DNA of 64,000 nt from Cyanobium sp. Cruz-8D1 (GTDB lineage Bacteria; Cyanobacteriota; Cyanobacteriia; PCC-6307; Cyanobiaceae), in the NCBI RefSeq assembly GCF_024345975.1, contig NZ_JAGQCD010000001.1, forward strand, positions 186,001-250,000. The letters run 5' to 3'. Below, in pieces: positions 1 to 64,000 of this stretch. Positions within the stretch are counted from its first letter, which is position 1. Each line of letters begins with the position of its first letter. The notes below the pieces were generated by a model. That model was not told the origin of the DNA and made no database searches. It saw nothing but the letters and a program-made list of their open reading frames with translations. Position numbers and translations under genes: made by a program.

Positions 1-165
1 CGCTTCATCAGCTTGTCGCAGAAACCGCCGCTCGTCGTGGCCAATGTCGGCGGAGCCGAACAGGCTGGGGTACTGCCATCGTCTTGGAGGCACAAAGCCC
101 GGTTCTGTCAAGATCAATCAACGCTCCGTTGCTGGTATGAGGCTGAATGCTTGGCAGTGAGCTGA
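1..165 (+). other. Window edge, possible 3' end of an unrecognised gene
   Basis: One plus-strand frame is open from base 1 to a TGA at 163-165 (54 codons), so it could be the tail of a gene that starts outside the window. The translation shows no motif I recognise and the reading is not compelling. Nothing else can be supported before the convergent K+ channel gene, which ends at 184. Confidence 0.2.
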
Positions 166-183
166 GGCCAGGGACGGAACAGT

Positions 184-1065
184 TCACAGTTCAGCACCGC
201 AGAACTTGCAGTGGCGAGCCTCTGGATCGTGCCCAGTCCTCAGGCAAGCCGCGCACATCACCGCCGTCTTCTGGCTCTCCTCGTGCTGGCGGGCGCTGGC
301 TTGGCCGATCTCGGCACTGATGATGCCCGTGGGGACGGCGATGATGCTGTAACCCAGCAACATCACCACCGAGGCCAGGAAACGGCCCAGGGTGGTCTGC
401 GGCGTCACGTCGCCATAACCCACGGTGGTGATGGTGACGATCGCCCAGTAGATCCCCACGGGGATGCTGCGGAAGCCCCGTTCCGGGCCTTCGATGACGT
501 ACATCAATGAACCGATCACCGTGACCAGGGTGATCATCGCCAGCAGGAACACCGAGATCTTGCGCCGACCCGCCACGATCGCGTCCCAGAGAAGATTGGA
601 TTCCTGCAGGTATTCGCCAAGCTTCAACACACGAAAGACGCGCATCACCCGCAGCATCCGCACCACCAGGAACACCTGGGCGCCGCCAACCAGCAGGCCC
701 AGGAAGCTGGGCACGATCGAGAGCAGATCCACCACGCCAAAGAAGCTGCGGGCATAGAGCAGCGGCGATCGCACACACAGCAGTCGCAGCAGGTATTCGA
801 GCGTGAACAGCAGCGTGAACCCCCACTCCAGCAGCTGGAACGGGTGGCCCCAGGCCAACCGCAGCACCGGATCACTTTCGATCACCACGGCCCCCACGCT
901 CAACACGATCGCGATCAGCAGCACCACGTCGAACGTCTTGCCGGCGGGAGTGTCGGTTTCGAAGATCATGCGGTAGAGAAACCCCTTTCCGACCGTCCGG
1001 CGGATCAGCAAGGCCAGCAGCAGCAGGCCGCCCAGGATGAGGGCGATCAGTTGGACCGGTGGCAT
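184..1065 (-). CDS. Voltage-gated potassium channel (Kv type) with C-terminal zinc ribbon
   Basis: This 293-residue six-helix channel should conduct K+ across the inner membrane. S1 to S4 lie at about residues 45-150; S4 carries the regular arginine ladder VVRMLRVMRVFRVLKL (134-149). The pore follows with the canonical filter TVGYGD near 214-219 and an S6 helix to about 250. The cytoplasmic tail ends in a CxxC-x11-CxxC ribbon (Cys 271, 274, 286, 289) that probably binds zinc. It is the last gene of a minus-strand chain: its ATG overlaps the livF stop by one base (TGATG), so translation is probably coupled to the amino-acid transporter. Whether it balances charge during amino-acid uptake is inference. 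Channel identity is firm; the transported ion is inferred from the filter. Confidence 0.93.
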   Translation of the reverse strand: MPPVQLIALILGGLLLLALLIRRTVGKGFLYRMIFETDTPAGKTFDVVLLIAIVLSVGAVVIESDPVLRLAWGHPFQLLEWGFTLLFTLEYLLRLLCVRSPLLYARSFFGVVDLLSIVPSFLGLLVGGAQVFLVVRMLRVMRVFRVLKLGEYLQESNLLWDAIVAGRRKISVFLLAMITLVTVIGSLMYVIEGPERGFRSIPVGIYWAIVTITTVGYGDVTPQTTLGRFLASVVMLLGYSIIAVPTGIISAEIGQASARQHEESQKTAVMCAACLRTGHDPEARHCKFCGAEL

Positions 1066-1784
1066 CAGCTGGTGTCCCCCAGGTAGGAGGCCCGCAGCCC
1101 CGCATCAGCCAGCAGGGACTCAGCGCGGCCTTCCAGGCTGATGCTGCCAGCCTCCAGCACCACGCCGCGGTCGGCGATCTCCAGGGCGGCGGTGGCGTTC
1201 TGCTCCACCAGCAGCATCGACAGTCCTTCGCGGTGCAGCGCCGCCAGGGCGGTCATCACCTCGGCCACCAGCTTCGGCGCCAGCCCCAGGCTGGGCTCAT
1301 CCAGCAGCAGCAGGCTGGGCCGGCCCATCAGGGCCCGGGCGATGGCCAGCATCTGCTGCTCGCCCCCCGAGAGGTTGCCGGCCAGCTGGCGGCGCCGTTC
1401 CGCCAGGCGGGGGAACAGGCCGTAGCAGCGCTGCAGGTCGGCGGCGATGCCGGCCCGGTCGCGGCGCAGCCAGGCCCCCAGCTCCAGGTTGGTGGCCACG
1501 GTCTGGCGGGCCAGCACCCGCCGGCCCTCCGGGCAGTGGCCGATGCCGAGCCGCACCGTGCGGTGGGTGCGCACCCCCGCCAGGTCGGCGCCGCGCCACA
1601 GCACCTGGCCGGCCGCGGCGTCCACCAGCCGGGAGATGGCCCGCAGGGTGGTGCTCTTGCCGGCGCCGTTGGCCCCCAGCAGCGTCACGAGTTCGCCCTG
1701 CTGCACCTGCAGATCGAGGCCCCGCAGGGCGGTGAGGGCGCCATAGCGCACGGTGAGCCGGCGCAGCTCCAGCAGCGGCGTCAT
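1065..1784 (-). CDS. livF: Branched-chain/neutral amino acid ABC transporter, ATPase LivF (NatE type)
   Basis: Second ATPase of a HAAT-family amino-acid importer, 239 residues, the normal LivF length. It has Walker A GANGAGKST (about 37-45), signature NLSGGEQQM and Walker B SLLLLDEPS, and ends in the typical LivF region around LLVEQNA. The start overlaps the livG stop by four bases (ATGA). With LivG it should form the nucleotide-binding heterodimer under LivH/LivM. Cyanobacterial relatives are the Nat-I permeases, which take up neutral amino acids; UrtE of the urea transporter is the nearest alternative, but the binding protein of this operon looks like LivK rather than UrtA. Confidence 0.93.
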   Translation of the reverse strand: MTPLLELRRLTVRYGALTALRGLDLQVQQGELVTLLGANGAGKSTTLRAISRLVDAAAGQVLWRGADLAGVRTHRTVRLGIGHCPEGRRVLARQTVATNLELGAWLRRDRAGIAADLQRCYGLFPRLAERRRQLAGNLSGGEQQMLAIARALMGRPSLLLLDEPSLGLAPKLVAEVMTALAALHREGLSMLLVEQNATAALEIADRGVVLEAGSISLEGRAESLLADAGLRASYLGDTS

Positions 1785-2599
1785 CGCTGCTCCGCTCCGG
1801 CGGCGCTTCCCTGGCCGCCCAGGTAGGCCTCGATCACGAGCGGGTCACGGCGCACCTCGGCGGGGCTGCCCAGGGCGATGCGCTTGCCGAAGTTGAGCAC
1901 CGCCAGCCGGTCGCAGAGGCGCATCATCAGCGGCACGTGGTGCTCGATGATCAGCACCGTCAGGGAGAAGTGGTCGCGGATCCGGCTGATCAGCTGCCGC
2001 AGGTCGTCCTTCTCGGCCGGGTTCATGCCGGCGGCGGGTTCATCCAGCAGCAGCAGCTGGGGTGCCGTGGCCAGGGCCCGGGCGATCTCCAGCCGCCGGC
2101 GGTCGCCGTAGGGCAGATCCCCGGCCCGCTGCTCGGCCAGGGCGTCGAGCTCCAGCAGCGCCAGCAGGTCCATGGCCCGGGCCTGCAGCCGCCCCTGGTG
2201 GCGGCGGAAGGCGCCGTTGGCCAGCAGGGCCCCCAGCAGGGGGGCGCGGGCGGCATGGTGCAGGCCCACCAGCACGTTCTCCCGCACCGACAGGCTCTCG
2301 AACAGGCGCAGGTTCTGGAAGGTGCGGGCGATGCCGAGCCGGTTGAGGCCGCTGGCCCCCAGGCCCGTGGTGGGCACCCCCCGCCACAGGCAGCGGCCGC
2401 CGCTGGCGGTGGTGAGGCCGGAGATCACATTGAACAGGGTGGTCTTGCCGGCGCCGTTGGGACCGATCAGGCCGAAGATCTCCCCCTCCGCCAGCTCCAG
2501 GCTGACCCGATCGAGGGCCAGCAGGCCGCCGAAGCGGCAGCTCACCGCCTCCACCTGCAGCAGGGGAGCCGCGGCCGTGCCGTCGGAGCTCCGGCTCAT
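1781..2599 (-). CDS. livG: Branched-chain/neutral amino acid ABC transporter, ATPase LivG (NatA type)
   Basis: First ATPase of the amino-acid importer, 272 residues. Walker A is GPNGAGKTT, the signature region reads LPYGDRRRLEIARAL (a normal LivG variant of LSGGQ), and Walker B is LLLLDEPAAG. The LivG-specific stretch RTFQNLRLF is present. It overlaps livM upstream and livF downstream by four bases each, consistent with co-translation and fixed stoichiometry of the complex. Family assignment is firm; the substrate range cannot be read from the ATPase. Confidence 0.93.
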   Translation of the reverse strand: MSRSSDGTAAAPLLQVEAVSCRFGGLLALDRVSLELAEGEIFGLIGPNGAGKTTLFNVISGLTTASGGRCLWRGVPTTGLGASGLNRLGIARTFQNLRLFESLSVRENVLVGLHHAARAPLLGALLANGAFRRHQGRLQARAMDLLALLELDALAEQRAGDLPYGDRRRLEIARALATAPQLLLLDEPAAGMNPAEKDDLRQLISRIRDHFSLTVLIIEHHVPLMMRLCDRLAVLNFGKRIALGSPAEVRRDPLVIEAYLGGQGSAAGAEQR

Positions 2600-3516
2600 G
2601 GGGCCTGGGGAGCCTGGCGGCCCCGGTGACGGCCCCGGCCCAGCAGGGCTCCCAGCCCCCGCAGCCGCTCCGCCGTCACCAGTCCCTGGGGAAAGAACAG
2701 CGGACCGAGCAGGATCACGGAGCCGAACAGGATCAGGCGCAGGTCCCCCACCGGCCGCAGCAGCTCCGGCAGGGCGGTGAGCGCCAGGCCCCCCAGCACC
2801 GGCCCCAGCCAGAAGCGCGAACCGCCGAACACCACGAAGGCCAGGGTGGTGATGCTGGCGTCGAAGCTGCCGACCCTGGCGTTCCAGGCGTTGAGGAAAT
2901 GGGCCGCCAGTGCCCCGGTGACGCCGGCCAGCACGGCGCTGGCCACAAAGGCGAGCAGCTTGGTGCGCGGCGTGTCAATGCCCAGGCTGGCCGCCGCCAG
3001 TTCGTCGTCGCGGATGGCGGCCATGGCCCGGCCCAGGCGGAGGGCCTCCAGCCGCTGGCATAACCAGCAGGCCAGGGCCAGCAGAGCCAGGGTGAACAGC
3101 ACGTAGCCGCCGGGGTGCGCGAAGGGCTGGGGGATGCCGAAGATGCCCATGGCGCCGCCGGTGAAGGGCAGGTTGAGGTTGAGCACCCGCAGGATCTCCA
3201 CCAGGGCGATGGTGGCGATGGCCAGGTAGATGCCCCGCAGCCGCAGCACCGGGCCGCCGATCGCCAGGGCGATCAGTCCCGCCAGGATCCCCCCCAGCAC
3301 CATCTCCGCCAGCAGGGCCCACAGTGGTGAGGTGGCACCGCTGCCGGCGAAGGCGGCAACGCCGGTGGAGAGCAGGGCAGCCACGTAGCCCCCCACCGCA
3401 TAGAAGCCGGGGGTGGCCAGCGACAGCTGGCCGCAGCGCAGGGGCAGGTACACCGAAAGCGCCAGCAGGGCGCCGAGCAGCATCTGTTCGAGCAGGGCGG
3501 CGTCCATGACCCTCAC
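2596..3516 (-). CDS. livM: Branched-chain/neutral amino acid ABC transporter permease LivM
   Basis: Inner-membrane permease, 306 residues, with about eight to ten hydrophobic segments and the LivM hallmarks LRLRGIYLAIATIALVEI and the cytoplasmic loop SLGIDTPRTKLLAFV that contacts the ATPases. The start is GTG at 3516, embedded in the livH stop as GTGA; an ATG nine bases further in is a possible alternative. The C-terminus ends in a basic tail (GRGRHRGRQ), so the last residues are cytoplasmic. It pairs with LivH to form the translocation path. Confidence 0.92.
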   Translation of the reverse strand: MRVMDAALLEQMLLGALLALSVYLPLRCGQLSLATPGFYAVGGYVAALLSTGVAAFAGSGATSPLWALLAEMVLGGILAGLIALAIGGPVLRLRGIYLAIATIALVEILRVLNLNLPFTGGAMGIFGIPQPFAHPGGYVLFTLALLALACWLCQRLEALRLGRAMAAIRDDELAAASLGIDTPRTKLLAFVASAVLAGVTGALAAHFLNAWNARVGSFDASITTLAFVVFGGSRFWLGPVLGGLALTALPELLRPVGDLRLILFGSVILLGPLFFPQGLVTAERLRGLGALLGRGRHRGRQAPQAP

Positions 3517-4442
3517 ACCTTGGTGGGCAGCGGCCGGCCGAGCAGCCCCTGGGGGCGCAGCAGCAGCACCAGAAACAGGAAGCCGTAGCTGACCGCATCC
3601 TTGTAGCCCGACCAGTCGGCCGGCACGAAGGCCTCCGCCAGGCCGACGATCAGCCCGCCCAGGACCGCCCCTGGCACGCTGCCCAGTCCCCCCAGCACCA
3701 GCACCGCCAGACCCTTGAGGCCGTAGCCGATGCCGAAGTAGGGCCCGGCGATGCTGACGCTCAGCCCCACCAGCCCGCCGGCGACCCCGGCCAGGAAGCC
3801 GCTGAGCCCGAAGGCCAGCCGCACCATCGCCGTGCTGTCGATGCCCAGCAACTGGGCGGTTTCGGGGTCTTCGGCCACCGCCTGCAGGCCTTTGCCGTTG
3901 CGGCTGCCCTCCAGCCAGAGGCTGAGCAGGGCCAGCAGCAACAACGCGATCCCCAGCAGCAGGGCCTGCACCGTGCGCACCCGGGCACCGAGGAGGGGGA
4001 AGGAGGCCGGCAGGCCGCCGAGGACGCTGGTGGGGATGGCATAGCTTTCGGCCCCCACCAGCAGCTGGATCAGGTTCACCAGGATCACACCGGCCCCCAG
4101 GCTGGTGATCAGGGCCAGCAGCGGATCGGCCCGGCGGCGGCGCAAGGGCCGGAAGGCCACCCGCTCCACCAGCAGGGCCACCAGGGCCGCCCCCAGCCCC
4201 GCCAGGGGCAGGGCGCCCCAGAAGGGCAGGGCGACGGGCAGCTGGAAACCGGCCAGCAGGCCGTTGGCCCCGACCGCACCGCCGATCAGCAGGTAGGTGA
4301 AGTAGGCCCCCAGGGTGAACACCGCCCCGTGGGCGAAGTTGATCACCCCGAGCACCGAGAACACCAGGGTGTAGCCGAGGGCGAACAGCCCGTACACCGT
4401 CCCCACCGACAGACCGTTGACCAGGATCTGGAGCAGGTCCAC
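3513..4442 (-). CDS. livH: Branched-chain/neutral amino acid ABC transporter permease LivH
   Basis: Second permease of the importer, 309 residues. The N-terminus LLQILVNGLSVGTVYGLFAL and the motif VINFAHGAVFTLGAYF are diagnostic of LivH/UrtB-type permeases; the ATPase-coupling loop is AEDPETAQLLGIDSTAMV. Its start lies seven bases after the livK stop. Multiple membrane helices span nearly the whole chain. Family and role are clear. Confidence 0.93.
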   Translation of the reverse strand: MDLLQILVNGLSVGTVYGLFALGYTLVFSVLGVINFAHGAVFTLGAYFTYLLIGGAVGANGLLAGFQLPVALPFWGALPLAGLGAALVALLVERVAFRPLRRRRADPLLALITSLGAGVILVNLIQLLVGAESYAIPTSVLGGLPASFPLLGARVRTVQALLLGIALLLLALLSLWLEGSRNGKGLQAVAEDPETAQLLGIDSTAMVRLAFGLSGFLAGVAGGLVGLSVSIAGPYFGIGYGLKGLAVLVLGGLGSVPGAVLGGLIVGLAEAFVPADWSGYKDAVSYGFLFLVLLLRPQGLLGRPLPTKV

Positions 4443-4449
4443 CCGGGGC

Positions 4450-5649
4450 TTACTTGAGCAGGGCGAAGCGTCCGTTGCGCCCGCCAGGATCCATGCGCAC
4501 CTGGGCCACGAAGAACTGGCTCTGGATCACCTCACCCTCGGGGGTAAAACGGATCTCCCCCAGGGGGGTGGCATAGGTGCCGGCCAGGAGCTCCTGCATC
4601 AGCTGCTTGCGGGTCGCCGCCAGGGGGGCGCCGGCCAGGGGCTGGCGTTGGTCGAGGCGCACCAGGGCCTCGCCGATCACCTGCAGGGCTGTGTACGCCT
4701 GGGCGGTGAGCTGGGGCGGGATGGCGCCGCCCTTGGCGGCCTTGAACGCCTTGAGGAAGGCGGTGTTGGCCGGGGTGTCGAGTTCGGGGCTGTAGGCCTG
4801 GGCGATCAGCAGCCCGTCGCAGTACTTCTGGCAGATCGGGTAGATGTTGGGGGTGTTCATGCCGTTGCCGGCCACGATCAGGCCCCGGTAGCCCAGCTCC
4901 CGCAGCTGGCGGATCAGGTTGCCGCCGTCCACCGCCTGCAGCGACAGCACGATCAGATCGGGCTTCTCCCGCAGGGCCGCGCTGATCTGGTTCTGGAAGT
5001 CCTGGTCGTTGAGCTGGGTGCGCTGCACCGTCACCGGCTCGAGGCCCTTCTCCTTGAGGGCCTCCTGGAAGATGGTGGTCTCGGCGGTGCTGTAGGCGTC
5101 GTCCTGGGCATAGAACACCGCCGCCCGCTTCAGCCCCGGCTGGATCTTCAGGGCCCGATCAATGGCCAGGGGAGCGATCACCGAGCTCTGGGCCGAGACC
5201 CGGCTGATGAAGAAGCCGATCTCCGGGATGCCGGTGGCCGTGTTGGAGGGGGCCACCACCGGCACGCCGCGGCGCTGGGCGATGGGGTCGGCGGAGAAGG
5301 CCTGCTGGGAGAGGGTGGGGCCGACCAGGGCCAGCACGCCCCGGTTGATCTGCAGGGTGAAGGCCGCATTGGCCCCCGGTTCGTCGCTGCCGCTGTCCTC
5401 CAGGGCCAGCGTCAGGGGACGGCCGTTGATGCCGCCGCTGCCGTTGCGCTGCTTGAGGGCCAGCTCCAGGCCGATCTTCTGGTCCTGGCCGTAGACGTTG
5501 GCGTTCCCGGTGAGGGCCAGCACCGCCCCCACCGGCACACCCGCGGCCACATCCACGGGTTGGCTGGCGTCATCGCTGCCGCAAGCCGCCAGCAGCAGGG
5601 TGAGGGTCAGCAGCCCCGTGCCGACCCGCAGGAGACGACCGACGCTCAC
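4450..5649 (-). CDS. livK: Amino-acid-binding lipoprotein of the Liv/Nat ABC transporter
   Basis: Periplasmic type I solute-binding protein, 399 residues. It begins with a lipoprotein signal peptide (hydrophobic stretch, then the lipobox LLAAC), so the mature protein should be lipid-anchored at Cys. The fold signature follows: [34 protein letters not shown] and [13 protein letters not shown] are typical of LivK/NatB. The start is GTG, sharing its bases with the hemL stop (GTGA). It feeds LivH/LivM. A neutral or branched-chain amino acid ligand is inferred from the family; UrtA (urea) looks less likely. Confidence 0.9.
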
Positions 5650-7001
5650 GCCAGCGTGCGGAAGACGTCGCGGAAGGCGGCGATGGTCGCGTCGATGTCG
5701 GCGTCGCTGTGGGCCAGGGAGGTGAAGCCGGCCTCGAAGGCACTCGGTGCCAGATAGACGCCGCGCTCGAGCATGCCGCGGTGCAGCCGACCGAAGCGGG
5801 CTGTGTCGGCGGCCTTGGCCTGCTCAAAGTTGTGCACCGGCCCCTCGCAGAGGAAGAAGCCGAACATGGCGCTGATGTTGCCGCCGCAGCAGGGAACCCC
5901 CGCCTCGGCGGCGGCGGCGCGGATGCCGTCGCTGAGCCGGCGGGTGATCGTCTCCAGCCGCTCGTAGGTGCCGGGTTGCTTCAACAGCTGCAGGGTCTTG
6001 ATGCCGGCGGTCATGGCCAGGGGGTTGCCGCTCAGGGTGCCGGCCTGATACATCGGCCCGGCCGGCGCCACCATCGCCATGATGTCGGCCCGACCGCCGT
6101 AGGCCCCCACCGGCAGGCCGCCGCCGATCACCTTGCCCATGGTGGTGAGATCGGGGGTGACCCCGAAGCGGGCCTGGGCGCCGCCGTAGCTGATGCGGAA
6201 GCCGGTCATGACTTCGTCGAACACCAGCAGGGCACCGTTCTCCTTGGTGAGTTCCCGCAGGCCCTCCAGGAAGCCGGGCTCGGGGGTGATGAAGCCCGCA
6301 TTGCCCACCACCGGCTCGAGGATCACCCCGGCGATCTCACCGGGGTTGTTGGCGAACAGCTCCTTGACCGACTCCAGGCAGTTGTAGGGAGCGGTGAGGG
6401 TGCCGGCCGTGACCGCCCGCGGCACCCCGGGGGAATCGGGCAGGCCGAGGGTGGCCACCCCGGAGCCCGCTTTCACCAGGAACATGTCCGCGTGGCCGTG
6501 GTAGCAGCCTTCGAACTTGATCACCTTCTCGCGGCCGGTGAAGGCGCGCATCAGCCGCAACACCGCCATGCAGGCCTCGGTGCCGGAATTGACGAAGCGC
6601 ACCATCTCCACCGAGGGCACGGCGGCGATCACCAGCTCGGCCAGCTCGTTCTCGAGCACGCAGGGGGCACCGAAGCTGGTGCCCTTCTCCAGGGCCTCGT
6701 GCAGGGCGGCGATCACTTCCGGGTGGCTGTGGCCGCAGATGGCGGGCCCCCAGCTGCCGACGTAATCGATGTAGCGGTTGCCGTCCACATCCCAGGCGTA
6801 GGCGCCCTTGACCCGGTCGAAGACGATCGGCTGGCCGCCCACCGACTTGAAGGCCCGCACCGGGGAATTGACCCCACCGGGCATGAGTGTCTGGGCGGCG
6901 GCGAAGATCTCCTCGGATCGGGTGGTGACGAGGGAAGGGGCCGAGACGGGCGCTGAAGGGGTGGCCGAACTCAAGGCAGGATCCGCGGAAGGTGGACGCA
7001 T
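5646..7001 (-). CDS. hemL: Glutamate-1-semialdehyde 2,1-aminomutase
   Basis: PLP enzyme that converts glutamate-1-semialdehyde to 5-aminolevulinate, the committed C5-route precursor of heme, chlorophyll and bilins. The 451-residue protein matches the family almost throughout: [50 protein letters not shown], the Asp motif [10 protein letters not shown], and the PLP lysine in [15 protein letters not shown]. The ATG at 7001 adds about 20 poorly conserved residues (Ala/Pro/Ser-rich) before the core. The frame stays open far upstream into glcD, but that is antisense read-through. It heads the minus-strand chain and its stop overlaps the start of livK; a divergent promoter region lies between 7001 and glcD. 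Confidence 0.97.
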
Positions 7002-7034
7002 TCGTTTCCCATCCTGACCCAGAAGGGTGCCGGG

Positions 7035-8600
7035 GTGTCTGGCCTCAGTAAGTTCGGAAGCAATGCCCCCCCTTCCCCGGCCCACCGGAGCCCCTGCGTG
7101 ACGATCGACTGGGCCGCGATGGAGCGCCACTGCCGCGCCCTGCTGCCGGCACGGGCGGTGGTGGCGGCGCCCCAGGAACTGCTGGCCTACGACTGCGACG
7201 GCCTCACCCTGCACCGGGCCCAGCCGTCGCTGGTGGTGCTGCCGGAGACCACCGAACAGGTGGCCGCGGTGCTGCGGCTCTGCCACCGCTTGGGGGTGCC
7301 CTTCGTGGCGAGGGGCAGCGGCACCGGTCTCTCCGGTGGCGCCCTGGCGGAGAACGGGGCGCTGGTGATCGCCACCACCCGGATGCGCTCGATCCTGGAG
7401 GTGGATCTGGCCAACCGGCGCCTCACCGTGCAGCCCGGCGTGATCAATGGCTGGGTCACCCGGGCGGTGGCCGGTGAGGGTTTCTACTACGCCCCGGACC
7501 CCTCCAGCCAGGTGGTGTGCAGCATCGGCGGCAACGTGGCCGAGAACTCCGGTGGGGTGCACTGCCTCAAGTACGGCGTCACCAGCAACCACGTGCTGGA
7601 GATGGAGGTGGTGCTGCCCGATGGCACGGTCACCACCCTGGGCAGCGGCCTGGCGGAAACCCCCGAGCTGGATCTGCGCGGTGTGTTCATTGGCAGCGAG
7701 GGCACCCTCGGCATCGCCACCGCCATCACCCTGCGGCTGCTGCGGGCGCCCCAGAGCGTGGCGGTGCTGCTGGCCGATTTCACCGCCATGGAGGCTGCCG
7801 GTGAGGCGGTGCGCCTGGTCACCGCCGCCGGCGTGCTGCCGGCGGGGATGGAGATCATGGACAACGTCACCATCAACGCCGTCGACGATCTGTTCGGCCG
7901 CGATGAGTACCCCCGCGATGCGGCGGCGGTGCTGCTGATCGAACTGGACGGGCAGGAGCGGGAGGTGACGGCGGCCGTCGAGATCGCCGGTGAGCTCTGT
8001 CGCCGGGCCGGCGCCCGCACGATCCGGCGGGCCTCCAGTGAGGCCGACCGGGCCCTGCTGTGGAAGGGCCGCAAGTCCGCCTTTGCCGCCGTCGGCCGGA
8101 TCACCCCCACCTATTACGTGCAGGACGGCGTGGTGCCCCGCAGCGCCCTGCCCGCCGTGCTGGCGGCGATCGAGCAGCTCAGCCGCCGCTACGACCTGCC
8201 GGTGGCCAACGTGTTCCATGCCGGTGACGGCAATCTCCACCCCCTGATCCTGTATCGGGCCGATGAACCCGGCGTGATCGACCGGGTGCAGGAGCTGGGG
8301 GCCGACATCCTGCGCCTCTGCATCGAGGCCGGCGGCAGCATCACCGGCGAGCACGGGGTGGGCAGCGACAAACGCTGCTACCTCGACTGGATGTTCGCCC
8401 CCGACGACCTGGCCACCATGCGCCTGGTGCGTGAGGCCTTCGACCCGGCGGGCCTGGCCAACCCCGGCAAGATCTTCCCCACCCCGCGCAGCTGTGGCGA
8501 ATCGGCGCGGCGCCAGGCGTCCTCACTCACCCTGCGTCTCGATGTGCCCGCCATCGGCGGAGTCCAGCAGCCGAGCCTGGAGACCCTGGACGTCTTCTGA
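7035..8600 (+). CDS. glcD: Glycolate dehydrogenase FAD subunit GlcD
   Basis: FAD-linked oxidoreductase of the GlcD/D-lactate dehydrogenase family, oxidising photorespiratory glycolate to glyoxylate in cyanobacteria. The FAD_binding_4 domain occupies the N-terminal half, with [18 protein letters not shown] as the pyrophosphate-binding stretch and [14 protein letters not shown]; the C-terminal FAD-oxidase domain carries [11 protein letters not shown] and [13 protein letters not shown]. The longest frame starts at GTG 7035 (521 aa); GTG 7098, giving about 500 residues beginning [11 protein letters not shown], fits the family length better and leaves more room for the divergent hemL promoter. The homologous D-lactate dehydrogenase cannot be excluded. 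Confidence 0.9.
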
Positions 8601-8653
8601 TCCGCGCTGGTGCGTCGACCTACGTTGAAGGGGCCCTCTTCTGCCGGCACTCC

Positions 8654-8941
8654 ATGAAGATCCGCCTGCTGGCCAGCCTGGGGTTGGCTGCTGTACTGGT
8701 TGCCACGACCCCCGCCCAGGCCCAGTCCCCGGTCGTCAACCTGGTGGCCAAGAAGGTGATCGAGCGCTACCAGAAGTCCACCTGTGACCAACTCTGGGCC
8801 GCCCGCAGTGAGCGGCGTGGGTCGCAGGAGCAGCGGGTGCTCGACATGCTCAATGACGATCCCCAGATGCGCCAGACCTTCATCGACCAGGTCGCCGGCC
8901 CGGTGATGAACAAGTTGATCGTCTGCGGGATGATCCCCTGA
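8654..8941 (+). CDS. Small exported protein of unknown function
   Basis: A 95-residue protein with a clear Sec signal peptide ending TPAQAQS, then a helical mature part of about 70 residues. It has two cysteines (in STCDQLW and VCGMIP) that could pair in the periplasm. The phrases NDDPQMRQTFIDQVAGPVMNKL look like a conserved family core, but I cannot name the family. It follows glcD on the same strand by 53 bases and converges with chrA. Function unknown. Confidence 0.7.
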   Translation: MKIRLLASLGLAAVLVATTPAQAQSPVVNLVAKKVIERYQKSTCDQLWAARSERRGSQEQRVLDMLNDDPQMRQTFIDQVAGPVMNKLIVCGMIP

Positions 8942-8963
8942 GCGGCCCCTCGGCGAGCAGCCC

Positions 8964-10280
8964 TCAGCCAGCAGCCGTGAGCCACCAGCGCCCCAGGCCC
9001 ACCAGGGTGGCGACGCCGATCATGGGCATGGCCCCGAGGCCCCGGCCCAGCAGCACCACAGCCGCCAGCAGCACCGCCACCGCGCCGCCATCGAGAGCTC
9101 CGGAGGGGGCCAGGGCCGGCCCGGCCAGGTAGAGCGCCAGGCTCCCGATCACCCCCACGACGGCGGCGGTGATGGCGGTGAGGGGGGCGCCGACGCGCAG
9201 GTCCTCGCGGCTCGCCTCCACCAGGGGACCGCCGGCCAGGATGAACAGGAAGGAGGGCAGGAAGGTGAACCACACCACCACCAGGGCGGCCACCACGCCG
9301 GCCGAGAGCGTGCCGCTGCCGTTCCAGCCCCCCATGAAGCCCACGAAGGCCACCACCATGATCAATGGCCCGGGCGTGGTCTCCCCCAGGGCCAGGCCGT
9401 CCACCATCTGGCCGGCATTCAGCCAGCCGTAGGTGTCCACCGCCCCCTGGGCCACGTAGGGGAGCACGGCATAGGCCCCCCCGAAGCTGACCAGGGCCAC
9501 CTTGGTGAAGAAGCGGGCCATCGTGGCCAGCTGGCCGTTCCAGCCCCCCGCCAGCGTCAGCAGGGTCAGGGGCAGGCCGAGGGCCACCCCGCCCCCCAGC
9601 AGGGTGAGGGCAAGGCGGCGCCAGTGGAAGCGGGCATGGGCTGGCGTGGGCGTGTCATCGCCGTGCAGGGCGGCGTCGGGGGGAGTGGCCCCGTGCCTGG
9701 CGCTGGCCACGGCTCGCGACGGGGCCTGGAACAGGGCTGGCCGCAGCCGGCCACCGATCCAGCCCACCAGGGCCGTGGCGAGGATCAGGGCCGGGTAGGG
9801 CACCCGGCCCGCGGCCAGGGCCAGGCAGGCCGCCGCCGCGATCAGCACCAGGGCGGGGTTGTGGAGCGTGCGCCGCCCCAGCCGCCAGGTCGCCTGCAGC
9901 ACGATCCCCAGCACGGCCGGTTTGAGCGCCCAGAACACCGCCACCAGCACCGGCAGCTGGCCCCAGAGGGCATAGAGCGCCGAGAGGCTCAGCAGCACCA
10001 GCACCGAGGGCAGCAGGAACAGGCCGCCGGCGATCAGGGCGCCGCCCAGGCCGTGCATCAGCCAGCCCAGGTAGGTGGCCAGCTGGGTGGCCTCCGGCCC
10101 CGGCAGCAGCATGCAGTAGTTGAGCGCGTGCAGGAAACGCCGCTCCGACAGCCAGCGCCGGCGCTCCACCAGCTCGGCGTGCAGCAGCCCGATCTGCCCG
10201 GCCGGCCCACCGAAGCTGACCAGCCCCAGCCGCAGCCAGAAGCGGGCGGCGGTGGCGAGGCTATAGGAATCCTTGGTCAT
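8964..10280 (-). CDS. chrA: Chromate transporter, two-domain CHR family
   Basis: Inner-membrane protein of 438 residues with two homologous CHR domains. The first opens with LRLGLVSFGGPAGQIGLLH and contains YCMLLPGPEATQLATYLGW; the second repeats the pattern at KVALVSFGGAYAVLPYV and ALGETTPGPLIMVVAFVGF. This is the long-chain ChrA architecture, which extrudes chromate as a sulfate-like oxyanion. It lies a few kb from the sulfate-uptake cluster; since chromate enters through sulfate transporters, the proximity makes sense but may be chance. No regulator (ChrB) is adjacent. Confidence 0.93.
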   Translation of the reverse strand: MTKDSYSLATAARFWLRLGLVSFGGPAGQIGLLHAELVERRRWLSERRFLHALNYCMLLPGPEATQLATYLGWLMHGLGGALIAGGLFLLPSVLVLLSLSALYALWGQLPVLVAVFWALKPAVLGIVLQATWRLGRRTLHNPALVLIAAAACLALAAGRVPYPALILATALVGWIGGRLRPALFQAPSRAVASARHGATPPDAALHGDDTPTPAHARFHWRRLALTLLGGGVALGLPLTLLTLAGGWNGQLATMARFFTKVALVSFGGAYAVLPYVAQGAVDTYGWLNAGQMVDGLALGETTPGPLIMVVAFVGFMGGWNGSGTLSAGVVAALVVVWFTFLPSFLFILAGGPLVEASREDLRVGAPLTAITAAVVGVIGSLALYLAGPALAPSGALDGGAVAVLLAAVVLLGRGLGAMPMIGVATLVGLGRWWLTAAG

Positions 10281-10450
10281 CGTTCAGCCCTGCCAGGTGC
10301 ACACCTTAATCAGCCTGTCGGTTGTCAAACCCGGCCCAAAAAGGCCATCATCGCGACCGGGAAACTGATGTGCTTTCACCTACACCGTTCCGGCCAAAGT
10401 GGCAGCAGGATTTGTTTGGTTCAGATGTCCGTTCTCCTGGCCTACAGACG

Positions 10451-10657
10451 ATGCGACGCCAACCCCAGGCCGATGACCTGTCTGAGCCATCGGGGACAAC
10501 CACAGACCGAGCCTTTTTCAGTCCCTGGAAGAATTGGCGCGCCTGGCTGGTGATTCTTGGTGGCGTCGTCATCGGTTATGGGATCGGGTTTTCCCCCCAG
10601 TTATTCATCCTGCTGGCGATGGTGTGTCTGGCTTGCGGTTGGTTGTTCGGGCGTTGA
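10451..10657 (+). CDS. Small membrane protein, unknown
   Basis: Starting at ATG 10451 the frame encodes 68 residues: a polar N-terminus, then two hydrophobic stretches (LVILGGVVIGYGIGF and LFILLAMVCLACGWLF), that is, a helical hairpin, ending with GR. A longer in-frame start at 10322 would add a low-complexity polar extension and is less likely. Local base composition is less GC-rich than the neighbours. No function can be assigned. Confidence 0.5.
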   Translation: MRRQPQADDLSEPSGTTTDRAFFSPWKNWRAWLVILGGVVIGYGIGFSPQLFILLAMVCLACGWLFGR

Positions 10658-10693
10658 TCCGCATTCAAAGTCTTTTCAGATCTGTGGCCAACC

Positions 10694-10918
10694 ATGCGAA
10701 TGTCCGTTGATTCGGCTCCGTCGTCCGTGGTCCATGGCCCGGCCCTGCTGCTGGTCGTCGGGTTCCTGATGGTCCCCTTGCTGATCGGGGTGCCGCTGCT
10801 TGTCCTGGGCCTTGCCCCGCTGCGCTCGGCCGATGGAGCCCCGGCGCTGCCGTTCCTCTCCCGTTCCCTGGCCCGCTGGCGTCAGGCCAGCGACTGCCGC
10901 AGGATCGATGCCAGCTGA
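10694..10918 (+). CDS. Small single-span membrane protein, unknown
   Basis: A 74-residue frame with one strong membrane segment (ALLLVVGFLMVPLLIGVPLLVLGL) and a short basic C-terminus. Its end overlaps, tail to tail, the decayed 3' end of the metX remnant on the other strand by 37 bases, so its last residues may have been acquired during that decay. It may be co-transcribed with the small membrane ORF ending at 10657. Function unknown. Confidence 0.4.
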   Translation: MRMSVDSAPSSVVHGPALLLVVGFLMVPLLIGVPLLVLGLAPLRSADGAPALPFLSRSLARWRQASDCRRIDAS

Positions 10919-11713
10919 CCCTCTTCCGCCAGGAACCCGTCGTGGCCGTGGTGGCTGTCGATGCAGGTGAAGCGGATGGGCCCACCGATCCCCCGTGGCT
11001 CCCGCTGGCTGTGGGGCGGGAAGAGCCGGTCGGAGCTCACCGACACCACGCCCACGGCCGACGTCATGGCCGGCCATGGCCTGGGTGAGGACGCTGTAGC
11101 TGTTGGCATCGAAGCGATCGAGGAAGACGTCCCCGTCGTCGAGGCCCCCGTAGGTGCGTCGGGCCATGCGGCGGGCCAGATCCAGCCCCGCCCGGGGGCC
11201 GCCGCCGGGATGGCCGATCGCCCATTCCATGGCGCGTATGCCGCCCATGGAGCCCCCGATCACCGCTTGCCACCGTCGGATCTGGAGGCTGTCGCTGAAG
11301 GCCACCTCCGCCTCCACCTGGTCGCGGATCGTGAGCGCGGGGAATCGGCTCCCCCAGGGCCTGCCGTCGGGGGCCTGGCTGCCGGGGCCGCTGCTGCCCT
11401 GGCAGCCCCCCGGCACATTCGGGCAGACCACGCAGTACCGGTCGGTGTCGATCGCCCGACCCGGGCCGATCAGCCCATCCCACCATCCCCCGGTGGTGTG
11501 GCCGGGACCGGCCGGACCGGCGGCTTGGCTGTCGTCGCTGAATCCATGCAGGAGCAGCACCCCGTTGCTGCGGGAGGCATTGGGCTGCCCCCAGCACTCA
11601 TGGACGATGGTGATCGGCCCCAGCGTGTCTCCGGATTCCAGCCGCAACGGCTGCTCGCCGAACAGCTCGATGACGTGCCGGTGGCCGGCGCGAGGGTTCG
11701 TCCGGGTGGTCAC
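10882..11713 (-). pseudogene. metX: Decayed homoserine O-acetyltransferase gene (metX remnant)
   Basis: The 5' half is clearly MetX, an alpha/beta hydrolase that acylates homoserine for methionine synthesis: LLLHGFSDDSQAAGP, WWDGLIGPGRAIDTDRY, and the nucleophile elbow IGGSMGGIRAMEW. After EWAIGHP the normal stretch of roughly 110 residues before RFDANSY has shrunk to about 28, then after HDVGRG a further segment is lost and the frame changes. The C-terminal part (VSSDRLFPPHS, with the catalytic histidine in HHGHDGF) continues only in a second frame and stops at 10882. So there are internal deletions plus at least one frameshift. The remnant starts at GTG 11713, five bases after the rhodanese-like gene. 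A sequencing error could explain the frameshift but not the deletions. Confidence 0.85.
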
Positions 11714-11718
11714 CAAGG

Positions 11719-12174
11719 TCAGGCCTCCTGCGGCGACGCCGAGCGGAGGCGGCGGCCCGAGCGGAGTCCCGGGATCCCCCGGAAAAGCTGGAGCCATCCA
11801 TGGCGTTGCCGCCCGGCCAAGGGCAGGTCCTGTTGTTGCCAGGCCCCGAAGCCGCCGGCGAGATGGCGGATGCGGCGGACATGGCCCTGCGTCTGGAGTT
11901 GTTCGATTGTCGTGGCCGAATGCCGGGTGCTTTCGCCAACCAGGATCAGGTCACCATCGGGAAGCTCGCCGCTGATGAGCCAGCCGCTGGGAATGTTGTG
12001 ACTCCCCGGAACATGGCTGCGGTGATAGCGGCCCCTGGAGCGAAGATCGATGATCAGTTCAGCTGAACCGGGGCGATTCCGCCCTGACCCCGCCAGCAAG
12101 CGCAGGAGTTGCCGGGGGGAGAGGAGATCACTGGACAGGCCAGTGGATTCTGGATGTTGGAAGGACGGAGTCAT
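11719..12174 (-). CDS. Rhodanese-like domain protein lacking the catalytic cysteine
   Basis: A 151-residue protein with a rhodanese fold: LIIDLRSRGRYHRSHVPGSHNIP is cut here at positions about 40-62 (key residues the DLR and HVPGSHNIP motifs), and HLAGGFGAWQQQDLPL near 105-120 matches the conserved C-terminal GG-x-AW. Where active rhodaneses have a Cys-containing loop this one reads LVGESTRHSA, with Ser/Thr instead of Cys, so sulfurtransferase activity is unlikely. The tail after residue 125 is basic and poorly conserved. It sits directly upstream of the dead metX gene. It may be a non-catalytic binding module or may itself be decaying. Confidence 0.75.
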   Translation of the reverse strand: MTPSFQHPESTGLSSDLLSPRQLLRLLAGSGRNRPGSAELIIDLRSRGRYHRSHVPGSHNIPSGWLISGELPDGDLILVGESTRHSATTIEQLQTQGHVRRIRHLAGGFGAWQQQDLPLAGRQRHGWLQLFRGIPGLRSGRRLRSASPQEA

Positions 12175-12512
12175 GGGGACCCTTAGCTGAAGGATCTCAA
12201 TCTTCAGGCCTGATGGTCTTAACTACGGTAATCGGGGCAACAAACCGTTTTAAGTAGCTATTCCGTCCTTGCGATCTCCCGAGGCGATCCAGGATTACCG
12301 AGTTTGAGTGCCGCCCATGAAAAAGAATCCTGCCGAACAGCAGGATCCTTGAATTCCCTTACGCGCACTCTTTCGGAGCACTCCCATTAGGGTGCTCTGC
12401 TCCTGTCGCTCCGGTCGTGGTTGTGAACACACGCCAGAAGGCCTGAACGCACAGGCTGATGCCCTGGTCTCCAGCCAAGCTGAACGGAACAAGGACCCTT
12501 CTTCCGTTCCGC
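12175..12512. other. Intergenic stretch, regulatory only
   Basis: This 338-base gap is noticeably more AT-rich than its surroundings. It holds the minus-strand terminator at 12319-12346 and presumably the promoter of the rhodanese-like gene. No convincing coding frame or RNA gene was found; several short frames exist but show no family resemblance. Confidence 0.5.
12319..12346 (-). terminator. Rho-independent terminator
   Basis: On the minus strand a 7-bp stem (ATCCTGC with GCAGGAT, six-base loop) is followed by five Ts. It would end transcripts coming from the amidotransferase gene and insulate the rhodanese-metX unit. Confidence 0.7.
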
Positions 12513-12866
12513 ATGGGCTACCACCACGATCACGATGGTCTCCGCAATCGACAGGACTCCCACTGCGATCTGGAATTCATCACGCGGGCTGAGCGCCAGG
12601 AACTCCAGCCGCTGGAGGTCCGCCGCCTGCTCTGGGAGGGGGCCACTCTGGTGCAGCGGCAGCATCCGCTCGGCGACTCCCTCCAGGGGGCCGTCCAGCT
12701 GGAGGCGGAAATGGAGGCGGATCGGATCCGCGCCCTGCTGCCCGACCTTGCCTACCCCTTGCTCTGTGTCGGACGGGGCCGTGGGGGGGCGATCCAGGCC
12801 CCAGCCGTGCAGCTGGCGGAGGATCTGCTCAACCTTGGCTATCGGCATGTGTTCTGTCTGGCCTAG
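12513..12866 (+). CDS. Conserved-looking hypothetical protein
   Basis: Read from ATG 12513, the frame gives 117 residues rich in Leu, Arg and Glu, beginning MGYHHDHDGL. The C-terminal part (LLPDLAYPLLCVGRGRGG, then QLAEDLLNLGYRHVFCLA) recalls the second half of a rhodanese domain (a Cys loop, then LxxLGYxxVxxL), so it may be a diverged or partial rhodanese; that is a weak resemblance. The end overlaps the 3' end of the amidotransferase gene by 38 bases, tail to tail. Confidence 0.45.
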   Translation: MGYHHDHDGLRNRQDSHCDLEFITRAERQELQPLEVRRLLWEGATLVQRQHPLGDSLQGAVQLEAEMEADRIRALLPDLAYPLLCVGRGRGGAIQAPAVQLAEDLLNLGYRHVFCLA

Positions 12867-13665
12867 GGGATCCGGGTGGAACGGGAGCAGGTGGCTGGTG
12901 CCGTACCACTTCTCCCCCCACCAGCAGAACGGCCTCTCCCGCCTGCAGCGGCAACCATTCCTCGTCCGTGGTGAGCGGCTCGGTGCTGACGACCGTCACA
13001 ACGTCGTCGTCGCCGGCCAGTTCGGAAAAATCCACGCTGAGATCGTCATCGGCCAGGGTGGCCCGGCCGAATGGAGACCGGCGTGTGATCCGGTGCAGTC
13101 GGCTGCTGGCGTGGGCGAACAGCCAGTCGCCGTTGCTGATCAGACAGTTGAAGGTGCCCTGTTGCTCCAGCCGCCGTGAGCTGTCCACCAGGGTGGCGAA
13201 GATGCCGTCAACATCCTCAGGATCCCCGTCGGCGGCGTTCAACTGCTCGAGGATCCAGCAGAAGGCGATTTCGCTGTCGGTGGATCCTTCCGGTAGGAAC
13301 AGGTGCGTCTCCGGAAGCGGACCCAGCAAGTTGCCGTTATGGGCGAACACCCACTCCCGCCCGCGCCAGCGGCGATGGAAGGGGTGGCAGTTCTCCAGGG
13401 CCACCACCCCCTGGGTGGCCTTGCGGATGTGGGCGATCGAGCAACGGGAGCGCAGATCCAGGCGGGCCACCCGGGCGGCGATGGGCGAGAAGGCCGCCGG
13501 GGCGTCTTCCCGGTACAACTGCACGCCGCGGCCGTCCGGGTCGAAGCTGGCCACCCCCCAACCATCGGCGTGGACTCCGGTGGCGCCGCCCCGGCGGGTG
13601 AGGCCATGGAACGAGAAGCGCATGTCGGTGGGGGTGTTGGCACTGAGGGCCAGCAGTTCGCACAT
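12829..13665 (-). CDS. Class II glutamine amidotransferase (YafJ type)
   Basis: A 278-residue N-terminal-nucleophile amidotransferase. Met1-Cys2 (MCELLALSANTP) places the catalytic cysteine at the processed N-terminus; GWGVASFD, RKATQGVVALENCHPF, FAHNGNLLG and GSTDSEIAFC are the usual substrate- and oxyanion-hole motifs. It has no fused synthetase domain, so it is a stand-alone GATase whose acceptor is unknown. Relatives (YafJ/EgtC-like) hydrolyse gamma-glutamyl amides. The last 20 residues are proline-rich and specific to this protein. Confidence 0.88.
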   Translation of the reverse strand: MCELLALSANTPTDMRFSFHGLTRRGGATGVHADGWGVASFDPDGRGVQLYREDAPAAFSPIAARVARLDLRSRCSIAHIRKATQGVVALENCHPFHRRWRGREWVFAHNGNLLGPLPETHLFLPEGSTDSEIAFCWILEQLNAADGDPEDVDGIFATLVDSSRRLEQQGTFNCLISNGDWLFAHASSRLHRITRRSPFGRATLADDDLSVDFSELAGDDDVVTVVSTEPLTTDEEWLPLQAGEAVLLVGGEVVRHQPPAPVPPGSPRPDRTHADSQG

Positions 13666-13705
13666 CGTCTGGCAGCCACCGTCGCCCCCATTGTCTCCGC
13701 AGGGA

Positions 13706-14770
13706 TCAGCGCGAGCGGCTGAACAGTTGGTCCCAGACCCCGTCCTTGCCGAAGAAGGTGGCGTTGATCTGGTTCCAGCCGCCGAAGTCGCTGGCCGAGA
13801 ACAACTGCTTCACGGGGGCGAAGCGGTCCTTCACCCGGCTCCACACACCTGGACTGACCGGACGGAAGCCCTCCTCGGCGAAGATCTCCTGGGCCGGCTC
13901 GCTCTGCAGATAGGCGGCCAGGGCTTCGGCGGCCTTGCGGGTGCCCTTGCGGTCCACGTTGCGGTCGATGACGGTCACCGGGCCCTCGATGCGGATGTTG
14001 ACCTCAGGCACGATGAAGGGCGCCTTGAGATCACCGCTGCGCTTGGCCAGGATCGCCTCGTTCTCATAGTTGAGCAGCACGTCGCCCTGGCCGCGCTTGA
14101 GGAACACGTCACTGGCCTCGCGGGCGTCCTTGGGCAGGTTTTCCACGTTGCGGTAGACGGAGCCCACGTAGGCCTTGGCCTGGTCCTCGCTGCCCCCGGT
14201 CTGGCTGATCGAGCCCCAGAGGCCAAGGAAGTTCCAGCGGGCTCCACCGGAGGTCTTGGGATTGGCCGTCACCACGGTGATGCCGGGCTTGGCCAGATCC
14301 GCCCAGGTCCGGACCCCTTTGGGGTTGCCGTCGCGTGTGACGAAGGCCACCACCGAGTGGGTGATGATCGAGCCGCCGGGCACATCCTTCTCCCAGCCTG
14401 GCAGGACCAGGCCCTCCTCCTGGAGCTTCAGCACGTCACCGGCCAGGGCCAGGGTGGCCACGTCGGCATCGAGGCCGTCGATGATCGCCCGGGTCTGGGA
14501 GCCGGAACCGCCGTAGCTGGTCTTCACGGCAATGGCCTGGCCGGTTCGGGCCTTCCAGTCGGCTTCGAACGTGGGCAGGATCCGGTCGTAGGCCCCCTTG
14601 GTGACGGCGTAGCTCACCAGCAGCAGCTCCTGTGGAGCGCCGCCGGCACCGGCAACACCCTCGGGCCGGGGGCTGCAGCCCGTCAGGGCCAGCCCGCCCA
14701 CCAGGACAGCGGTCAAGGCGAGCGGGGCGGCCGCGCGGGGGGCGGTGGCAGGTTCGGAGCTATAAACCAC
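13706..14770 (-). CDS. sbpA: Sulfate ABC transporter substrate-binding lipoprotein (second copy)
   Basis: Periplasmic sulfate/thiosulfate-binding protein of 354 residues. The N-terminus has a lipoprotein signal (LALTGCS lipobox), unlike its neighbour. The binding-protein core is unmistakable: LLVSYAVTKGAYDRILP, SYGGSGSQTRAIIDGL, TANPKTSGGARWNFLGLW, QGDVLLNYENEAI and EGFRPVSPGV. It is adjacent to and highly similar to the copy at 14869-15948, so the pair is a tandem duplication followed by divergence of the signal peptide. It carries its own copy of the sulfur-cluster motif 28 bases upstream of its start. Confidence 0.93.
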   Translation of the reverse strand: MVYSSEPATAPRAAAPLALTAVLVGGLALTGCSPRPEGVAGAGGAPQELLLVSYAVTKGAYDRILPTFEADWKARTGQAIAVKTSYGGSGSQTRAIIDGLDADVATLALAGDVLKLQEEGLVLPGWEKDVPGGSIITHSVVAFVTRDGNPKGVRTWADLAKPGITVVTANPKTSGGARWNFLGLWGSISQTGGSEDQAKAYVGSVYRNVENLPKDAREASDVFLKRGQGDVLLNYENEAILAKRSGDLKAPFIVPEVNIRIEGPVTVIDRNVDRKGTRKAAEALAAYLQSEPAQEIFAEEGFRPVSPGVWSRVKDRFAPVKQLFSASDFGGWNQINATFFGKDGVWDQLFSRSR

Positions 14771-14797
14771 GGTTCTCTGATCGACAATCAGCCAGAG

Positions 14798-14810
14798 CTT
14801 ACACCGGTAA
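14798..14810. promoter_or_regulatory. Sulfur-cluster promoter motif, copy 1
   Basis: CTTACACCGGTAA lies 28 bases upstream of the second sulfate-binding protein gene. It matches the 13-bp pattern shared by three other promoter regions of the cluster (consensus about ACTAYACCGRTRR). Probable operator of CysR or the Rrf2 regulator; inference from recurrence and position. Confidence 0.5.
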
Positions 14811-14868
14811 CCCGATCGGCTTCATCACCCGCCCCGTCCGGTGCGGGCTCGGGGTGAGCCGGCCGGCC

Positions 14869-15948
14869 TCAGCGGGATTTGGAGAAGATCGAATCCCAGA
14901 GCCCTCCCTTGCCGAAGAAACGCTTGTTGATGGTGTCCCAGCCGCCGAAGTCCTTCGCGGTGAACAGCTTCGTGACCGGAGCAAATCGGGATCGCGTCTC
15001 GGCCTTGACCTTGGCGGTGACGGGCCGGAAGCCCTCCTCGGCGAAGGCCCGCTGGGCCGCATCGGTGTAGAGGCAGCGGGCGAAGGCTTCGGCCACCTTG
15101 CGGGTTCCCTTGCGGTCCACGTTTTTGTCGACCACGGCAATCGGCCCTTCGATCAGGATGTTCGTGGTGGGCACGATGTAGGGGGTTTTCCAGGTGCCGC
15201 TCTTCCTGGCCAGGATCGCCTCGTTCTCGTAGTTGAGCAGCACATCACCCTGGTTGCGTTTCACGAAGACGTCGGTGGCCTCACGGGCATCCTTGGGCAG
15301 GGTTTCCACATTGCGATAGACGTTCGTCACGAAGGCGCGGGCCTTGGCTTCATTGCCGCCGGTCTCGGTCACCGAGCCCCAGAGGCCCAGGAAGTTCCAG
15401 CGGGCGCCGCCGGAGGTTTTGGGATTGGCGGTGATCACCTCCACATTCTTGTTGTCGAGATCGTTCCAGGTGCGGACCTTCTTGGGGTTGCCGGGTCTCA
15501 CGAAGAAGGCGACCACCGAGTTGGTGATGATGCTGTTGTTGGGGTTCTCCTTCTCCCAGCCCGGACGGATCAGCCCCGCCTCCTCGAGCTTGAGGGTGTC
15601 GGCCGTCAGGGCCAGGCCCACCACATCCGCCGCCAGCCCGTCGATCACCGCCCGGGTCTGGGAACCGGAGCCGCCGTAGCTGGTGCGGATGACAACGCTC
15701 TGGCCGGTCCGCTTCTTCCAGTCGGCCGTGAATCGGGGAATGATCCTGTCGTAGGCCGCCTTGGTGACGGCGTAGGAGACCAGCAGCAGTTCCTGATTTT
15801 TCGCCGGTTGCTGGGCCTGGGCCTGCAGGGGCAGCAGGGTGCCGGAACCCCCCAGGGCAAGGGCGGCGGCCAGGGGGGCGGCCACCAGGCCGGGATGCCA
15901 CGGGCGGCGGCCGGCTGGAGCGGCCGACAAGGAGAACGAATGAAGCAC
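14869..15948 (-). CDS. sbpA: Sulfate ABC transporter periplasmic binding protein
   Basis: A 359-residue sulfate-binding protein with an ordinary cleavable signal peptide (cleavage expected near LQAQAQQ). Core motifs match the family and the adjacent paralogue: LLVSYAVTKAAYDRIIP, SYGGSGSQTRAVIDGL, TANPKTSGGARWNFLGLW, GDVLLNYENEAI and EGFRPVTAKV. It would deliver sulfate or thiosulfate to CysT/CysW. The promoter region it shares with the divergent Rrf2 gene contains the sulfur-cluster motif at 16011. Confidence 0.94.
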   Translation of the reverse strand: MLHSFSLSAAPAGRRPWHPGLVAAPLAAALALGGSGTLLPLQAQAQQPAKNQELLLVSYAVTKAAYDRIIPRFTADWKKRTGQSVVIRTSYGGSGSQTRAVIDGLAADVVGLALTADTLKLEEAGLIRPGWEKENPNNSIITNSVVAFFVRPGNPKKVRTWNDLDNKNVEVITANPKTSGGARWNFLGLWGSVTETGGNEAKARAFVTNVYRNVETLPKDAREATDVFVKRNQGDVLLNYENEAILARKSGTWKTPYIVPTTNILIEGPIAVVDKNVDRKGTRKVAEAFARCLYTDAAQRAFAEEGFRPVTAKVKAETRSRFAPVTKLFTAKDFGGWDTINKRFFGKGGLWDSIFSKSR

Positions 15949-16010
15949 AGTTATCCGATGGGTGAACTGTTGAAAGCTATCCCTCGCCTGGCTCCGCTGA
16001 TGTAGGGCGG

Positions 16011-16023
16011 ACTACACCGATGG
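16011..16023. promoter_or_regulatory. Sulfur-cluster promoter motif, copy 2
   Basis: ACTACACCGATGG sits between the divergent sbpA and Rrf2 genes, 63 bases from the sbpA start and 70 from the Rrf2 start, so one site could serve both. Confidence 0.5.
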
Positions 16024-16092
16024 GGAGCCTGGGGGGCGGTTCCCCAATGCTGTGGGGCTGCCACAATCCCCGTAAGACAACCGTGGAATCCC

Positions 16093-16524
16093 TTGGCCTT
16101 CAGCGCGAAAACCGGCTACGGCCTCGTCTCGCTCATGGAGCTGGCCGCCATCCATTCCCGCGGCGGGGTGCTGCAGGTGGCGGAGATCGCCCAGCGCCAG
16201 GCCATCCCCGACCGCTACCTGGAGCAGATGCTCGCCAGCCTGCGCCGGGGCCAGATCCTGCGCAGCATCCGCGGGCCGAAGGGGGGCTACCAGCTGGCCC
16301 GGCCGCCGGCGGAGATCCGCGTCGATGACGTGGTGACTTGCCTGGAGGGGGATGTGGCCCCCCGTTCCGCTGGCGAGGGCGCCACTCCCGAATTCGAGGT
16401 GCTGGGCCGGCTGGAGCAGCGCCTGGAGGAGGCCCGCCTGGGGATTCTCTCGGGCACCACCCTGCAGGACCTGCTCGACCAGCGGGACCATCTGGCCCAG
16501 GCCCAGGCGATGTACTTCATCTGA
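16093..16524 (+). CDS. Rrf2-family transcriptional regulator
   Basis: A 143-residue winged-helix regulator. MAFSAKTGYGLVSLMELA, the recognition region LQVAEIAQRQAIPDRYLEQ and RGPKGGYQLARPP are the Rrf2 hallmarks. The C-terminal region has a single cysteine (VVTCLEG), not the three that ligate a cluster in IscR, so it is more like CymR, an Rrf2 member acting in cysteine control. The start is TTG at 16093; no ATG fits. It diverges from sbpA and precedes cysR, which suggests a role in sulfur regulation. Confidence 0.88.
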   Translation: MAFSAKTGYGLVSLMELAAIHSRGGVLQVAEIAQRQAIPDRYLEQMLASLRRGQILRSIRGPKGGYQLARPPAEIRVDDVVTCLEGDVAPRSAGEGATPEFEVLGRLEQRLEEARLGILSGTTLQDLLDQRDHLAQAQAMYFI

Positions 16525-16556
16525 GGCGGAGCCCGCGCTGGATCGTTAAATAGGCC

Positions 16557-16569
16557 ACATTACCGATGG
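16557..16569. promoter_or_regulatory. Sulfur-cluster promoter motif, copy 3
   Basis: ACATTACCGATGG is in the leader between the Rrf2 and cysR genes. It overlaps an interrupted palindrome (TACC at 16561, GGTA at 16579) of the size expected for a dimeric regulator. Confidence 0.45.
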
Positions 16570-16703
16570 GGAATGCGAGGTATGGTTTGGGGGTCCCCGC
16601 AGGCCCCCCATGTGCTGTTGTCAGCGAATGCCTGTTGCCAGCCGATCGCTGGCCGTTTGCTCTGCCCAGATGACCCCGACCCCATCCCTTTTTTCCTGCG
16701 GCC

Positions 16704-17255
16704 ATGGCCACCTCACGCTTACCCCAGGCTCTCCGCCTCACGCTCCTGCCCCATGACGTCCTGCCCGATGGGCTGCACTGGAGAATCCAGGACGGCTACA
16801 TCCGCACCGCGTCCCACGACGAGGACGGCGAGTCCTTCACCCTCGGCCTCTGGGGCCCGGGCGACTGGGTGACCAATGCCTACTCAGCCCTGCGGCCGGT
16901 GGAGATCCAGTGCCTGTCCACCGTCGTGGTGGAGCAGGGCCATCCCAGCGAGGCCGAGATCCTGGCCTTCCTGCATCACCAGATCCGCAACACCGAGGAA
17001 CTGTTCGAAATCAACCGGGTCCGCGGCGCCGAGTCGCGGCTGCTGAGGCTGCTGCGCTGGATCGGCATCCGCTTCGGGCAGGTCAGCAGCCGGGGCTACA
17101 GGCTCTCGCTTCGCGACATGAACCTCACCCACCAGGCCCTGGCGGAGATCTGCGGCCTCACCCGGGTGACGGTCACCAAGACCCTCAACCATTTCAAGCG
17201 CCTCGGCCTGCTGCATCAGGTGAGTGACACCGACCTGATGGTCAGCATCCCCTGA
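16704..17255 (+). CDS. cysR: CysR-like Crp/Fnr regulator of sulfate uptake
   Basis: A 183-residue member of the Crp/Fnr superfamily. The N-terminal sensor domain is shortened (about 110 residues; FTLGLWGPGDWV is the jelly-roll remnant), and the C-terminal HTH_Crp is intact: NLTHQALAEICGLTRVTVTKTLNHF. No cyclic-nucleotide-binding arginine motif or FNR cysteines are visible. Its place inside the sulfate-transport cluster matches CysR of Synechococcus, a regulator known from sulfur-starvation studies. The gene symbol is by context. Confidence 0.8.
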   Translation: MATSRLPQALRLTLLPHDVLPDGLHWRIQDGYIRTASHDEDGESFTLGLWGPGDWVTNAYSALRPVEIQCLSTVVVEQGHPSEAEILAFLHHQIRNTEELFEINRVRGAESRLLRLLRWIGIRFGQVSSRGYRLSLRDMNLTHQALAEICGLTRVTVTKTLNHFKRLGLLHQVSDTDLMVSIP

Positions 17256-17332
17256 GCGTGCCGAAGCGTTTCAGCACCAAACTCTCAACGTCCCATTCAC
17301 AGCACCCATCCCTTTCAACAACCCTGATCGCC

Positions 17333-17524
17333 ATGGTCGCCCAGTATTTCCGCTCCAGGCTCAATGAGCCCCAGCCCCAACGCTTCACCCTCGTTTTCCG
17401 CAACGGTGAGCTGCTGCGCCACCAGGATCCCCTGGCCGTGGCCCAGTACCTCGCCGATGCCCGCCTGGCGGAGGTCCGTTCCGAACCTCCGCGGCGCCGC
17501 GCCGCCGCATCTCAGATCGAATAA
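17333..17524 (+). CDS. Small protein of the sulfate-transport cluster
   Basis: From ATG 17333 the frame gives 63 residues, [18 protein letters not shown] followed by [22 protein letters not shown], with a basic C-terminus. An upstream start at 17258 is possible but adds low-complexity residues. Small unassigned ORFs inside sulfate-permease clusters are also described in other Synechococcus, but I cannot say this is an orthologue. Its stop overlaps the end of cysA by 13 bases, tail to tail. Confidence 0.55.
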
Positions 17525-18534
17525 TCCGGCTGGAAGGCGTGGGCCTGACGGCTGATCACATGCAGTCGGTCGCCGGGCTTCAGGTTGGCGACGTCGACCT
17601 CTTCCCGGGGGAACTGGGCCACCACCACCTCTTCCGTGTCGAGCACCAGTTCCGCCTGCAGGTCGCGGCCCATGTGGGTGAGGCGACGCAGGCGTGCCGG
17701 CACGGTGCCCGGCTGGGGGGTGGCATGCACCTGCACGTGGTGGGGGCGCACGAAGATCCGCCCGTCCGCCGGCAGCGGCGGCACGGCGCCACGGCGCACG
17801 GGCAGGGCGCCGCTGGGCAGTTCGTTGACGGCCCCCACGAAGCTCATCACGAAGGGGGAGGCGGGATGGTCGTAGATCTCCGCCGGGGAGCCGATCTGCT
17901 CCACCCGGCCTTCGTTCATCACCACGATCCGGTCGGCCACCTCCATGGCCTCTTCCTGGTCGTGGGTGACGATCACGGTGGTGACGTGCATCTCGTCGTG
18001 GAGGTTGCGCAACCAGGCGCGCAGCTCCTTGCGCACCTTGGCATCGAGGGCGCTGAAGGGCTCATCGAGCAGCAGCACCCGGGGCTGCACCGCCAGGGCC
18101 CGGGCCAGGGCCACCCGCTGGCGCTGGCCGCCGGAGAGCTGGGAGGGGAAGCGGCTGCCATAGCCCCGCAGGTGGACAAGGTCGAGCAGTTCGTCCACGC
18201 GGCGGCGGATCGCCTCGGGCTTCCAGCGGCGCAGCTCGAGGCCGAAGGCCACGTTGCGACGCACGTTGCGGTGCTTGAACAGGGCGAAATGCTGGAACAC
18301 GAAGCCCACCTGGCGCTCCTGCACCGAGCGTTGGGTGGCCTCTTCGCCGGTGATCCAGATGCGGCCGGCATCGGCCTCCTCCAGCCCGGCGATCAGGCGC
18401 AGCAGGGTGCTCTTGCCTGATCCGGACGGCCCCAGCAGGGCCACCAGGGAGCCACTCTCCACGTCGACGCTGACGTCGTCCACGGCACAGAAGTCGCCGA
18501 AGTTCTTGCTGACGTTGGCGACGCGGATGCCCAT
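17512..18534 (-). CDS. cysA: Sulfate ABC transporter ATP-binding protein CysA
   Basis: A 340-residue ATPase of the CysA type. Walker A is GPSGSGKST, the signature [15 protein letters not shown], Walker [13 protein letters not shown], and the switch His is in [11 protein letters not shown]. The C-terminal TOBE-like domain (about 235-335) is the usual regulatory part. It is divergent from cysT/cysW, which encode its permease partners, with the shared motif between them. Confidence 0.96.
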
Positions 18535-18564
18535 CGGAGCGGCCTGGGTGGCAGGGAGAATCCG

Positions 18565-18577
18565 ACTATACCGGTAA
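18565..18577. promoter_or_regulatory. Sulfur-cluster promoter motif, copy 4
   Basis: ACTATACCGGTAA lies between divergent cysA (31 bases) and cysT (53 bases). It is the copy closest to a palindrome (TATACCGGTAA) and fits best for divergent control. Confidence 0.55.
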
Positions 18578-18629
18578 GCGCACCGCCGAACCGTCCTTTA
18601 GTCTGACGTCCATCCGTCCCCCTGCCCCG

Positions 18630-19481
18630 ATGGCCCCCGCCCTCCTGCGTCGCTGGCGCCCACCGGCCCTGGCGCTGCCCAGCTGGCCCTGGCGCATCAC
18701 CTGGACCTACCTGGGCCTGATCCTTTTTCTGCCCCTGGGGGCCATGCTGCTCAAGGCCGCCCGCGTCGGTCCCGTCGGGTTCTGGGAGATGGCCACCACC
18801 CCCGAGGCCCTCGCCACCTACCGGGTCAGCTTCGGCCTCGCTCTCGTGGCCAGCCTGATCAACGGCGTGTTCGGGCTGGTGGTGGCCTGGGCGCTGGTGC
18901 GCTGCCGCTTCCCGGGCCAGCGGCTGCTGGATGCCCTGATCGATCTCCCCTTCGCCCTGCCCACCGCCGTGGCTGGGCTGGCCCTCACGGCCGTCTACAG
19001 CACCAACGGCTGGCTGGGGCAACCGCTGAACGAGGCCTTCGGCCTCAAGGTGGCCTTTGCCGCCCCCGGGGTGGCGGTGGCGATGGTGTTCATCTCGCTG
19101 CCCTTCGTGGTGCGGACGGTGGAGCCGGTGCTGCGTTCCCTGGAGAGGGAGCAGGAGGAAGCCTCCTGGTGCCTGGGGGCCTCGCCATTGCAGACCACCG
19201 TGCGGGTGGTGCTGCCCCAACTGTTGCCGGCGATCCTCGGCGGGGTGGCCCAGGGCTACAGCCGGGCCGTGGGGGAATACGGCTCGGTGGTGATGATCTC
19301 CAGCAACGTGCCCTTCCGTGACCTGATCACCCCCACCCTGATCATCCAGAAACTCGAGGAGTACGACTTTGAGGCCGCCACCGTGATCGGTTCGGTGATG
19401 TTGATCTTCTCCCTGTTCAGCCTGCTGGTGATCAACCTGCTGCAGGTCTGGGGCCAGCGCTACCAGGGCAATCAGGCCTGA
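18630..19481 (+). CDS. cysT: Sulfate ABC transporter permease CysT
   Basis: A 283-residue inner-membrane permease with about six helices. The binding-protein-dependent transport motif EEASWCLGASPLQTTVRVVLP contacts CysA (positions about 175-195, key residues E, A, LGA), and LPTAVAGLAL and AVGEYGSVVMISSN are CysT signatures. It is followed by cysW after 36 bases and presumably co-transcribed. Confidence 0.95.
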   Translation: MAPALLRRWRPPALALPSWPWRITWTYLGLILFLPLGAMLLKAARVGPVGFWEMATTPEALATYRVSFGLALVASLINGVFGLVVAWALVRCRFPGQRLLDALIDLPFALPTAVAGLALTAVYSTNGWLGQPLNEAFGLKVAFAAPGVAVAMVFISLPFVVRTVEPVLRSLEREQEEASWCLGASPLQTTVRVVLPQLLPAILGGVAQGYSRAVGEYGSVVMISSNVPFRDLITPTLIIQKLEEYDFEAATVIGSVMLIFSLFSLLVINLLQVWGQRYQGNQA

Positions 19482-19517
19482 CTTCCCTTCAGCTTCTTTT
19501 CTGCTGTTTCTCCCGCC

Positions 19518-20423
19518 ATGACCATCGTCGTCCCCACCCTGGAGACCCCCAGGCCCACTCCCGAACGAGGGAAAAGGTCACGCCGCCGAGGCTTCCACCT
19601 GCCGGGGATCCTGATTCCGCTGATCGCCTGCCTCTATGTGGGGGTGGTGATCCTGCTGCCGGCCCTGAGTGTGGTGGTCTCGGCCTTCGCCAAGGGTCTG
19701 GGCCCCTTCCTGGAGAACTTCCGCTCCCACGAACTGCTCTCCGCCCTGCGGCTCACCCTGTTCGCCACCGCCGTGGCGGTGCCCTGCAATGTGATCTTCG
19801 GGCTGGCTGCCGCCACCGCCATCGCCCGCCGTCAGTTCCGCGGCAAGGCGTTGCTGCTCAGCATCATCGACCTGCCTTTCTCGATCTCACCGGTGGTGGT
19901 GGGTCTGATGCTGGTTCTTCTCTACAGCCCCACCCAGGGGTTGCTGGGCGGCGTGGTGGACAGCCTGGGCTGGAAGATCATCTTTTCCTGGCCCGGCATC
20001 GTGCTGGCCACGATCATCGTCACCTTCCCCTTCATGGCCCGGGAGGTGATTCCTTTGCTGGAGGAGGAGGGCTGGGAGCAGGAGGAGGCCGCCCGCACCC
20101 TGGGCGCCACGAACTGGCAGGTGTTCTGGAAAGTGACACTCCCTTCGGTGCGCTGGGCGGCCCTTTACGGGCTGATCCTCACCACGGCCCGGGCCCTGGG
20201 GGAATTCGGGGCTGTGGCGGTGGTCAGCGGCAACATCGAGGGCCAGACCCAGACCCTGCCCCTGTTTGTGGAGGACGCCTACAAGAACTACCAGACCGAG
20301 CTGGCCTTCGGCGCGGCCATGGTGCTGGGGGGCGTGGCGATCGTGTCGCTGCTGCTCAAGATCCTGGTGGAGCAGGTTCTGGAGCAGGACAAGAAAGCGA
20401 GCCGGAATCCTCTGGACGGCTGA
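19518..20423 (+). CDS. cysW: Sulfate ABC transporter permease CysW
   Basis: A 301-residue permease, partner of CysT. SPVVVGLMLVLLYSP, the coupling loop EEAARTLGATNWQVFWKVTLP and ALGEFGAVAVVSGNIEGQTQ are CysW hallmarks. The N-terminal 30 residues are polar and cytoplasmic. The last 68 bases overlap, tail to tail, the 3' end of the CDF gene on the other strand, an unusually long convergent overlap. Confidence 0.95.
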   Translation: MTIVVPTLETPRPTPERGKRSRRRGFHLPGILIPLIACLYVGVVILLPALSVVVSAFAKGLGPFLENFRSHELLSALRLTLFATAVAVPCNVIFGLAAATAIARRQFRGKALLLSIIDLPFSISPVVVGLMLVLLYSPTQGLLGGVVDSLGWKIIFSWPGIVLATIIVTFPFMAREVIPLLEEEGWEQEEAARTLGATNWQVFWKVTLPSVRWAALYGLILTTARALGEFGAVAVVSGNIEGQTQTLPLFVEDAYKNYQTELAFGAAMVLGGVAIVSLLLKILVEQVLEQDKKASRNPLDG

Positions 20424-21333
20424 TCGGGGCCTGCGAGCAACCCCCGGGCGGTTCAATCTGGAGCGTGCTGTGGGTGATGCCGAGCTCGGCCAGCCGCTGC
20501 TGGGCCAGCTGCAGCAGCTCTGCGTCGTCCTCGCCATCGATGGGCCGGCCCAGGTGGGCTGTCAGGGCGATCCGGGAGGTGCTCATGCCCCAGACATGCA
20601 GATGGTGCACGTTTTCCACACCGGGCAGGCTGCGCAGGGCCGTCTCCACCGCGGTCAGGTTGATGTCCCGTGGCACGGCATCGAGGGAGGCGCTGAGGGC
20701 TTCCACCAACAGCTGCCAGCCGCTCCAGGCCACCGCCAACCCCACGCCGATGGCGGTGGCGGCATCCAGCCACAGCCAGCCCACCAGCCCCACCAGCACC
20801 GCGCTGACCAGCACCGCGGCCGAGACGGCGGCATCGGTGAGCAGGTGCACCACCGCCGCCCGCCGGTTCAGATCGTGGTGGTGACCAGTGCCGAACAGGC
20901 GGGCCGACAGCAGGTTGACCACGATGCCGGCCGCCGCCGCCCAGGCCACCGGGCCGCTCACCACCGGCACCGGATCCAGTAGCCGTTGCACCCCCTCGAC
21001 GATCACCACCCCCGCCGCCATCAGGATCAGGGCCGCGTTCATCAGCGAGGCCAGCTGGGTGCTGCGGCCGAAGCCATAGGTGAAGCGGGCCGTGGCCGGA
21101 CGGGCGCTGAGCCGTTCGGCCCCCCAGCCGAACAGCAGCCCCGCCACGTCACCGAGGTTGTGAATGGCATCACCGATCAGGGCCAGGGAGCCGAAGCCGA
21201 TGCCGATCGCCAGCTGCAGCCCGGACAGGCCGCTGTTCAGCAGCACACCCCAGAAGAAGGCCCGGGGCGAACCCTGGGGGTGCTGATGGCCGTGCTCGTG
21301 GGCTTGCTTGTGTTGGTGGGAACGGAGCGCCAT
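20356..21333 (-). CDS. Cation diffusion facilitator (zinc-type) transporter
   Basis: A 325-residue CDF exporter with a His-rich N-terminus (HQHKQAHEHGHQH) that probably binds metal. Six helices follow; the transport-site motifs are ALIGDAIHNLGD in helix 2 and HLLTDA in helix 5 (H/D pairs typical of Zn/Cd CDFs). A second His cluster, TGHHHD, lies in the loop before helix 5. The cytoplasmic domain ends with ENVHHLHVWGMS. The last 25 residues form an extension that overlaps cysW. ZitB/CzcD-like; the exact metal is inferred. Confidence 0.93.
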   Translation of the reverse strand: MALRSHQHKQAHEHGHQHPQGSPRAFFWGVLLNSGLSGLQLAIGIGFGSLALIGDAIHNLGDVAGLLFGWGAERLSARPATARFTYGFGRSTQLASLMNAALILMAAGVVIVEGVQRLLDPVPVVSGPVAWAAAAGIVVNLLSARLFGTGHHHDLNRRAAVVHLLTDAAVSAAVLVSAVLVGLVGWLWLDAATAIGVGLAVAWSGWQLLVEALSASLDAVPRDINLTAVETALRSLPGVENVHHLHVWGMSTSRIALTAHLGRPIDGEDDAELLQLAQQRLAELGITHSTLQIEPPGGCSQAPISRPEDSGSLSCPAPEPAPPGS

Positions 21334-21368
21334 GGAGGCGTCTTAGCAGCGCTGGCGTCGGCTGGCCC

Positions 21369-21581
21369 TCAGCTCTGGTAGTGGGAATCGAGCCAGCACC
21401 GGGGCAGGGCCTCCCCGGAGGGAAAGAACAGATCGACCTTGGCGTACTCCTCGGGATCCTGCATCTCCTCGCCGCCATGGAGCCGGGCCTCGACCCGGAT
21501 GTCGAAGGGATTGAACAACTGCTTGACGTTGAGCACCTCCACCAGGCTGGCGTCATCGTTGTGGCGTACTTTCAGGAACAT
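21369..21581 (-). CDS. Conserved small hypothetical protein
   Basis: From ATG 21581 the frame encodes 70 residues with an orderly alternation of hydrophobic and charged residues: MFLKVRHNDDASLVEVLNV, then QLFNPFDIRVEARLHGGEE and LFFPSGEALPRCW. It looks like a compact soluble domain and matches my memory of a small conserved cyanobacterial family without a known role. It diverges from sqr across a 114-base spacer. I cannot assign a function. Confidence 0.7.
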   Translation of the reverse strand: MFLKVRHNDDASLVEVLNVKQLFNPFDIRVEARLHGGEEMQDPEEYAKVDLFFPSGEALPRCWLDSHYQS

Positions 21582-21695
21582 CGCCCTGCTCCGGTTCTCG
21601 ATACCTTCACTCTGGTGCCATGGTGCCGGCGAAGGTAGCCTCCGTGACATTTCTCCCTCGCCGCTGCCGGGTCCTTCCCGTCTGAATTCCGTTCC

Positions 21696-22928
21696 ATGGC
21701 CCATCACCAGATCCTGATCGTCGGCGGAGGGGCAGCGGGCCTCACCGTGGCCAGCCAGCTCAAGCGGGCGCGGCCGGGCCTGGAGATCGCCATCCTTGAG
21801 CCCTCGCCCGACCACTACTACCAACCCGGCTGGACCCTGGTGGGCGGTGGCGTCTTCACCCTGGAGCAGACCCGCCGCGCCGAGGCTGATCTGATTCCCG
21901 AAGGGGTGCGCTGGATCCGCGCCGCCGCCGCCGGTTTCGATCCGGTGGCCGGCACCGTGACCAGCACCGACGGCGAAACACTCCACTACGACGTGCTGGT
22001 GGTGGCCACCGGCATCAAGCTCTGCTGGGACCGGATCAAGGGTCTGCCGGAAGCCCTCGGCAGCCATGGGATCACCAGCAACTATTCCAAGGATCTGGTT
22101 GATTACACCTGGACGACGATCCAGGCCTTCAGCGGCGGCAACGCGATCTTCACCTTCCCCGACACGCCGATCAAGTGTGCCGGGGCGCCCCAGAAGATCA
22201 TGTACCTGGCCGACGACGTCTTCAAGCGTTCGCCGGCGGTGGCCGCGGCGACCAAGGTGATCTACGCCACCGCCACACCGGGGATCTTCGCCATTCCCAC
22301 CTTCGCCGAACCCCTGCGCCAGGTGGTGGCCCGCCGCGGCATCGAGCCCCACTACCAGCACACCCTCAAGGAGGTCCGCGCCGCCAGCAAGGAGGCGGTC
22401 TTCGCCGTCAAGGAGGGCGACACGGTGCGCGAAGAAGTGCTGCCCTTCGGCATGCTGCATGTCACCCCGCCGATGGCGGCCCCGGATGTGGTGGCCACCA
22501 GCCCCCTGGCGGTGGCCGGGCCGGGCGGCTGGGTGGAGGTGGACAAATTCACCACCCAGCACGTGCGCCATGCCAACGTTTTTTCCCTCGGCGACGTCTC
22601 CTCACTGCCGAATTCCAAAACCGCCGCGGCGGTGCGGGGCCAGGCCCCGGTGCTGGTGGCCAACCTGCTGGCCCACCTCGACGGCCAGCCCCTGGCCGCC
22701 CGCTACGACGGCTATGCCTGCTGTCCGCTGATCACCGGCTACGGGCGCGTGATCATGGCCGAGTTCAACTACGACGGCCAGCCCGTTCCCTCCTTCCCCC
22801 TCGACCCCACCCAGGAGCGCTGGAGCATGTGGGTGATGAAGAAAGACGTGCTGCCCTGGATCTACTGGAACCGCATGCTCAAGGGAGCCCCCCACGAACG
22901 GCGCTTCATGCCGGGGGTGGCTGGCTGA
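21696..22928 (+). CDS. sqr: Sulfide:quinone oxidoreductase
   Basis: A 410-residue flavoprotein of the disulfide-reductase superfamily that oxidises sulfide and passes electrons to quinone. The FAD motif [13 protein letters not shown] is at the N-terminus; [14 protein letters not shown] and [12 protein letters not shown] are characteristic of type II SQRs (the eukaryotic-like group). The two redox cysteines are placed at IKCAGAPQK (Cys161) and in [11 protein letters not shown] near residue 340. The C-terminus has amphipathic, Trp-rich stretches suited to membrane attachment. It lies near the sulfate cluster but is a separate unit. Useful for sulfide detoxification or electron donation under low oxygen. 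Confidence 0.94.
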
Positions 22929-23319
22929 GGTCGCTGCCGGACTGCTTCAGGTGGCCGAGGCGTTCTTCCAGCCCGTGCAGCATTTCCAGGGCGAACATCG
23001 GCAGTTCCTGGAGCGCGAACAGAAACTCCTCCCGGTTCATCTCCAGCAATTGCGTGTCGCGCACGGCCGTGGCGGTGCCGACGCGTCGATGCTGGTTGTC
23101 CACCAGCGCCCCCACCCCGAAGCTGCTGCCGGGGCCGAGGATTTCGCCATCGTGGTCATGGCCCCAGTCGATCCGGACTTCACCATCGACGATGCCGAAG
23201 ACCGACGCGCCCGCCTCGCCAGCTCGGAAGATCACTTCCCCAGCCGCGATCGTTCGCAGGTCCCGGTCCTGGGCCAGGAGCCGCATGGTGGTCAGGGCGC
23301 CTGGGGAGGGGGAGGTCAT
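22906..23319 (-). CDS. Stand-alone cyclic-nucleotide-binding domain protein
   Basis: A 137-residue protein consisting of one cNMP-binding (CAP_ED) beta roll: [24 protein letters not shown] is represented by the [15 protein letters not shown] motif, and [20 protein letters not shown] follows. The Arg that binds the phosphate in true cAMP receptors is not clearly in place. There is no HTH, so it is not a Crp-type regulator; it may sense or scaffold. The end overlaps sqr by 23 bases, tail to tail. Confidence 0.82.
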
Positions 23320-23364
23320 GGAAGAGTCCTGGATCCCACCACCTTGCAGATGGTGGGTTAAGGA

Positions 23365-25890
<2,526 letters not shown>

Positions 25891-25910
25891 GGCTGGACGG
25901 TCATGGGCAC

Positions 25911-25931
25911 ACCCTCACCCTCACCCTCACC
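25911..25931. repeat. Hexamer tandem repeat in the glgP leader
   Basis: Three and a half copies of CCCTCA lie 21-41 bases upstream of the glgP start. They could be a slippage-prone element affecting the leader; no coding frame is involved. Confidence 0.6.
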
Positions 25932-26030
25932 AGGGATGGTTAAGACCCGGGGGCAGCGGCATCAACGTGGGCTTGGGAAGATGGGAGGGCCTGCCAGCGT
26001 TCCATTCCCGACCCTGAAGCCCAGCCCGGG

Positions 26031-27971
26031 GTGGCCAGCACTCCGTCCTCCGTTCCCGGGGCGTCCTGCCCGCGGGAAGGTGCGGTGCTCATCTGTGGCC
26101 TCGGATCCCTGGGCCAGGCCTGCCTGCTGCGCCTGCTGCCCTTCGACGTGCCGCTGCGCTGTCTGGACCGGAAGCGGCCGGACTGGCGCGATCCCCGCCT
26201 GGAGGAACGCTTTGGATCCTCGCTGGTGCTCGGGGACATGCGCCTGCCCCATGTGCTCTCCCAGGCCGGGGTGGAGACGGCCCGCGCTGTGTTGTTGCTG
26301 AGTTCCGAGAGCACGGTGAACGTGGAGGCGGCGCTGCAGGTGCGGTTGCTCAATCCCTCGGCCGACCTGGTGGTGCGCTCCTCCGGCCAGCTGGCCAGCC
26401 TGGGGGCCCTGCTCGAGGAGCGCCTGCCCGGGGTGGCCGTGGTGGATCCCCTGCTGCTCACGGCCGGGGCCGTCACCGAGGCCCTGCGGCCTGGCCACCA
26501 GGAGGCCTGCTTCCGCGTCGATGGTCAGTCGTACCTGGTGGTGGAGGGAAAAGACCTGGATCGACGGCAGCAGCGCTGCCTGCGTCAGGCCTCTGCGGAC
26601 CCGGCCCGACCCCTGCAGGTGATTCCGATGGGGTCCCACCACCACCGTTCGTCGGACGCCGTCCCCGCCACGACGGCCAGGGGCCGGTGGATGGCCCTGC
26701 GCCGCGGCCTGGGGGCACCGCTGCGGCTGTGGCGGCATCGCAGCCGGCTCCAGCAAGGCGTGCTGCTGGGGCTCGTGCTGCTCATGGGCCTCGGACTGGC
26801 CCTGTTCTCCGCCGGCGGCGGCTGGCGCCAGGGGTTGTTCGTCACCCTGTCCCTGCTGAAGGGGGAGTACGTCGATCCGGTGAACGTGATGCTGCCTGCG
26901 GATGACGGCATCGCCGCGGCGGCCCCCTGGATGATCGGCCTCACCCTGCTGTATTCCCTGCTCGGAACGCTGCTCACCTCCGCGCTGGTGGCGGTGATCC
27001 TGGAACGGTTGCTGCGGGAGCGTTTCGGATTGGGCCATCCCGGCCGTTTCCGGCGTGGCAGCCGCTGGATCCTGCTGGCCGAGGGGGAGGAGCTTGCGGT
27101 GCGGGTGGCCGACAACCTGGTCAGGGACGGACTGCAGGTGCTGCTGATCGATTCGCGACCTGCCCAGCCCCTGCACCGGCCGGGGTTGGTGGTCTTCCAC
27201 CGCTGGGAAGCGGCGCTCGCCGCGCTGCAGCACTGCAGGCTGGAGGGGATCGGTCTGCTCTCCGTGGATCTGCTCGCCAATCTTCAGGAGACCTTCCAGC
27301 TGCAGAAGTCCTGGCCTGACGCCCGCTACGCCATCCTGTCCCATGCGGTCGAGGCGGCCGAACGACTCGGCGACCTGCTCGGTGGTGTGGCGGTGATCTC
27401 CAGCATGGATCTGGTTGCGGATGCCGTGGTGGCCACGGCGTTCGGCGAACGGGTGGAGGAGATCTGCCGGATCGATGGGGCCAACCATCTGCTGGTGCGC
27501 TACCGGATTCAGCAGGGCGATGCTTTGTCGGGTCTGAACCTCTCCAGGATCGAGCATGGCTACGGAGTCACCACCATCCATCTGCTGCGTCCCGGGCGCC
27601 GTTCCCCCCTGGTGTTGCCCTCCCTGGATCTGGTGCTGGCGGCGGGCGACCAGCTGGTGGTGCTGGCCACCCTGGCGCAGCTGCGGCGGGTCGAGCTGGG
27701 CCGTCCGGATCCGCCTGGATGGCGCCTGCGCCTGCAGGGCTCCCCCCGGCAGGAAGGTCGCTTCGAGGCGCTCCAGTCCCTGGCCCGGCACCTGGGTGGC
27801 GCGCCGGGGGCGATGGCCCCGCTGCTTGATGGCGCCGACCATCTCACCCCAGCTCTCGACCGCGAGCTGGCCGAACAGCTGGCGGAGGAGTTGCGACGTC
27901 AGGGCATCCGCAGCCACTTGGAATCCGTATCCGTGCGTGAATCCACCCAGTCCATGGGCAACGGTGCATGA
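26031..27971 (+). CDS. Membrane protein with two RCK (TrkA-N-like) domains and a non-canonical pore
   Basis: A 646-residue protein. An N-terminal Rossmann RCK domain (GLGSLGQACLLRLLP, about 22-36; acidic DR after beta 2) is followed by a linker, then two membrane helices (about 242-260 and 300-324) that enclose a pore-helix-like stretch, GLFVTLSLLKGEYVDP (268-283). A second RCK module (about 345-480) has lost the glycine motif (ILLAEGEELA), and a TrkA-C-like domain (about 485-570) follows. The layout resembles two-RCK ion channels such as CASTOR/Pollux, but the usual TVGYGD filter is absent. GTG start. Its stop overlaps the start of the pyruvate-kinase-like gene (ATGA). Ion selectivity cannot be predicted. 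Confidence 0.8.
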   Translation: MASTPSSVPGASCPREGAVLICGLGSLGQACLLRLLPFDVPLRCLDRKRPDWRDPRLEERFGSSLVLGDMRLPHVLSQAGVETARAVLLLSSESTVNVEAALQVRLLNPSADLVVRSSGQLASLGALLEERLPGVAVVDPLLLTAGAVTEALRPGHQEACFRVDGQSYLVVEGKDLDRRQQRCLRQASADPARPLQVIPMGSHHHRSSDAVPATTARGRWMALRRGLGAPLRLWRHRSRLQQGVLLGLVLLMGLGLALFSAGGGWRQGLFVTLSLLKGEYVDPVNVMLPADDGIAAAAPWMIGLTLLYSLLGTLLTSALVAVILERLLRERFGLGHPGRFRRGSRWILLAEGEELAVRVADNLVRDGLQVLLIDSRPAQPLHRPGLVVFHRWEAALAALQHCRLEGIGLLSVDLLANLQETFQLQKSWPDARYAILSHAVEAAERLGDLLGGVAVISSMDLVADAVVATAFGERVEEICRIDGANHLLVRYRIQQGDALSGLNLSRIEHGYGVTTIHLLRPGRRSPLVLPSLDLVLAAGDQLVVLATLAQLRRVELGRPDPPGWRLRLQGSPRQEGRFEALQSLARHLGGAPGAMAPLLDGADHLTPALDRELAEQLAEELRRQGIRSHLESVSVRESTQSMGNGA

Positions 27972-29800
27972 CGGATGTGAGTCCTCCCCCGGACCGCTGG
28001 CTACTCGAGACGTTGCAGGCCCTGAGGACCACCCTGGGGCGCATCGAGGTGGAGGAGGAGGCTTGCCTGGAGGCCATTCACCCCGAGTACGGGGACAGTG
28101 CCCGCAACCTGCTGCATTTCATCGCCTTCCATCGCCATGCCCATCCGGGCTTGCCGAAGGCGTTGCGACAACGGGGGCTCTGCGCTCTCACCGATTGTGA
28201 CCCCCACCTGCTCTCCAGCCTGGAGGCGGTGATCACCGCTCTCGAAGCGCTCGAAGGTCTGGGACCGTCGGCGCAGGCGGCACCGCCGAGCGTCTTCCAG
28301 GGCCAGCCTGGTCCAGGTCAACTGCAGCACCATTGCGACCGGTTGTTCGGAGCCCTGGCCGCCGCCGGAGTTGCCGGAATCATGGTCACCCTGCCGGCGG
28401 AAGCGGCCGAGCGACCCGCCCTGATCGCCGATCTGCTGGAGGCGGGGATGACCATCGCCCGCATCAATTGCGCCCATGACGACCCCGTGGTCTGGGGCCG
28501 GATGGTGGACGGGCTCACCCAGGCCAGGCTGGCCACCGGCCGCCCCTGTGCGATCGCCATGGATCTGGCGGGCCCGAAGCTGCGCACCGGCCAGCTGGCC
28601 CTCCAGCCCGCGGTGATCCGGGTGCGCCCCCCCCGCGACCGCATGGGACGACCCAGCCAACCGGTGCGGATTCTGGCGGTGCCGCCGGGAGCCATGCCCC
28701 CGCCGCCGGACACCGAAGCCGTGCTGGTGCCGGTGCGGCTGTCGAAGGCGAAGCGCTTGAAGGCGGGCGATCGGTTGCGGGGGCGTGACGCCTCCGGCCG
28801 CCGGCGGATCCTCACCGTGGTGCGGTCTGGCCCCGATGGGGTGCTGCTGCAGGCCGACCAGACCTGCCGCTTCCGCTCCGGCCTGGTGTTCCGCCAGCGG
28901 CATCGCAAGGCCCGGCTGCGCGTCGGTCCGCTGGCGCCGGTGAGCGGCGAACGGCTGCTGCGCCCGGGCGACGCCATCCGTCTGACACCGGAGCCGGACC
29001 AGGGCGGCGGCACACTCCCCTGCACCCTGCCGGAGGTGTTCGGCGATCTGCGCCTCGGGGAACGGGTGCTCTTCGACGATGGCCGCATCGGCGGTGTGAT
29101 CCGGGGGGTGTCCGCCCAGGAGGTGGTGCTTGAGGTCACCACGGCGCAGGCCAAGGGCAGCCGGCTTCGCTCCGACAAGGGGATCAATTTCCCCGACAGT
29201 GACCTGCGCACCCCGGCGCTGACCGCCAAGGACATCGAGGACCTGGCGTTCGTGACCCAGCACGCCGACATGATCAGCTATTCCTTCGTGCACAGGGATT
29301 CCGACATCCAGACCCTGCGCCAGTGCCTGGAGGAGAGGGGCCGGGGGGATCTGGCGGTGGTGCTCAAGATCGAAACCCGTCAGGCCTTTCTCAACCTGCC
29401 CCGGCTGCTGCTCGCGGCCATGGGCCACGGGGCCCCGGTGGGGGTGATGATCGCCCGGGGCGACCTGGCGATCGAGTGCGGCTGGGAGGCCCTGGCGCCG
29501 ATTCAGGAGGAGATCCTGCGGATCTGCGCCGCGGCCCACGTCCCCTGCATCTGGGCCACCGAGGTGCTCGACACCCTGGCCCAGCACGGCCATCCCACCC
29601 GCGCCGAGATCACCGATGCGGCCATGGGGGCCCGGGCCGATGCGGTGATGCTCAACAAGGGACCCAACATCACGGCCACCGTGAAGGTGCTGGAGGCGAT
29701 CGTGGCCCGCAGCGCCAGTGACAGGAGCGACCGCAGCCACCCCTTGCTCACTTGCCTGGCGTTCCGCAGCAACTGTGTAACCGACGAGCCGCTGCCGTGA
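27968..29800 (+). CDS. Enlarged pyruvate-kinase-like protein
   Basis: A 610-residue relative of pyruvate kinase. Residues 1-120 are a helical extension. The TIM barrel then shows MTIARINCAH (161-170), MDLAGPKLRTG (198-208), KGINFPD (404-410), the catalytic Lys467 in VVLKIET, metal ligand Asp499 in ARGDL and PTRAEITDAAM (543-553). The span between the second and third motifs is about 200 residues, roughly twice normal, so the lid (B) domain is enlarged. The C-terminal allosteric domain is missing. GPK replaces GPE: Lys at this site marks K+-independent pyruvate kinases. The Ser of the K+ site is Ala. The start overlaps the RCK gene by four bases. It could be an active phosphotransferase or a repurposed one. 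Confidence 0.82.
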   Translation: MTDVSPPPDRWLLETLQALRTTLGRIEVEEEACLEAIHPEYGDSARNLLHFIAFHRHAHPGLPKALRQRGLCALTDCDPHLLSSLEAVITALEALEGLGPSAQAAPPSVFQGQPGPGQLQHHCDRLFGALAAAGVAGIMVTLPAEAAERPALIADLLEAGMTIARINCAHDDPVVWGRMVDGLTQARLATGRPCAIAMDLAGPKLRTGQLALQPAVIRVRPPRDRMGRPSQPVRILAVPPGAMPPPPDTEAVLVPVRLSKAKRLKAGDRLRGRDASGRRRILTVVRSGPDGVLLQADQTCRFRSGLVFRQRHRKARLRVGPLAPVSGERLLRPGDAIRLTPEPDQGGGTLPCTLPEVFGDLRLGERVLFDDGRIGGVIRGVSAQEVVLEVTTAQAKGSRLRSDKGINFPDSDLRTPALTAKDIEDLAFVTQHADMISYSFVHRDSDIQTLRQCLEERGRGDLAVVLKIETRQAFLNLPRLLLAAMGHGAPVGVMIARGDLAIECGWEALAPIQEEILRICAAAHVPCIWATEVLDTLAQHGHPTRAEITDAAMGARADAVMLNKGPNITATVKVLEAIVARSASDRSDRSHPLLTCLAFRSNCVTDEPLP

Positions 29801-29812
29801 TCGAAACCCAAA

Positions 29813-29833
29813 CTGATCGGCGGAGCCGATCAG
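29813..29833. terminator. Perfect hairpin between convergent genes
   Basis: CTGATCGGC, GGA loop, GCCGATCAG: a 9-bp perfect stem between the ends of the pyruvate-kinase-like gene and the convergent small gene, whose stop codon it contains. There is only a weak T run (three Ts) on the minus side; probably a bidirectional terminator. Confidence 0.6.
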
Positions 29834-30117
29834 CCCTTGGAGGCGTCAAACAGGGAATCGCGGGTGAATTTGAGATTTTTCCAGATCTTCTTGATCTTCG
29901 CGTAGGCCTGGTCCTGGCTCATCTTGCCGTTGGCCTGAAGGCCCACGATCAATCCCACCTGGTCGGCGAAGGTCTCCAGGTTCTGGTGAAACATCAGCCG
30001 CTCCGGGCTCCAGTCGCTGCCGCGATAGCTGCTATGGGCCTCCATGGGAGATTGGACCTCCCTCTCCTGCCGGTCGAGTTCGGGATTGGAGGGTCCCATG
30101 GAGGGCTGGTTCGTCAA
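29830..30117 (-). CDS. Conserved hypothetical protein
   Basis: A 95-residue soluble protein: a polar N-terminus (about 1-30), then a helical part with MFHQNLETFADQVGLIVGLQ and MSQDQAYAKIKKIWKNL. It resembles small unannotated picocyanobacterial proteins, but I cannot name a family. Convergent with the pyruvate-kinase-like gene; a short AT-richer spacer separates it from corA. Confidence 0.7.
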   Translation of the reverse strand: MTNQPSMGPSNPELDRQEREVQSPMEAHSSYRGSDWSPERLMFHQNLETFADQVGLIVGLQANGKMSQDQAYAKIKKIWKNLKFTRDSLFDASKG

Positions 30118-30220
30118 CGCGTTGTCTTAATCAGTCGATGACTGTAGCCAACCTGCCTTAAGGCCCCGTAAAGCCCGGCGGCTCCTGGCGGAGGCCATAC
30201 CCACCGCCGGTCAGCTGCGG

Positions 30221-31348
30221 TTGAATCGTGGCAACAACCGGAATCCCGTGGTGCGACTCACCCCAGGGGCGCTGAGCTCCCAGCGCCTGGAGCAGCGTCC
30301 GGCGGGCCTTCCCACCCATCTCTACGTCCATGGCGGACTCGGGCCCACCCGGGCCGACGCGGTGCTGTTCCTGGAGTCCGGACCGGTGCGGACCACAGCC
30401 CCTGCCATCGAGCAGCTGGCCAGCCTGCGCAGAGCGGGCACCCCCCTGTGGCTGCGCCTGCAGGGGCTCGGCGATCGCCGCTACATCCAGCAGCTCCTGG
30501 AGCACCTGGAGGTGCCGGCGGTGCTGCTCGCCCCCCTGCTGGAGGTGCCCCAACGGCCCCAGGTGAACGGCCTGGAAGATGTGCTGCTGGTGGTCCTGCA
30601 CCGGCTCAGTTTCGCCAAGGACCCGGCCCATCTGGTCAGCGAACAGGTGGGGCTGGTGCTGCTGCCTGGGTTGCTGATCACCATGGAGGAAGGCTGCGGC
30701 GGCGATCCCTTCCCCGATCTCACCGAGTGGCTGCTGTCCAAGTCGGGGTCCCTGGCCGACAGGGACCTGGACGACATCCTGCACTTTCTCATCGATGACC
30801 TGCTCGATGACCTGTTCCCGATGCTGGAGGCGATGTCCCAGCGGCTCGATGCGCTGGAGGAGTCCTCCCTGCGCAACCCCCGCCCCCTGATCCTGCGCCG
30901 CTCCTACGAATTCAGGAGCAATCTGCGCATCATTCGCACCTTGATCTGGCCGCTGCGCCACCAGATCCGTATGCTCCTGCGCCAACGGCAACGGCTGCTG
31001 GGCACCGAGGCCCTGGAGGGCTTCCGGGACATGGCCGAACTCGTCGACCAGTTGTTCGAGGCCTGCGGGTCGCTGCGGGGCCAGTGCGATGCCATCACCC
31101 AGTCCTATGCGGCCAGCGTCGGCAACCGGATGAACCAGGTGATGAAGACCCTCACCATCCTCACCAGCATCTTCGCGCCGCTCACGTTCATCGTTGGGAT
31201 CTATGGCATGAACTTCGAGTTCATGCCCGAGTTGAAATGGCGCCACGGTTACGCTTTCGTCATGGTGCTGATGCTCCTGATCGCCACGCTGCAGGCCTGG
31301 TGGCTCTGGCGGCGGGGCTGGTTCCAGGACTGGACAGGGCAGGGCTGA
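30221..31348 (+). CDS. corA: CorA-family magnesium/cobalt transporter
   Basis: A 375-residue homo-pentameric cation channel protein. The N-terminal cytoplasmic domain is mostly helical; two helices at the C-terminus flank the universal YGMNFEFMPEL loop, whose GMN motif is the selectivity site. The C-terminus is Trp/Arg-rich (WWLWRRGWF) and cytoplasmic. The longest frame starts at TTG 30221; GTG 30248 or 30251 are equally plausible. Mg2+ is the likely physiological substrate. Confidence 0.95.
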   Translation: MNRGNNRNPVVRLTPGALSSQRLEQRPAGLPTHLYVHGGLGPTRADAVLFLESGPVRTTAPAIEQLASLRRAGTPLWLRLQGLGDRRYIQQLLEHLEVPAVLLAPLLEVPQRPQVNGLEDVLLVVLHRLSFAKDPAHLVSEQVGLVLLPGLLITMEEGCGGDPFPDLTEWLLSKSGSLADRDLDDILHFLIDDLLDDLFPMLEAMSQRLDALEESSLRNPRPLILRRSYEFRSNLRIIRTLIWPLRHQIRMLLRQRQRLLGTEALEGFRDMAELVDQLFEACGSLRGQCDAITQSYAASVGNRMNQVMKTLTILTSIFAPLTFIVGIYGMNFEFMPELKWRHGYAFVMVLMLLIATLQAWWLWRRGWFQDWTGQG

Positions 31349-31362
31349 GCTGAGCTGGCTTC

Positions 31363-31392
31363 CACAATCTGCCCTTAACCCAACCCCTCGGC
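31363..31392 (+). promoter_or_regulatory. Weak Pho-box candidate before the phosphate-binding protein
   Basis: CTTAACCC at 31374-31381 matches the cyanobacterial Pho-box unit well. The units 11 bases to either side (CACAATCT, CCCTCGGC) match poorly, so this is only a candidate. Confidence 0.35.
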
Positions 31393-31414
31393 CTGCTGGT
31401 GCAGGATCGGCGCA

Positions 31415-32518
31415 GTGTCCCTCCTCCGCTGGTCTGGAACCATGGTCCTGAAGCTGCCTGCGACAGTCCGGTCGAGGGGCGTGATGGCCTGCAGTGGAGT
31501 GGGTGTCCTCCTCGGCGGCTGGCTGACGTCGTCGCTGGCACCGGTGCCCGCCCAGGCCCAGACGGGGACGGCTCCTGTGGTGCGCATTGAAGGCTCCAGC
31601 ACGGTGTTCCCGATCATGGAAGAGGCCGCCAAGGCCTTCCAGAAGCGCCAGGGAGATCGGCCGGTCAGCATCGCCCTGAAGGAGACGGGCAGCTCGGCCG
31701 GGATGCGCAGCTTCTGCCGCGGGGAGATTCCGATCAGCAACTCCTCCCGTCCGATCAGCTCCAAGGAGCTCAAGGCCTGCGCCGCCAAGGGGGTCACGTT
31801 CATTGAACTGCCGCTGGCCTTCGATGCCATTTCGGTGGTGGTCCATCCCAGCAACAGCTGGGCCAGCCGCATCAGCACGGCCGAGCTCTCCACCCTGTGG
31901 AACCGCAAGGCGCAAGGGCACATCAAGCGCTGGAAGCAGGTGAATGCCGCCTGGCCGGATCGGCCGATCAATCTGTGCGGTCCAGGGGCAGACTCAGGAA
32001 CGTTCGATTACTTCAACAAGGCGATCAATGGGGATTCACGAAATTCCCGCACCGATTACACCGCCAGTGAAGACGATAACGTTCTTGTACGTTGTGTTGA
32101 GAAAAACCCTCTGGCGCTGGGCTATTTCGGTTTTTCCTACTACCGCGCCCAGGCCGGCAAGCTCAAGGCGCTCGCCATCACAGGTCCGAAGGGCACCTGG
32201 CCACCGACCATCAACAACGTGCAGCAGGAGCGCTACGTGCCCCTGTCGCGTCCCTTGTTCGTCTACATCAACGACAAGGATCTGAGGGATCGGCCCGAGG
32301 TGCGTCGCTTCATCACCTTCACGGTCCAAGGGGGGTTGCGTTTCAGTGAGCGGGCCGGTGTGATCCCCCTGCCTCCGGACACCTATCGTGTTGTTGAATC
32401 CAAGCTTTATCGCCATCTGATCGGCACCTCCTTCGGGGGCGATCTGCCCATCGGGCTCTCGATCAACGAAGCGATCCGGCGCAGCTTCGAGCAGATCCGC
32501 TCGAAATCACCCCGCTGA
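31415..32518 (+). CDS. Phosphate-binding periplasmic protein (PstS/SphX type)
   Basis: A 367-residue (or 358 from ATG 31442) phosphate-binding protein. The signal peptide ends at APVPAQAQ. The phosphate-loop motifs are IEGSSTVFPIMEEA, KETGSSAGMRSFCRGE and the ADSGTFDYF stretch; FGFSYYRAQAGKLKAL is typical of the SphX/PstS subgroup. No pstC/A/B genes are adjacent, so it is a stand-alone binding protein serving a transporter encoded elsewhere. The nearby phoB-phoR and Crp regulator fit phosphate control. Confidence 0.9.
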   Translation: MSLLRWSGTMVLKLPATVRSRGVMACSGVGVLLGGWLTSSLAPVPAQAQTGTAPVVRIEGSSTVFPIMEEAAKAFQKRQGDRPVSIALKETGSSAGMRSFCRGEIPISNSSRPISSKELKACAAKGVTFIELPLAFDAISVVVHPSNSWASRISTAELSTLWNRKAQGHIKRWKQVNAAWPDRPINLCGPGADSGTFDYFNKAINGDSRNSRTDYTASEDDNVLVRCVEKNPLALGYFGFSYYRAQAGKLKALAITGPKGTWPPTINNVQQERYVPLSRPLFVYINDKDLRDRPEVRRFITFTVQGGLRFSERAGVIPLPPDTYRVVESKLYRHLIGTSFGGDLPIGLSINEAIRRSFEQIRSKSPR

Positions 32519-32536
32519 GGCCTCCGGGCCCCTCCC

Positions 32537-33508
32537 ATGGCCAGCCCGCACGATGACCACCCGTTCAGCAACGGAGCGTTCGCCGTCGATCTGATCGCTC
32601 GCTTCACCGACAAACTGGTGTCCCTACAGGGGCCGGTGCTGGCCGACAGCGACCCCGAACCCCTGCATCAGATGCGGGTGGCGTTGCGGCGGCTGCGCAC
32701 CTGCCTGCACCAGTTCGCCCCCGCCCTGCAGCTTCCCAGGGCTGTCGCCGACCCCCGACTGGCCAAGACAGTGCGGCGGCTCGGCATGGCGCGGGACCTC
32801 GACGTGCTGCGGGAACGGCTGGAGAAGGATCTGATGCCCGAGCTGCCCGAGGCGGAGCGGAAGGCCCTCAAGCCGGTGTTGAAACAGCTGCGGCGCGAGC
32901 GGGCCCTGGCCTACGAGCAGGTGGTCTCCACCCTGCAGAGCGGCGGCTATCTGAAGTTGCTCTCCCAGCTGCAGGGCTGGCTGCGGCATCCCGAGTTCAC
33001 GCCGCTGGGGGAACTGCCGCTGCCGGGGTGGACCCTGGAGTGGCAGGCCCCGATGATCGCCGGGCTCTTCCAGCATCCCGGTTGGTTCATCGTCGAGCAG
33101 GAGGGGGACATGGAACGGGTCCACGACCTTCGCAAGCGACTCAAGGCAGCCCGTTACGGCCTCGAAAATCTCGGCGCCGTCACCGGCTCGCGCTGCCGGC
33201 AGTGGGTGGTTGAACTGAGGGATCTGCAGGAGCTGTTGGGGGAGCTCAACGATCTCAATGTCCTGGAGCGGGCGATCGATGACCAGTTGCCGTCCGGACT
33301 GGCCAGGAGCCTGCCGGCTCTGGAGGCCCTGCTGGACCACAGGGCCCAGGGCTGTTGGGAGCAGTGGCGGCAGCGGGCCGAGGGTCTGATGCTCCCCGAA
33401 CGGCGCCTGAGCCTGTCGATGGCCCTCTGGCTGGAGCGGGGCTCCGACAGCCACTGCGACAGTCACCTGGATTCGGCCCTGCCGGCCCTGGCCTTACCAA
33501 GCCCTTAA
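32537..33508 (+). CDS. CHAD domain protein
   Basis: A 323-residue alpha-helical protein with the conserved histidine/arginine motifs of CHAD: PLHQMRVALRRLRTCL near 36-52 and VHDLRKRLKAARYGLENL near 195-213, both bearing the basic surface that binds polyphosphate. Its place 18 bases after the phosphate-binding protein gene and just before the phosphate regulators supports a polyphosphate role. No fused CYTH (phosphatase) domain is present. The polyphosphate link is known for the family; the exact function here is inferred. Confidence 0.88.
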   Translation: MASPHDDHPFSNGAFAVDLIARFTDKLVSLQGPVLADSDPEPLHQMRVALRRLRTCLHQFAPALQLPRAVADPRLAKTVRRLGMARDLDVLRERLEKDLMPELPEAERKALKPVLKQLRRERALAYEQVVSTLQSGGYLKLLSQLQGWLRHPEFTPLGELPLPGWTLEWQAPMIAGLFQHPGWFIVEQEGDMERVHDLRKRLKAARYGLENLGAVTGSRCRQWVVELRDLQELLGELNDLNVLERAIDDQLPSGLARSLPALEALLDHRAQGCWEQWRQRAEGLMLPERRLSLSMALWLERGSDSHCDSHLDSALPALALPSP

Positions 33509-33533
33509 CCAAAGCACTACCAGCCCTTTGCTC
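33493..33533 (+). promoter_or_regulatory. Pho-box candidate: 11-bp-periodic direct repeats
   Basis: CTTACCAA, CTTAACCA, CACTACCA and CTTTGCTC start at 33493, 33504, 33515 and 33526, each 11 bases apart with 3-base spacers. Three of them fit the cyanobacterial Pho box (8-bp units, 3-bp spacers, unit like YTTAAYYW). It overlaps the end of the CHAD gene and precedes the Crp-type regulator by about 55 bases. Confidence 0.6.
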
Positions 33534-33585
33534 GATTCCGGGGTGTTGCTGCATACAGTTCGGTGCATCCAACGCGCTTTTCCCG

Positions 33586-34218
33586 ATGGTATTCACGCCT
33601 TCCCGTGAATCCGGCAGCAAAGATGGATTCCGCGAGCTTCTCGAAGCCAATTATCAGAAACGCAGTCTGGTTCATGTCAGTGCCGGCAGCCATGTGCCGC
33701 TGCTGAAAAATAATGTCTGGCTTGTGGTTCGCGGCATGGTCAAACTCAGTGCCATCACGATTCACGGCGATGACATGCTGCTCGGGCTGGCCGGCCCCAA
33801 CGAACCCTTTGGTGATCCCCTCAACGGCGTCGAGGCCTACGCCGCCACCACCCTGGCCGACACTGACCTGCTCTGCCTGAGTTGCAGCGAGATCCGTCAG
33901 GACGGTGCCCTGGCTGTGGCCATGCTCGAGGCCCTCGGCCTGCGCCTCCACCAGAGCCAGGCCCTGCTGGCCCTGATGGGGCTCAAGCGCGTCGATGAAC
34001 GGGTTCGCGGTTTTCTCGAACTGCTGGCCAGTGAGTATGGCCAGCCCTGCGAATCGGGCCTGCGCCTCAACCTGCGCCTCACCCACCAGGAGGTGGCCAG
34101 TGCCCTGGCGACCACCCGCGTCACCGTCACCCGCGTCATCGGTGCGCTGCGTGATGAAGGCTGGTTGCAGCTGGACGGCCAGCGCCGCCTCGTGGTCAGC
34201 TATCTCCCACGTCGTTGA
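33586..34218 (+). CDS. ptrA: Crp/Fnr regulator, PtrA candidate
   Basis: From ATG 33586, 210 residues: a shortened cNMP-binding-like domain (LLKNNVWLVVRGMVKLSAIT, MLLGLAGPNEPFG) and an HTH_Crp with RLTHQEVASALATTRVTVTRVIGAL. No cyclic-nucleotide-binding motif or FNR cysteines. In marine picocyanobacteria PtrA, a Crp-type phosphate regulator, is encoded beside phoB-phoR; the same arrangement here (regulator, then phoB, phoR) supports the name. A Pho-box candidate lies just upstream. Confidence 0.78.
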   Translation: MVFTPSRESGSKDGFRELLEANYQKRSLVHVSAGSHVPLLKNNVWLVVRGMVKLSAITIHGDDMLLGLAGPNEPFGDPLNGVEAYAATTLADTDLLCLSCSEIRQDGALAVAMLEALGLRLHQSQALLALMGLKRVDERVRGFLELLASEYGQPCESGLRLNLRLTHQEVASALATTRVTVTRVIGALRDEGWLQLDGQRRLVVSYLPRR

Positions 34219-34262
34219 GTCAGTTCTGGGATCTGCCTCCCGCAGACGCCGATAATGCCGGC

Positions 34263-34955
34263 ATGCACCCCCCCCTCCTAGTCGTCGAGGACGACGACAC
34301 GATCCGTGAAACGATCCGCGACGTCCTCGTGCTGGAGGGTTTTGCCGTCACGGCCTGCGGCAATGGCCGGGAGGCCCTGCGCACCCTGCAGGAATGCCCG
34401 CCGGGGGAGGAGTTTTCCCTGGTGGTTCTTGATCTGATGCTGCCCGGTCTGGGGGGCCTGGATCTCTGCCGCCAGCTGCGGTTGGCTGGCAACCAGACCC
34501 CCATCCTCGTGGTCAGCGCCCGCGACAGCGAAACCGACCGGGTGCTGGGGCTGGAGGTGGGCGCCGACGACTACCTGATCAAGCCCTTCGGCCTGCGGGA
34601 GCTGGTGGCCCGCTGCCGGGCCCTGCTGCGCCGCAGTCGCTCGCAGGAGGTCGCGGCCAAGGTTCTGCAGCACGCCAACCTGAGCCTCTTCCCTGAGGAA
34701 TGCCGGGTCACCCGCGATGGCCTGGAGGTCAATCTCTCCCCCAAGGAATACCGGCTGTTGGAGCTGTTCATGCAGAACCCGCGCCGCGTCTGGAGCCGCG
34801 ACAAGTTGCTGGAGCGGGTCTGGGGTTACGACTACTTCGGCGACAGCAAGACCGTCGACGTTCACATCCGCTGGCTGCGCGAAAAGCTGGAGGCCAATCC
34901 TTCGGCCCCCGAGCATCTGATCACCGTCCGGGGCTTCGGCTACCGCTTCGGCTGA
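34263..34955 (+). CDS. phoB: Phosphate response regulator PhoB/SphR
   Basis: An OmpR-class response regulator, 230 residues from ATG 34263 (a TTG at 34215 would add 16 residues). Receiver domain with acidic pocket VVEDDD, phosphoacceptor Asp57 in VVLDLMLP and Lys in YLIKPFG; winged-helix DNA-binding domain with LSPKEYRLLELFMQNP, RDKLLERVWGYDYFGDSKTV and VRGFGYRFG. It is immediately followed by the kinase gene (TGA then ATG). It should bind Pho boxes under phosphate limitation. Confidence 0.93.
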   Translation: MHPPLLVVEDDDTIRETIRDVLVLEGFAVTACGNGREALRTLQECPPGEEFSLVVLDLMLPGLGGLDLCRQLRLAGNQTPILVVSARDSETDRVLGLEVGADDYLIKPFGLRELVARCRALLRRSRSQEVAAKVLQHANLSLFPEECRVTRDGLEVNLSPKEYRLLELFMQNPRRVWSRDKLLERVWGYDYFGDSKTVDVHIRWLREKLEANPSAPEHLITVRGFGYRFG

Positions 34956-36056
34956 ATGGGCCTGCTGCTGGCCGGGCTGCTCGGGCTTGCCCTCGGCTGG
35001 CTGCTGGGGCGCCGCCGCCGCCGCCCCGGTCAGGGCCTCTCCGGGCTTTCGTTGCGCCAGCTGCTGCGTTGGATCGGCGAGGCCCCCGATGGCTGGTTGA
35101 TCCTCGATGGCGCCGATCGCATCCAGTTGATCAACCTGCGGGCTGAAAAGCTGCTGGATGTCCCCGGGGCCGGTCTGGGCCGCCAGGAACCGCTCGAGAT
35201 GGTCTGCCGTTCTGCCGAGCTGCTCGAAGGGATCCGCAACGCCCGCCGGCGGGAGCGGCCCCAGCGGCTGGACTGGGAGCCGGGCGATCAGCAACTGGCG
35301 GTGGTGATTCTGCCCGGCGATGACGGCTGGGTGGCGCTGCTGCTCCAGAGCCGTCGTTCGCTCGAAGCCCAGCTGGAGCAGCAGGAGCGCTGGGTGAGTG
35401 ATGTGGCCCACGAACTCAAGACGCCCCTCACGGCCCTGCTGCTGGTGGGGGACAGCCTGGCGGCCCATGTCAACGACGCCAATGCGGTGCTGGTGGAACG
35501 GCTGCAGCGCGAGTTGCTGCGGCTGCAGCGGCTCGTCGGTGATCTGTTGGAACTCTCCCGACTGGAGAACACCCTGCCGGAGGGGGTGCGCCTGCGCAGC
35601 CGTGTCGATCTGCCCCAGCTGGTGCAGCAGGTGTGGCTGGGTCTGCGCCCCCTGGCCGAGCGCCGCTGCATTCGCCTGGAGCTGGCGGCGGAGTCCCCCC
35701 TGGGCGTGCTGGGCGATGGCTCGCGGCTGCACCGGGCGGTGCTCAACCTGCTGGACAATGCCCTGCGCTACAGCCCGGACGGTGGCACGGTGCTGGTAGA
35801 GATTGAGGCGACGGCGGGCTGGTGCCTGCTGACCATCCGCGACGAGGGCCCCGGCCTGAGTGAGGACGACCTGGAGCACATGTTCGAGCGCTTCTATCGC
35901 GGTGATCCCTCCCGGGTGCGCAGCGACCGGGGCGGCAGCGGCCTGGGCCTGGCGATCGTCCAGCAGATCGCCGTCACCCACGGCGGCCGCATCCAGGCCA
36001 CCAACCACCCCGGCGGTGGCGCCGTGCTGGAACTGTTGCTGCCGGCAGCGGCCTGA
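34956..36056 (+). CDS. phoR: Phosphate sensor histidine kinase PhoR/SphS
   Basis: A 366-residue kinase. One N-terminal membrane helix and an Arg-rich stop (LGRRRRRP), a PAS-like domain (about 35-130: GWLILDGADRIQLIN), the H-box with phosphorylated His152 in VSDVAHELKTPL, then the catalytic domain: N-box NLLDNALRYS, G1 DEGPGL, F-box MFERFYRGD, G2 GGSGLGLAIV. No periplasmic domain, like SphS. Starts directly after the phoB stop. Confidence 0.93.
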   Translation: MGLLLAGLLGLALGWLLGRRRRRPGQGLSGLSLRQLLRWIGEAPDGWLILDGADRIQLINLRAEKLLDVPGAGLGRQEPLEMVCRSAELLEGIRNARRRERPQRLDWEPGDQQLAVVILPGDDGWVALLLQSRRSLEAQLEQQERWVSDVAHELKTPLTALLLVGDSLAAHVNDANAVLVERLQRELLRLQRLVGDLLELSRLENTLPEGVRLRSRVDLPQLVQQVWLGLRPLAERRCIRLELAAESPLGVLGDGSRLHRAVLNLLDNALRYSPDGGTVLVEIEATAGWCLLTIRDEGPGLSEDDLEHMFERFYRGDPSRVRSDRGGSGLGLAIVQQIAVTHGGRIQATNHPGGGAVLELLLPAAA

Positions 36057-36057
36057 G

Positions 36058-37263
36058 ATGGGCGACGCGTACCCACGGGCGGCGGAGCGGATGGCGGCGG
36101 TGGCCGATCCGGTCATCGCCCAGGTCGGCGCCCTGCTGCACCAGTGCCCGCAGGCCCTGTCCCTGGCCCAGGGCATGGTGGCCTGGGCGCCCCCGCCGGG
36201 GGTGGGCCAGGCCGTGGCCGTGGCCCTGGCCCAGACCGATCGGCGGCTGGATCGCTATGGGCCGGTGTGGGGCGAGGAGCCCCTGCTGGAGGCCGTGCGG
36301 CGGGAGCTCATCGAGGGGCGTGGCCTGGATCTGGAGGGCAGTGACCTGCTGGTGACCGCCGGCAGCAACATGGCCTTCAACGCCATCGCCCAGGTGCTCT
36401 GCGACCCCGGCGATGAGGTGCTGCTGCCGCTGCCGTTCTATTTCAACCACGCCATGGCGATCCGCCTGGCCGGCGGCGTGCCCGTGCCGGTAGAGGCGGG
36501 GCTGGTGGCCGATCCCGACCGGCTGGCGGCGGCGATCACCCCCCGCAGCCGCGCCATCGTGACGATCTCCCCCAACAATCCCAGCGGCCTGGTGACGCCG
36601 CCGCAGGTGCTGGCGGCCATCAATGGCCTGTGCCACCGCCATGGGCTGGTGCATGTGAGCGATGAGGCCTATGCCGACTTCGTCCATGGCTCGGTGCCCC
36701 ATGCAAGTCCTGGCCGGCTGCCGGGCAGCGGCGGCCACACGGTGTCCTTGTATTCCCTTTCCAAGGCCTACGGCATGGCGGGCTGGCGGGTGGGCTACGC
36801 GGCGGTTCCCCGCCAGCTGATGGGGGCCCTGGCCAAGGTCCAGGACACGGTGCTGATCTGCCCGCCCCAGGTCAGCCAGAGGGCGGCCCTGGCGGCCCTG
36901 GAGGCCGGGCCGGCCTGGTGCCGTCCCCATGTCGAGGCCCTCGGGCAGCGGCGGCGGCAGTTGCTCGACGCGGTGGCGGCGGCCCGTAGCGGCGGCCTGG
37001 CCGTGGAGCTGCTGGGTCCCCCGGATGGGGCCTTCTATGGCCTGCTGCGCTTTCCCTGTTCCCTGGATGGCGCCGCGTTGCTGCGGCACCTGGTGCTGGG
37101 GCACGGGGTGGCGGCCCTGCCGGGCGACAGCTTCGGCCTGCCGCCAGTTGGCGGCCGGGGCCTGCTGCGACTCAGCTACGGCATGCTCGGTGCCCCTGAT
37201 CTGGAGGAGGCCCTGGGGCGACTGTTCCAGGCTGTGGCGGCCCTGGAGGCGTCCGGCCGCTGA
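36058..37263 (+). CDS. PLP-dependent aminotransferase (class I/II)
   Basis: A 401-residue fold-type I aminotransferase starting at ATG 36058, one base after the phoR stop. Motifs: DRYGPVWGEEPLLEAV, VTAGSNMAFNAIAQ (glycine-rich phosphate loop), ISPNNPSGLVTP, DEAYADF, the PLP lysine in YSLSKAYGMAGWRVGY and LRLSYGM. It resembles aspartate- or kynurenine-aminotransferase-like proteins. Substrate unknown; position after phoR may be incidental. Confidence 0.88.
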   Translation: MGDAYPRAAERMAAVADPVIAQVGALLHQCPQALSLAQGMVAWAPPPGVGQAVAVALAQTDRRLDRYGPVWGEEPLLEAVRRELIEGRGLDLEGSDLLVTAGSNMAFNAIAQVLCDPGDEVLLPLPFYFNHAMAIRLAGGVPVPVEAGLVADPDRLAAAITPRSRAIVTISPNNPSGLVTPPQVLAAINGLCHRHGLVHVSDEAYADFVHGSVPHASPGRLPGSGGHTVSLYSLSKAYGMAGWRVGYAAVPRQLMGALAKVQDTVLICPPQVSQRAALAALEAGPAWCRPHVEALGQRRRQLLDAVAAARSGGLAVELLGPPDGAFYGLLRFPCSLDGAALLRHLVLGHGVAALPGDSFGLPPVGGRGLLRLSYGMLGAPDLEEALGRLFQAVAALEASGR

Positions 37264-37276
37264 ACGTTGCGGCCGT

Positions 37277-37975
37277 TCAGGGGCTGGAGCTGGCCGCTTG
37301 GCTCTCGCCCGCGGCGCCCAGCATCCAGAGCGCTGTGCCCTCCGGCCACAGCAGCAGCACCCTGCCGCCAAAAAGCACGGCCAGGGGATCGCCCAACGGC
37401 AGCCCGGCGGCGCGTGCCTTGGCCAGGGGCAGGCGCCGCCATTCCAGGCCGTCCGCCGTGAGGCTCATCCCGGCAGGAGACTCCTTCGTGGGTGAGGCCT
37501 GCTCCCACAGACCCGCCACGGATGTGGCCTCGCTCGCCTCGATGGCCTTGGCCTGCAGGGCCAGGGCGAGCAGTCTGCTGACCGCCGTGGGTTCCGCGCC
37601 GGAGCTGGAAGGGGGGCGCTCCTGGGCTGTCCTCTCGCCCCGGCCGGGGGTGGTGGCCGCCCGGGCCTGGGGTCTGGCCGTGCTGGCAGCGTTGCCACGC
37701 CGGCCGGCCGGCAGATCCGTCGGCGGTGGCGGCGGCAGGGAGCTCAGGGAACCCAGGGAGAGGGGGGTCAGCAGTGGCAGGGCTGGTTCCCGGGCCTGCT
37801 GGCGGCTGAAGCGCAGCAGCTCGGGAGTGTCATCCGCTGGGGCCGTGGCTCTGCTGGGCACGGGACGCTGGGAGGGCCGCAGGGCCGTCAGCAACGGCAG
37901 CCCGTTCAAGGCCAGGGCCACCAGCAGGGGCAGCTGGAGACGGCGCCAACCGGGGAAGGGCAGGCTGGCTTTCAT
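37277..37975 (-). CDS. Inner-membrane-anchored Pro-rich protein, TonB-like layout
   Basis: From ATG 37975, 232 residues: a short cytoplasmic start, one membrane helix (about 12-30: LQLPLLVALALNGLPLLTAL), a Pro/Ser/Arg-rich periplasmic spacer with SLPPPPPTDLPAG, a helical segment, and a compact C-terminal part (LPLGDPLAVLFGGRVLLLWP). That is the TonB layout, but the TonB C-terminal fold motif (YP..G) is not recognisable. Its start overlaps the ExbD-like gene by four bases, the strongest sign of a shared role. Confidence 0.6.
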   Translation of the reverse strand: MKASLPFPGWRRLQLPLLVALALNGLPLLTALRPSQRPVPSRATAPADDTPELLRFSRQQAREPALPLLTPLSLGSLSSLPPPPPTDLPAGRRGNAASTARPQARAATTPGRGERTAQERPPSSSGAEPTAVSRLLALALQAKAIEASEATSVAGLWEQASPTKESPAGMSLTADGLEWRRLPLAKARAAGLPLGDPLAVLFGGRVLLLWPEGTALWMLGAAGESQAASSSP

Positions 37976-38337
37976 GGCAGCTGCAGCTCCAGGGGCAGGT
38001 CCGTGCGGCCCAGCCGCCCCATCAGCTGCTGCACCGCCCCCCAGGGCACATCGCGATCGGGGACCAGCCGCACGGTGGGGCGGGCCTGGCCGGCTTCGAG
38101 CTTCTGCAGCACGCCCATCAGCTCCCCGCTGGGGATCGGCTGGTTCCACAGCCGCAGCTGTCCATCGGCAGCCAGGTGCAGGCTGACGATCCCCTCCCTC
38201 GCCGGTCGCTGGGCCAGCCGCTGGGGAACCAGGATCAACGCCAGGGTCAGCAGCGCCAGTCCTGTCGCCACCGTCCCCAGGGCCAGGGCCTCCAACGCTG
38301 GCCCCCAGGCCTGGACGGGATCAGCGTCTGCCCTCAT
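37972..38337 (-). CDS. ExbD-like protein 1
   Basis: A 121-residue protein with one N-terminal membrane helix (about 18-38: LGTVATGLALLTLALILV) and a periplasmic domain with the ExbD pattern: VSLHLAADGQLRLWNQPIP, then LMGVLQKLEAGQARPTVRLV and a terminal strand pair. The conserved Asp in the ExbD helix, needed for proton coupling, is not present. It overlaps both neighbours by four bases. Confidence 0.65.
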   Translation of the reverse strand: MRADADPVQAWGPALEALALGTVATGLALLTLALILVPQRLAQRPAREGIVSLHLAADGQLRLWNQPIPSGELMGVLQKLEAGQARPTVRLVPDRDVPWGAVQQLMGRLGRTDLPLELQLP

Positions 38338-38687
38338 GGCCCCTGGCCCGACAGGGCCAGCCCCACGGGCCGGGGGCTGATCGAACGCAGGTGGGCCAGG
38401 GAGCGGCTCACCCGTTCCAGCGGCAGCGTGGCGGCCGGCAGGAAGCGGATCTCGGTGCTGGCCGGCTGGGAGGCCAGCAGGCCCGGCAGCCGGGAGCGGG
38501 ACACCGGTTCCCCGTTGACGAACCAGCGATCCTCCGGCGCCTGCACGATCCAAAGGGCCCCCGTCAGGGCCGTCCCGCCCTGGGGGCGCAGCCGCGGCTG
38601 GCGCTCCCGGACCAGATCCGCCAGGGCCGCCACCGATCCGCACAGCAGCAGGGTCAGCCCCACAAGCGAAGCGAGGGTGTAGGTCAT
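38334..38687 (-). CDS. ExbD-like protein 2
   Basis: A 117-residue protein from ATG 38687 with one membrane helix (about 5-27) and a periplasmic domain like that of its neighbour (LTGALWIVQAPEDRWFVNGE, then a repeat-like LPLERVSRSLAHL). An Asp in ALADLVRER lies near the helix end. Two small ExbD-like genes in a row suggest a heteromeric ExbD pair or an intermediate of divergence. Confidence 0.55.
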   Translation of the reverse strand: MTYTLASLVGLTLLLCGSVAALADLVRERQPRLRPQGGTALTGALWIVQAPEDRWFVNGEPVSRSRLPGLLASQPASTEIRFLPAATLPLERVSRSLAHLRSISPRPVGLALSGQGP

Positions 38688-39181
38688 GCCTGGGGGGGGC
38701 AGGCACGGCCGAGTCGCTGCAGCCGCAGGCACTGGCTGCGCCGCAGCCATTGGTTCGCCACCAGGCTGGTGCTGGCGATCAGGCTGATGATCAACCCCAG
38801 GGCGGTGCTCAGCAACACCTGGCTGAATCCGGCCAGGTTGGCGCCCGCCGGCAGCAGCAGCTGGGGGCCGAGGCTGGAGAGCACCTGCATCAGACCGAGG
38901 ACGGTGCCCACCAGCCCCAGCAGGGGGGCCAGCACGACGGCGGCCTGCAGCAGCGGCTCACCGAAGCGCATCTCCAGATCCCAGTCCTCCAGCTTCCGCC
39001 CAGCGGCGCCCCCTCCCTCCTCAGCCAGCAGCCGCTCCCACTGCTGCCGGCGGGAAGTCCGGGTGCGCCACCAGTTCCACCAGTAGCGGCCCCGGTCGAG
39101 CGCCACGGTCACCACCGCAATGGAGAGGAGCAGCAGCAGCAGGGCGACGGGTCCGTGGGTCCCGGGGATCGTTGTCTTCAC
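38684..39181 (-). CDS. ExbB/TolQ/MotA-like proton channel protein
   Basis: A 165-residue ExbB-family protein. Short N-terminal helix (about 11-28), cytoplasmic loop, and two long C-terminal helices with LLGLVGTVLGLMQVLSSLG and SQVLLSTALGLIISLIASTS, the diagnostic MotA_ExbB signature. It is the most confidently identified member of the four-gene cassette and should form the energising channel for the ExbD-like partners. Confidence 0.85.
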   Translation of the reverse strand: MKTTIPGTHGPVALLLLLLSIAVVTVALDRGRYWWNWWRTRTSRRQQWERLLAEEGGGAAGRKLEDWDLEMRFGEPLLQAAVVLAPLLGLVGTVLGLMQVLSSLGPQLLLPAGANLAGFSQVLLSTALGLIISLIASTSLVANQWLRRSQCLRLQRLGRACPPQA

Positions 39182-39315
39182 CCCTGGCGATGCTGCATGG
39201 CTGCAGTTGATGGTATGGGCCGGTGTCGCCCCCGCGACGTGCTGCAGCTGCTTGACAGTCCCCCGCGATCGAACGCTGACTAAGGTGCCCGTGGACCGGA
39301 TCTTGCGGGAGCACC

Positions 39316-40296
39316 ATGAGCCCCATCCATGCCGATAACAGCCTCAGCATCGGGCAGACCCCGCTGGTGCAGCTGCACCGCGTCACGGAGGGATGCGGGG
39401 CGCGGGTGCTCGCCAAGATCGAGGGACGCAACCCGGCCTATTCGGTGAAGTGCCGCATCGGCGCGGCGATGATCTGGCAGGCGGAAAGGGACGGTCTGCT
39501 GGGGCCCGGCAAGGAACTGATCGAACCCACCAGCGGCAACACCGGCATCGCCCTGGCGTTTGTGGCCGCCTCCCGGGGCATTCCCCTCACGCTGACGATG
39601 CCGGAGACGATGAGCCTGGAGCGGCGCAAGCTGCTCACCGCCTACGGCGCCCACCTGGTCCTCACCGAAGGCCGGCTCGGCATGGGCGGGGCGATCGGTG
39701 CCGCCCGGGAGCTGGCGGAATCCGAACCGGACCGCTGGGTGATGCTGCAGCAGTTCATGAACCCGGCCAATCCCCGCATCCACCACGACACCACCGGCCC
39801 GGAGATCTGGACGGACACCGACGGTGTGGTGGATGTGCTGGTGGCGGGTGTGGGCACCGGCGGCACCATCACCGGCGTCAGCCGTTACATCAAAACCACC
39901 CTGGGCAAGCCCCTGGTGTCAGTGGCGGTGGAGCCCGCCAATAGCTCCGTCATCCGCCAGACCATCGCCGGCGAGGATCTCCGGCCCGGCCCCCATAAGA
40001 TCCAGGGCATCGGCGCCGGATTCGTGCCCGCCAACCTCGACCTGAGCCTGGTCGATCGCGTCGAGGCCGTCAGCGACGAGGAGGCGGTCTCCATGGCCCG
40101 CCGCCTGATGAAGGAGGAGGGCATTCTGGCTGGCATCTCCTGCGGCGCCGCCACGGTGGCCGCCCTGCGGCTGGCCAGGGAAAAGGCCTTCGAGGGCCGC
40201 ACGATCGTGGTGGTGCTGCCCGACTCCGGCGAGCGTTATCTCAGTTCGGTGCTGTTCGAAGGGGTGTTCAATGAACGGGGCCTGGCTGCCGTCTGA
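39316..40296 (+). CDS. cysK: Cysteine synthase A
   Basis: O-acetylserine sulfhydrylase, 326 residues, making cysteine from sulfide. [20 protein letters not shown], the PLP lysine in [14 protein letters not shown], the substrate loop [23 protein letters not shown] (phosphate cup) and [12 protein letters not shown] are all intact. About 25 kb from the sulfate-uptake cluster, and without the shared promoter motif. Cytosolic, homodimeric in the family. Confidence 0.97.
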
Positions 40297-40333
40297 TCCC
40301 ACCGCCCGCCCGCGAGCTTCGAAGCCACCGCCA

Positions 40334-40759
40334 ATGAGTTATCTGCGCCAGATCATGCAGCGGCTCCACGACCGCTCAACCCCGATGCCCACGGGCGAAA
40401 GGGGTGAGGCCCCAGGACGGCTCGACGAGCATCTGGCGCTCTATGCCTCACGGCTCGATGGATGCAGCAACGCCATGCTCCAGTACGAGGCCGCCTGGTT
40501 GGAGCAGCACATTGAGAGCCTCGAACTCTGTGGACGGCAGCCCACCATGCTGGCCAGTGCCGGTGGTGCCGAACGGGTCGAAGCGCTGCTGCAGGAGAGC
40601 CTGTGCTTCCGGCAGCGACTCGACAGCTGCCGTCGGGAGCGGGGGTTGGAGGACGGTGGTGTGCGGGCCGCCGTCGTGGCCAGCGAACATGCCTGGGAAC
40701 TCTCTGACCCCGCCCTGCGGCGCGCCTGGGGCTTCCCCACCGAGCCACCATCGGCCTGA
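40334..40759 (+). CDS. Conserved helical hypothetical protein
   Basis: Read from ATG 40334, 141 residues, mostly helical with charged faces (LQYEAAWLEQHIESLEL, LLQESLCFRQRLDSCRRE). Four cysteines and no membrane segment. The frame also reads from GTG/ATG in the end of cysK, but the later start gives a normal spacing. Function unknown. Confidence 0.65.
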   Translation: MSYLRQIMQRLHDRSTPMPTGERGEAPGRLDEHLALYASRLDGCSNAMLQYEAAWLEQHIESLELCGRQPTMLASAGGAERVEALLQESLCFRQRLDSCRRERGLEDGGVRAAVVASEHAWELSDPALRRAWGFPTEPPSA

Positions 40760-40835
40760 GCGGGCCCTGTAAGCCTCGATACACCCCCCAGCTCCAGGCT
40801 CCCCAAGGATTCCCTGCAATTCCTGCTGCGGCGCC

Positions 40836-41117
40836 ATGGCGAGCTTCACGATCAGCCTCGAAGGAGGCAAGTCCTTCACCTGCCCTGACGACACCTACAT
40901 CCTCGATGCGGCTGAGGAGCAGGGCATCGATCTGCCCTATTCCTGCCGGGCCGGGGCCTGCAGCACCTGTGCCGGCAAGATCCTCTCCGGCAGCGTCGAT
41001 CAGTCGGACCAGAGCTTCCTCGACGATGAACAGATCGGCGAAGGCTTCGCCCTGCTCTGCGTCAGCTACCCCCTCTCCGACTGCACCATCAAGCCGGGCG
41101 TCGAAGAGGATCTCTGA
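40836..41117 (+). CDS. petF: Plant-type [2Fe-2S] ferredoxin
   Basis: A 93-residue ferredoxin with the cluster motif [12 protein letters not shown] and the fourth Cys in [26 protein letters not shown] and [12 protein letters not shown] are nearly identical to photosynthetic PetF, while the first loop is a few residues shorter than usual. The final Glu/Asp-rich tail (GVEEDL) fits partner docking. It carries electrons from photosystem I to ferredoxin-dependent enzymes, which here could include heme oxygenase and the AcsF cyclase. Stops one base before gor, tail to tail. Confidence 0.95.
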
Positions 41118-42476
41118 TCATCCCGGCATGGTGACGAACTCCTCGGCCACCGAGGGGTGCAGGGCCATGGTGCGGTCGAAGTCGGCCTTGGTGGCGCCCA
41201 TGCCGATGGCGAGCGCCGCCATCTGAATGATCTCGGCGCTGTGCTCGCCCACCATGTGGCAGCCCACCACCCGGTCGGTGGCGTTGTCCACGATCAGTTT
41301 CAGCAGCACCCGGGGGCCACGGGCCGGCAGGGCCTGGGCCATGGGCCGGAACCGGGCCCGGTGCACCCGGATCCCTTCAGCGCCGAAGCGCTCGATCGCC
41401 GCTTCCTCGCTCAGCCCCACCCCGGCCAGCTCCGGCTGGCTGAACACGGCACTGGCCACCAGGTCGTGGTTCACCTGGCGCGACTTGTTCCCGTACACCG
41501 TGTCGGCGAAGGCGCGGCCTTCATCCACGGCCACAGGCGTCAGGTTGATCCGGTCGGTCACGTCGCCGACCGCATGGATGTGGGGCACGTTGGTGGTCTG
41601 GTCGGCATCCACCGGGATGCGGTGACCTTCCACCGCCACGCCGGCGCTCTCCAGCTGCAGCCCTTCCAGGAAGGGCTGACGGCCGGTGGCCAGCAGCACG
41701 CCGCCGCAGGGGAGCACCTCACCACTCTGGGTGACCAGCTCCAGATGGCCGGGCACACCGGTGATGGCGGCGGGACTGTGGGCGAAGCGGATCTCGATGC
41801 CTTCGGCCTCCATGGCCTCCTGCACCGCATGGGAGGCTTCCCGATCGAAGCCCCGCAACAGATGATCGCCCCGCACCAGCAGGGTCACCGCCACACCCAG
41901 GCCGTGCAGGATGCAGGCGAATTCGCAGGCGATGAAGCCCGCTCCCACCACCACCACCTGGTCGGGGAAGCGCTCCTGCAGGAACATGTCGTCGCTCACC
42001 CAGCCCAGTTCGGCCCCAGGGAAGACGGGCCGGTGCGGGCGACCGCCGGCGGCGATCAGGATCCGATCCCCCTTGATCTGTCGGCTGGTTGCGGATCCAT
42101 GGACCACCTCGATGTGGTGGGGATCGGCGAACCGGCCCCAGCCCCGCACCAGCTCGACGCCCGCCTTCTCCAGCAGGCTGATGTGCAGCAGGTTGAGCCG
42201 GTCCACCTCGCGGCGCACGTTGGCCAGCAGCACGGAGGCGTCAGGCCGGAAGCCATCCAGCTGCCAGCCGTAGCTGGAGGCATCGGCCAGCAGGTGCCGG
42301 TAGGCCGAGCCGTAGACCAGCAGCTTCTTGGGCACACAACCGCGGATCACGCAGGTGCCCCCCACCCGGTCGCCCTCCACGATCGCCACGGAGGCCCCGT
42401 AGGAGGCCGCCCGTTTGGCGGCGGCCAGGCCACCGGAGCCTGCCCCCAGGACGATCAGATCGAAGCAGTCGCTCAT
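41118..42476 (-). CDS. gor: Glutathione reductase
   Basis: A 452-residue flavoprotein disulfide reductase. FAD motif LGAGSGGLAAAKRA, redox disulfide GGTCVIRGCVPKKL, NADPH domain VVVGAGFIACEFACIL with downstream Arg, and the interface His motif MALHPSVAEEFVTM. Glutathione specificity is inferred from the CVIRGCVPKK variant usual in GORs. The start overlaps the pentapeptide gene by four bases. Confidence 0.95.
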   Translation of the reverse strand: MSDCFDLIVLGAGSGGLAAAKRAASYGASVAIVEGDRVGGTCVIRGCVPKKLLVYGSAYRHLLADASSYGWQLDGFRPDASVLLANVRREVDRLNLLHISLLEKAGVELVRGWGRFADPHHIEVVHGSATSRQIKGDRILIAAGGRPHRPVFPGAELGWVSDDMFLQERFPDQVVVVGAGFIACEFACILHGLGVAVTLLVRGDHLLRGFDREASHAVQEAMEAEGIEIRFAHSPAAITGVPGHLELVTQSGEVLPCGGVLLATGRQPFLEGLQLESAGVAVEGHRIPVDADQTTNVPHIHAVGDVTDRINLTPVAVDEGRAFADTVYGNKSRQVNHDLVASAVFSQPELAGVGLSEEAAIERFGAEGIRVHRARFRPMAQALPARGPRVLLKLIVDNATDRVVGCHMVGEHSAEIIQMAALAIGMGATKADFDRTMALHPSVAEEFVTMPG

Positions 42477-43129
42477 GGCAGCAGGGCGTTGTGGAGCTTG
42501 GTTCCATCCAGCATGGCGTCCCGCAGATCGGTGTCCCGCAGGTCGCAGCCGCTCAGGTCGGCGTCGCGCAGATCGGCCCCCTCCATGTTGGCGCCGTAGA
42601 GACAGGCGCCGCGAAGATCACTGCCCTGCAACAGGGCCCCCTGCAGCAGGGCGAAGCTGAGATCGGCCCCCTGGAAATCGGCCCCGCCCAGGTCGGTGCG
42701 CTGGTCGAGCCCGCCCCGGAAGTCGGCTTCCACCAGCCGGGCGGCCCGCCAGTGGCTGTGGGCCCCGAGCACGCCCCGCAGGCAACAGCGGTGCATCAGG
42801 GCACCGCCGAAATCGGCGCCCTGCAGCCGCGCCGCCGACAGGTCGGCGTCGTGCCAGAAGGAGCCGCTGGCCGCCACAGCCGAGAGGTCGGCCCCCCACA
42901 GCAGCGCCTGCTGGAAGCAGGCCCCCTCCACGTTGGCGCCCGCCAGGCGGGCATGGCCGAATCGCCCTTCCTTGAAGCAGCCACCGCTCAGGTCGCAGTC
43001 GCCCAGATCGAGGGCCACGCCATCGAGATCCCCCAGCCGCAGGCCGGCAAACTGGCGACGGCCCTCGGCCAGGGCACGTTTGAGGGCGTCCAGGTCGGCG
43101 GGGAGGTCAGAGGATGGCCGCAAGGGCAT
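42473..43129 (-). CDS. Pentapeptide-repeat protein
   Basis: A 218-residue protein made of A(D/N)LXX-type pentapeptide repeats over about residues 30-215 (for example GADLSAV, GADFQGA, GADLRDA, SDLRGACLYGANM), which fold as a right-handed quadrilateral beta helix. The N-terminal ~25 residues are polar. No signal peptide. Operon overlap with gor downstream and with the ArsR gene upstream. Typical roles are protein binding or scaffold, but none is established here. Confidence 0.9.
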   Translation of the reverse strand: MPLRPSSDLPADLDALKRALAEGRRQFAGLRLGDLDGVALDLGDCDLSGGCFKEGRFGHARLAGANVEGACFQQALLWGADLSAVAASGSFWHDADLSAARLQGADFGGALMHRCCLRGVLGAHSHWRAARLVEADFRGGLDQRTDLGGADFQGADLSFALLQGALLQGSDLRGACLYGANMEGADLRDADLSGCDLRDTDLRDAMLDGTKLHNALLP

Positions 43130-43412
43130 CGAGTTGCTGGCGGCGGGAGGCGAGCATCAGCTTTCTGGCCTGAGCCAGGAGCTGGAAGACGCCCTTGTCG
43201 ATCACTTCATAGAACACCAGGCTGCCTTCGGGACGGCGGCGCACCACGCCCGCGATCGTGAGCAGCTTGAGATGCTTGGACACCAGCGCCTGGCTGAGGC
43301 CGGTCTTCTCGACGACGGCGGTGACGTTCAGCGGGCCCGGGCGCAGGGTCTCGAGCACGGTCAGACGGTTGGGCTCGGAGAACACCTTGAAATAGTCGGC
43401 CAGGGATTCCAT
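43107..43412 (-). CDS. ArsR-family transcriptional regulator
   Basis: A 101-residue winged-helix regulator (from ATG 43412; longer starts add weak residues). MESLADYFKVFSEPNRLTVLETLRPG is here covered by YFKVFSEPNRLTVLETLRPG; LNVTAVVEKTGLSQALVSKH is the recognition helix region. No CxC metal-binding box. It diverges from acsF across a repeat-rich intergenic region and overlaps the pentapeptide gene by 23 bases. Likely regulator of the divergent acsF unit and of its own operon; that is inferred from position. Confidence 0.85.
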   Translation of the reverse strand: MESLADYFKVFSEPNRLTVLETLRPGPLNVTAVVEKTGLSQALVSKHLKLLTIAGVVRRRPEGSLVFYEVIDKGVFQLLAQARKLMLASRRQQLDALAAIL

Positions 43413-43470
43413 CGACGGCTCCAAAGCCTGGGATGGCGTGAGGTTACCACGCTGCCATCTCAGCCCAGTC

Positions 43471-43500
43471 ATGCAGAATCATGAAAAAGACCTTCTGCAT
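43471..43500. promoter_or_regulatory. Inverted repeat before acsF, operator candidate 1
   Basis: ATGCAGAA, 14-base spacer, TTCTGCAT: perfect 8-bp arms. It lies 59 bases from the ArsR start and 58 from acsF, suited to control both. Confidence 0.6.
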
Positions 43501-43508
43501 CACCTGGA

Positions 43509-43540
43509 TCACGTAGTATCACGTTGTCGTTATGACGTGA
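43509..43540. promoter_or_regulatory. TCACGT repeat array before acsF, operator candidate 2
   Basis: TCACGT at 43509 and 43519 (10 bases apart) and its reverse complement ACGTGA at 43535-43540. Within it CGTTATGACG at 43528-43537 differs by one base from the palindrome found before the heme oxygenase gene. Confidence 0.55.
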
Positions 43541-43558
43541 AGCAACGTCGCCTCCCTG

Positions 43559-44611
43559 ATGACAGCCACCCTCTCCTCTGCTGCTGCGGCCCCCTCAGCT
43601 GCCGCTCCGGCTGCCCCGCATCTGCGCGAGGACCTGCTGACGCCGCGCTTCTACACCACCCAGATCGCCAAGGCGGCCCGCACGGATCTGGAGCTGCAGC
43701 GGCCGGCCTTCGAGGCGATGCTCGCCGAAATGGAGGCCGACTACAACCGGGAACACTTCGACCGCAAGGCACCACTGGATCGGCTCCGGGATCTCAGCCC
43801 CGAGGAGAAGCAGGCCTACGAGAGCTACCTGGTGCGCTCCTGCGTGTCGGAGTTCTCCGGATTTCTGCTGTTCAAGGAGCTCTCCCGCCGGCTGATGCAG
43901 GCCAAGCGACCGGAGCTCGGCCGGTTGTTCCAGCTGATGGCCCGGGATGAGGCCCGCCATGCCGGCTTCCTCAACCGGGCGCTGGTGGCCGAAGGCATCG
44001 AGATCGACCTGCCCAGCCTGAGCACCAAGCGGCCGATCACCTGGTTCCCCCTCAGCTGGGTGCTCTACAGCGTCTTCCTGTCGGAAAAGATCGGCTACTG
44101 GCGCTACATCCTGATCGACCGCCACCTCAAGGCCAACCCCGACAGCAACTTCGCCCCCCTGTTCGATTTCTTCGAGCCCTGGTGCCAGGACGAGAATCGC
44201 CATGGCGACATCTTCAACATGCTGATCCGCTGCTGGCCAGCCCTGCGGCAGGGTTTTCGCGGCAAGTTGCTGAGTCGCTTCTTCCTCTGGTCGGTGTTTC
44301 TCACCCACAGCCTCACGGTGTGTGAGCGCGGTGAGTTTTACCAAATCCTGGGCATGGATCCGGAACGGTTCGATGCGGAGGTGATGCGCCAGACCAACCG
44401 CACGGCCCGCCGTGCCTTTCCCTGGGTCTTCGATCTGGACAACGGCCAGTTCATCGCCCTGCGCGATCGCCTCGTGACCTGTTTCCAGGAGATGGGTGCC
44501 GCCCGCCGCCAGGGGGCCTCTCCCCTGCGCCAGCTCGTCCTGAAGCTGCGCTTCGGTGGGCTGCTGTGGCGCCAGTTCTTCCAGCCGATGCTGCGGGTGG
44601 AAACGGCCTGA
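43559..44611 (+). CDS. acsF: Mg-protoporphyrin IX monomethyl ester oxidative cyclase
   Basis: A 350-residue di-iron oxygenase that forms ring E of chlorophyll. RFYTTQIAKAARTDLELQRP, the first iron ligand pair MARDEARHAGFLNRAL (Glu131, His134), and DENRHGDIFNMLIRCWP are family signatures. It needs O2, NADPH and ferredoxin. In cyanobacteria there are commonly two copies; the one clustered with heme oxygenase and hemN (chlAII) serves at low oxygen. Neighbours here favour that form. It is slightly shorter than the housekeeping version I recall, and its N-terminus is Ala-rich. Confidence 0.93.
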   Translation: MTATLSSAAAAPSAAAPAAPHLREDLLTPRFYTTQIAKAARTDLELQRPAFEAMLAEMEADYNREHFDRKAPLDRLRDLSPEEKQAYESYLVRSCVSEFSGFLLFKELSRRLMQAKRPELGRLFQLMARDEARHAGFLNRALVAEGIEIDLPSLSTKRPITWFPLSWVLYSVFLSEKIGYWRYILIDRHLKANPDSNFAPLFDFFEPWCQDENRHGDIFNMLIRCWPALRQGFRGKLLSRFFLWSVFLTHSLTVCERGEFYQILGMDPERFDAEVMRQTNRTARRAFPWVFDLDNGQFIALRDRLVTCFQEMGAARRQGASPLRQLVLKLRFGGLLWRQFFQPMLRVETA

Positions 44612-44661
44612 TCCCGACCCGCCGCTGGCCATTCCCGTTCTTTTTCCTTGCTTCCTCTGCC

Positions 44662-45351
44662 ATGCCCCAGCCCCATCTGAGTCCTGCTTACTGCCAGGCC
44701 TACAGCCGCATCAACGCCCTGGTGATCGTCGGTGAGGGATTGGCGGACAGCCACTTCCGCCTGCTGGCCGCTTTGCTGCCGGAGGACAGGCAGGAGTTGC
44801 AGCGGCTCGCGGCCATGGAGGGCCGCCATGCCCGCGACTTTGCTGGCTGCGGCAAGGAGCTGGGGATCCGCCCAGACCTGCCGCTGGCGCAGCGGTTGTT
44901 CGCGCCCCTGCACCGGCTGTTCCGCGAGGCGGTGGCAACGGGCGATCGGGTCAGCGCCCTGGTGATCCAGTGCCTGATCGTGGAGAGCTTTGCCGTGGCG
45001 GCCTACCGCTGCTATCAACCGGTGGCCGATGTCTATGCCGCCCCGATCATCCAGACGGTGCTGGACGACGAGGCCGAACACCTTGATTACGGCCAGCGCT
45101 GGCTGGCGGCCGGGTTCCCCGAGGTGGCAGCCCCGATCGCGGCCTGCTGTGAGCGCGCCGTTCCGATCGTGCTGGCGGTGCTCAACGCCGTCCGTGCCGA
45201 TCTCACCGCCATCGGCATCGACCCCAGCGAGCTGGTGGGCGAATTCGTGGGCCGCTTCCAGGAAGCGATCGAGGCGGTCGGCTTCGAGCCGCGCCAGGCC
45301 CGGGGGCTGGTGGCGCGACTGGCGGGGCAGGCGTTGGAGGTGGCTTTCTAG
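44662..45351 (+). CDS. Aldehyde-deformylating-oxygenase-like di-iron protein
   Basis: A 229-residue ferritin-like protein, close to the ADO length (about 231). CQAYSRINALVIVGE matches the ADO opening, and all six di-iron ligands are in place: Glu25, Glu53 and His56 (AMEGRHARDF), Glu108 (LIVESFAVAAY), Glu137 and His140 (DDEAEHLDYG). ADO makes alkanes from fatty aldehydes. The usual partner gene, acyl-ACP reductase (aar), is not adjacent; instead acsF lies 50 bases upstream and is probably co-transcribed. The core has diverged from typical ADO in several hydrophobic positions. It may be a second ADO or a paralogue with another substrate. Confidence 0.82.
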   Translation: MPQPHLSPAYCQAYSRINALVIVGEGLADSHFRLLAALLPEDRQELQRLAAMEGRHARDFAGCGKELGIRPDLPLAQRLFAPLHRLFREAVATGDRVSALVIQCLIVESFAVAAYRCYQPVADVYAAPIIQTVLDDEAEHLDYGQRWLAAGFPEVAAPIAACCERAVPIVLAVLNAVRADLTAIGIDPSELVGEFVGRFQEAIEAVGFEPRQARGLVARLAGQALEVAF

Positions 45352-45364
45352 GGGGCGCCGCTGC

Positions 45365-46405
45365 TCAGAACCCCGCCTCATCAAGCATCCCCCGCAGCAC
45401 CTCGGCGCTGCTGCGCAGCTGCCCCATCTCCTTCTCGGTGAGGGCCATCTGCACCAGGGCGGCGGCGCCGCTGTCACTCACGATCGTGGGCAGGCTGAGG
45501 CAGACATCGGGCAGGCCGTAGTGGCCGTGGCTGCGGCTGCTCACGGTGAGCATCTGGTCCTTGCTGCGCAGCACCGCCTCGACGATCTCGGCGGTGGCCA
45601 GCCCGATCGCCCAGGAGGTGCTGCCCTTGAGCCGGATGATCTCATAGGCCGCCTGGCGCACCTCGCTGTGGAACAACGCCTGCAACTCAGGGTCCGCCAG
45701 GGTGCAGCTGCCTTCCCAGCCGCCATCGACCAGCCCCGAGCCAGCCACCACCACCCGGCTCCAGACCGGCACCTCCGAATCGCCGTGTTCGCCGATCACC
45801 CAGGCCTGGACGTCATGGGGATCGATCCCCAGCCGGCGACTGATGGCCATGCGGAAGCGGGCCGAATCCAGCACGGTGCCCGAGCCGATCACCCGGTGAG
45901 GGGGGAAGCCGCTCAGCTGGCCGGCGATGTGGGTGAGCACATCCACCGGATTGCTCACCACCAGCAGCACCGCCCGGGGACAGTGGAGCGCGATCGGTGG
46001 CACGAGCTTGCGGAACAGGGCCGCATTGCGTTCGATCAGCTCCCGCCGCGACTGGCCCGGCTGCTGGGCCACGCCGGCGGTGATCACCACTAGGTCGGCG
46101 TCCCGGCCCTCCTCTTCCACGCTCCCGGCCCGCAGGTCGGTGCGGGGCAGGAAGGGCAGGCCGTGGCAGAGGTCCATCACCTCCCCCTCCAGCCGGTCCT
46201 GGGCGACATCCACCAGCACCAGCTCCTCCTGGCAGCCCCGATGCAGGATCGCCACGGCGCAGGCCATGCCCACGGCGCCGCAGCCCACAATCACCACCTT
46301 GCGGCCGGGGAGGGTGCGCCCCCGCGCCTGGGCGCCCGTGGGCAGCAGCAGGTTGCAGAAGGGGGCGGCGGAGGCGTTGCCGACGGCCGGGGTGAGATCA
46401 GGCAA
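45365..46405 (-). CDS. ldh: L-lactate dehydrogenase
   Basis: A 346-residue NAD-dependent LDH. Rossmann motif VVIVGCGAVGMACAVAIL; catalytic His in GEHGDSEVPVW; Arg in DSARFRMAI; the substrate loop AGVAQQPGQSRREL carries Gln (lactate) rather than Arg (malate) at the specificity position. The N-terminus has about 35 extra residues. It reduces pyruvate to lactate, a fermentative NADH sink; interesting next to low-oxygen type tetrapyrrole genes. Overlaps the upstream TerB-like gene by eight bases. Confidence 0.9.
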   Translation of the reverse strand: MPDLTPAVGNASAAPFCNLLLPTGAQARGRTLPGRKVVIVGCGAVGMACAVAILHRGCQEELVLVDVAQDRLEGEVMDLCHGLPFLPRTDLRAGSVEEEGRDADLVVITAGVAQQPGQSRRELIERNAALFRKLVPPIALHCPRAVLLVVSNPVDVLTHIAGQLSGFPPHRVIGSGTVLDSARFRMAISRRLGIDPHDVQAWVIGEHGDSEVPVWSRVVVAGSGLVDGGWEGSCTLADPELQALFHSEVRQAAYEIIRLKGSTSWAIGLATAEIVEAVLRSKDQMLTVSSRSHGHYGLPDVCLSLPTIVSDSGAAALVQMALTEKEMGQLRSSAEVLRGMLDEAGF

Positions 46406-46817
46406 CGGTTTCGCCGATCAGAACATCGCGCTGCAGCAGCGCCAGCACCTCCTGGATCTGGGCGGTCCGGCCCGGTGGCAGGGAAAGCTCGTTGCCCAGG
46501 GGGGTGAGGAAGGTGGCCTCTGCCGGTTTCACCTCCCGATCGCACAACACCAGCTGAACGGCCAGGCCGTAGGCCAGCTCCTGCTGGGTGCTGGTGAACA
46601 CTGGGATGGCCTGGCGGATCAGTTCCTGCCAGTGGTCCCGGCGGAAGAGATGCAGCAGACCTTCGATGCGCTCGCCGAAGGCCAGCGGCGTCATGCTCCG
46701 GTAAGGAGAGCGGCGGACCAACTGTTCTTTGAGACTGTGGGCCTCCTCACGGCCGAAGTTGCTGTCGCAGCAAACGGCGGCCAGGGGAATGGCGGCGAAG
46801 GCCTCGGCGGGGGTCAT
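46398..46817 (-). CDS. TerB-like domain protein
   Basis: A 139-residue helical protein: FAAIPLAAVCCDSNFGREE, then AYGLAVQLVLCDREVKPAEATFL and LPPGRTAQIQEVLALL, the pattern of TerB/DUF533-like domains (CDGxxxxxE). Probably co-transcribed with ldh. A second protein of this type is encoded at 57685-58137. The family is linked to metal or stress responses, but no function is established here. Confidence 0.7.
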   Translation of the reverse strand: MTPAEAFAAIPLAAVCCDSNFGREEAHSLKEQLVRRSPYRSMTPLAFGERIEGLLHLFRRDHWQELIRQAIPVFTSTQQELAYGLAVQLVLCDREVKPAEATFLTPLGNELSLPPGRTAQIQEVLALLQRDVLIGETVA

Positions 46818-47120
46818 GGCTGTCCTCGATCCTTTGCATTCATTGCAGCTGTTCTGTGTGAATCAGGAAGCCAGCGCGACACAAACCTTGGCAAACTCGT
46901 TGTTGGGTTCTCCCGACTTCCGGCAAGATTTTCCCCATCTGCCATTCAAGGAAGCCCTTCCGTCAAGCGGCCTGGCTACACCCCTTGGTGATGCACGATG
47001 CGAGACCATGGCGTTGGTAGGGGTGTGGAATTCTAAAGGTAGCCGTGCCCATCTGGATGCTGCGGGGATGCTGGAAGGGGGCAATCTCTGTGTGTCTTCC
47101 AAGTTTGCCCCCCACCCCGG
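46818..47120. other. Intergenic stretch without a supported gene
   Basis: About 300 bases with a mixed composition. Only short frames occur and none looks real. It presumably contains the promoter of the TerB-like/ldh unit. Confidence 0.5.
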
Positions 47121-47273
47121 CTACAGCTCCCGGTCCGATCCGCTTGGGCCCCGCGAGGCATGCCGCGATCTGGTGGCCATAAAGGCAAGCACAACGATGC
47201 CAACGGCGAGCAGAATCGCGATGCTGCCGACGACAAGGCCGGCTGGAACTGTGTGGTGGAAGACCCCAGCCAT
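47121..47273 (-). CDS. Possible single-span membrane peptide
   Basis: From ATG 47273, 50 residues with one good membrane segment (GLVVGSIAILLAVGIVVLAFMA) followed by a basic, Ser-rich tail. An alternative start lies upstream at 47327. The opposite-strand frame here is hydrophilic and unconvincing, which favours this strand. Low confidence: short, no family recognised. Confidence 0.4.
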   Translation of the reverse strand: MAGVFHHTVPAGLVVGSIAILLAVGIVVLAFMATRSRHASRGPSGSDREL

Positions 47274-47357
47274 GATCCCCAGATAGCAAAGCGGCCCATC
47301 CGCTCCCTTGCCCAGGCGGCGATCCATTGGAGCGTCTTGCGGCGGCTGATCGCCTCC

Positions 47358-48641
47358 ATGGCGAGCCTGGCCTTAGCTTCAGGGGTGACATTGCTGCTGA
47401 TGCCACTGCCCATGCCGAGAGCACTGGTGGTCACTAAATCCATGGCCTATTCGCTGGTGGTGGCCTCCGCCGGCGCATTTTTAAAGAATCACACCCCCAA
47501 CTATGGGTGGTGCAGGAGCATCCCAGACCTCCGGTCTCTGCTGTTGAAAACCCATGCTGAACTCGCCTTTCAGACTGTTACCTCAGTCATGCGTCCATCT
47601 CTACACATCGAGAAGGAGCTTGGACATGCCTGTGGAGAAGCATGCTTGCATCTCTATTATGACTTGGCTTACTTCTCGGCATTGCTTTTTGGTGTTCTGT
47701 TGTTATCGAGAACCCTTTTCCGTATCCTTGAAGCGCCATCGCAACTCCCGCATCAGCAGCGCTGGGCGCGATGGATCCTGTTCATTTTACCCATCTACAT
47801 CATTCTGTTCTCGGGCGGGTCATTTGTCGACGCCTTATACCCAGCTTCGATCATAGGCCTGCTTGCATTGATTCACTTGGGTGGCGGCAAACCTGTCACC
47901 CTTCCGGTTGGTATTTCCGTTGGCCTGCTTGCAATTTTCTTAGCATTCAATGCGTATATGTCAAGGCCCTATGCTCCCTACGCCCTGGCATTGATTCTTT
48001 TGTCATCGCTGCTGAATAGAAAATTACTGGTGACTTTGGGACTGCTGCTTGGGCTCCTTCTGGCCTCCCCTTACCACATCAATCAGCATCGCTTGATTAA
48101 TACATTTATGCTAACAAACTACACGGGTTGCAATCTTGCCGAGGTCTTCGTGCATGCGCCCAACATCAAAGGCGGTATTGATATGTCGGTGCACAGTGGA
48201 ATCGAGGTAGCTGAGTATTGCAAAGAAAATCAGCATATTATCAAGAGCTATATCCTGTCTAGCCCATTGAGCGCCATGGGAGACATTCTGGAGCCCCAGC
48301 GTCTGGCAAGGATTGTTTTTCCGGCACCCTTTTCGCCATGGAAGTACATCCAGCTACCCAACCCAGCAGCAGGGCTTGAGGAGGCCCTGCAATGGCTCAT
48401 GTGGGGAGCTCTTTGCATTTTTCTCTACTACCCTCTGGTGCGCATGATTCTTGCCAATATCTGGAAAAGCGTAAGTCAAAGAGCCTTGCTATTCTCGGCG
48501 TTGGCCTGCTTCGCGCCTCTCCTCTTTACGCTTGTGGGAAATGGCGGACAGGAGGCTGGTCGTCTCAGCTTGGCCTATATTCTGCCTTTGGCATTCTTTT
48601 ACTCCTGGTTGCAATCACAACAAGCTTTCGATAGCCGTTAG
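47358..48641 (+). CDS. Multi-spanning membrane protein of unknown function, lower GC
   Basis: About 427 residues from ATG 47358; the start is uncertain, with longer frames to 47160 and shorter ones at 47403 or 47442. There are about nine to ten hydrophobic helices. A loop (LHIEKELGHACGEACLHLYYD) and a polar domain (TNYTGCNLAEVFVHAP, SVHSGIEVAEYCKENQH) separate the helices, recalling the layout of polytopic glycosyltransferase-like proteins, but I cannot assign the family. Base composition is visibly less GC-rich than all neighbours and codon use is mixed, a sign of acquisition from elsewhere. Confidence 0.75.
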   Translation: MASLALASGVTLLLMPLPMPRALVVTKSMAYSLVVASAGAFLKNHTPNYGWCRSIPDLRSLLLKTHAELAFQTVTSVMRPSLHIEKELGHACGEACLHLYYDLAYFSALLFGVLLLSRTLFRILEAPSQLPHQQRWARWILFILPIYIILFSGGSFVDALYPASIIGLLALIHLGGGKPVTLPVGISVGLLAIFLAFNAYMSRPYAPYALALILLSSLLNRKLLVTLGLLLGLLLASPYHINQHRLINTFMLTNYTGCNLAEVFVHAPNIKGGIDMSVHSGIEVAEYCKENQHIIKSYILSSPLSAMGDILEPQRLARIVFPAPFSPWKYIQLPNPAAGLEEALQWLMWGALCIFLYYPLVRMILANIWKSVSQRALLFSALACFAPLLFTLVGNGGQEAGRLSLAYILPLAFFYSWLQSQQAFDSR

Positions 48642-48891
48642 TGTGGTTTTAACCAAAGGCGGAAAATCGGCTGTCTCTGTCTTGCTCTCCAGCTCCTCGT
48701 CACGAACTGCAGGCGGACCGACACCAACGCAGGCAAGGGGACGCCAGCGATTCTGATTGGCATGAGATCCTTCGTTGATAAGGACACGCTTTTCCCCTTG
48801 ATCTGGCCCTGCTGCAGCTGAGGCGCCTGGCCGATCAGGCGCTGGATCGACGGAAGCCAACCTTTTGCAGGCCTTACCCAGGGGCTGGCCG
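48642..48891. other. Gap without a supported gene
   Basis: No coding frame here resembles a known protein. It separates the lower-GC membrane protein gene from a return to high-GC sequence and may mark an insertion edge. Confidence 0.4.
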
Positions 48892-49317
48892 TCACCAGGG
48901 CCTCCTGGAACCACTGCTGCTGGCCGTGTTGCTGGCAGGGGCCAGGGGCGGCAGTCGGCCTGCTCGTTCCTGAAGCCAGGTTGTCGGCACCGCGAGGGTT
49001 CCGGTGCAGCCGCCGAAGCGCAGCTGCAGCCAGGTGATCACCGTCGCTTCGCCGGCCACCATCGCCTCGATGAGCTTCTCGCTTGGGCGGCGCTCGTCGC
49101 CTTTCCCCGGAGGGTGGCTGAAGGCCGGCCTCAGACAGAGCTCCTCCACCAGATCCGGCCCCAGGTACCAGAGCTCCACGGCCGCTCCCTTGCACTGCCG
49201 GCGTTCCTCAATCAGTTCACGCAGCTGGCCGTCCTCGCTGAGCTGGCCCAGCGGAGCCACGAGGAAGGACAGGCAGCGCGTGGGCTCGGTGGCCGAGGCC
49301 TGGGGGGTGGCGGACAT
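48892..49317 (-). CDS. Hypothetical protein divergent from heme oxygenase
   Basis: From ATG 49317, 141 residues. A compact conserved-looking core (LSFLVAPLGQLSEDGQLREL, AVELWYLGPDLVEELCLRP, AMVAGEATVITWLQLRFGG) is followed by a Ser/Pro-rich tail. It diverges from the heme oxygenase gene with the CGTTATAACG palindrome in the shared 140-base promoter region, so it may belong to the same regulon. Function unknown. Confidence 0.6.
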   Translation of the reverse strand: MSATPQASATEPTRCLSFLVAPLGQLSEDGQLRELIEERRQCKGAAVELWYLGPDLVEELCLRPAFSHPPGKGDERRPSEKLIEAMVAGEATVITWLQLRFGGCTGTLAVPTTWLQERAGRLPPLAPASNTASSSGSRRPW

Positions 49318-49395
49318 GGCGGCGTGTGTGGTGGGGGGTGGCGGATGCGGCGGTTGCAACGAAATTGTTGCCACAGAAGCATGGAACAATAGTAC

Positions 49396-49405
49396 CGTTA
49401 TAACG
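49396..49405. promoter_or_regulatory. Perfect palindrome before the heme oxygenase gene
   Basis: CGTTATAACG, 53 bases upstream of the heme oxygenase start and 79 from the divergent gene. A one-mismatch copy (CGTTATGACG) is in the acsF promoter. Candidate operator; inferred. Confidence 0.5.
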
Positions 49406-49457
49406 TAGGCATCAGCGCCCTGCGCGGACCCACGTTTTCTCTCTGGCATCGATCCCC

Positions 49458-50195
49458 ATGACCACAGCCATCCCCACAGCCATCCCCGAAGCCATCTCCG
49501 AAGCCATCTCCGATCACGCCAGGCCCGCTGATGTGCTGGCGCGCAGAGCTTTTGGCCCCCGAGTGCGTCGGCTTCACGCCCGCATCGGTGCCGCCCACCA
49601 CCAGGCCGAGGGCATGACCTTCTCCCGATCCCTGCTGGAGGGCCACGCCAGCCCCAGGCAGCTGGCGGCCCTGATCCGTGCCCTCGCCCCCGCCTACGAA
49701 CTGATTGAGGAGCAGGGCCCCGAGCTGGCCGCCGCCCTGGGGGCGAAGGCCTTTCCCTGGACGGTCCTGGCTCGCCGCCAGGCCCTGCGGCAGGACGTCG
49801 CCATGTTGGGCGCCATCCCGGCCACACCGGCCTCTGCTGCCGCCCACGACTGGCTGGATCAGCTGCGCGACCTGGCCCGCCAGGCGCCACACCGCTTGAT
49901 GGCCCACGTCTATGTGCGCTACGGCGGCGATCTCTCCGGCGGCCAGCAACTGGGCGAGAAGGCCCAGGCCATTCTCTCGAGCCAGGGGCTGCCCAGCCTG
50001 CGGTTCTGGAAGTTCCAGCGCCCCATCCCTGAGCTGAAGCAGGCGCTGCACGACGCCTTCGAACAGCTTGATCTCAGCGAGGTGGAAGAGGAGGAGCTGC
50101 TGGAGGAAGCGGTGGTCGCCTTCCGCGCCACCCAGCGGCTGTTGGCGGAACTGGCCGCTCTGGAGACGCCCGCGCCTGCCAGCTCCGAGGCCTGA
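49458..50195 (+). CDS. ho2: Heme oxygenase (biliverdin-producing)
   Basis: A 245-residue biliverdin-producing heme oxygenase. The proximal heme ligand is His47 in GAAHHQAEGMTFSRSLLEG, and the distal helix has the universal RYGGDLSGGQQLGEKA. The N-terminal 25 residues are an unusual Thr/Ala/Ile/Glu stretch. It cleaves heme with ferredoxin electrons to biliverdin, the precursor of phycobilins. Directly followed by hemN after 37 bases. Symbol ho2 is by context (low-oxygen type module). Confidence 0.93.
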   Translation: MTTAIPTAIPEAISEAISDHARPADVLARRAFGPRVRRLHARIGAAHHQAEGMTFSRSLLEGHASPRQLAALIRALAPAYELIEEQGPELAAALGAKAFPWTVLARRQALRQDVAMLGAIPATPASAAAHDWLDQLRDLARQAPHRLMAHVYVRYGGDLSGGQQLGEKAQAILSSQGLPSLRFWKFQRPIPELKQALHDAFEQLDLSEVEEEELLEEAVVAFRATQRLLAELAALETPAPASSEA

Positions 50196-50232
50196 TCACC
50201 CCGACCGTTCCGCTCCACCCTCCCTTCCTCCC

Positions 50233-51603
50233 ATGACCCCAGCGGCCACCGCTTCAGCGCCCGGCGCCACGACGATCGATCTGCTGCTCAAGCACGACCG
50301 GCCCGTACCCCGCTACACCAGCTACCCCACGGCCGCGGCCTTCCACGGGGGCGTCACGGCGGCCGACCTCGAGACCCAGCTGGCCCGCCCCACGGACGAG
50401 GCGCTGTCGCTTTACGTGCATGTGCCCTTCTGCCGCAACGCCTGCTGGTTCTGCGGCTGCAACCGCATCACCACCGGCGCCGGTTCGAAGGTGGTGGGTC
50501 CCTACCTGGACGCCCTGGCCGCTGAACTGGAGCTGATCACGCGCCATTCCGCCCAGCGGCGACGCCTCGCCCAGCTGCACTGGGGCGGGGGCACCCCCAA
50601 TTACCTGACGATCCCCGAGCGCGAGAGCCTCTGGCGGTTGATCGAACGTCACTTCGATCTCGAGGACAACCTGGAGGCCTCCATCGAGGTCAATCCGGAG
50701 GCCCTCAGCCGGGAGGACGTCGTTGCGCTGCGCCGCCTGGGCTTCACCCGGATCAGCTTCGGCATTCAGGATGCCGACCCCCTGGTGCAGCAGGCCGTGA
50801 ACCGGGTGGTGCCGGTCGACCAGCTGCGCCGGGCCATGGCCTGGATGCGGCAGGCGGACTTCGACAGCGTCAACGTGGATCTGATCTGCGGTCTGCCGCT
50901 CCAGACCCCGGAGCGTTTCGACGCCACCCTGGCGCTGGTGCAGGACCTGCGTCCCGATCGGGTGTCCCTGTTCTCCTTCGCCTACCTCCCCGACCAGCTG
51001 CCCCTGCAGCGCAAGATCGCACCGGACGACTTGCCCTCCCAGCGGCAGCGGCTGCAGATGCTGGAAAGTGCCGCCAACCGACTGGGCGGGTGCGGCTACG
51101 ACGCCATCGGCATGGATCACTACGCCCTCTCCGGCGACAGCCTGGCCGTCGCGGCGCGGCAGGGGCGCCTGCACCGCAACTTCCAGGGCTACACCACCGG
51201 CGGGGAGCTGGAGCTGCTGGGGGTGGGGCCCACGGCCATCAGCCAGTTCCCCGGGCTGTTCAGCCAGAACCAGCGGGATCTGCAGGCCTACGCCGCCAGC
51301 ATCGCCGCCGGCCAGCTGCCGGTGGAGCGGGGGCTGGTGGTGAGTGATCCGGAGGTGCTGGAGCGGCGGGCACTGATCCGGGAGGTGATGTGCCATTTCA
51401 AGGTGGCGATTGATCCGGATCGCTTCAGCCGCGAATGGGCCGATCTGGGGCTCCTGGCCGACGACGGCCTGGTGCGGCTGAGCCAGGCCGATGGCCTGGG
51501 CCTGGTGGAGGTCACGACCTCGGGCCGCTGGTTGATTCGCACCGTGGCGGCCGTGTTTGACCCCACCCAGCGCCGGGCGGCCTCTGGATCGCGGCTGATC
51601 TGA
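50233..51603 (+). CDS. hemN: Oxygen-independent coproporphyrinogen III oxidase
   Basis: A 456-residue radical SAM enzyme. The cluster motif CRNACWFCGC provides Cys67, 71 and 74; YTSYPTAAAFH, HWGGGTPNYL, VNPEALSREDV, FGIQDADPLVQQAVNR and the HemN C-terminal domain are all present. It decarboxylates coproporphyrinogen without O2, so it substitutes for HemF when oxygen is low. Co-transcription with heme oxygenase matches the chlAII-ho2-hemN module. Confidence 0.96.
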   Translation: MTPAATASAPGATTIDLLLKHDRPVPRYTSYPTAAAFHGGVTAADLETQLARPTDEALSLYVHVPFCRNACWFCGCNRITTGAGSKVVGPYLDALAAELELITRHSAQRRRLAQLHWGGGTPNYLTIPERESLWRLIERHFDLEDNLEASIEVNPEALSREDVVALRRLGFTRISFGIQDADPLVQQAVNRVVPVDQLRRAMAWMRQADFDSVNVDLICGLPLQTPERFDATLALVQDLRPDRVSLFSFAYLPDQLPLQRKIAPDDLPSQRQRLQMLESAANRLGGCGYDAIGMDHYALSGDSLAVAARQGRLHRNFQGYTTGGELELLGVGPTAISQFPGLFSQNQRDLQAYAASIAAGQLPVERGLVVSDPEVLERRALIREVMCHFKVAIDPDRFSREWADLGLLADDGLVRLSQADGLGLVEVTTSGRWLIRTVAAVFDPTQRRAASGSRLI

Positions 51604-51610
51604 GCCGGCC

Positions 51611-52330
51611 TCAGAGCTCCAGCACGCAGTTGATCTTCAGCTCGAAGGGCACGGCGCTGGCGGGCAGCCGCAGCAACTGGGCCGTGAGGGTGGCCAGATC
51701 CTCGGGCTGGGTCATGGCCTCGGCGGAAAGTGTCGTCACCTGGGAGGCCATGGCGGTGTTGACCCAGCCCGGGCAGATCGCCGTCACCCGGATGCCGGCA
51801 TCCCAACCCTCGTTGCGCATCGCCTGGCACAGGGCCATCAGGGCGAACTTGCTGCAGGGGTAGGCCGCCAGCGGGCCCTTCACCCGCTGGCCGCTCATCG
51901 ACACCAGGGTGATCACCCGGCCGTCGCCACTGGCCACCAGCGCCGGCCAGGCGGCCCTGGTCAGCCACCACGGTCCCATCAGATTCACGCGCCACAGCGC
52001 TTCGATCTCCTGCTCCTGGCCAGCCTCAAACAGCAGACCCACCCGGGAGAACAGCCCCGCACAGTGGATCAGCCCGTCGATGGCGCCAAACTGGGCCAGG
52101 GTCGCCGCTACCCAGGTGCTCGCCTGGCTGGGGTCGCCGGCGTCGTAGGCCTGCAGCAGCATCCGGTCGGGCCGCAGGCGGGCGGCCTCCAGCAGCGGGC
52201 CTTGCGGCAGCCCGGCGGGATCCCGCACGCCGAGGCTGAGCCGATGGCCGTCGGCCAAGGCCCTTTCAGCGATGGCGCGGCCGATGCCCCGGCTGGCGCC
52301 GCTGATCAGCAGGATGCGGGGCTGGGCCAC
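51611..52330 (-). CDS. Short-chain dehydrogenase/reductase
   Basis: A 239-residue SDR: cofactor motif GASRGIGRAIAERAL, NLMGPWWLTRA, catalytic Ser in LVSMSGQRV, and YPCSK as the YxxxK pair. PGWVNTAMA completes the classical fold. Cytosolic. No specificity can be read. It converges with hemN, separated by seven bases. Confidence 0.9.
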   Translation of the reverse strand: MAQPRILLISGASRGIGRAIAERALADGHRLSLGVRDPAGLPQGPLLEAARLRPDRMLLQAYDAGDPSQASTWVAATLAQFGAIDGLIHCAGLFSRVGLLFEAGQEQEIEALWRVNLMGPWWLTRAAWPALVASGDGRVITLVSMSGQRVKGPLAAYPCSKFALMALCQAMRNEGWDAGIRVTAICPGWVNTAMASQVTTLSAEAMTQPEDLATLTAQLLRLPASAVPFELKINCVLEL

Positions 52331-52356
52331 GGCCGGCGAGTACGGGGGAGTTCATG

Positions 52357-52386
52357 AAAAAGGAGCCGGCCATCCCGGCCAGCTCC
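52357..52386 (-). terminator. Rho-independent terminator after glnB
   Basis: On the minus strand, GGAGC/GCTCC and GGCC/GGCC stems with a single mismatch are followed by five Ts. It closes the amt-remnant/glnB transcript and separates it from the SDR gene. Confidence 0.8.
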
Positions 52387-52417
52387 TGTTGATCGGCTCG
52401 CTGATGCTGTCGCTTGG

Positions 52418-52964
<547 letters not shown>

Positions 52965-52975
52965 TCAATGTCAGC

Positions 52976-53280
52976 GGATATGACCATGATCGCCCTCACT
53001 ATATCTGTGGATAGGTAATATTGAAGCATTGAACAACCCGCGAACTGAGTGGGAAACTCGCTATCCAGCAATGAGGCAAGAGATGGGCTTCTTGATGGTG
53101 CCTATGCGATCGCCCATGCGCTGGTGATGAAGCTACGCATCGGTGGTTGATCACCCGTCGGTGATCGAAGCATCGACTGCTTGGTGATTAGAAGCAATGC
53201 CAAAGGCAACCTTCGTTGCAGGCGAAGCGGGGCCGTGTAGCGAAAATGACAAACCAGCCGTCCGGCCAGCGAACGGTCAC
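52976..53280. other. Lower-GC gap between the amt remnant and cpcB
   Basis: About 300 bases with no coding frame longer than some 20 residues that looks genuine. It contains a HIP1 octamer (GCGATCGC) at 53108, common in cyanobacteria. No cpcA sequence is seen here. It may contain the remnants of a deleted segment. Confidence 0.5.
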
Positions 53281-53305
53281 AAAAAAGCCGGGAAGAATTC
53301 CCGGC
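53281..53305 (-). terminator. Strong terminator directly after cpcB
   Basis: GCCGGGAA, three-base loop, TTCCCGGC: an 8-bp stem followed by six Ts on the minus strand, 37 bases after the cpcB stop. It shows the transcript ends with cpcB alone. Confidence 0.88.
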
Positions 53306-53342
53306 GAGGTGGGTTGATGGCTGGCCGGTAGACCGACCCCAC

Positions 53343-53861
53343 TCAGGCGACGGCCGCGGCGGCGCGATCGAAGTAGGTGCCCACTTCGGACATCAGGGCA
53401 GCGCAGTCGCCCTGGGTGATGCCATTGCGATCGCCGGCGATGGCAATAGAAGCCGCCTTCATCTTGCGGATGCCTTCGGCCACGGAAGCGCCAGGAACGC
53501 CGAGAGCCAGGTAGGTCTCACGCAGACCGTTGAGGCAACGATCCTCGAGGACGGAGGCATCACCGGTGAAGATCGCGTAGGTGATGTAGCGCAGAACGAT
53601 CTCCATATCGCGCAGGCAGGCGGCCATGCGGCGATGGGTGTAAGCGTTGCCGCCGGGGGCGATCAGGGCCGGCTGCTGGTCGAACAGATCGCGGGCCGCG
53701 TTGGTGACGATCTTGGAGGCGTTGGAGGTGATGCGGTTGACGGTGTCCATCCGCTTGTTGCTCTCGGCCACCATGGCTCCCAGGGCATCGATCTGACCGG
53801 GGCTGAGGAATTCGCCGCGGGCATCGGCTTGGGCGACGAGCTTGGTGAAGGCGTCGAACAT
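53343..53861 (-). CDS. cpcB: Phycocyanin beta subunit, solitary
   Basis: A full-length (172 residues) C-phycocyanin beta chain. [39 protein letters not shown], the bilin cysteines Cys82 ([10 protein letters not shown]) and Cys153 ([11 protein letters not shown]), methylated-Asn site Asn72 and free Cys109 are all preserved. The globin fold needs an alpha partner, normally encoded by cpcA 50-100 bases downstream. Here no cpcA follows: a terminator starts 37 bases after the stop, and the next downstream gene is glnB. So this copy is an orphan; a second cpcBA operon is expected elsewhere. Confidence 0.97.
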
Positions 53862-53980
53862 GGGGTTGCAGGAAGGCGTGGATGATCCGACTTTAGGTTC
53901 GTTGTCCGTGCCGGTGCGAGGGCCGGGGGGGGGTGTTGCCAAGGGGGTCTGTCTAGGCTGCACGGCCCCATCCCCCTTCC

Positions 53981-55276
53981 ATGGCCGGCTCCGTGTCTGA
54001 GCTTTTCGAGCCCCTGGACTGGGCGGCGCTGGCCTCCGAGGCGACGCCAGTTCTGGCGACACCAGCCTTCACGGATCCCGCCGCAGGTCCCACCAGCGCC
54101 CAGGCCCTGCAGCGCCTTTTCGGCCGCCCGGCAGGGGAGATCCGCGTCACGCTGTACCGGGATCACCACGCCTGGTGCCCCTACTGCCAGAAGGTCTGGC
54201 TGTGGCTGGAGGAGCGGCGGATTCCTTATCGGATCCGCAAGGTGACGATGTTCTGCTATGGGCAGAAGGAGCCCTGGTACACCGACCTGGTGCGGGGCGG
54301 CATGCTGCCGGCCCTCGCGCTGGATGGCCGCCTGGTCACCGAGAGCGATCGCATCCTGGAGGCCCTTGAGACGGCCTTCGGTCCCCTGGGGCTGGGGATG
54401 AACGCGCGCGAGGCGCTTCCCCTGCGCCAGCTGGAGCGTCAGTTGTTCCGGGCCTGGTGCCAATGGCTCTGCGTCCCGAGCCGTGGCGCCGCTGAGGAGG
54501 CCCGGGGCCAGCAGGGCTTCGAGCGCTTCGCCGAACGCTTCGCGATCGCCCTCGCCGCCGACCCCGGACCGTTTCTGCTGGGGGACCTGGGCACGGTGGA
54601 CCTGATCTTCGTGCCCTACCTCGAGCGGATGAACGCCAGCCTGGCCTACTACAAGGGCTTCCTGCTGCGGGAGCGTTACCCCGCCATCGACCGCTGGTTC
54701 GACGCCCTCGAGCAGCGCCCCACCTATCTGGGCACCCAGAGCGACTTCCACACCCATGCCCACGACCTCCCTCCCCAGATGGGGGGCTGTCACGCCAGTG
54801 GCACGCCGGAGCAGCGGGATCTGGCCCAGCGGATCGACGCCGGCCCCTGGCCCGTGCTGGCCCCCCCTGGAGCCGACCCCGAAACCAGCCAGCGTGAGCC
54901 GGCCGAGGCGGCCGGCGTGGCCCTGGCCAGGGTGCTGCGGCACCGGAACACCCTGCTGGCACGCAACCCCCTGGGCCCGGAAGGTCTGGATCGGGCGTTG
55001 CGCTGTGCGCTCACCCGCCTGATCACAGACAGGCCTTGCCCACCACCGGCTGGGTCGGCCAGGGGGCTGCGCTATCTGCGGGATCGCATCAGCGTGCCGA
55101 GGGACATGCCGCTGCACGCCGCCCGTCTGCTGCGCCGATCCCTGGAGGCCACCGCCTGCCTGGATCCGGCCGACCCTTGGGCTCCGGGGGAGCCGATTCC
55201 GGTTCAGCATCGCCGCGACCAGGATCCATCGCCCTTCCTGGCCGGTGCGAACCCCTCCCTAGCAGCGTCCCTCTAG
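53981..55276 (+). CDS. Glutathione-S-transferase-like protein with extended C-terminus
   Basis: A 431-residue protein. Thioredoxin-fold GST N domain at about 55-135 with a glutaredoxin-like [14 protein letters not shown] active site; the all-helical GST C domain follows to about 255 ([20 protein letters not shown]). The rest (about 265-431) is a cyanobacterial-type extension of unknown fold, Arg-rich. It diverges from cpcB across 119 bases. The CPYC pair suggests thiol redox or glutathionylation rather than classical transfer. Confidence 0.85.
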
Positions 55277-55302
55277 CGTGAGCTCTGAAGCTTGAGGTGG
55301 CC

Positions 55303-55878
55303 ATGGCACGTCCTCCACAGCGCAGGCTCTCGGTGAAGAACGACGCCATCCTGCCGGTGGCAACCCTCTCGCTGCTGCTGGCCTGCGTGCCACCAGGCAC
55401 CCACGCCCTTGAGCTGGGGGGGCGCACCCAGTTCGTGCGGGCCCCCTGGAAAGTGGCCCTCACCAGCTACACCACCAATGTGGGCCAATCCCCGGCGGAG
55501 TACTTCTTCACCCTCAGCCTCGATGGGCAGGCGGGTGCTTCCCTCGGCGGCCTGACCATTCAGCAGACCCGCGGTGCCGACTGGCAATTCCCCTTCGCCG
55601 TCGAGCGGACCCGGGCCTTCCTGGGCGTTCCGCGCCGCGAGGGGCGTCCCATTCCGGTCCGAGCCAGCTTCGAGCCTGCCTCCCGCCTCTTCACCCTCAG
55701 CTTCCCTGAGCCCGTTCCCCCCGGCGCCACCGTCACCGTGTCCTTGCGGCCCTGGTTCAACCCCATCCAGGCCGACACCTACCTGTTTCAGGTGACGGCG
55801 ATTCCCTTCGGCCCCAACCCCTTACCCAGTCCCGTGGGGGTGGGCACCCTGCGGATCTACCAGCCCAACGACTGGTAA
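55303..55878 (+). CDS. DUF2808 exported protein
   Basis: A 191-residue protein with a Sec signal peptide (cleavage likely after GTHALE) and a beta-rich mature domain. APWKVALTSYTTNVGQSPAEYFF and GATVTVSLRPWFNP (ending in YQPNDW) match the cyanobacterial DUF2808 family as I recall it. No lipobox. Function unknown. Confidence 0.8.
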   Translation: MARPPQRRLSVKNDAILPVATLSLLLACVPPGTHALELGGRTQFVRAPWKVALTSYTTNVGQSPAEYFFTLSLDGQAGASLGGLTIQQTRGADWQFPFAVERTRAFLGVPRREGRPIPVRASFEPASRLFTLSFPEPVPPGATVTVSLRPWFNPIQADTYLFQVTAIPFGPNPLPSPVGVGTLRIYQPNDW

Positions 55879-55923
55879 GAGGTCGGAAGGCGCCAGAATG
55901 GAGCGTCTTCGACGACGTCAACG

Positions 55924-56202
55924 ATGCAGGCCAGCTGGAACGGAACGGTGATCGCCAGCAGCGAGGACATCGTGACGGTGGAAGGCAACGCCTATTTCCC
56001 GGCGGACTCGCTGGATGCCGCCTGCATCCGGCCTTCGAGCCATCGCTCCGTCTGCGGCTGGAAAGGGGAAGCCCATTACTACGACCTGGTGGTGGACGGC
56101 AAGGAGAACGCCAATGCCGTCTGGTACTACCCGGAGCCGAAGCAGGCCGCCAGCAACATCCGTGGCCGGGTGGCCTTCTGGAAAGGGGTGACGGTGCGCT
56201 GA
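55924..56202 (+). CDS. DUF427 family protein
   Basis: A 92-residue soluble protein with the DUF427 pattern: WNGTVIASSEDIVTVEGNAYFP is here represented by NGTVIAS, then CGWKGEAHYYDLVVDG and NAVWYYPEPKQAASNI. Small beta-barrel proteins of this family are widespread and uncharacterised. 45 bases after the DUF2808 gene. Confidence 0.88.
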   Translation: MQASWNGTVIASSEDIVTVEGNAYFPADSLDAACIRPSSHRSVCGWKGEAHYYDLVVDGKENANAVWYYPEPKQAASNIRGRVAFWKGVTVR

Positions 56203-56215
56203 GACCCTCAGGTTC

Positions 56216-56494
56216 TCAGGTGCCGGGATAGCGCAGGGTGCGCCATTCGCCGCTCAGGGTGCTCACTTCCACGCCGATGCCCACCGGTCCCTGCACGGGG
56301 CCGAATTCTTCCTGCCACCAGTGCAGTGCCTCGCTCCAGGCCGCATCCAGGGATTCGTAGAGGTCGTCGAGGATGGGATGGGGCTCACCCTGCTGATCCA
56401 CCAGCCGGTAGGTCCGGCAGGACTGGGAACTGCTGCGCTGACGGGTCTGAGGAAAGGAGATCGCCACGTCTTGCCTCGTATACAGGAATGGCAT
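56216..56494 (-). CDS. Conserved small hypothetical protein
   Basis: A 92-residue protein, polar with a Trp-rich helix (LDAAWSEALHWWQEEFG) and a strand-forming end (VGIGVEVSTLSGEWRTL). It resembles short picocyanobacterial proteins of unknown role. No motif known to me. Confidence 0.65.
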   Translation of the reverse strand: MPFLYTRQDVAISFPQTRQRSSSQSCRTYRLVDQQGEPHPILDDLYESLDAAWSEALHWWQEEFGPVQGPVGIGVEVSTLSGEWRTLRYPGT

Positions 56495-56539
56495 TCTGCC
56501 CCCTGTGCCAGATCGGAACTGTCACCTTCACAACATCTT

Positions 56540-57688
56540 TCAGTGTTGCTCCGCTACAGGGGGCCCGGCGGGATCCCGGGTCGGCGGGCGCTTCCGCCCC
56601 GTGCGATGGCTCACCTGGCGGCTGCGCTCCTGGTAGCGGTGCACCACCGGCAGCCTCTCCTCCTGGTAGCGCTGCAGGGCCAGCTCGGGGCTGGCGGCGA
56701 CGCGAGGGGCGAGCCAGGCGGCCAGGGCCACCGCATCCTCCAGTCCCGCCGTCATCCCCCGGGCCTGGGAGGAGCTCATGGCATGGGCGGCGTCGCCGAT
56801 CAGGGCCACCCGCCCCGCAACGAATGCCGGCAGGGGATCAATGTCGTAGGACCAGTTCGCGATCACCTCTTCCGCAGGCGTGGCGCTGATGATCGCGGCC
56901 GCGTCAGCGGGCAGCTTGGCCAGGGCGGTGGCGGGCACGCCCTCCGCCAGCAGCCTTTGCCGCGTGTCGCGGTCATCGGGGAGTTCCTCCTCCTGGAAGA
57001 AGCCCCAGTGGGTGCGCCCCTTGCCCTCCCCATCGGGGCCCAGATCGAAGAAGTTGGCGTAGATGCCCCGGCCGCGGGCATAGACGAAGAAATCCCCGTT
57101 GCTGCAGAAGCTCTCGTCCGTCACCACCCCACGCCAGACCCGATCCCCGAGGTACTGCAAGCGGCGATCGGAGCGGAGCAGGGTGGCCACCTTGGAGAAG
57201 ATCCCGTCGGCCCCGATCAGCAGATCGCCCGTCCATGGCGGGCCCTCGGCGAACCGCGCCTCAACGCCCGTGTCGCTCTGGCTCCAGCTGACGAGCGAGT
57301 GACAGCCCTGGAAACAGGCGGGATCGAGATGGCGCCAGAGAGCGTCGAGGATGGCGCGGCGGTGAATCAGCAGCGACGGCAGGTCGCCGGCGTCCCGTTC
57401 GGCCGGGCTGGCTTCGATCAGATCACCCCTGAGGTTGCGGAAGACGAACCGCTGCACGGGATGGCCGCCGGCCAGCAGGTCGTCCAGCAGGCCAGGGATG
57501 GCGGCCGCGGCCACCGCCTCGACGCCGCTCTTCACCAGCAGGATCCCGCAACCTTCGGCGCGCAGCCGCGGTGAACGCTCAAACAGGGTGACCCTGTGGC
57601 CCTGGCGCTGCAGGATCAAGGCGAGCAGCAGGCCGGAGCTGCCGGCCCCCACCACGGCGATACGAAGGCCGGTGGGGGCAGAACTCAT
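56540..57688 (-). CDS. FAD-dependent monooxygenase (UbiH/PHBH family)
   Basis: A 382-residue flavoprotein hydroxylase. The Rossmann FAD motif VVGAGSSGLLLALILQRQGH opens the chain; the DG motif LIGADGIFSKV and GDAAHAMSSSQARGMTAGLED are the FAD/NADPH signatures. Fits ubiquinone-hydroxylase or zeaxanthin-epoxidase-like enzymes; substrate unknown. The start overlaps the TerB-like stop by four bases. Confidence 0.9.
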   Translation of the reverse strand: MSSAPTGLRIAVVGAGSSGLLLALILQRQGHRVTLFERSPRLRAEGCGILLVKSGVEAVAAAAIPGLLDDLLAGGHPVQRFVFRNLRGDLIEASPAERDAGDLPSLLIHRRAILDALWRHLDPACFQGCHSLVSWSQSDTGVEARFAEGPPWTGDLLIGADGIFSKVATLLRSDRRLQYLGDRVWRGVVTDESFCSNGDFFVYARGRGIYANFFDLGPDGEGKGRTHWGFFQEEELPDDRDTRQRLLAEGVPATALAKLPADAAAIISATPAEEVIANWSYDIDPLPAFVAGRVALIGDAAHAMSSSQARGMTAGLEDAVALAAWLAPRVAASPELALQRYQEERLPVVHRYQERSRQVSHRTGRKRPPTRDPAGPPVAEQH

Positions 57689-58137
57689 GCGCTCACCGCA
57701 GGCTCCAGGATGCTGGCATGGAGGACGTCCATCACCGCGAGGACCTTGCTGGTTTCCTCCGGATCGAGGCGCAGGGTGGCGGCCAGGTCGGCGAGGATCT
57801 TCTGTTCCTGGTCCTGCAGAGGCCCGTCGGAGCGCATGATCTCCGCCGCCACGGCGTAGGCCGTGTGCCGCTGGCGGTCATCAAGCACCGCGGCCGCTTC
57901 CTCCATCAGCCCGATCGATCCCTTGGCCCGCAGGCCCTGCAGCAGGGTGTCCATCAGGGTGATCATCTCCTTGTCACTGCGACCTTTGAAGGGGGCGCGG
58001 TAATCCAGGGCGTGGCGCAGGGCCCGTGTGCCCGCCATGGTGAGAGCGCCATCCCAGGAGACGGCGGCGAGAGCGACCGCGGCGAAGGCCGTAGGTGCGT
58101 CCATGAACAACGTCGACAGCAGGAGAACACCCGTCAT
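57685..58137 (-). CDS. TerB-like domain protein
   Basis: A 150-residue helical protein with MDAPTAFAAVALAAVSWDGA (key residues AAVAxDG), AVAAEIMRSDGPLQDQEQKI and LAATLRLDPEETSKVL, the pattern of TerB/DUF533 domains. A relative of the protein at 46398-46817. Overlaps the monooxygenase by four bases, so they may be co-translated. Confidence 0.72.
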   Translation of the reverse strand: MTGVLLLSTLFMDAPTAFAAVALAAVSWDGALTMAGTRALRHALDYRAPFKGRSDKEMITLMDTLLQGLRAKGSIGLMEEAAAVLDDRQRHTAYAVAAEIMRSDGPLQDQEQKILADLAATLRLDPEETSKVLAVMDVLHASILEPAVSA

Positions 58138-58214
58138 CGTTCGCCCCAGGGGGCCCTGTCAGTGGCCGATGTGACCGAATCCACGAAAGAGTCCCCGGCT
58201 CCGCCCTCCGATTC

Positions 58215-58481
58215 TCAACGCTTGGAGGCCGCAGTCCCGCCGCTGCGGCTCTCCCGCCACAGCTTCAGATAGAGGGCATCGGGTTCCTGGTAGCGGGCCG
58301 GACGACAGTCGTGCAGGCGGGCCAGCTGCTGCCAGCACACGGTGCGCTGCACGTTTTTGAGGCTCTTGCCTTCCCGCACCAGCATTCGCATGGCCCGGCA
58401 ATAGGAGCCGTAGTGATCTTCGAGGTCCCGTAGTTCGGGGGATCCGTCGGCGGCGGGGAGCTGGTCGGCTGGAGGGCTCAT
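58215..58481 (-). CDS. Conserved small hypothetical protein
   Basis: From ATG 58481, 88 residues: YGSYCRAMRMLVREGKSLKN, TVCWQQLARLHDCRPARY and a basic tail. It is arginine-rich and without a membrane segment. Similar short proteins are common in picocyanobacteria. No function known. Confidence 0.65.
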   Translation of the reverse strand: MSPPADQLPAADGSPELRDLEDHYGSYCRAMRMLVREGKSLKNVQRTVCWQQLARLHDCRPARYQEPDALYLKLWRESRSGGTAASKR

Positions 58482-58570
58482 CGGTCGACTCCAGCACCTC
58501 CCCTGACGGCTCGACTGTGCCGAAGGGAACCAAGCGTGCAGAACGTGAGGTGCCGCCCGCCGGGAGGCCC

Positions 58571-58595
58571 AAAAAAAAAGGGCCCCGAAGGGCCC
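58571..58595 (-). terminator. Strong terminator after glnN
   Basis: GGGCCC stem with a short loop followed by nine Ts on the minus strand, 23 bases after the glnN stop. Confidence 0.9.
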
Positions 58596-58618
58596 TCCGC
58601 GCTGCACCGGTAGGGAGC

Positions 58619-60787
58619 TCAGCGGATGAACAGCATCTCCTGGTAGGAGGGCAGGGGCCAGAGGTTGTCGTCGACCACCGCCTCGAGGCCATCGACCGCT
58701 TCCCGCAGCTGATGCATCAGGGGCATCAGGGTGTCGGCGGAGTAGCGCATGTGCGCCACGGTGCCATGGGGGGCCTGGCTGATGGCACTTTCGAGCGCAC
58801 TGCTCAGTTCCATCGACTTGGCGCTGAGCGACGCGACCCTCTGCTGGGTTTCCGGGGACACCTGGAGGCCCATCGCCGTCTGCAGTTGCAGGGAACTGGC
58901 CAGTTCACCCAGATAGCGCATGGCAGCCGGGTAGATCTGGGTCTGGGCGATCTGCACGGCCAGCTTGGCCTCCACGTCGATGGCCAGCACGTACTGCTCG
59001 GCATAGACCTCAAAGCGGCTCTCCAGCTCCAGGGGGCTGAGGACGCCCTGGCTGGCAAACAGGTCGCGGATTTCAGGCCGCTGCAGCACCGGCAGGGAAT
59101 CGGCGGTGGTGGGCAGGTTCTCCAGGCCCCGCTCCTCCACGGCCACCCGGTGCCATTCGCTGGAATAGCCGTCGCCGCCGAAGACCACATTGCCGTGGTC
59201 GGTCATGATCTGCTTGAGCACGGAGAAGGCGGCACCGGGAAGGCTTTCGCCCGCGGCCATCTTCTGCTCCAGCTGGTCGCTCACGTAGGCGAGCGAGTCG
59301 GCCAGGATCGTGTTCATGGTCACCAGGGGCCCAGCCACCGACTGGTTGGAGCCAACGGCACGGAACTCGAAGCGGTTGCCGGTGAAGGCGAAGGGGGAGG
59401 TGCGGTTGCGGTCGCCGGGATCCTTGGGGAACTCCGGCAGCGTGTCGACGCCCAGCTGCATGACGCCGGCATGGGTGGAGCCCGTCACGTCCCCTTCCTT
59501 GATCTGGCGGAAGACGTCCTCGAGCTGGCTGCCCAGGTAGACGGAGATGATGGCCGGCGGGGCTTCGTTGGCACCGAGGCGGTGATCGTTGCCGGCGGTG
59601 GCCACCACGGCCCGCATCAGGGGGCCGAACTTATGCACCCCGCGGATGACGGCACCGCAGAACAGCAGGAACTGCATGTTCTCGTGGGGGGTGCTGCCCG
59701 GATCCAGCAGGTTGCCCTGGGTGGCGTTGCCAACCGACCAGTTGACGTGCTTGCCGGAACCGTTGATGCCCTCGAAGGGTTTCTCATGCAGCAGGCAGTT
59801 CATCCCGTGGCGCCGCGCCGTGCTCTTAAGGATGGTCATCGTGAGCTGCTGGTGGTCGGTCGCCACGTTGGCCGCCTCGAAGAACGGGGCGATCTCGAAC
59901 TGGCCCGGCGCCACCTCGTTGTGGCGCGTCTTGGCAGGGATCCCCAGCTTGTACATCTGGCGTTCCACGTCCTGCATGAACACCTGCACCCGCTGGGGGA
60001 TGGCGCCGAAGTAGTGGTCATCAAACTGCTGCCCCTTGGCGGAGGGCTTGCCGAAGAGGGTGCGGCCGGCCAGCAGCAGGTCGGGACGCAGGGGCACATA
60101 GGCGCTGTCGATGAGGAAATATTCCTGTTCGGCGCCGCAGCTGGAGTTGACGGGTGCCACGTCGGTTTCACCGAGCAGCCGCAGCAGGCGCTGGGCCTGC
60201 TTGTTCATGGCGGCGTTGGAGCGCAGCAGGGGGGTCTTTTTGTCGAGGGCCTCGCCGGTCCAGGAGATGAAGACGGTGGGAATGCAGAGGGTGAGACCGT
60301 TGGGGGTCTCCATCAGGAAGGCCGGGCTGGTGATGTCCCAGGCGGTGTAGCCGCGGGCCTCGAAGGTGGTGCGGATGCCGCCGCTCGGGAAGGAGGAGCC
60401 GTCAGGTTCGCCCTGCACCAGCACCTTGCCGGTGAATTCGGTGATCACCGAGCCGTCGCCCTGCACCGAAATGAAGCCGTCGTGCTTCTCGGCGGTGGCG
60501 TTGGTGAGTGGGTAGAAGACGTGGGCGTAATAGAGCGCGCCGCGACCGGTGGCCCATTCCTTCATCGCCTGGGCCACCACGTTGGCCACCGAGACGTCGA
60601 GCTTGCCGCTTTCCCTGATGGTGCGCTGCACCGACTTGAAGATGTCCTTGGGCAGCGCTGCCTTCATCTTGGACAGGCTGAACACGTCGCTAGCCCAGAG
60701 ATCATCGAGGGACTCGATGGGAGGCGTCACCACCGGCAGACGATTGTGGATCTCCTGCAGGGCGGCGAAGCGTTGGGGACTGGGCAT
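58619..60787 (-). CDS. glnN: Glutamine synthetase type III
   Basis: A 722-residue GSIII, the length typical of the family. [19 protein letters not shown] (Mg site), [39 protein letters not shown] (ammonia/glutamate site) and [20 protein letters not shown] are diagnostic. It assimilates ammonium into glutamine. In several cyanobacteria GlnN is NtcA-controlled and induced on nitrogen starvation, complementing GlnA; I see no clear NtcA box here. Start ATG 60787 chosen; longer frames upstream are not conserved. Confidence 0.97.
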
Positions 60788-60894
60788 CGGAGAGGCTTGG
60801 ATTCGGCTGAGGGGTATCCAATCCTTGTGTCGGGGGCCGTCGGTGGTGCCGTTGATACAGAACGCCAGGTTGATCGGCGGCCCGGGGCGGCCCC

Positions 60895-61332
60895 TCAGCT
60901 CAGGTAGGAGCGGATCGCCGGCCGGCACCAGAACACCAGCGCCGCCAGGGTCAGGGCCCAGGCCAGGGGGGCGACCACAGCCAGCAGCAGGCGCTCCTCG
61001 CCCACCAGGGCCATCCGCACAATGCCGTAGGCCATCTCGATCGCCAGATCGAGCGACAGGGCCACGATCGCCAGCACCTGGCCCCACAGCCGCCACTTCA
61101 GCAGCGCTATGCAGGCCACCACCCCCAGGGCCACCGCGGGCAGCACGGCGCTGGTGTAGATGGCGACATTGGCCGTTCTCCAGAAGCCCCAGAGAAGGAT
61201 CGCCGCCAGGCCCAGCGGCAGCACCAACAGGTTGGTCACGAGTCCGAACCAGGCCAGCACGCGATAGCCGCGTGGTGGCTGCAGTTCCGCGAGGGCGTCA
61301 GGGGTCGTGAAAAGGGTCTGCATCGCAGCCAT
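60895..61332 (-). CDS. Membrane protein of unknown function
   Basis: About 145 residues (ATG 61332; 142 from ATG 61323) with four hydrophobic helices ([20 protein letters not shown], then three more) and a basic C-terminus. The loop KWRLWGQ precedes helix 3. No family recognised. Starts four bases after the upstream gene ends, so co-transcription is likely. Confidence 0.7.
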
Positions 61333-61336
61333 TGTC

Positions 61337-61702
61337 TCAGTTGCGGTCGGGCAGGGCGCCGTCCCGGTCGGATCGAAACACCAGGTCAAGGTCCTGCATG
61401 ACCTGGGCCGCGATCGCCACCAGCGTCTCGAACAGTTCCTTGGTGTGGGGCGCGCCGGCCCCCATGGCCTCCCGGCTCATCAGCACCAGTTCCAGCACGG
61501 GACCATCCGCCTTGGCCTGCACATCGGCGATCAGCTGCAGCCGCAGCTTCTCGTGCTCCCCCCGGACCATGGCGCTGAGGTGGGCGGGTGAGCGATGCTC
61601 CACCTCGGCGTGGAACCGCTGGATCAGGGGATCGAGCCGATCGATGAGTTCGGGTGGCGGCAGCGGCAGCCGGGGCCTGAAAAGGAGCAGAAAACGGGCC
61701 AT
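61337..61702 (-). CDS. Conserved hypothetical protein
   Basis: A 121-residue soluble protein from ATG 61702: MARFLLLFRPRLPLPPPELI, then a helical charged part with AMVRGEHEKLRLQLIADVQAK-type stretches and a short loop ALPDRN. No motif I know. Forms a tight pair with the downstream membrane-protein gene. Confidence 0.65.
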   Translation of the reverse strand: MARFLLLFRPRLPLPPPELIDRLDPLIQRFHAEVEHRSPAHLSAMVRGEHEKLRLQLIADVQAKADGPVLELVLMSREAMGAGAPHTKELFETLVAIAAQVMQDLDLVFRSDRDGALPDRN

Positions 61703-61772
61703 GACATCCGGCTGTTCCACCCATCCTGGAGCCGGGGCAAGGTTCGGTACCACCGCTGCCGGCCAGCTGTGC

Positions 61773-62465
61773 TCAGCACAGCTCGAACAGCAGCAGATCC
61801 GCCCCATCGGCGCCGGCCTCGAAGCTGGCGGGTGGGGCCGCCGGGAAGCCCAAGCCGTCGCCCCGCTGCAGCGTCCGGCCGAAGGCCGTCCCCTGGCCAG
61901 CAATCAGCTGCAGCCAGCCGCTGGCCCCAGGGGCGATGGCCAGATCCAGGCGGTCCCCGGCAGCGGGCCGTGCCCGCCAGAGGCGCACCGGCCGGTTGAT
62001 CGCCAGGGCTCCCTGGCGTTCGTCCGGGTCCAGCAGCGGCACCCAGCCTTGGCGAAGCTGGAAAGGCTTCTGGCGGTAGGAGGGGGCCTGGCCCTCCCGG
62101 CTCGGTTCGATCCAGATCTGCAGCAGGCGGCAGGCGCGATCGCCCTGGTTCATCTCGCTGTGCACCACGCCCGTGCCGGCGCTCATCGCCTGCACTTCCC
62201 CGGCCCGGAGCACCTCGCTGTGGCCCATGGAATCGCGATGGTTGAGCTGGCCGTCCACCATCACCGTGACGATCTCCATGTCCCGGTGCGGATGCAGGCC
62301 GAAGCCGCTGCCGGCGGCGATCGTGTCGTCGTTGATCACGCGCAGCGGACCGAAGCCCATCCAGGCCGGATCGTGATGGTGGGAGAAGGAGAAGCTGTGC
62401 CAGCTGTCCAGCCAGTCGAGCTGGCTGTGGAACCGCTCTCCGGCAGGTCGGAAGACAAGGGTCAT
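61773..62465 (-). CDS. Pirin-family bicupin
   Basis: A 230-residue bicupin. The iron site motif is HPHRDMEIVTVMVDGQLNHR (about 53-72, two His), followed by GEVQAMSAGTGVVHSEMN, typical of YhaK/YhhW-like pirins with quercetinase-type activity. Second cupin domain in the C-terminal half. Cytosolic. Likely co-transcribed with the FMN reductase gene. Confidence 0.93.
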   Translation of the reverse strand: MTLVFRPAGERFHSQLDWLDSWHSFSFSHHHDPAWMGFGPLRVINDDTIAAGSGFGLHPHRDMEIVTVMVDGQLNHRDSMGHSEVLRAGEVQAMSAGTGVVHSEMNQGDRACRLLQIWIEPSREGQAPSYRQKPFQLRQGWVPLLDPDERQGALAINRPVRLWRARPAAGDRLDLAIAPGASGWLQLIAGQGTAFGRTLQRGDGLGFPAAPPASFEAGADGADLLLFELC

Positions 62466-62478
62466 GGGGGCAGGGTCG

Positions 62479-62997
62479 TCAGGGTTGGATCAGGTCCATC
62501 CGCTGGAGGCGGCGCACGATGTCGTCGATGCTGCTGTCCTTGGCGGGATTCTGGCGGCTGCAGGAGAGCTGGCGACCGACCACATGGGCCCCGAGGTGGG
62601 CCAGCTGGATGCGCAGCACGGCCAGCACTTCCACGCCGGGCCCGCCGGAATGGGTGGCGATCGCGATCGGCCGGCCGTTGAACAGGGTGCGGAACTCCTC
62701 CCCCTGGACCGACAGCCAGGCGATGGCGCTGGTCAGCACCGGGGGCAACGAGCCGTTGTACTCGGGGGCGCAGATCACCCAGCGGGGGGTGGCCCCGAGG
62801 GTCTGGCTGAGCGTGCCGACCGCAGCGGGAAGGCCGGCTTCGGCGTGGGTGCGGGGGTTGTAGAGCGGCAGGGGAAGGGCCGTGAGGTCGAGCACCTCGG
62901 CCCCCATGCCGCGGGCGCGAGCCGCGGCGGCAAAGCGTTGCGAGAGTGCCAGGTTGTCACCGTTGCTGGCACTGAGTACCAGAAGATCGGGGGCCAT
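62479..62997 (-). CDS. NADPH-dependent FMN reductase
   Basis: A 172-residue flavodoxin-like reductase. ATG 62997 begins MAPDLLVLSASNGDNLALS; the FMN/NADPH motif is ICAPEYNGSLPPVLTSAIAWL, with THSGGPGVEVL following. Reduces FMN, quinones or azo compounds in relatives. Its start lies one base after the OYE stop. Confidence 0.9.
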   Translation of the reverse strand: MAPDLLVLSASNGDNLALSQRFAAAARARGMGAEVLDLTALPLPLYNPRTHAEAGLPAAVGTLSQTLGATPRWVICAPEYNGSLPPVLTSAIAWLSVQGEEFRTLFNGRPIAIATHSGGPGVEVLAVLRIQLAHLGAHVVGRQLSCSRQNPAKDSSIDDIVRRLQRMDLIQP

Positions 62998-62998
62998 G

Positions 62999-64000
62999 TC
63001 AGGAGGGCTCCAGGACGGGGTAGTCGGTGTAGCCGGTCGGACCGGCGGTGTAGAAGGTGGCCGGATCGGGGTCCTGCAGCGGCGCGCCGCGGTGGATCCG
63101 CTCCGGCAGGTCGGGGTTGGCCAGGAAGGCATGGCCGAAGGCCACCGCATCGAGCTGGCCGGCCGCAATGGCGGCGTTGGCTTCTTCGGGGCTGTAGCCC
63201 ATGTTGCCCACCAGCACCCCACCAAACCCTGCCCGGATCGGGGTGAGCACGTCACCCGTCTGCTGGCCGAGGAAGTCACTTCGCATCACGTGCAGGTAGT
63301 CCAGCCCGGTTTCATTCAGCCGTTCGGCCAACCAGCTGGACAGGCCGATGGGGTCGCTGTCCACCATGGCGTTGAAGCCGTTCAGGGGGGAAATCCGCAG
63401 GCCCACCAAAGGTGCTTCGCTTTGCACGGCCTCCAGCACCTCCAGCAGCAGCCGGGCTCGGTTGCCGATCGCTCCCCCGTAGGGACCGCTGCGCCGGTTG
63501 CTGCCGTCCCGCAGGAACTGATCGAGCAGGTAGCCATTGGCGCCATGCACTTCCACCCCGTCGAAGCCGGCGGCGGTGGCGTTGCGAGCGGCCGAGCGGA
63601 ACCCGGCCACAATCGCCGGCAGCTCGTCATCGGCCAGCTCCCTGGGGACGACGTAAGGCTGTTTCCCCTCGGCGGTGTGCACCCCGTCGCCGGTGATGGC
63701 GATCGGGCTCGGCGCCACCGGCTGACGGCCGTCATTGAGCAGGGGGTGGCAAGCCCGACCGCCGTGCCAGATCTGCAGCACGATCCGCCCACCGGCGCCG
63801 TGCACCGCCTCCGTGGTGAGCCGCCAGCCCTCCACCTGGGCCGGCGAATGGATGCCGGGTTCGTGCCAGAAGGCCGAATGTCCCTCCATCACCATGGTGG
63901 CCTCGGCGATCAGCAGGCCGGCGCTGGCCCGCTGCTGGTAGTAGGTGGCCATCAGCGGGCCCGGGACGTGGCCAGGCTCGGCGCGAGCGCGGGTGAGGGG
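62999..64000 (-). CDS. Old Yellow Enzyme family reductase (partial, 5' end outside)
   Basis: NADH:flavin oxidoreductase of the OYE/NemA type. The window ends inside the 5' part: the frame runs open beyond 63952 to 64000 with PGHVPGPLMATYYQQRASAG. FMN-binding barrel motifs: WHGGRACHP, HGANGYLLDQFLRDGSNRR, YGGAIGNRARLLLEVLEA, LVGNMGYSPEEA and the C-terminal VAFGHAFLANPDLPERI. Reduces activated alkenes. Three redox genes run in series, OYE, FMN reductase, pirin. Confidence 0.93.
   Translation of the reverse strand, partial: PLTRARAEPGHVPGPLMATYYQQRASAGLLIAEATMVMEGHSAFWHEPGIHSPAQVEGWRLTTEAVHGAGGRIVLQIWHGGRACHPLLNDGRQPVAPSPIAITGDGVHTAEGKQPYVVPRELADDELPAIVAGFRSAARNATAAGFDGVEVHGANGYLLDQFLRDGSNRRSGPYGGAIGNRARLLLEVLEAVQSEAPLVGLRISPLNGFNAMVDSDPIGLSSWLAERLNETGLDYLHVMRSDFLGQQTGDVLTPIRAGFGGVLVGNMGYSPEEANAAIAAGQLDAVAFGHAFLANPDLPERIHRGAPLQDPDPATFYTAGPTGYTDYPVLEPS

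Follow-up and report, generated by a model that had tools for sequence, protein, structure and literature searches.

Organization of the locus

Within the window (the whole 64,000-nucleotide stretch of Cyanobium sp. Cruz-8D1 DNA that was analysed), a gene for a membrane protein with two RCK domains overlaps a gene for a long form of pyruvate kinase. The pair comprises the following features.

26031..27971, + strand: RCK - two hydrophobic segments - RCK membrane protein gene (protein 1), 646 aa from GTG at 26031; TrkA_N, TrkA_C, family profile against GsuK, start-codon comparison, hydropathy
26838..26891, + strand: filter region FVTLSLLKGEYVDPVNVM, reading GEYVDP in the window; family row comparison
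27968..27971, + strand: stop/start overlap ATGA, 4 bases; ATGA or GTGA in 13/13 loci
27968..29800, + strand: long pyruvate kinase gene (protein 2), 610 aa, with N-terminal domain, barrel, enlarged lid and no C domain; Pfam, NF011314, alignments
27968..28375, + strand: kinase N-terminal domain, about 136 aa; without a Pfam family or a convincing relative among solved structures
28604..28957, + strand: kinase lid insertion, about 100 residues (residues 213-330); alignments; 27 K/R against 8 D/E

The four-base overlap described in the initial annotation (ORFs 26031-27971 and 27968-29800 sharing ATGA) is found in the window and in each of 12 related loci, as ATGA in 11 and GTGA in 2 of the 13, and within this close Cyanobium-like clade the RCK and kinase genes form a conserved translational unit. 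Where protein 1 begins is uncertain: 10/13 loci keep the GTG at 26031, whereas a second GTG at 26085 (residue 19) occurs in all 13.

The pair is flanked by genes of glycogen and phosphate metabolism.

23365..25890, - strand: glycogen phosphorylase glgP, divergent and upstream of the RCK gene; Pfam
29830..30117, - strand: DUF7219 small protein; profile match
30221..31348, + strand: CorA Mg2+ transporter; Pfam, TIGR00383 above cut-off
31415..32518, + strand: PstS family phosphate-binding protein; Pfam, TIGR02136 above cut-off
32537..33508, + strand: CHAD domain protein (polyphosphate-binding domain); PF05235, 158.3 bits
33355..34218, + strand: PtrA, Crp-family phosphate-stress regulator; NF053664, 342.7 bits against a cut-off of 300
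34215..34955, + strand: PhoB-type response regulator; best match TIGR02154, 224 bits, under the cut-off of 296.2
34956..36056, + strand: PhoR-type histidine kinase; best match TIGR02966, 186.3 bits, under the cut-off of 334.2

The PtrA match covers residues 92-286, so its true start probably lies downstream of the listed ORF start. PtrA is a CRP-family regulator acting under PhoBR in phosphate stress (PMC11098088). The downstream genes resemble the cyanobacterial Pho island (pstS, ptrA, phoB, phoR) in that the NCBIfam cut-offs are exceeded by both PstS and PtrA, and PhoB- and PhoR-type genes come after them; the window adds CorA, the CHAD gene and, upstream, the RCK-kinase pair and glgP. A simple consensus placed a single strong Pho box pair at 33493, before ptrA, and found no tandem Pho boxes before the RCK gene. 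The sequence GGTTAAG lies between glgP and the RCK gene in the window and 11 of the 12 related loci (GGTTAAC in L070); being only a single Pho-like half site, it was left out of the Pho boxes.

The RCK membrane protein

The two Rossmann domains around a two-helix pore originally attributed to protein 1 are borne out by Pfam matches to TrkA_N (19-118) and TrkA_C (488-555), both above cut-off, and by two hydropathy maxima (in 19-residue windows that begin at 244 and 306) on either side of LLKGEYVDP. Both domains are present, at E values up to 1, in 14/14 RCK family members examined. The Pfam pore domain Ion_trans_2 has no match in the window protein and weak matches in 3 of the 14 members (best E 0.0078). 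AlphaFold2, given shallow alignments of 13 and 9 close rows, reached a mean pLDDT of 47.7 for each of protein 1 and the kinase, and no structural claim is therefore drawn from the models; the secondary structure of the low-confidence protein 1 model fits helix, short helix, helix.

A TVGYGD-type K+ selectivity filter was sought in the window protein and is absent, GEYVDP standing in its place. The non-canonical filter noted earlier (LLKGEYVDP) is upheld by the family comparison, in which G[YF]GD occurs at this position in 0/16 genus rows versus 21/32 rows outside the genus (20 extra rows being chosen from the best-scoring of the matches listed, not at random, with two empty rows left out). The glycine motif of the second Rossmann domain is likewise lost in the window's clade (AEGEEL versus GLGRLG and similar elsewhere); that of the N-terminal RCK domain is kept. 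CASTOR/POLLUX was considered as a possible relative; Pfam gave no supporting match among the families listed, and none of the articles listed had a bacterial homologue as its subject, judged by title or abstract opening. Among solved structures the best profile match of the family is GsuK (PDB 4gx5), a double-RCK K+ channel, with the GGYGD column of the family aligned to the GsuK filter LGFGD. The domain order differs (RCK-TM-RCK in the window family, TM-RCK-RCK in GsuK), and relative to GsuK the window clade has GEYVDP as its filter and has lost the second glycine motif. GsuK is activated by ADP and NAD+ (PMC3510474).

The long pyruvate kinase

The initial annotation gave protein 2 the active-site residues of pyruvate kinase, an N-terminal extension, an enlarged lid and no C domain, a description with which residues, Pfam and alignments agree. 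Pfam finds the PK barrel and not the PK C domain, and the catalytic residues (R73, N75, K270, E272, D296, T328 in rabbit numbering) are all kept, with S77 replaced by Ala. Barrel and catalytic residues are thus common to the window kinase and canonical pyruvate kinases (PykF/PykA; M. tuberculosis PK), from which it differs in its extra N-terminal domain, larger lid, missing C domain and the sequence MLNKGP where the canonical enzymes have an MLS[GN]ET loop. PDB matches of the N-terminal domain, mostly to designed barrels and spanning some 20 residues, were disregarded, and a CHAD-like fold for this domain was dropped at a profile comparison probability of 0.2 percent.

This long form is already modelled by NCBIfam NF011314 (PRK14725), whose profile likewise includes the N-terminal domain and the enlarged lid but no C domain. 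Against its cut-off of 642 the window copy reaches 632.1 bits, residues 12-588 matching positions 18-599 of 614, while the Marinobacter (863.6 bits) and G252 (808.8 bits) copies lie above the cut-off; L092, a short form that lacks the lid insertion, is accepted as well (651.1 bits). The searches found no function for the family beyond its name. The third Vibrio pyruvate kinase was discarded as a relative, its gene of 1461 bp (PMC6069732) not being long enough to encode the long form. The kinase of genome G014 is split over two frames, possibly through sequencing error.

The lid insertion is present in the Hymenobacter, Marinobacter and Thiodictyon copies and absent from shorter cyanobacterial forms (L090-L092). 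A polyphosphate-binding lid, suggested by the 27 K/R and 8 D/E of the window copy, was considered and rejected. The 12 close relatives have comparably basic lids (25-30 K/R versus 5-10 D/E), but the lid of this clade is more basic than those measured elsewhere, both the sister copies L086-L089 (14-17 versus 9-16) and the Hymenobacter (16/9), Marinobacter (19/15), Thiodictyon (16/17) and G252 (13/12) copies, so that a basic lid is not a family trait.

The window sequence DLAGPKLR places Leu at position 113 and Lys at 117, and the Glu117 with Thr113 of K+-dependent enzymes is not present. Leu113/Lys117 is the signature of K+-independent pyruvate kinases (PMC4284704, PMC8835810), and by this signature the long kinase is predicted to be K+-independent. 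Across L086-L152, position 117 is Lys in 66 of 68 long-kinase ORFs, with Asn in one and no match in the other, and it is Lys also in the ordinary cyanobacterial kinases examined (DLQGPKIR).

Conservation and decay of the gene pair

Among 25 genomes of the genus, that of the window included, 12 have the two genes side by side, 2 have both at separate places, 2 have RCK only, 2 have the kinase only and 7 have neither; incomplete genomes are among them, and some of the 12 adjacent cases have a broken kinase. The one-contig genome G020 has RCK without the long kinase. Of 63 loci outside the genus (L090-L152, from 60 of 73 kinase-positive genomes, the 13 left out including short or split matches), 3 have an RCK gene close to the long kinase, against about 0.3 expected (P 0.003, assuming 1.5 RCK copies and 5 Mb genomes and ignoring phylogeny). 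The genes thus separate widely outside the clade, which refutes an obligate link there. Co-occurrence across cyanobacteria was also counted: with family f1 set aside, RCK matches at <=1e-100 occur in 51/73 kinase-positive versus 95/182 kinase-negative genomes (Fisher p 0.012, or 0.00015 when 33 f1 genomes count as negatives; counts read by hand from listings and recounted, RCK matches being those listed, phylogeny uncorrected).

The kinase has lost catalytic parts in 4 of the 12 named loci (L065, L068, L069, L070); the window copy and the other 8 keep the catalytic residues. Branch dN/dS of the kinase is 0.55-0.77 in the four broken copies versus 0.25-0.37 in nine intact copies, and that of RCK in the four broken-kinase genomes is 0.11-0.25. 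Selection is relaxed on the kinase only, and RCK stays constrained where the kinase is broken. That the frames remain open beyond the partial loss of the barrel end, with the C-terminal tail LTCL[AS]F kept in 3 of the 4, could indicate a protein moving toward a regulatory, non-catalytic pseudoenzyme that retains its N-terminal domain and lid. We regard such a transition as highly unlikely: the elevated dN/dS is as expected of decay, high G+C lets broken genes remain open, and intact active sites prevail in the clade.

These data also bear on the proposal that ion state is coupled to pyruvate kinase, the channel-like protein and the kinase being one functional unit in which K+ controls carbon flux. 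The invariant overlap, the excess of RCK genes near the kinase outside the genus and the commoner occurrence of RCK in kinase-positive genomes are all in its favour. Against it stand the K+-independent signature of the kinase (PMC8835810), the absence of a K+ filter from protein 1, continued constraint on RCK beside broken kinases, and genus genomes with either gene alone. The coupling is unsupported on these grounds, and we consider it very improbable.

Gene neighbourhood in relatives and other phyla

Neighbouring genes were grouped by single-linkage clustering, with one representative per named cluster verified by Pfam; sensor kinases (17 loci) and ABC ATPases (14) were set aside as broad superfamilies. 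The gene order from RCK to CHAD is repeated in 12/12 related loci, with whole or partial glgP. Among the 63 cyanobacterial loci outside the genus, 16 have a CHAD gene next to the long kinase and in the same orientation, 11 of them in one family, against about 0.2 expected (5 Mb genomes, simple assumptions, phylogeny ignored; gaps measured to frame edges rather than start codons), and the adjacency is seen in six other cyanobacterial families. Within the stretch examined, a CHAD neighbour is absent from 47 of the 63 loci and a PstS neighbour from 59. In plasmid neighbourhoods of other phyla, pstSCAB adjoins the kinase in Hymenobacter and pstS and CorA lie nearby in Thiodictyon; a Marinobacter plasmid has a CHAD gene 4.5 kb from the long kinase. 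Neither pst nor CHAD genes occur in the other four of the seven plasmid neighbourhoods examined, those of Sphingobium, Nostoc C052, Paracoccus and Skermanella. The sequence-named kinase family thereby gains a testable context, with CHAD neighbours in six further cyanobacterial families and phosphate-uptake or CHAD genes nearby in two other phyla, from which the coupling of the final glycolytic step to the supply of phosphate can be approached.

In sister lineages where the two genes are apart, RCK is found in the arrangements pstS-glgP-phoX-RCK (L085) and xfp-ackA-RCK (L083), and the kinase adjoins phoX (L089) or follows cNMP-pstS (L087, L088); L084 (RCK) and L086 (kinase) have none of these phosphate-, glycogen- or acetate-type genes. 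In other cyanobacteria, nine RCK loci (L073-L081) match no CHAD, PstS, GlgP, CorA or kinase probe, and generic response-regulator and sensor-kinase matches are the only ones found, in three loci; the phosphate company of RCK is therefore limited to the genus and L093, L094 and L150.

The overlap and neighbourhood might simply be an order inherited in a small clade, with no functional link between two genes that each do their usual job. Adjacency largely restricted to one clade, RCK constraint unaffected by kinase decay and the nine distant RCK loci fit this explanation, whereas the return of pstS, glgP, phoX and xfp/ackA beside the separated genes, and the CHAD and pst neighbours of the kinase elsewhere, do not; we judge it a real possibility, though on the unlikely side. 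What the neighbourhood has in common is the metabolism of phosphate, glycogen and acetate. Carbon genes, PEP synthase and PFK among them, are also found nearby, so that carbon may be the common thread instead of phosphate.

Proposed role of the pair

The reading we prefer, at about an even chance of being right, is that the two genes are members of a phosphate/glycogen neighbourhood that have come to be co-translated in one Cyanobium-like clade. Because the pair adjoins a phosphate-response island, the kinase is better read as a phosphate/storage-sugar enzyme than as a K+-controlled channel partner. From its position between glycogen phosphorylase and the corA-pstS-CHAD-ptrA island, followed by the PhoB- and PhoR-type genes, the kinase would make pyruvate and ATP out of glycogen-derived PEP under phosphate scarcity or while phosphate is laid down as polyphosphate, presumably as a second isozyme alongside the ordinary pyruvate kinase. 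Protein 1 would be a nucleotide-sensing channel relative with decayed K+ filter and second glycine motif, and may act as a weakly selective cation pathway or sensor in the same phosphate/glycogen condition. The overlap would couple translation of the two genes, neither protein needing the other and no obligate complex being formed.

A bolder version, which we think very unlikely, makes the long kinase family polyphosphate-linked: with its CHAD partner it would direct PEP phosphoryl groups to an ATP/polyphosphate pool, while RCK would sense ADP/NAD+ and pass counter-ions for phosphate storage, its K+ selectivity given up. The RCK-TM-RCK family, with its K+ filter eroding and its N-terminal sensing motif conserved, offers a natural series for the study of post-K+-channel roles.

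Conservation and identity of the RCK-kinase pair

The pair consists of an RCK-TM-RCK membrane protein (RCK) and a long pyruvate kinase (PK), encoded by:

26031-27971, + strand, RCK ORF (protein 1, 646 aa)
27968-29800, + strand, long kinase ORF (protein 2, 610 aa)

The two ORFs share the bases ATGA, and the four-base overlap reported in the initial annotation recurs in all 12 protein 1 loci of close relatives (L061-L072, from Cyanobium, Synechococcus, Aphanothece, Microcystis elabens or uncultured organisms) as well as in the window, an arrangement that would couple translation of the two proteins. In the 25 genomes of the genus, a count that includes the window's genome and several incomplete ones, the genes are adjacent in 12 and on separate contigs in two (G010, G024); RCK occurs alone in two (G019, G020), the long kinase alone in two (G001, G016), and both are absent from seven. 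The pair, overlap included, is conserved in the close relatives but seldom further out: the genes lie apart in the sister lineages, and an RCK-TM-RCK gene occurs in the stretch around the kinase in only 3 of 63 loci outside the genus (drawn from 60 of the 73 kinase-positive genomes there), convergent in L093 and upstream in L094 and L150. Across the class the RCK profile matched 257 of 291 genomes at 1e-15, often weakly, and the kinase N-domain matched 75 of 291. With the genus and family f1 excluded, counts read by hand and then recounted placed RCK at 1e-100 or better in 51 of 73 genomes with the kinase versus 95 of 182 without it (Fisher p 0.012, with no correction for phylogeny).

Protein 2 matches the PK barrel, retains the PK catalytic residues and does not match the PK C domain, in agreement with its first description as an enlarged PK-like protein. 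The NCBIfam model NF011314 spans residues 12-588 (632.1 bits, just below the cut-off of 642), so that the long N-terminus, large lid and absent C domain are traits of a family already modelled rather than marks of a unique enzyme. The kinase family is already named. In the open-licence literature searched by title and abstract start, which is weak evidence of absence, we found no description of the RCK-TM-RCK family or of the function or phosphate neighbours of the NF011314 kinase. The lid insertion (28604-28957) has a strongly basic composition in the window and 12 close relatives (25-30 K/R vs 5-10 D/E); the copies measured from sister lineages and other phyla are less basic.

Ion signatures of the two proteins

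Protein 1 carries TrkA_N (residues 19-118) and TrkA_C (488-555) domains. A start codon at residue 19 occurs at all 13 loci and one at residue 1 at 10 of the 13, thus the protein may begin at 26085. The pore region lacks a canonical K+ filter, as previously noted: LLKGEYVDP lies between hydropathy peaks beginning at ~244 and ~306, and G[YF]GD occurs in 0 of 16 readable rows inside the genus versus 21 of 32 outside (48 in all), the latter partly chosen among the best-scoring matches listed. GsuK is the top solved-structure match of a profile built from 14 family members, in which the GGYGD column lines up with the filter of GsuK. The N-terminal glycine motif CGLGSLG is retained in the window clade, while the second RCK motif reads AEGEEL or similar in the genus versus GLGRLG or similar in relatives. 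ADP and NAD+ are described as activators of GsuK, whose selectivity for K+ is only weak (PMC3510474); protein 1 may likewise act as a sensor that selects K+ weakly or not at all.

The proposed link of ion state to carbon flux is not supported for K+ on the kinase side. PKs with Glu117 are described as K+-dependent and those with Lys117 as K+-independent (PMC4284704, PMC8835810, PMC5501398), and the window kinase loop DLAGPKLR places Leu113 and Lys117, a signature predicting K+ independence. Lys117 is present in 66 of 68 long-kinase ORFs scanned (L086-L152; one Asn, one unmatched), and the genome's second PK reads DLQGPKIR at the same loop. Lys117 mutants of rabbit PK reportedly have a much higher Mg2+ requirement (PMC8835810). 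CorA genes lie 0.4 kb from the kinase in the window and about 2.5 and 5 kb from it on Thiodictyon and Sphingobium plasmids, a proximity that is a lead only.

Phosphate and glycogen neighbourhood

The pair is preceded by glgP (window 23365-25890) and a cNMP-binding gene, and followed by DUF7219, corA, pstS, a CHAD gene, ptrA, then PhoB- and PhoR-type genes; the order from RCK to CHAD is kept in 12 of 12 loci, with glgP whole or partial. PtrA is described downstream of PhoBR in phosphate-stress control (PMC11098088, PMC12260270) and CHAD domains as binding polyphosphate (PMC6537752). Gene content, overlap, signatures and selection are observed directly, whereas substrate, condition, ion and regulation are inferred: the kinase would most likely be a second isozyme converting PEP to pyruvate and ATP as glycogen is mobilised under phosphate stress or in darkness, and RCK would most likely serve the same condition via nucleotide sensing. 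A tandem Pho-box pair (CTTACCAA and CTTAACCA, 11 bp between) sits at the stop of the CHAD gene, ahead of ptrA (33493-33511), the one strong tandem pair within 20-38 kb versus 0.05 in 20 base shuffles. No tandem Pho box precedes RCK in that stretch, leaving direct PhoB control of the pair unsupported.

The glgP-RCK gap (25890-26031) of the window contains the motif GGTTAAG, shared by 11 of 12 loci; its flanks are partly conserved. Two further glgP copies lie in the same genome, on contigs C82 (85 percent DNA identity) and C12 (71 percent), and 7 of 12 named contigs terminate within glgP, perhaps because near-identical copies break assemblies.

In the sister lineages the pair is separated and its company partly retained. 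The order in L085 is pstS, glgP (several frames), phoX, RCK; phosphoketolase and acetate kinase precede RCK in L083; the kinase adjoins phoX in L089; and in L087 the kinase is grouped with cNMP and pstS, kdp genes of a K+-transport system (KdpC and KdpD, 722-2484) lying upstream of all three. L084 and L086 showed no pstS, glgP, phoX, phosphoketolase, acetate kinase or cNMP company. At nine RCK loci from other cyanobacteria (L073-L081), probes for CHAD, PstS, GlgP, CorA and kinase were all unmatched, which restricts the observed phosphate company of RCK to the genus plus L093, L094 and L150.

Beyond the genus a same-strand CHAD gene adjoins the kinase at 16 of 63 loci, its frame ending 7-67 bp ahead of the kinase frame in 10 of these. 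A CHAD gene, mostly in single copy, is present in each of the 67 kinase-positive genomes searched, and therefore ~0.2 such neighbours are expected by chance; since 11 of the 16 loci fall in family f23 (the rest in f2, f7, f15, f24 and f26), the formal probability overstates the strength of this association. PstS is near the kinase at six of the 67 loci, four of them among the 63 outside the genus. Also recurrent around the 67 kinases are PEP synthase and P-type ATPase (9 loci each), PFK (7), acetate kinase (5), phosphoketolase (4) and PPK2 (3). In L126 the frames of glgP and kinase share a strand with a 22 bp gap.

The kinase search of plasmids gave 164 matching records, with three places covering 80 percent. 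Seven neighbourhoods were examined 7 kb either side, with incomplete gene tables: Hymenobacter has pstSCAB, Thiodictyon pstS and CorA, Marinobacter CHAD and phbB, and Sphingobium two CorA genes. Within these bounds no pst or CHAD gene was found in Sphingobium, Nostoc, Paracoccus or Skermanella, which carry a shorter kinase form.

Decay and probable exchange of the kinase

The kinase can be lost while RCK persists. In L065, L068, L069 and L070 the kinase frame remains open but has lost part of the barrel end, with differing deletion ends; the catalytic Lys is replaced in L065, L069 and L070 (Arg, Arg, Thr), not in L068. By three-point estimates, branch dN/dS is 0.71, 0.65, 0.77 and 0.55 for these kinases (L065, L068, L069, L070) and 0.25-0.37 for nine intact copies. 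RCK branch values in the same four genomes are 0.11-0.25, indicating that selection is relaxed on the kinase alone. Kinase (3076-4770) and RCK distances within the L068 operon are discordant against L063 and L067 (L068 vs L067: kinase dS 0.11, RCK dS 0.39), suggesting that the kinase gene alone has probably been exchanged between strains.
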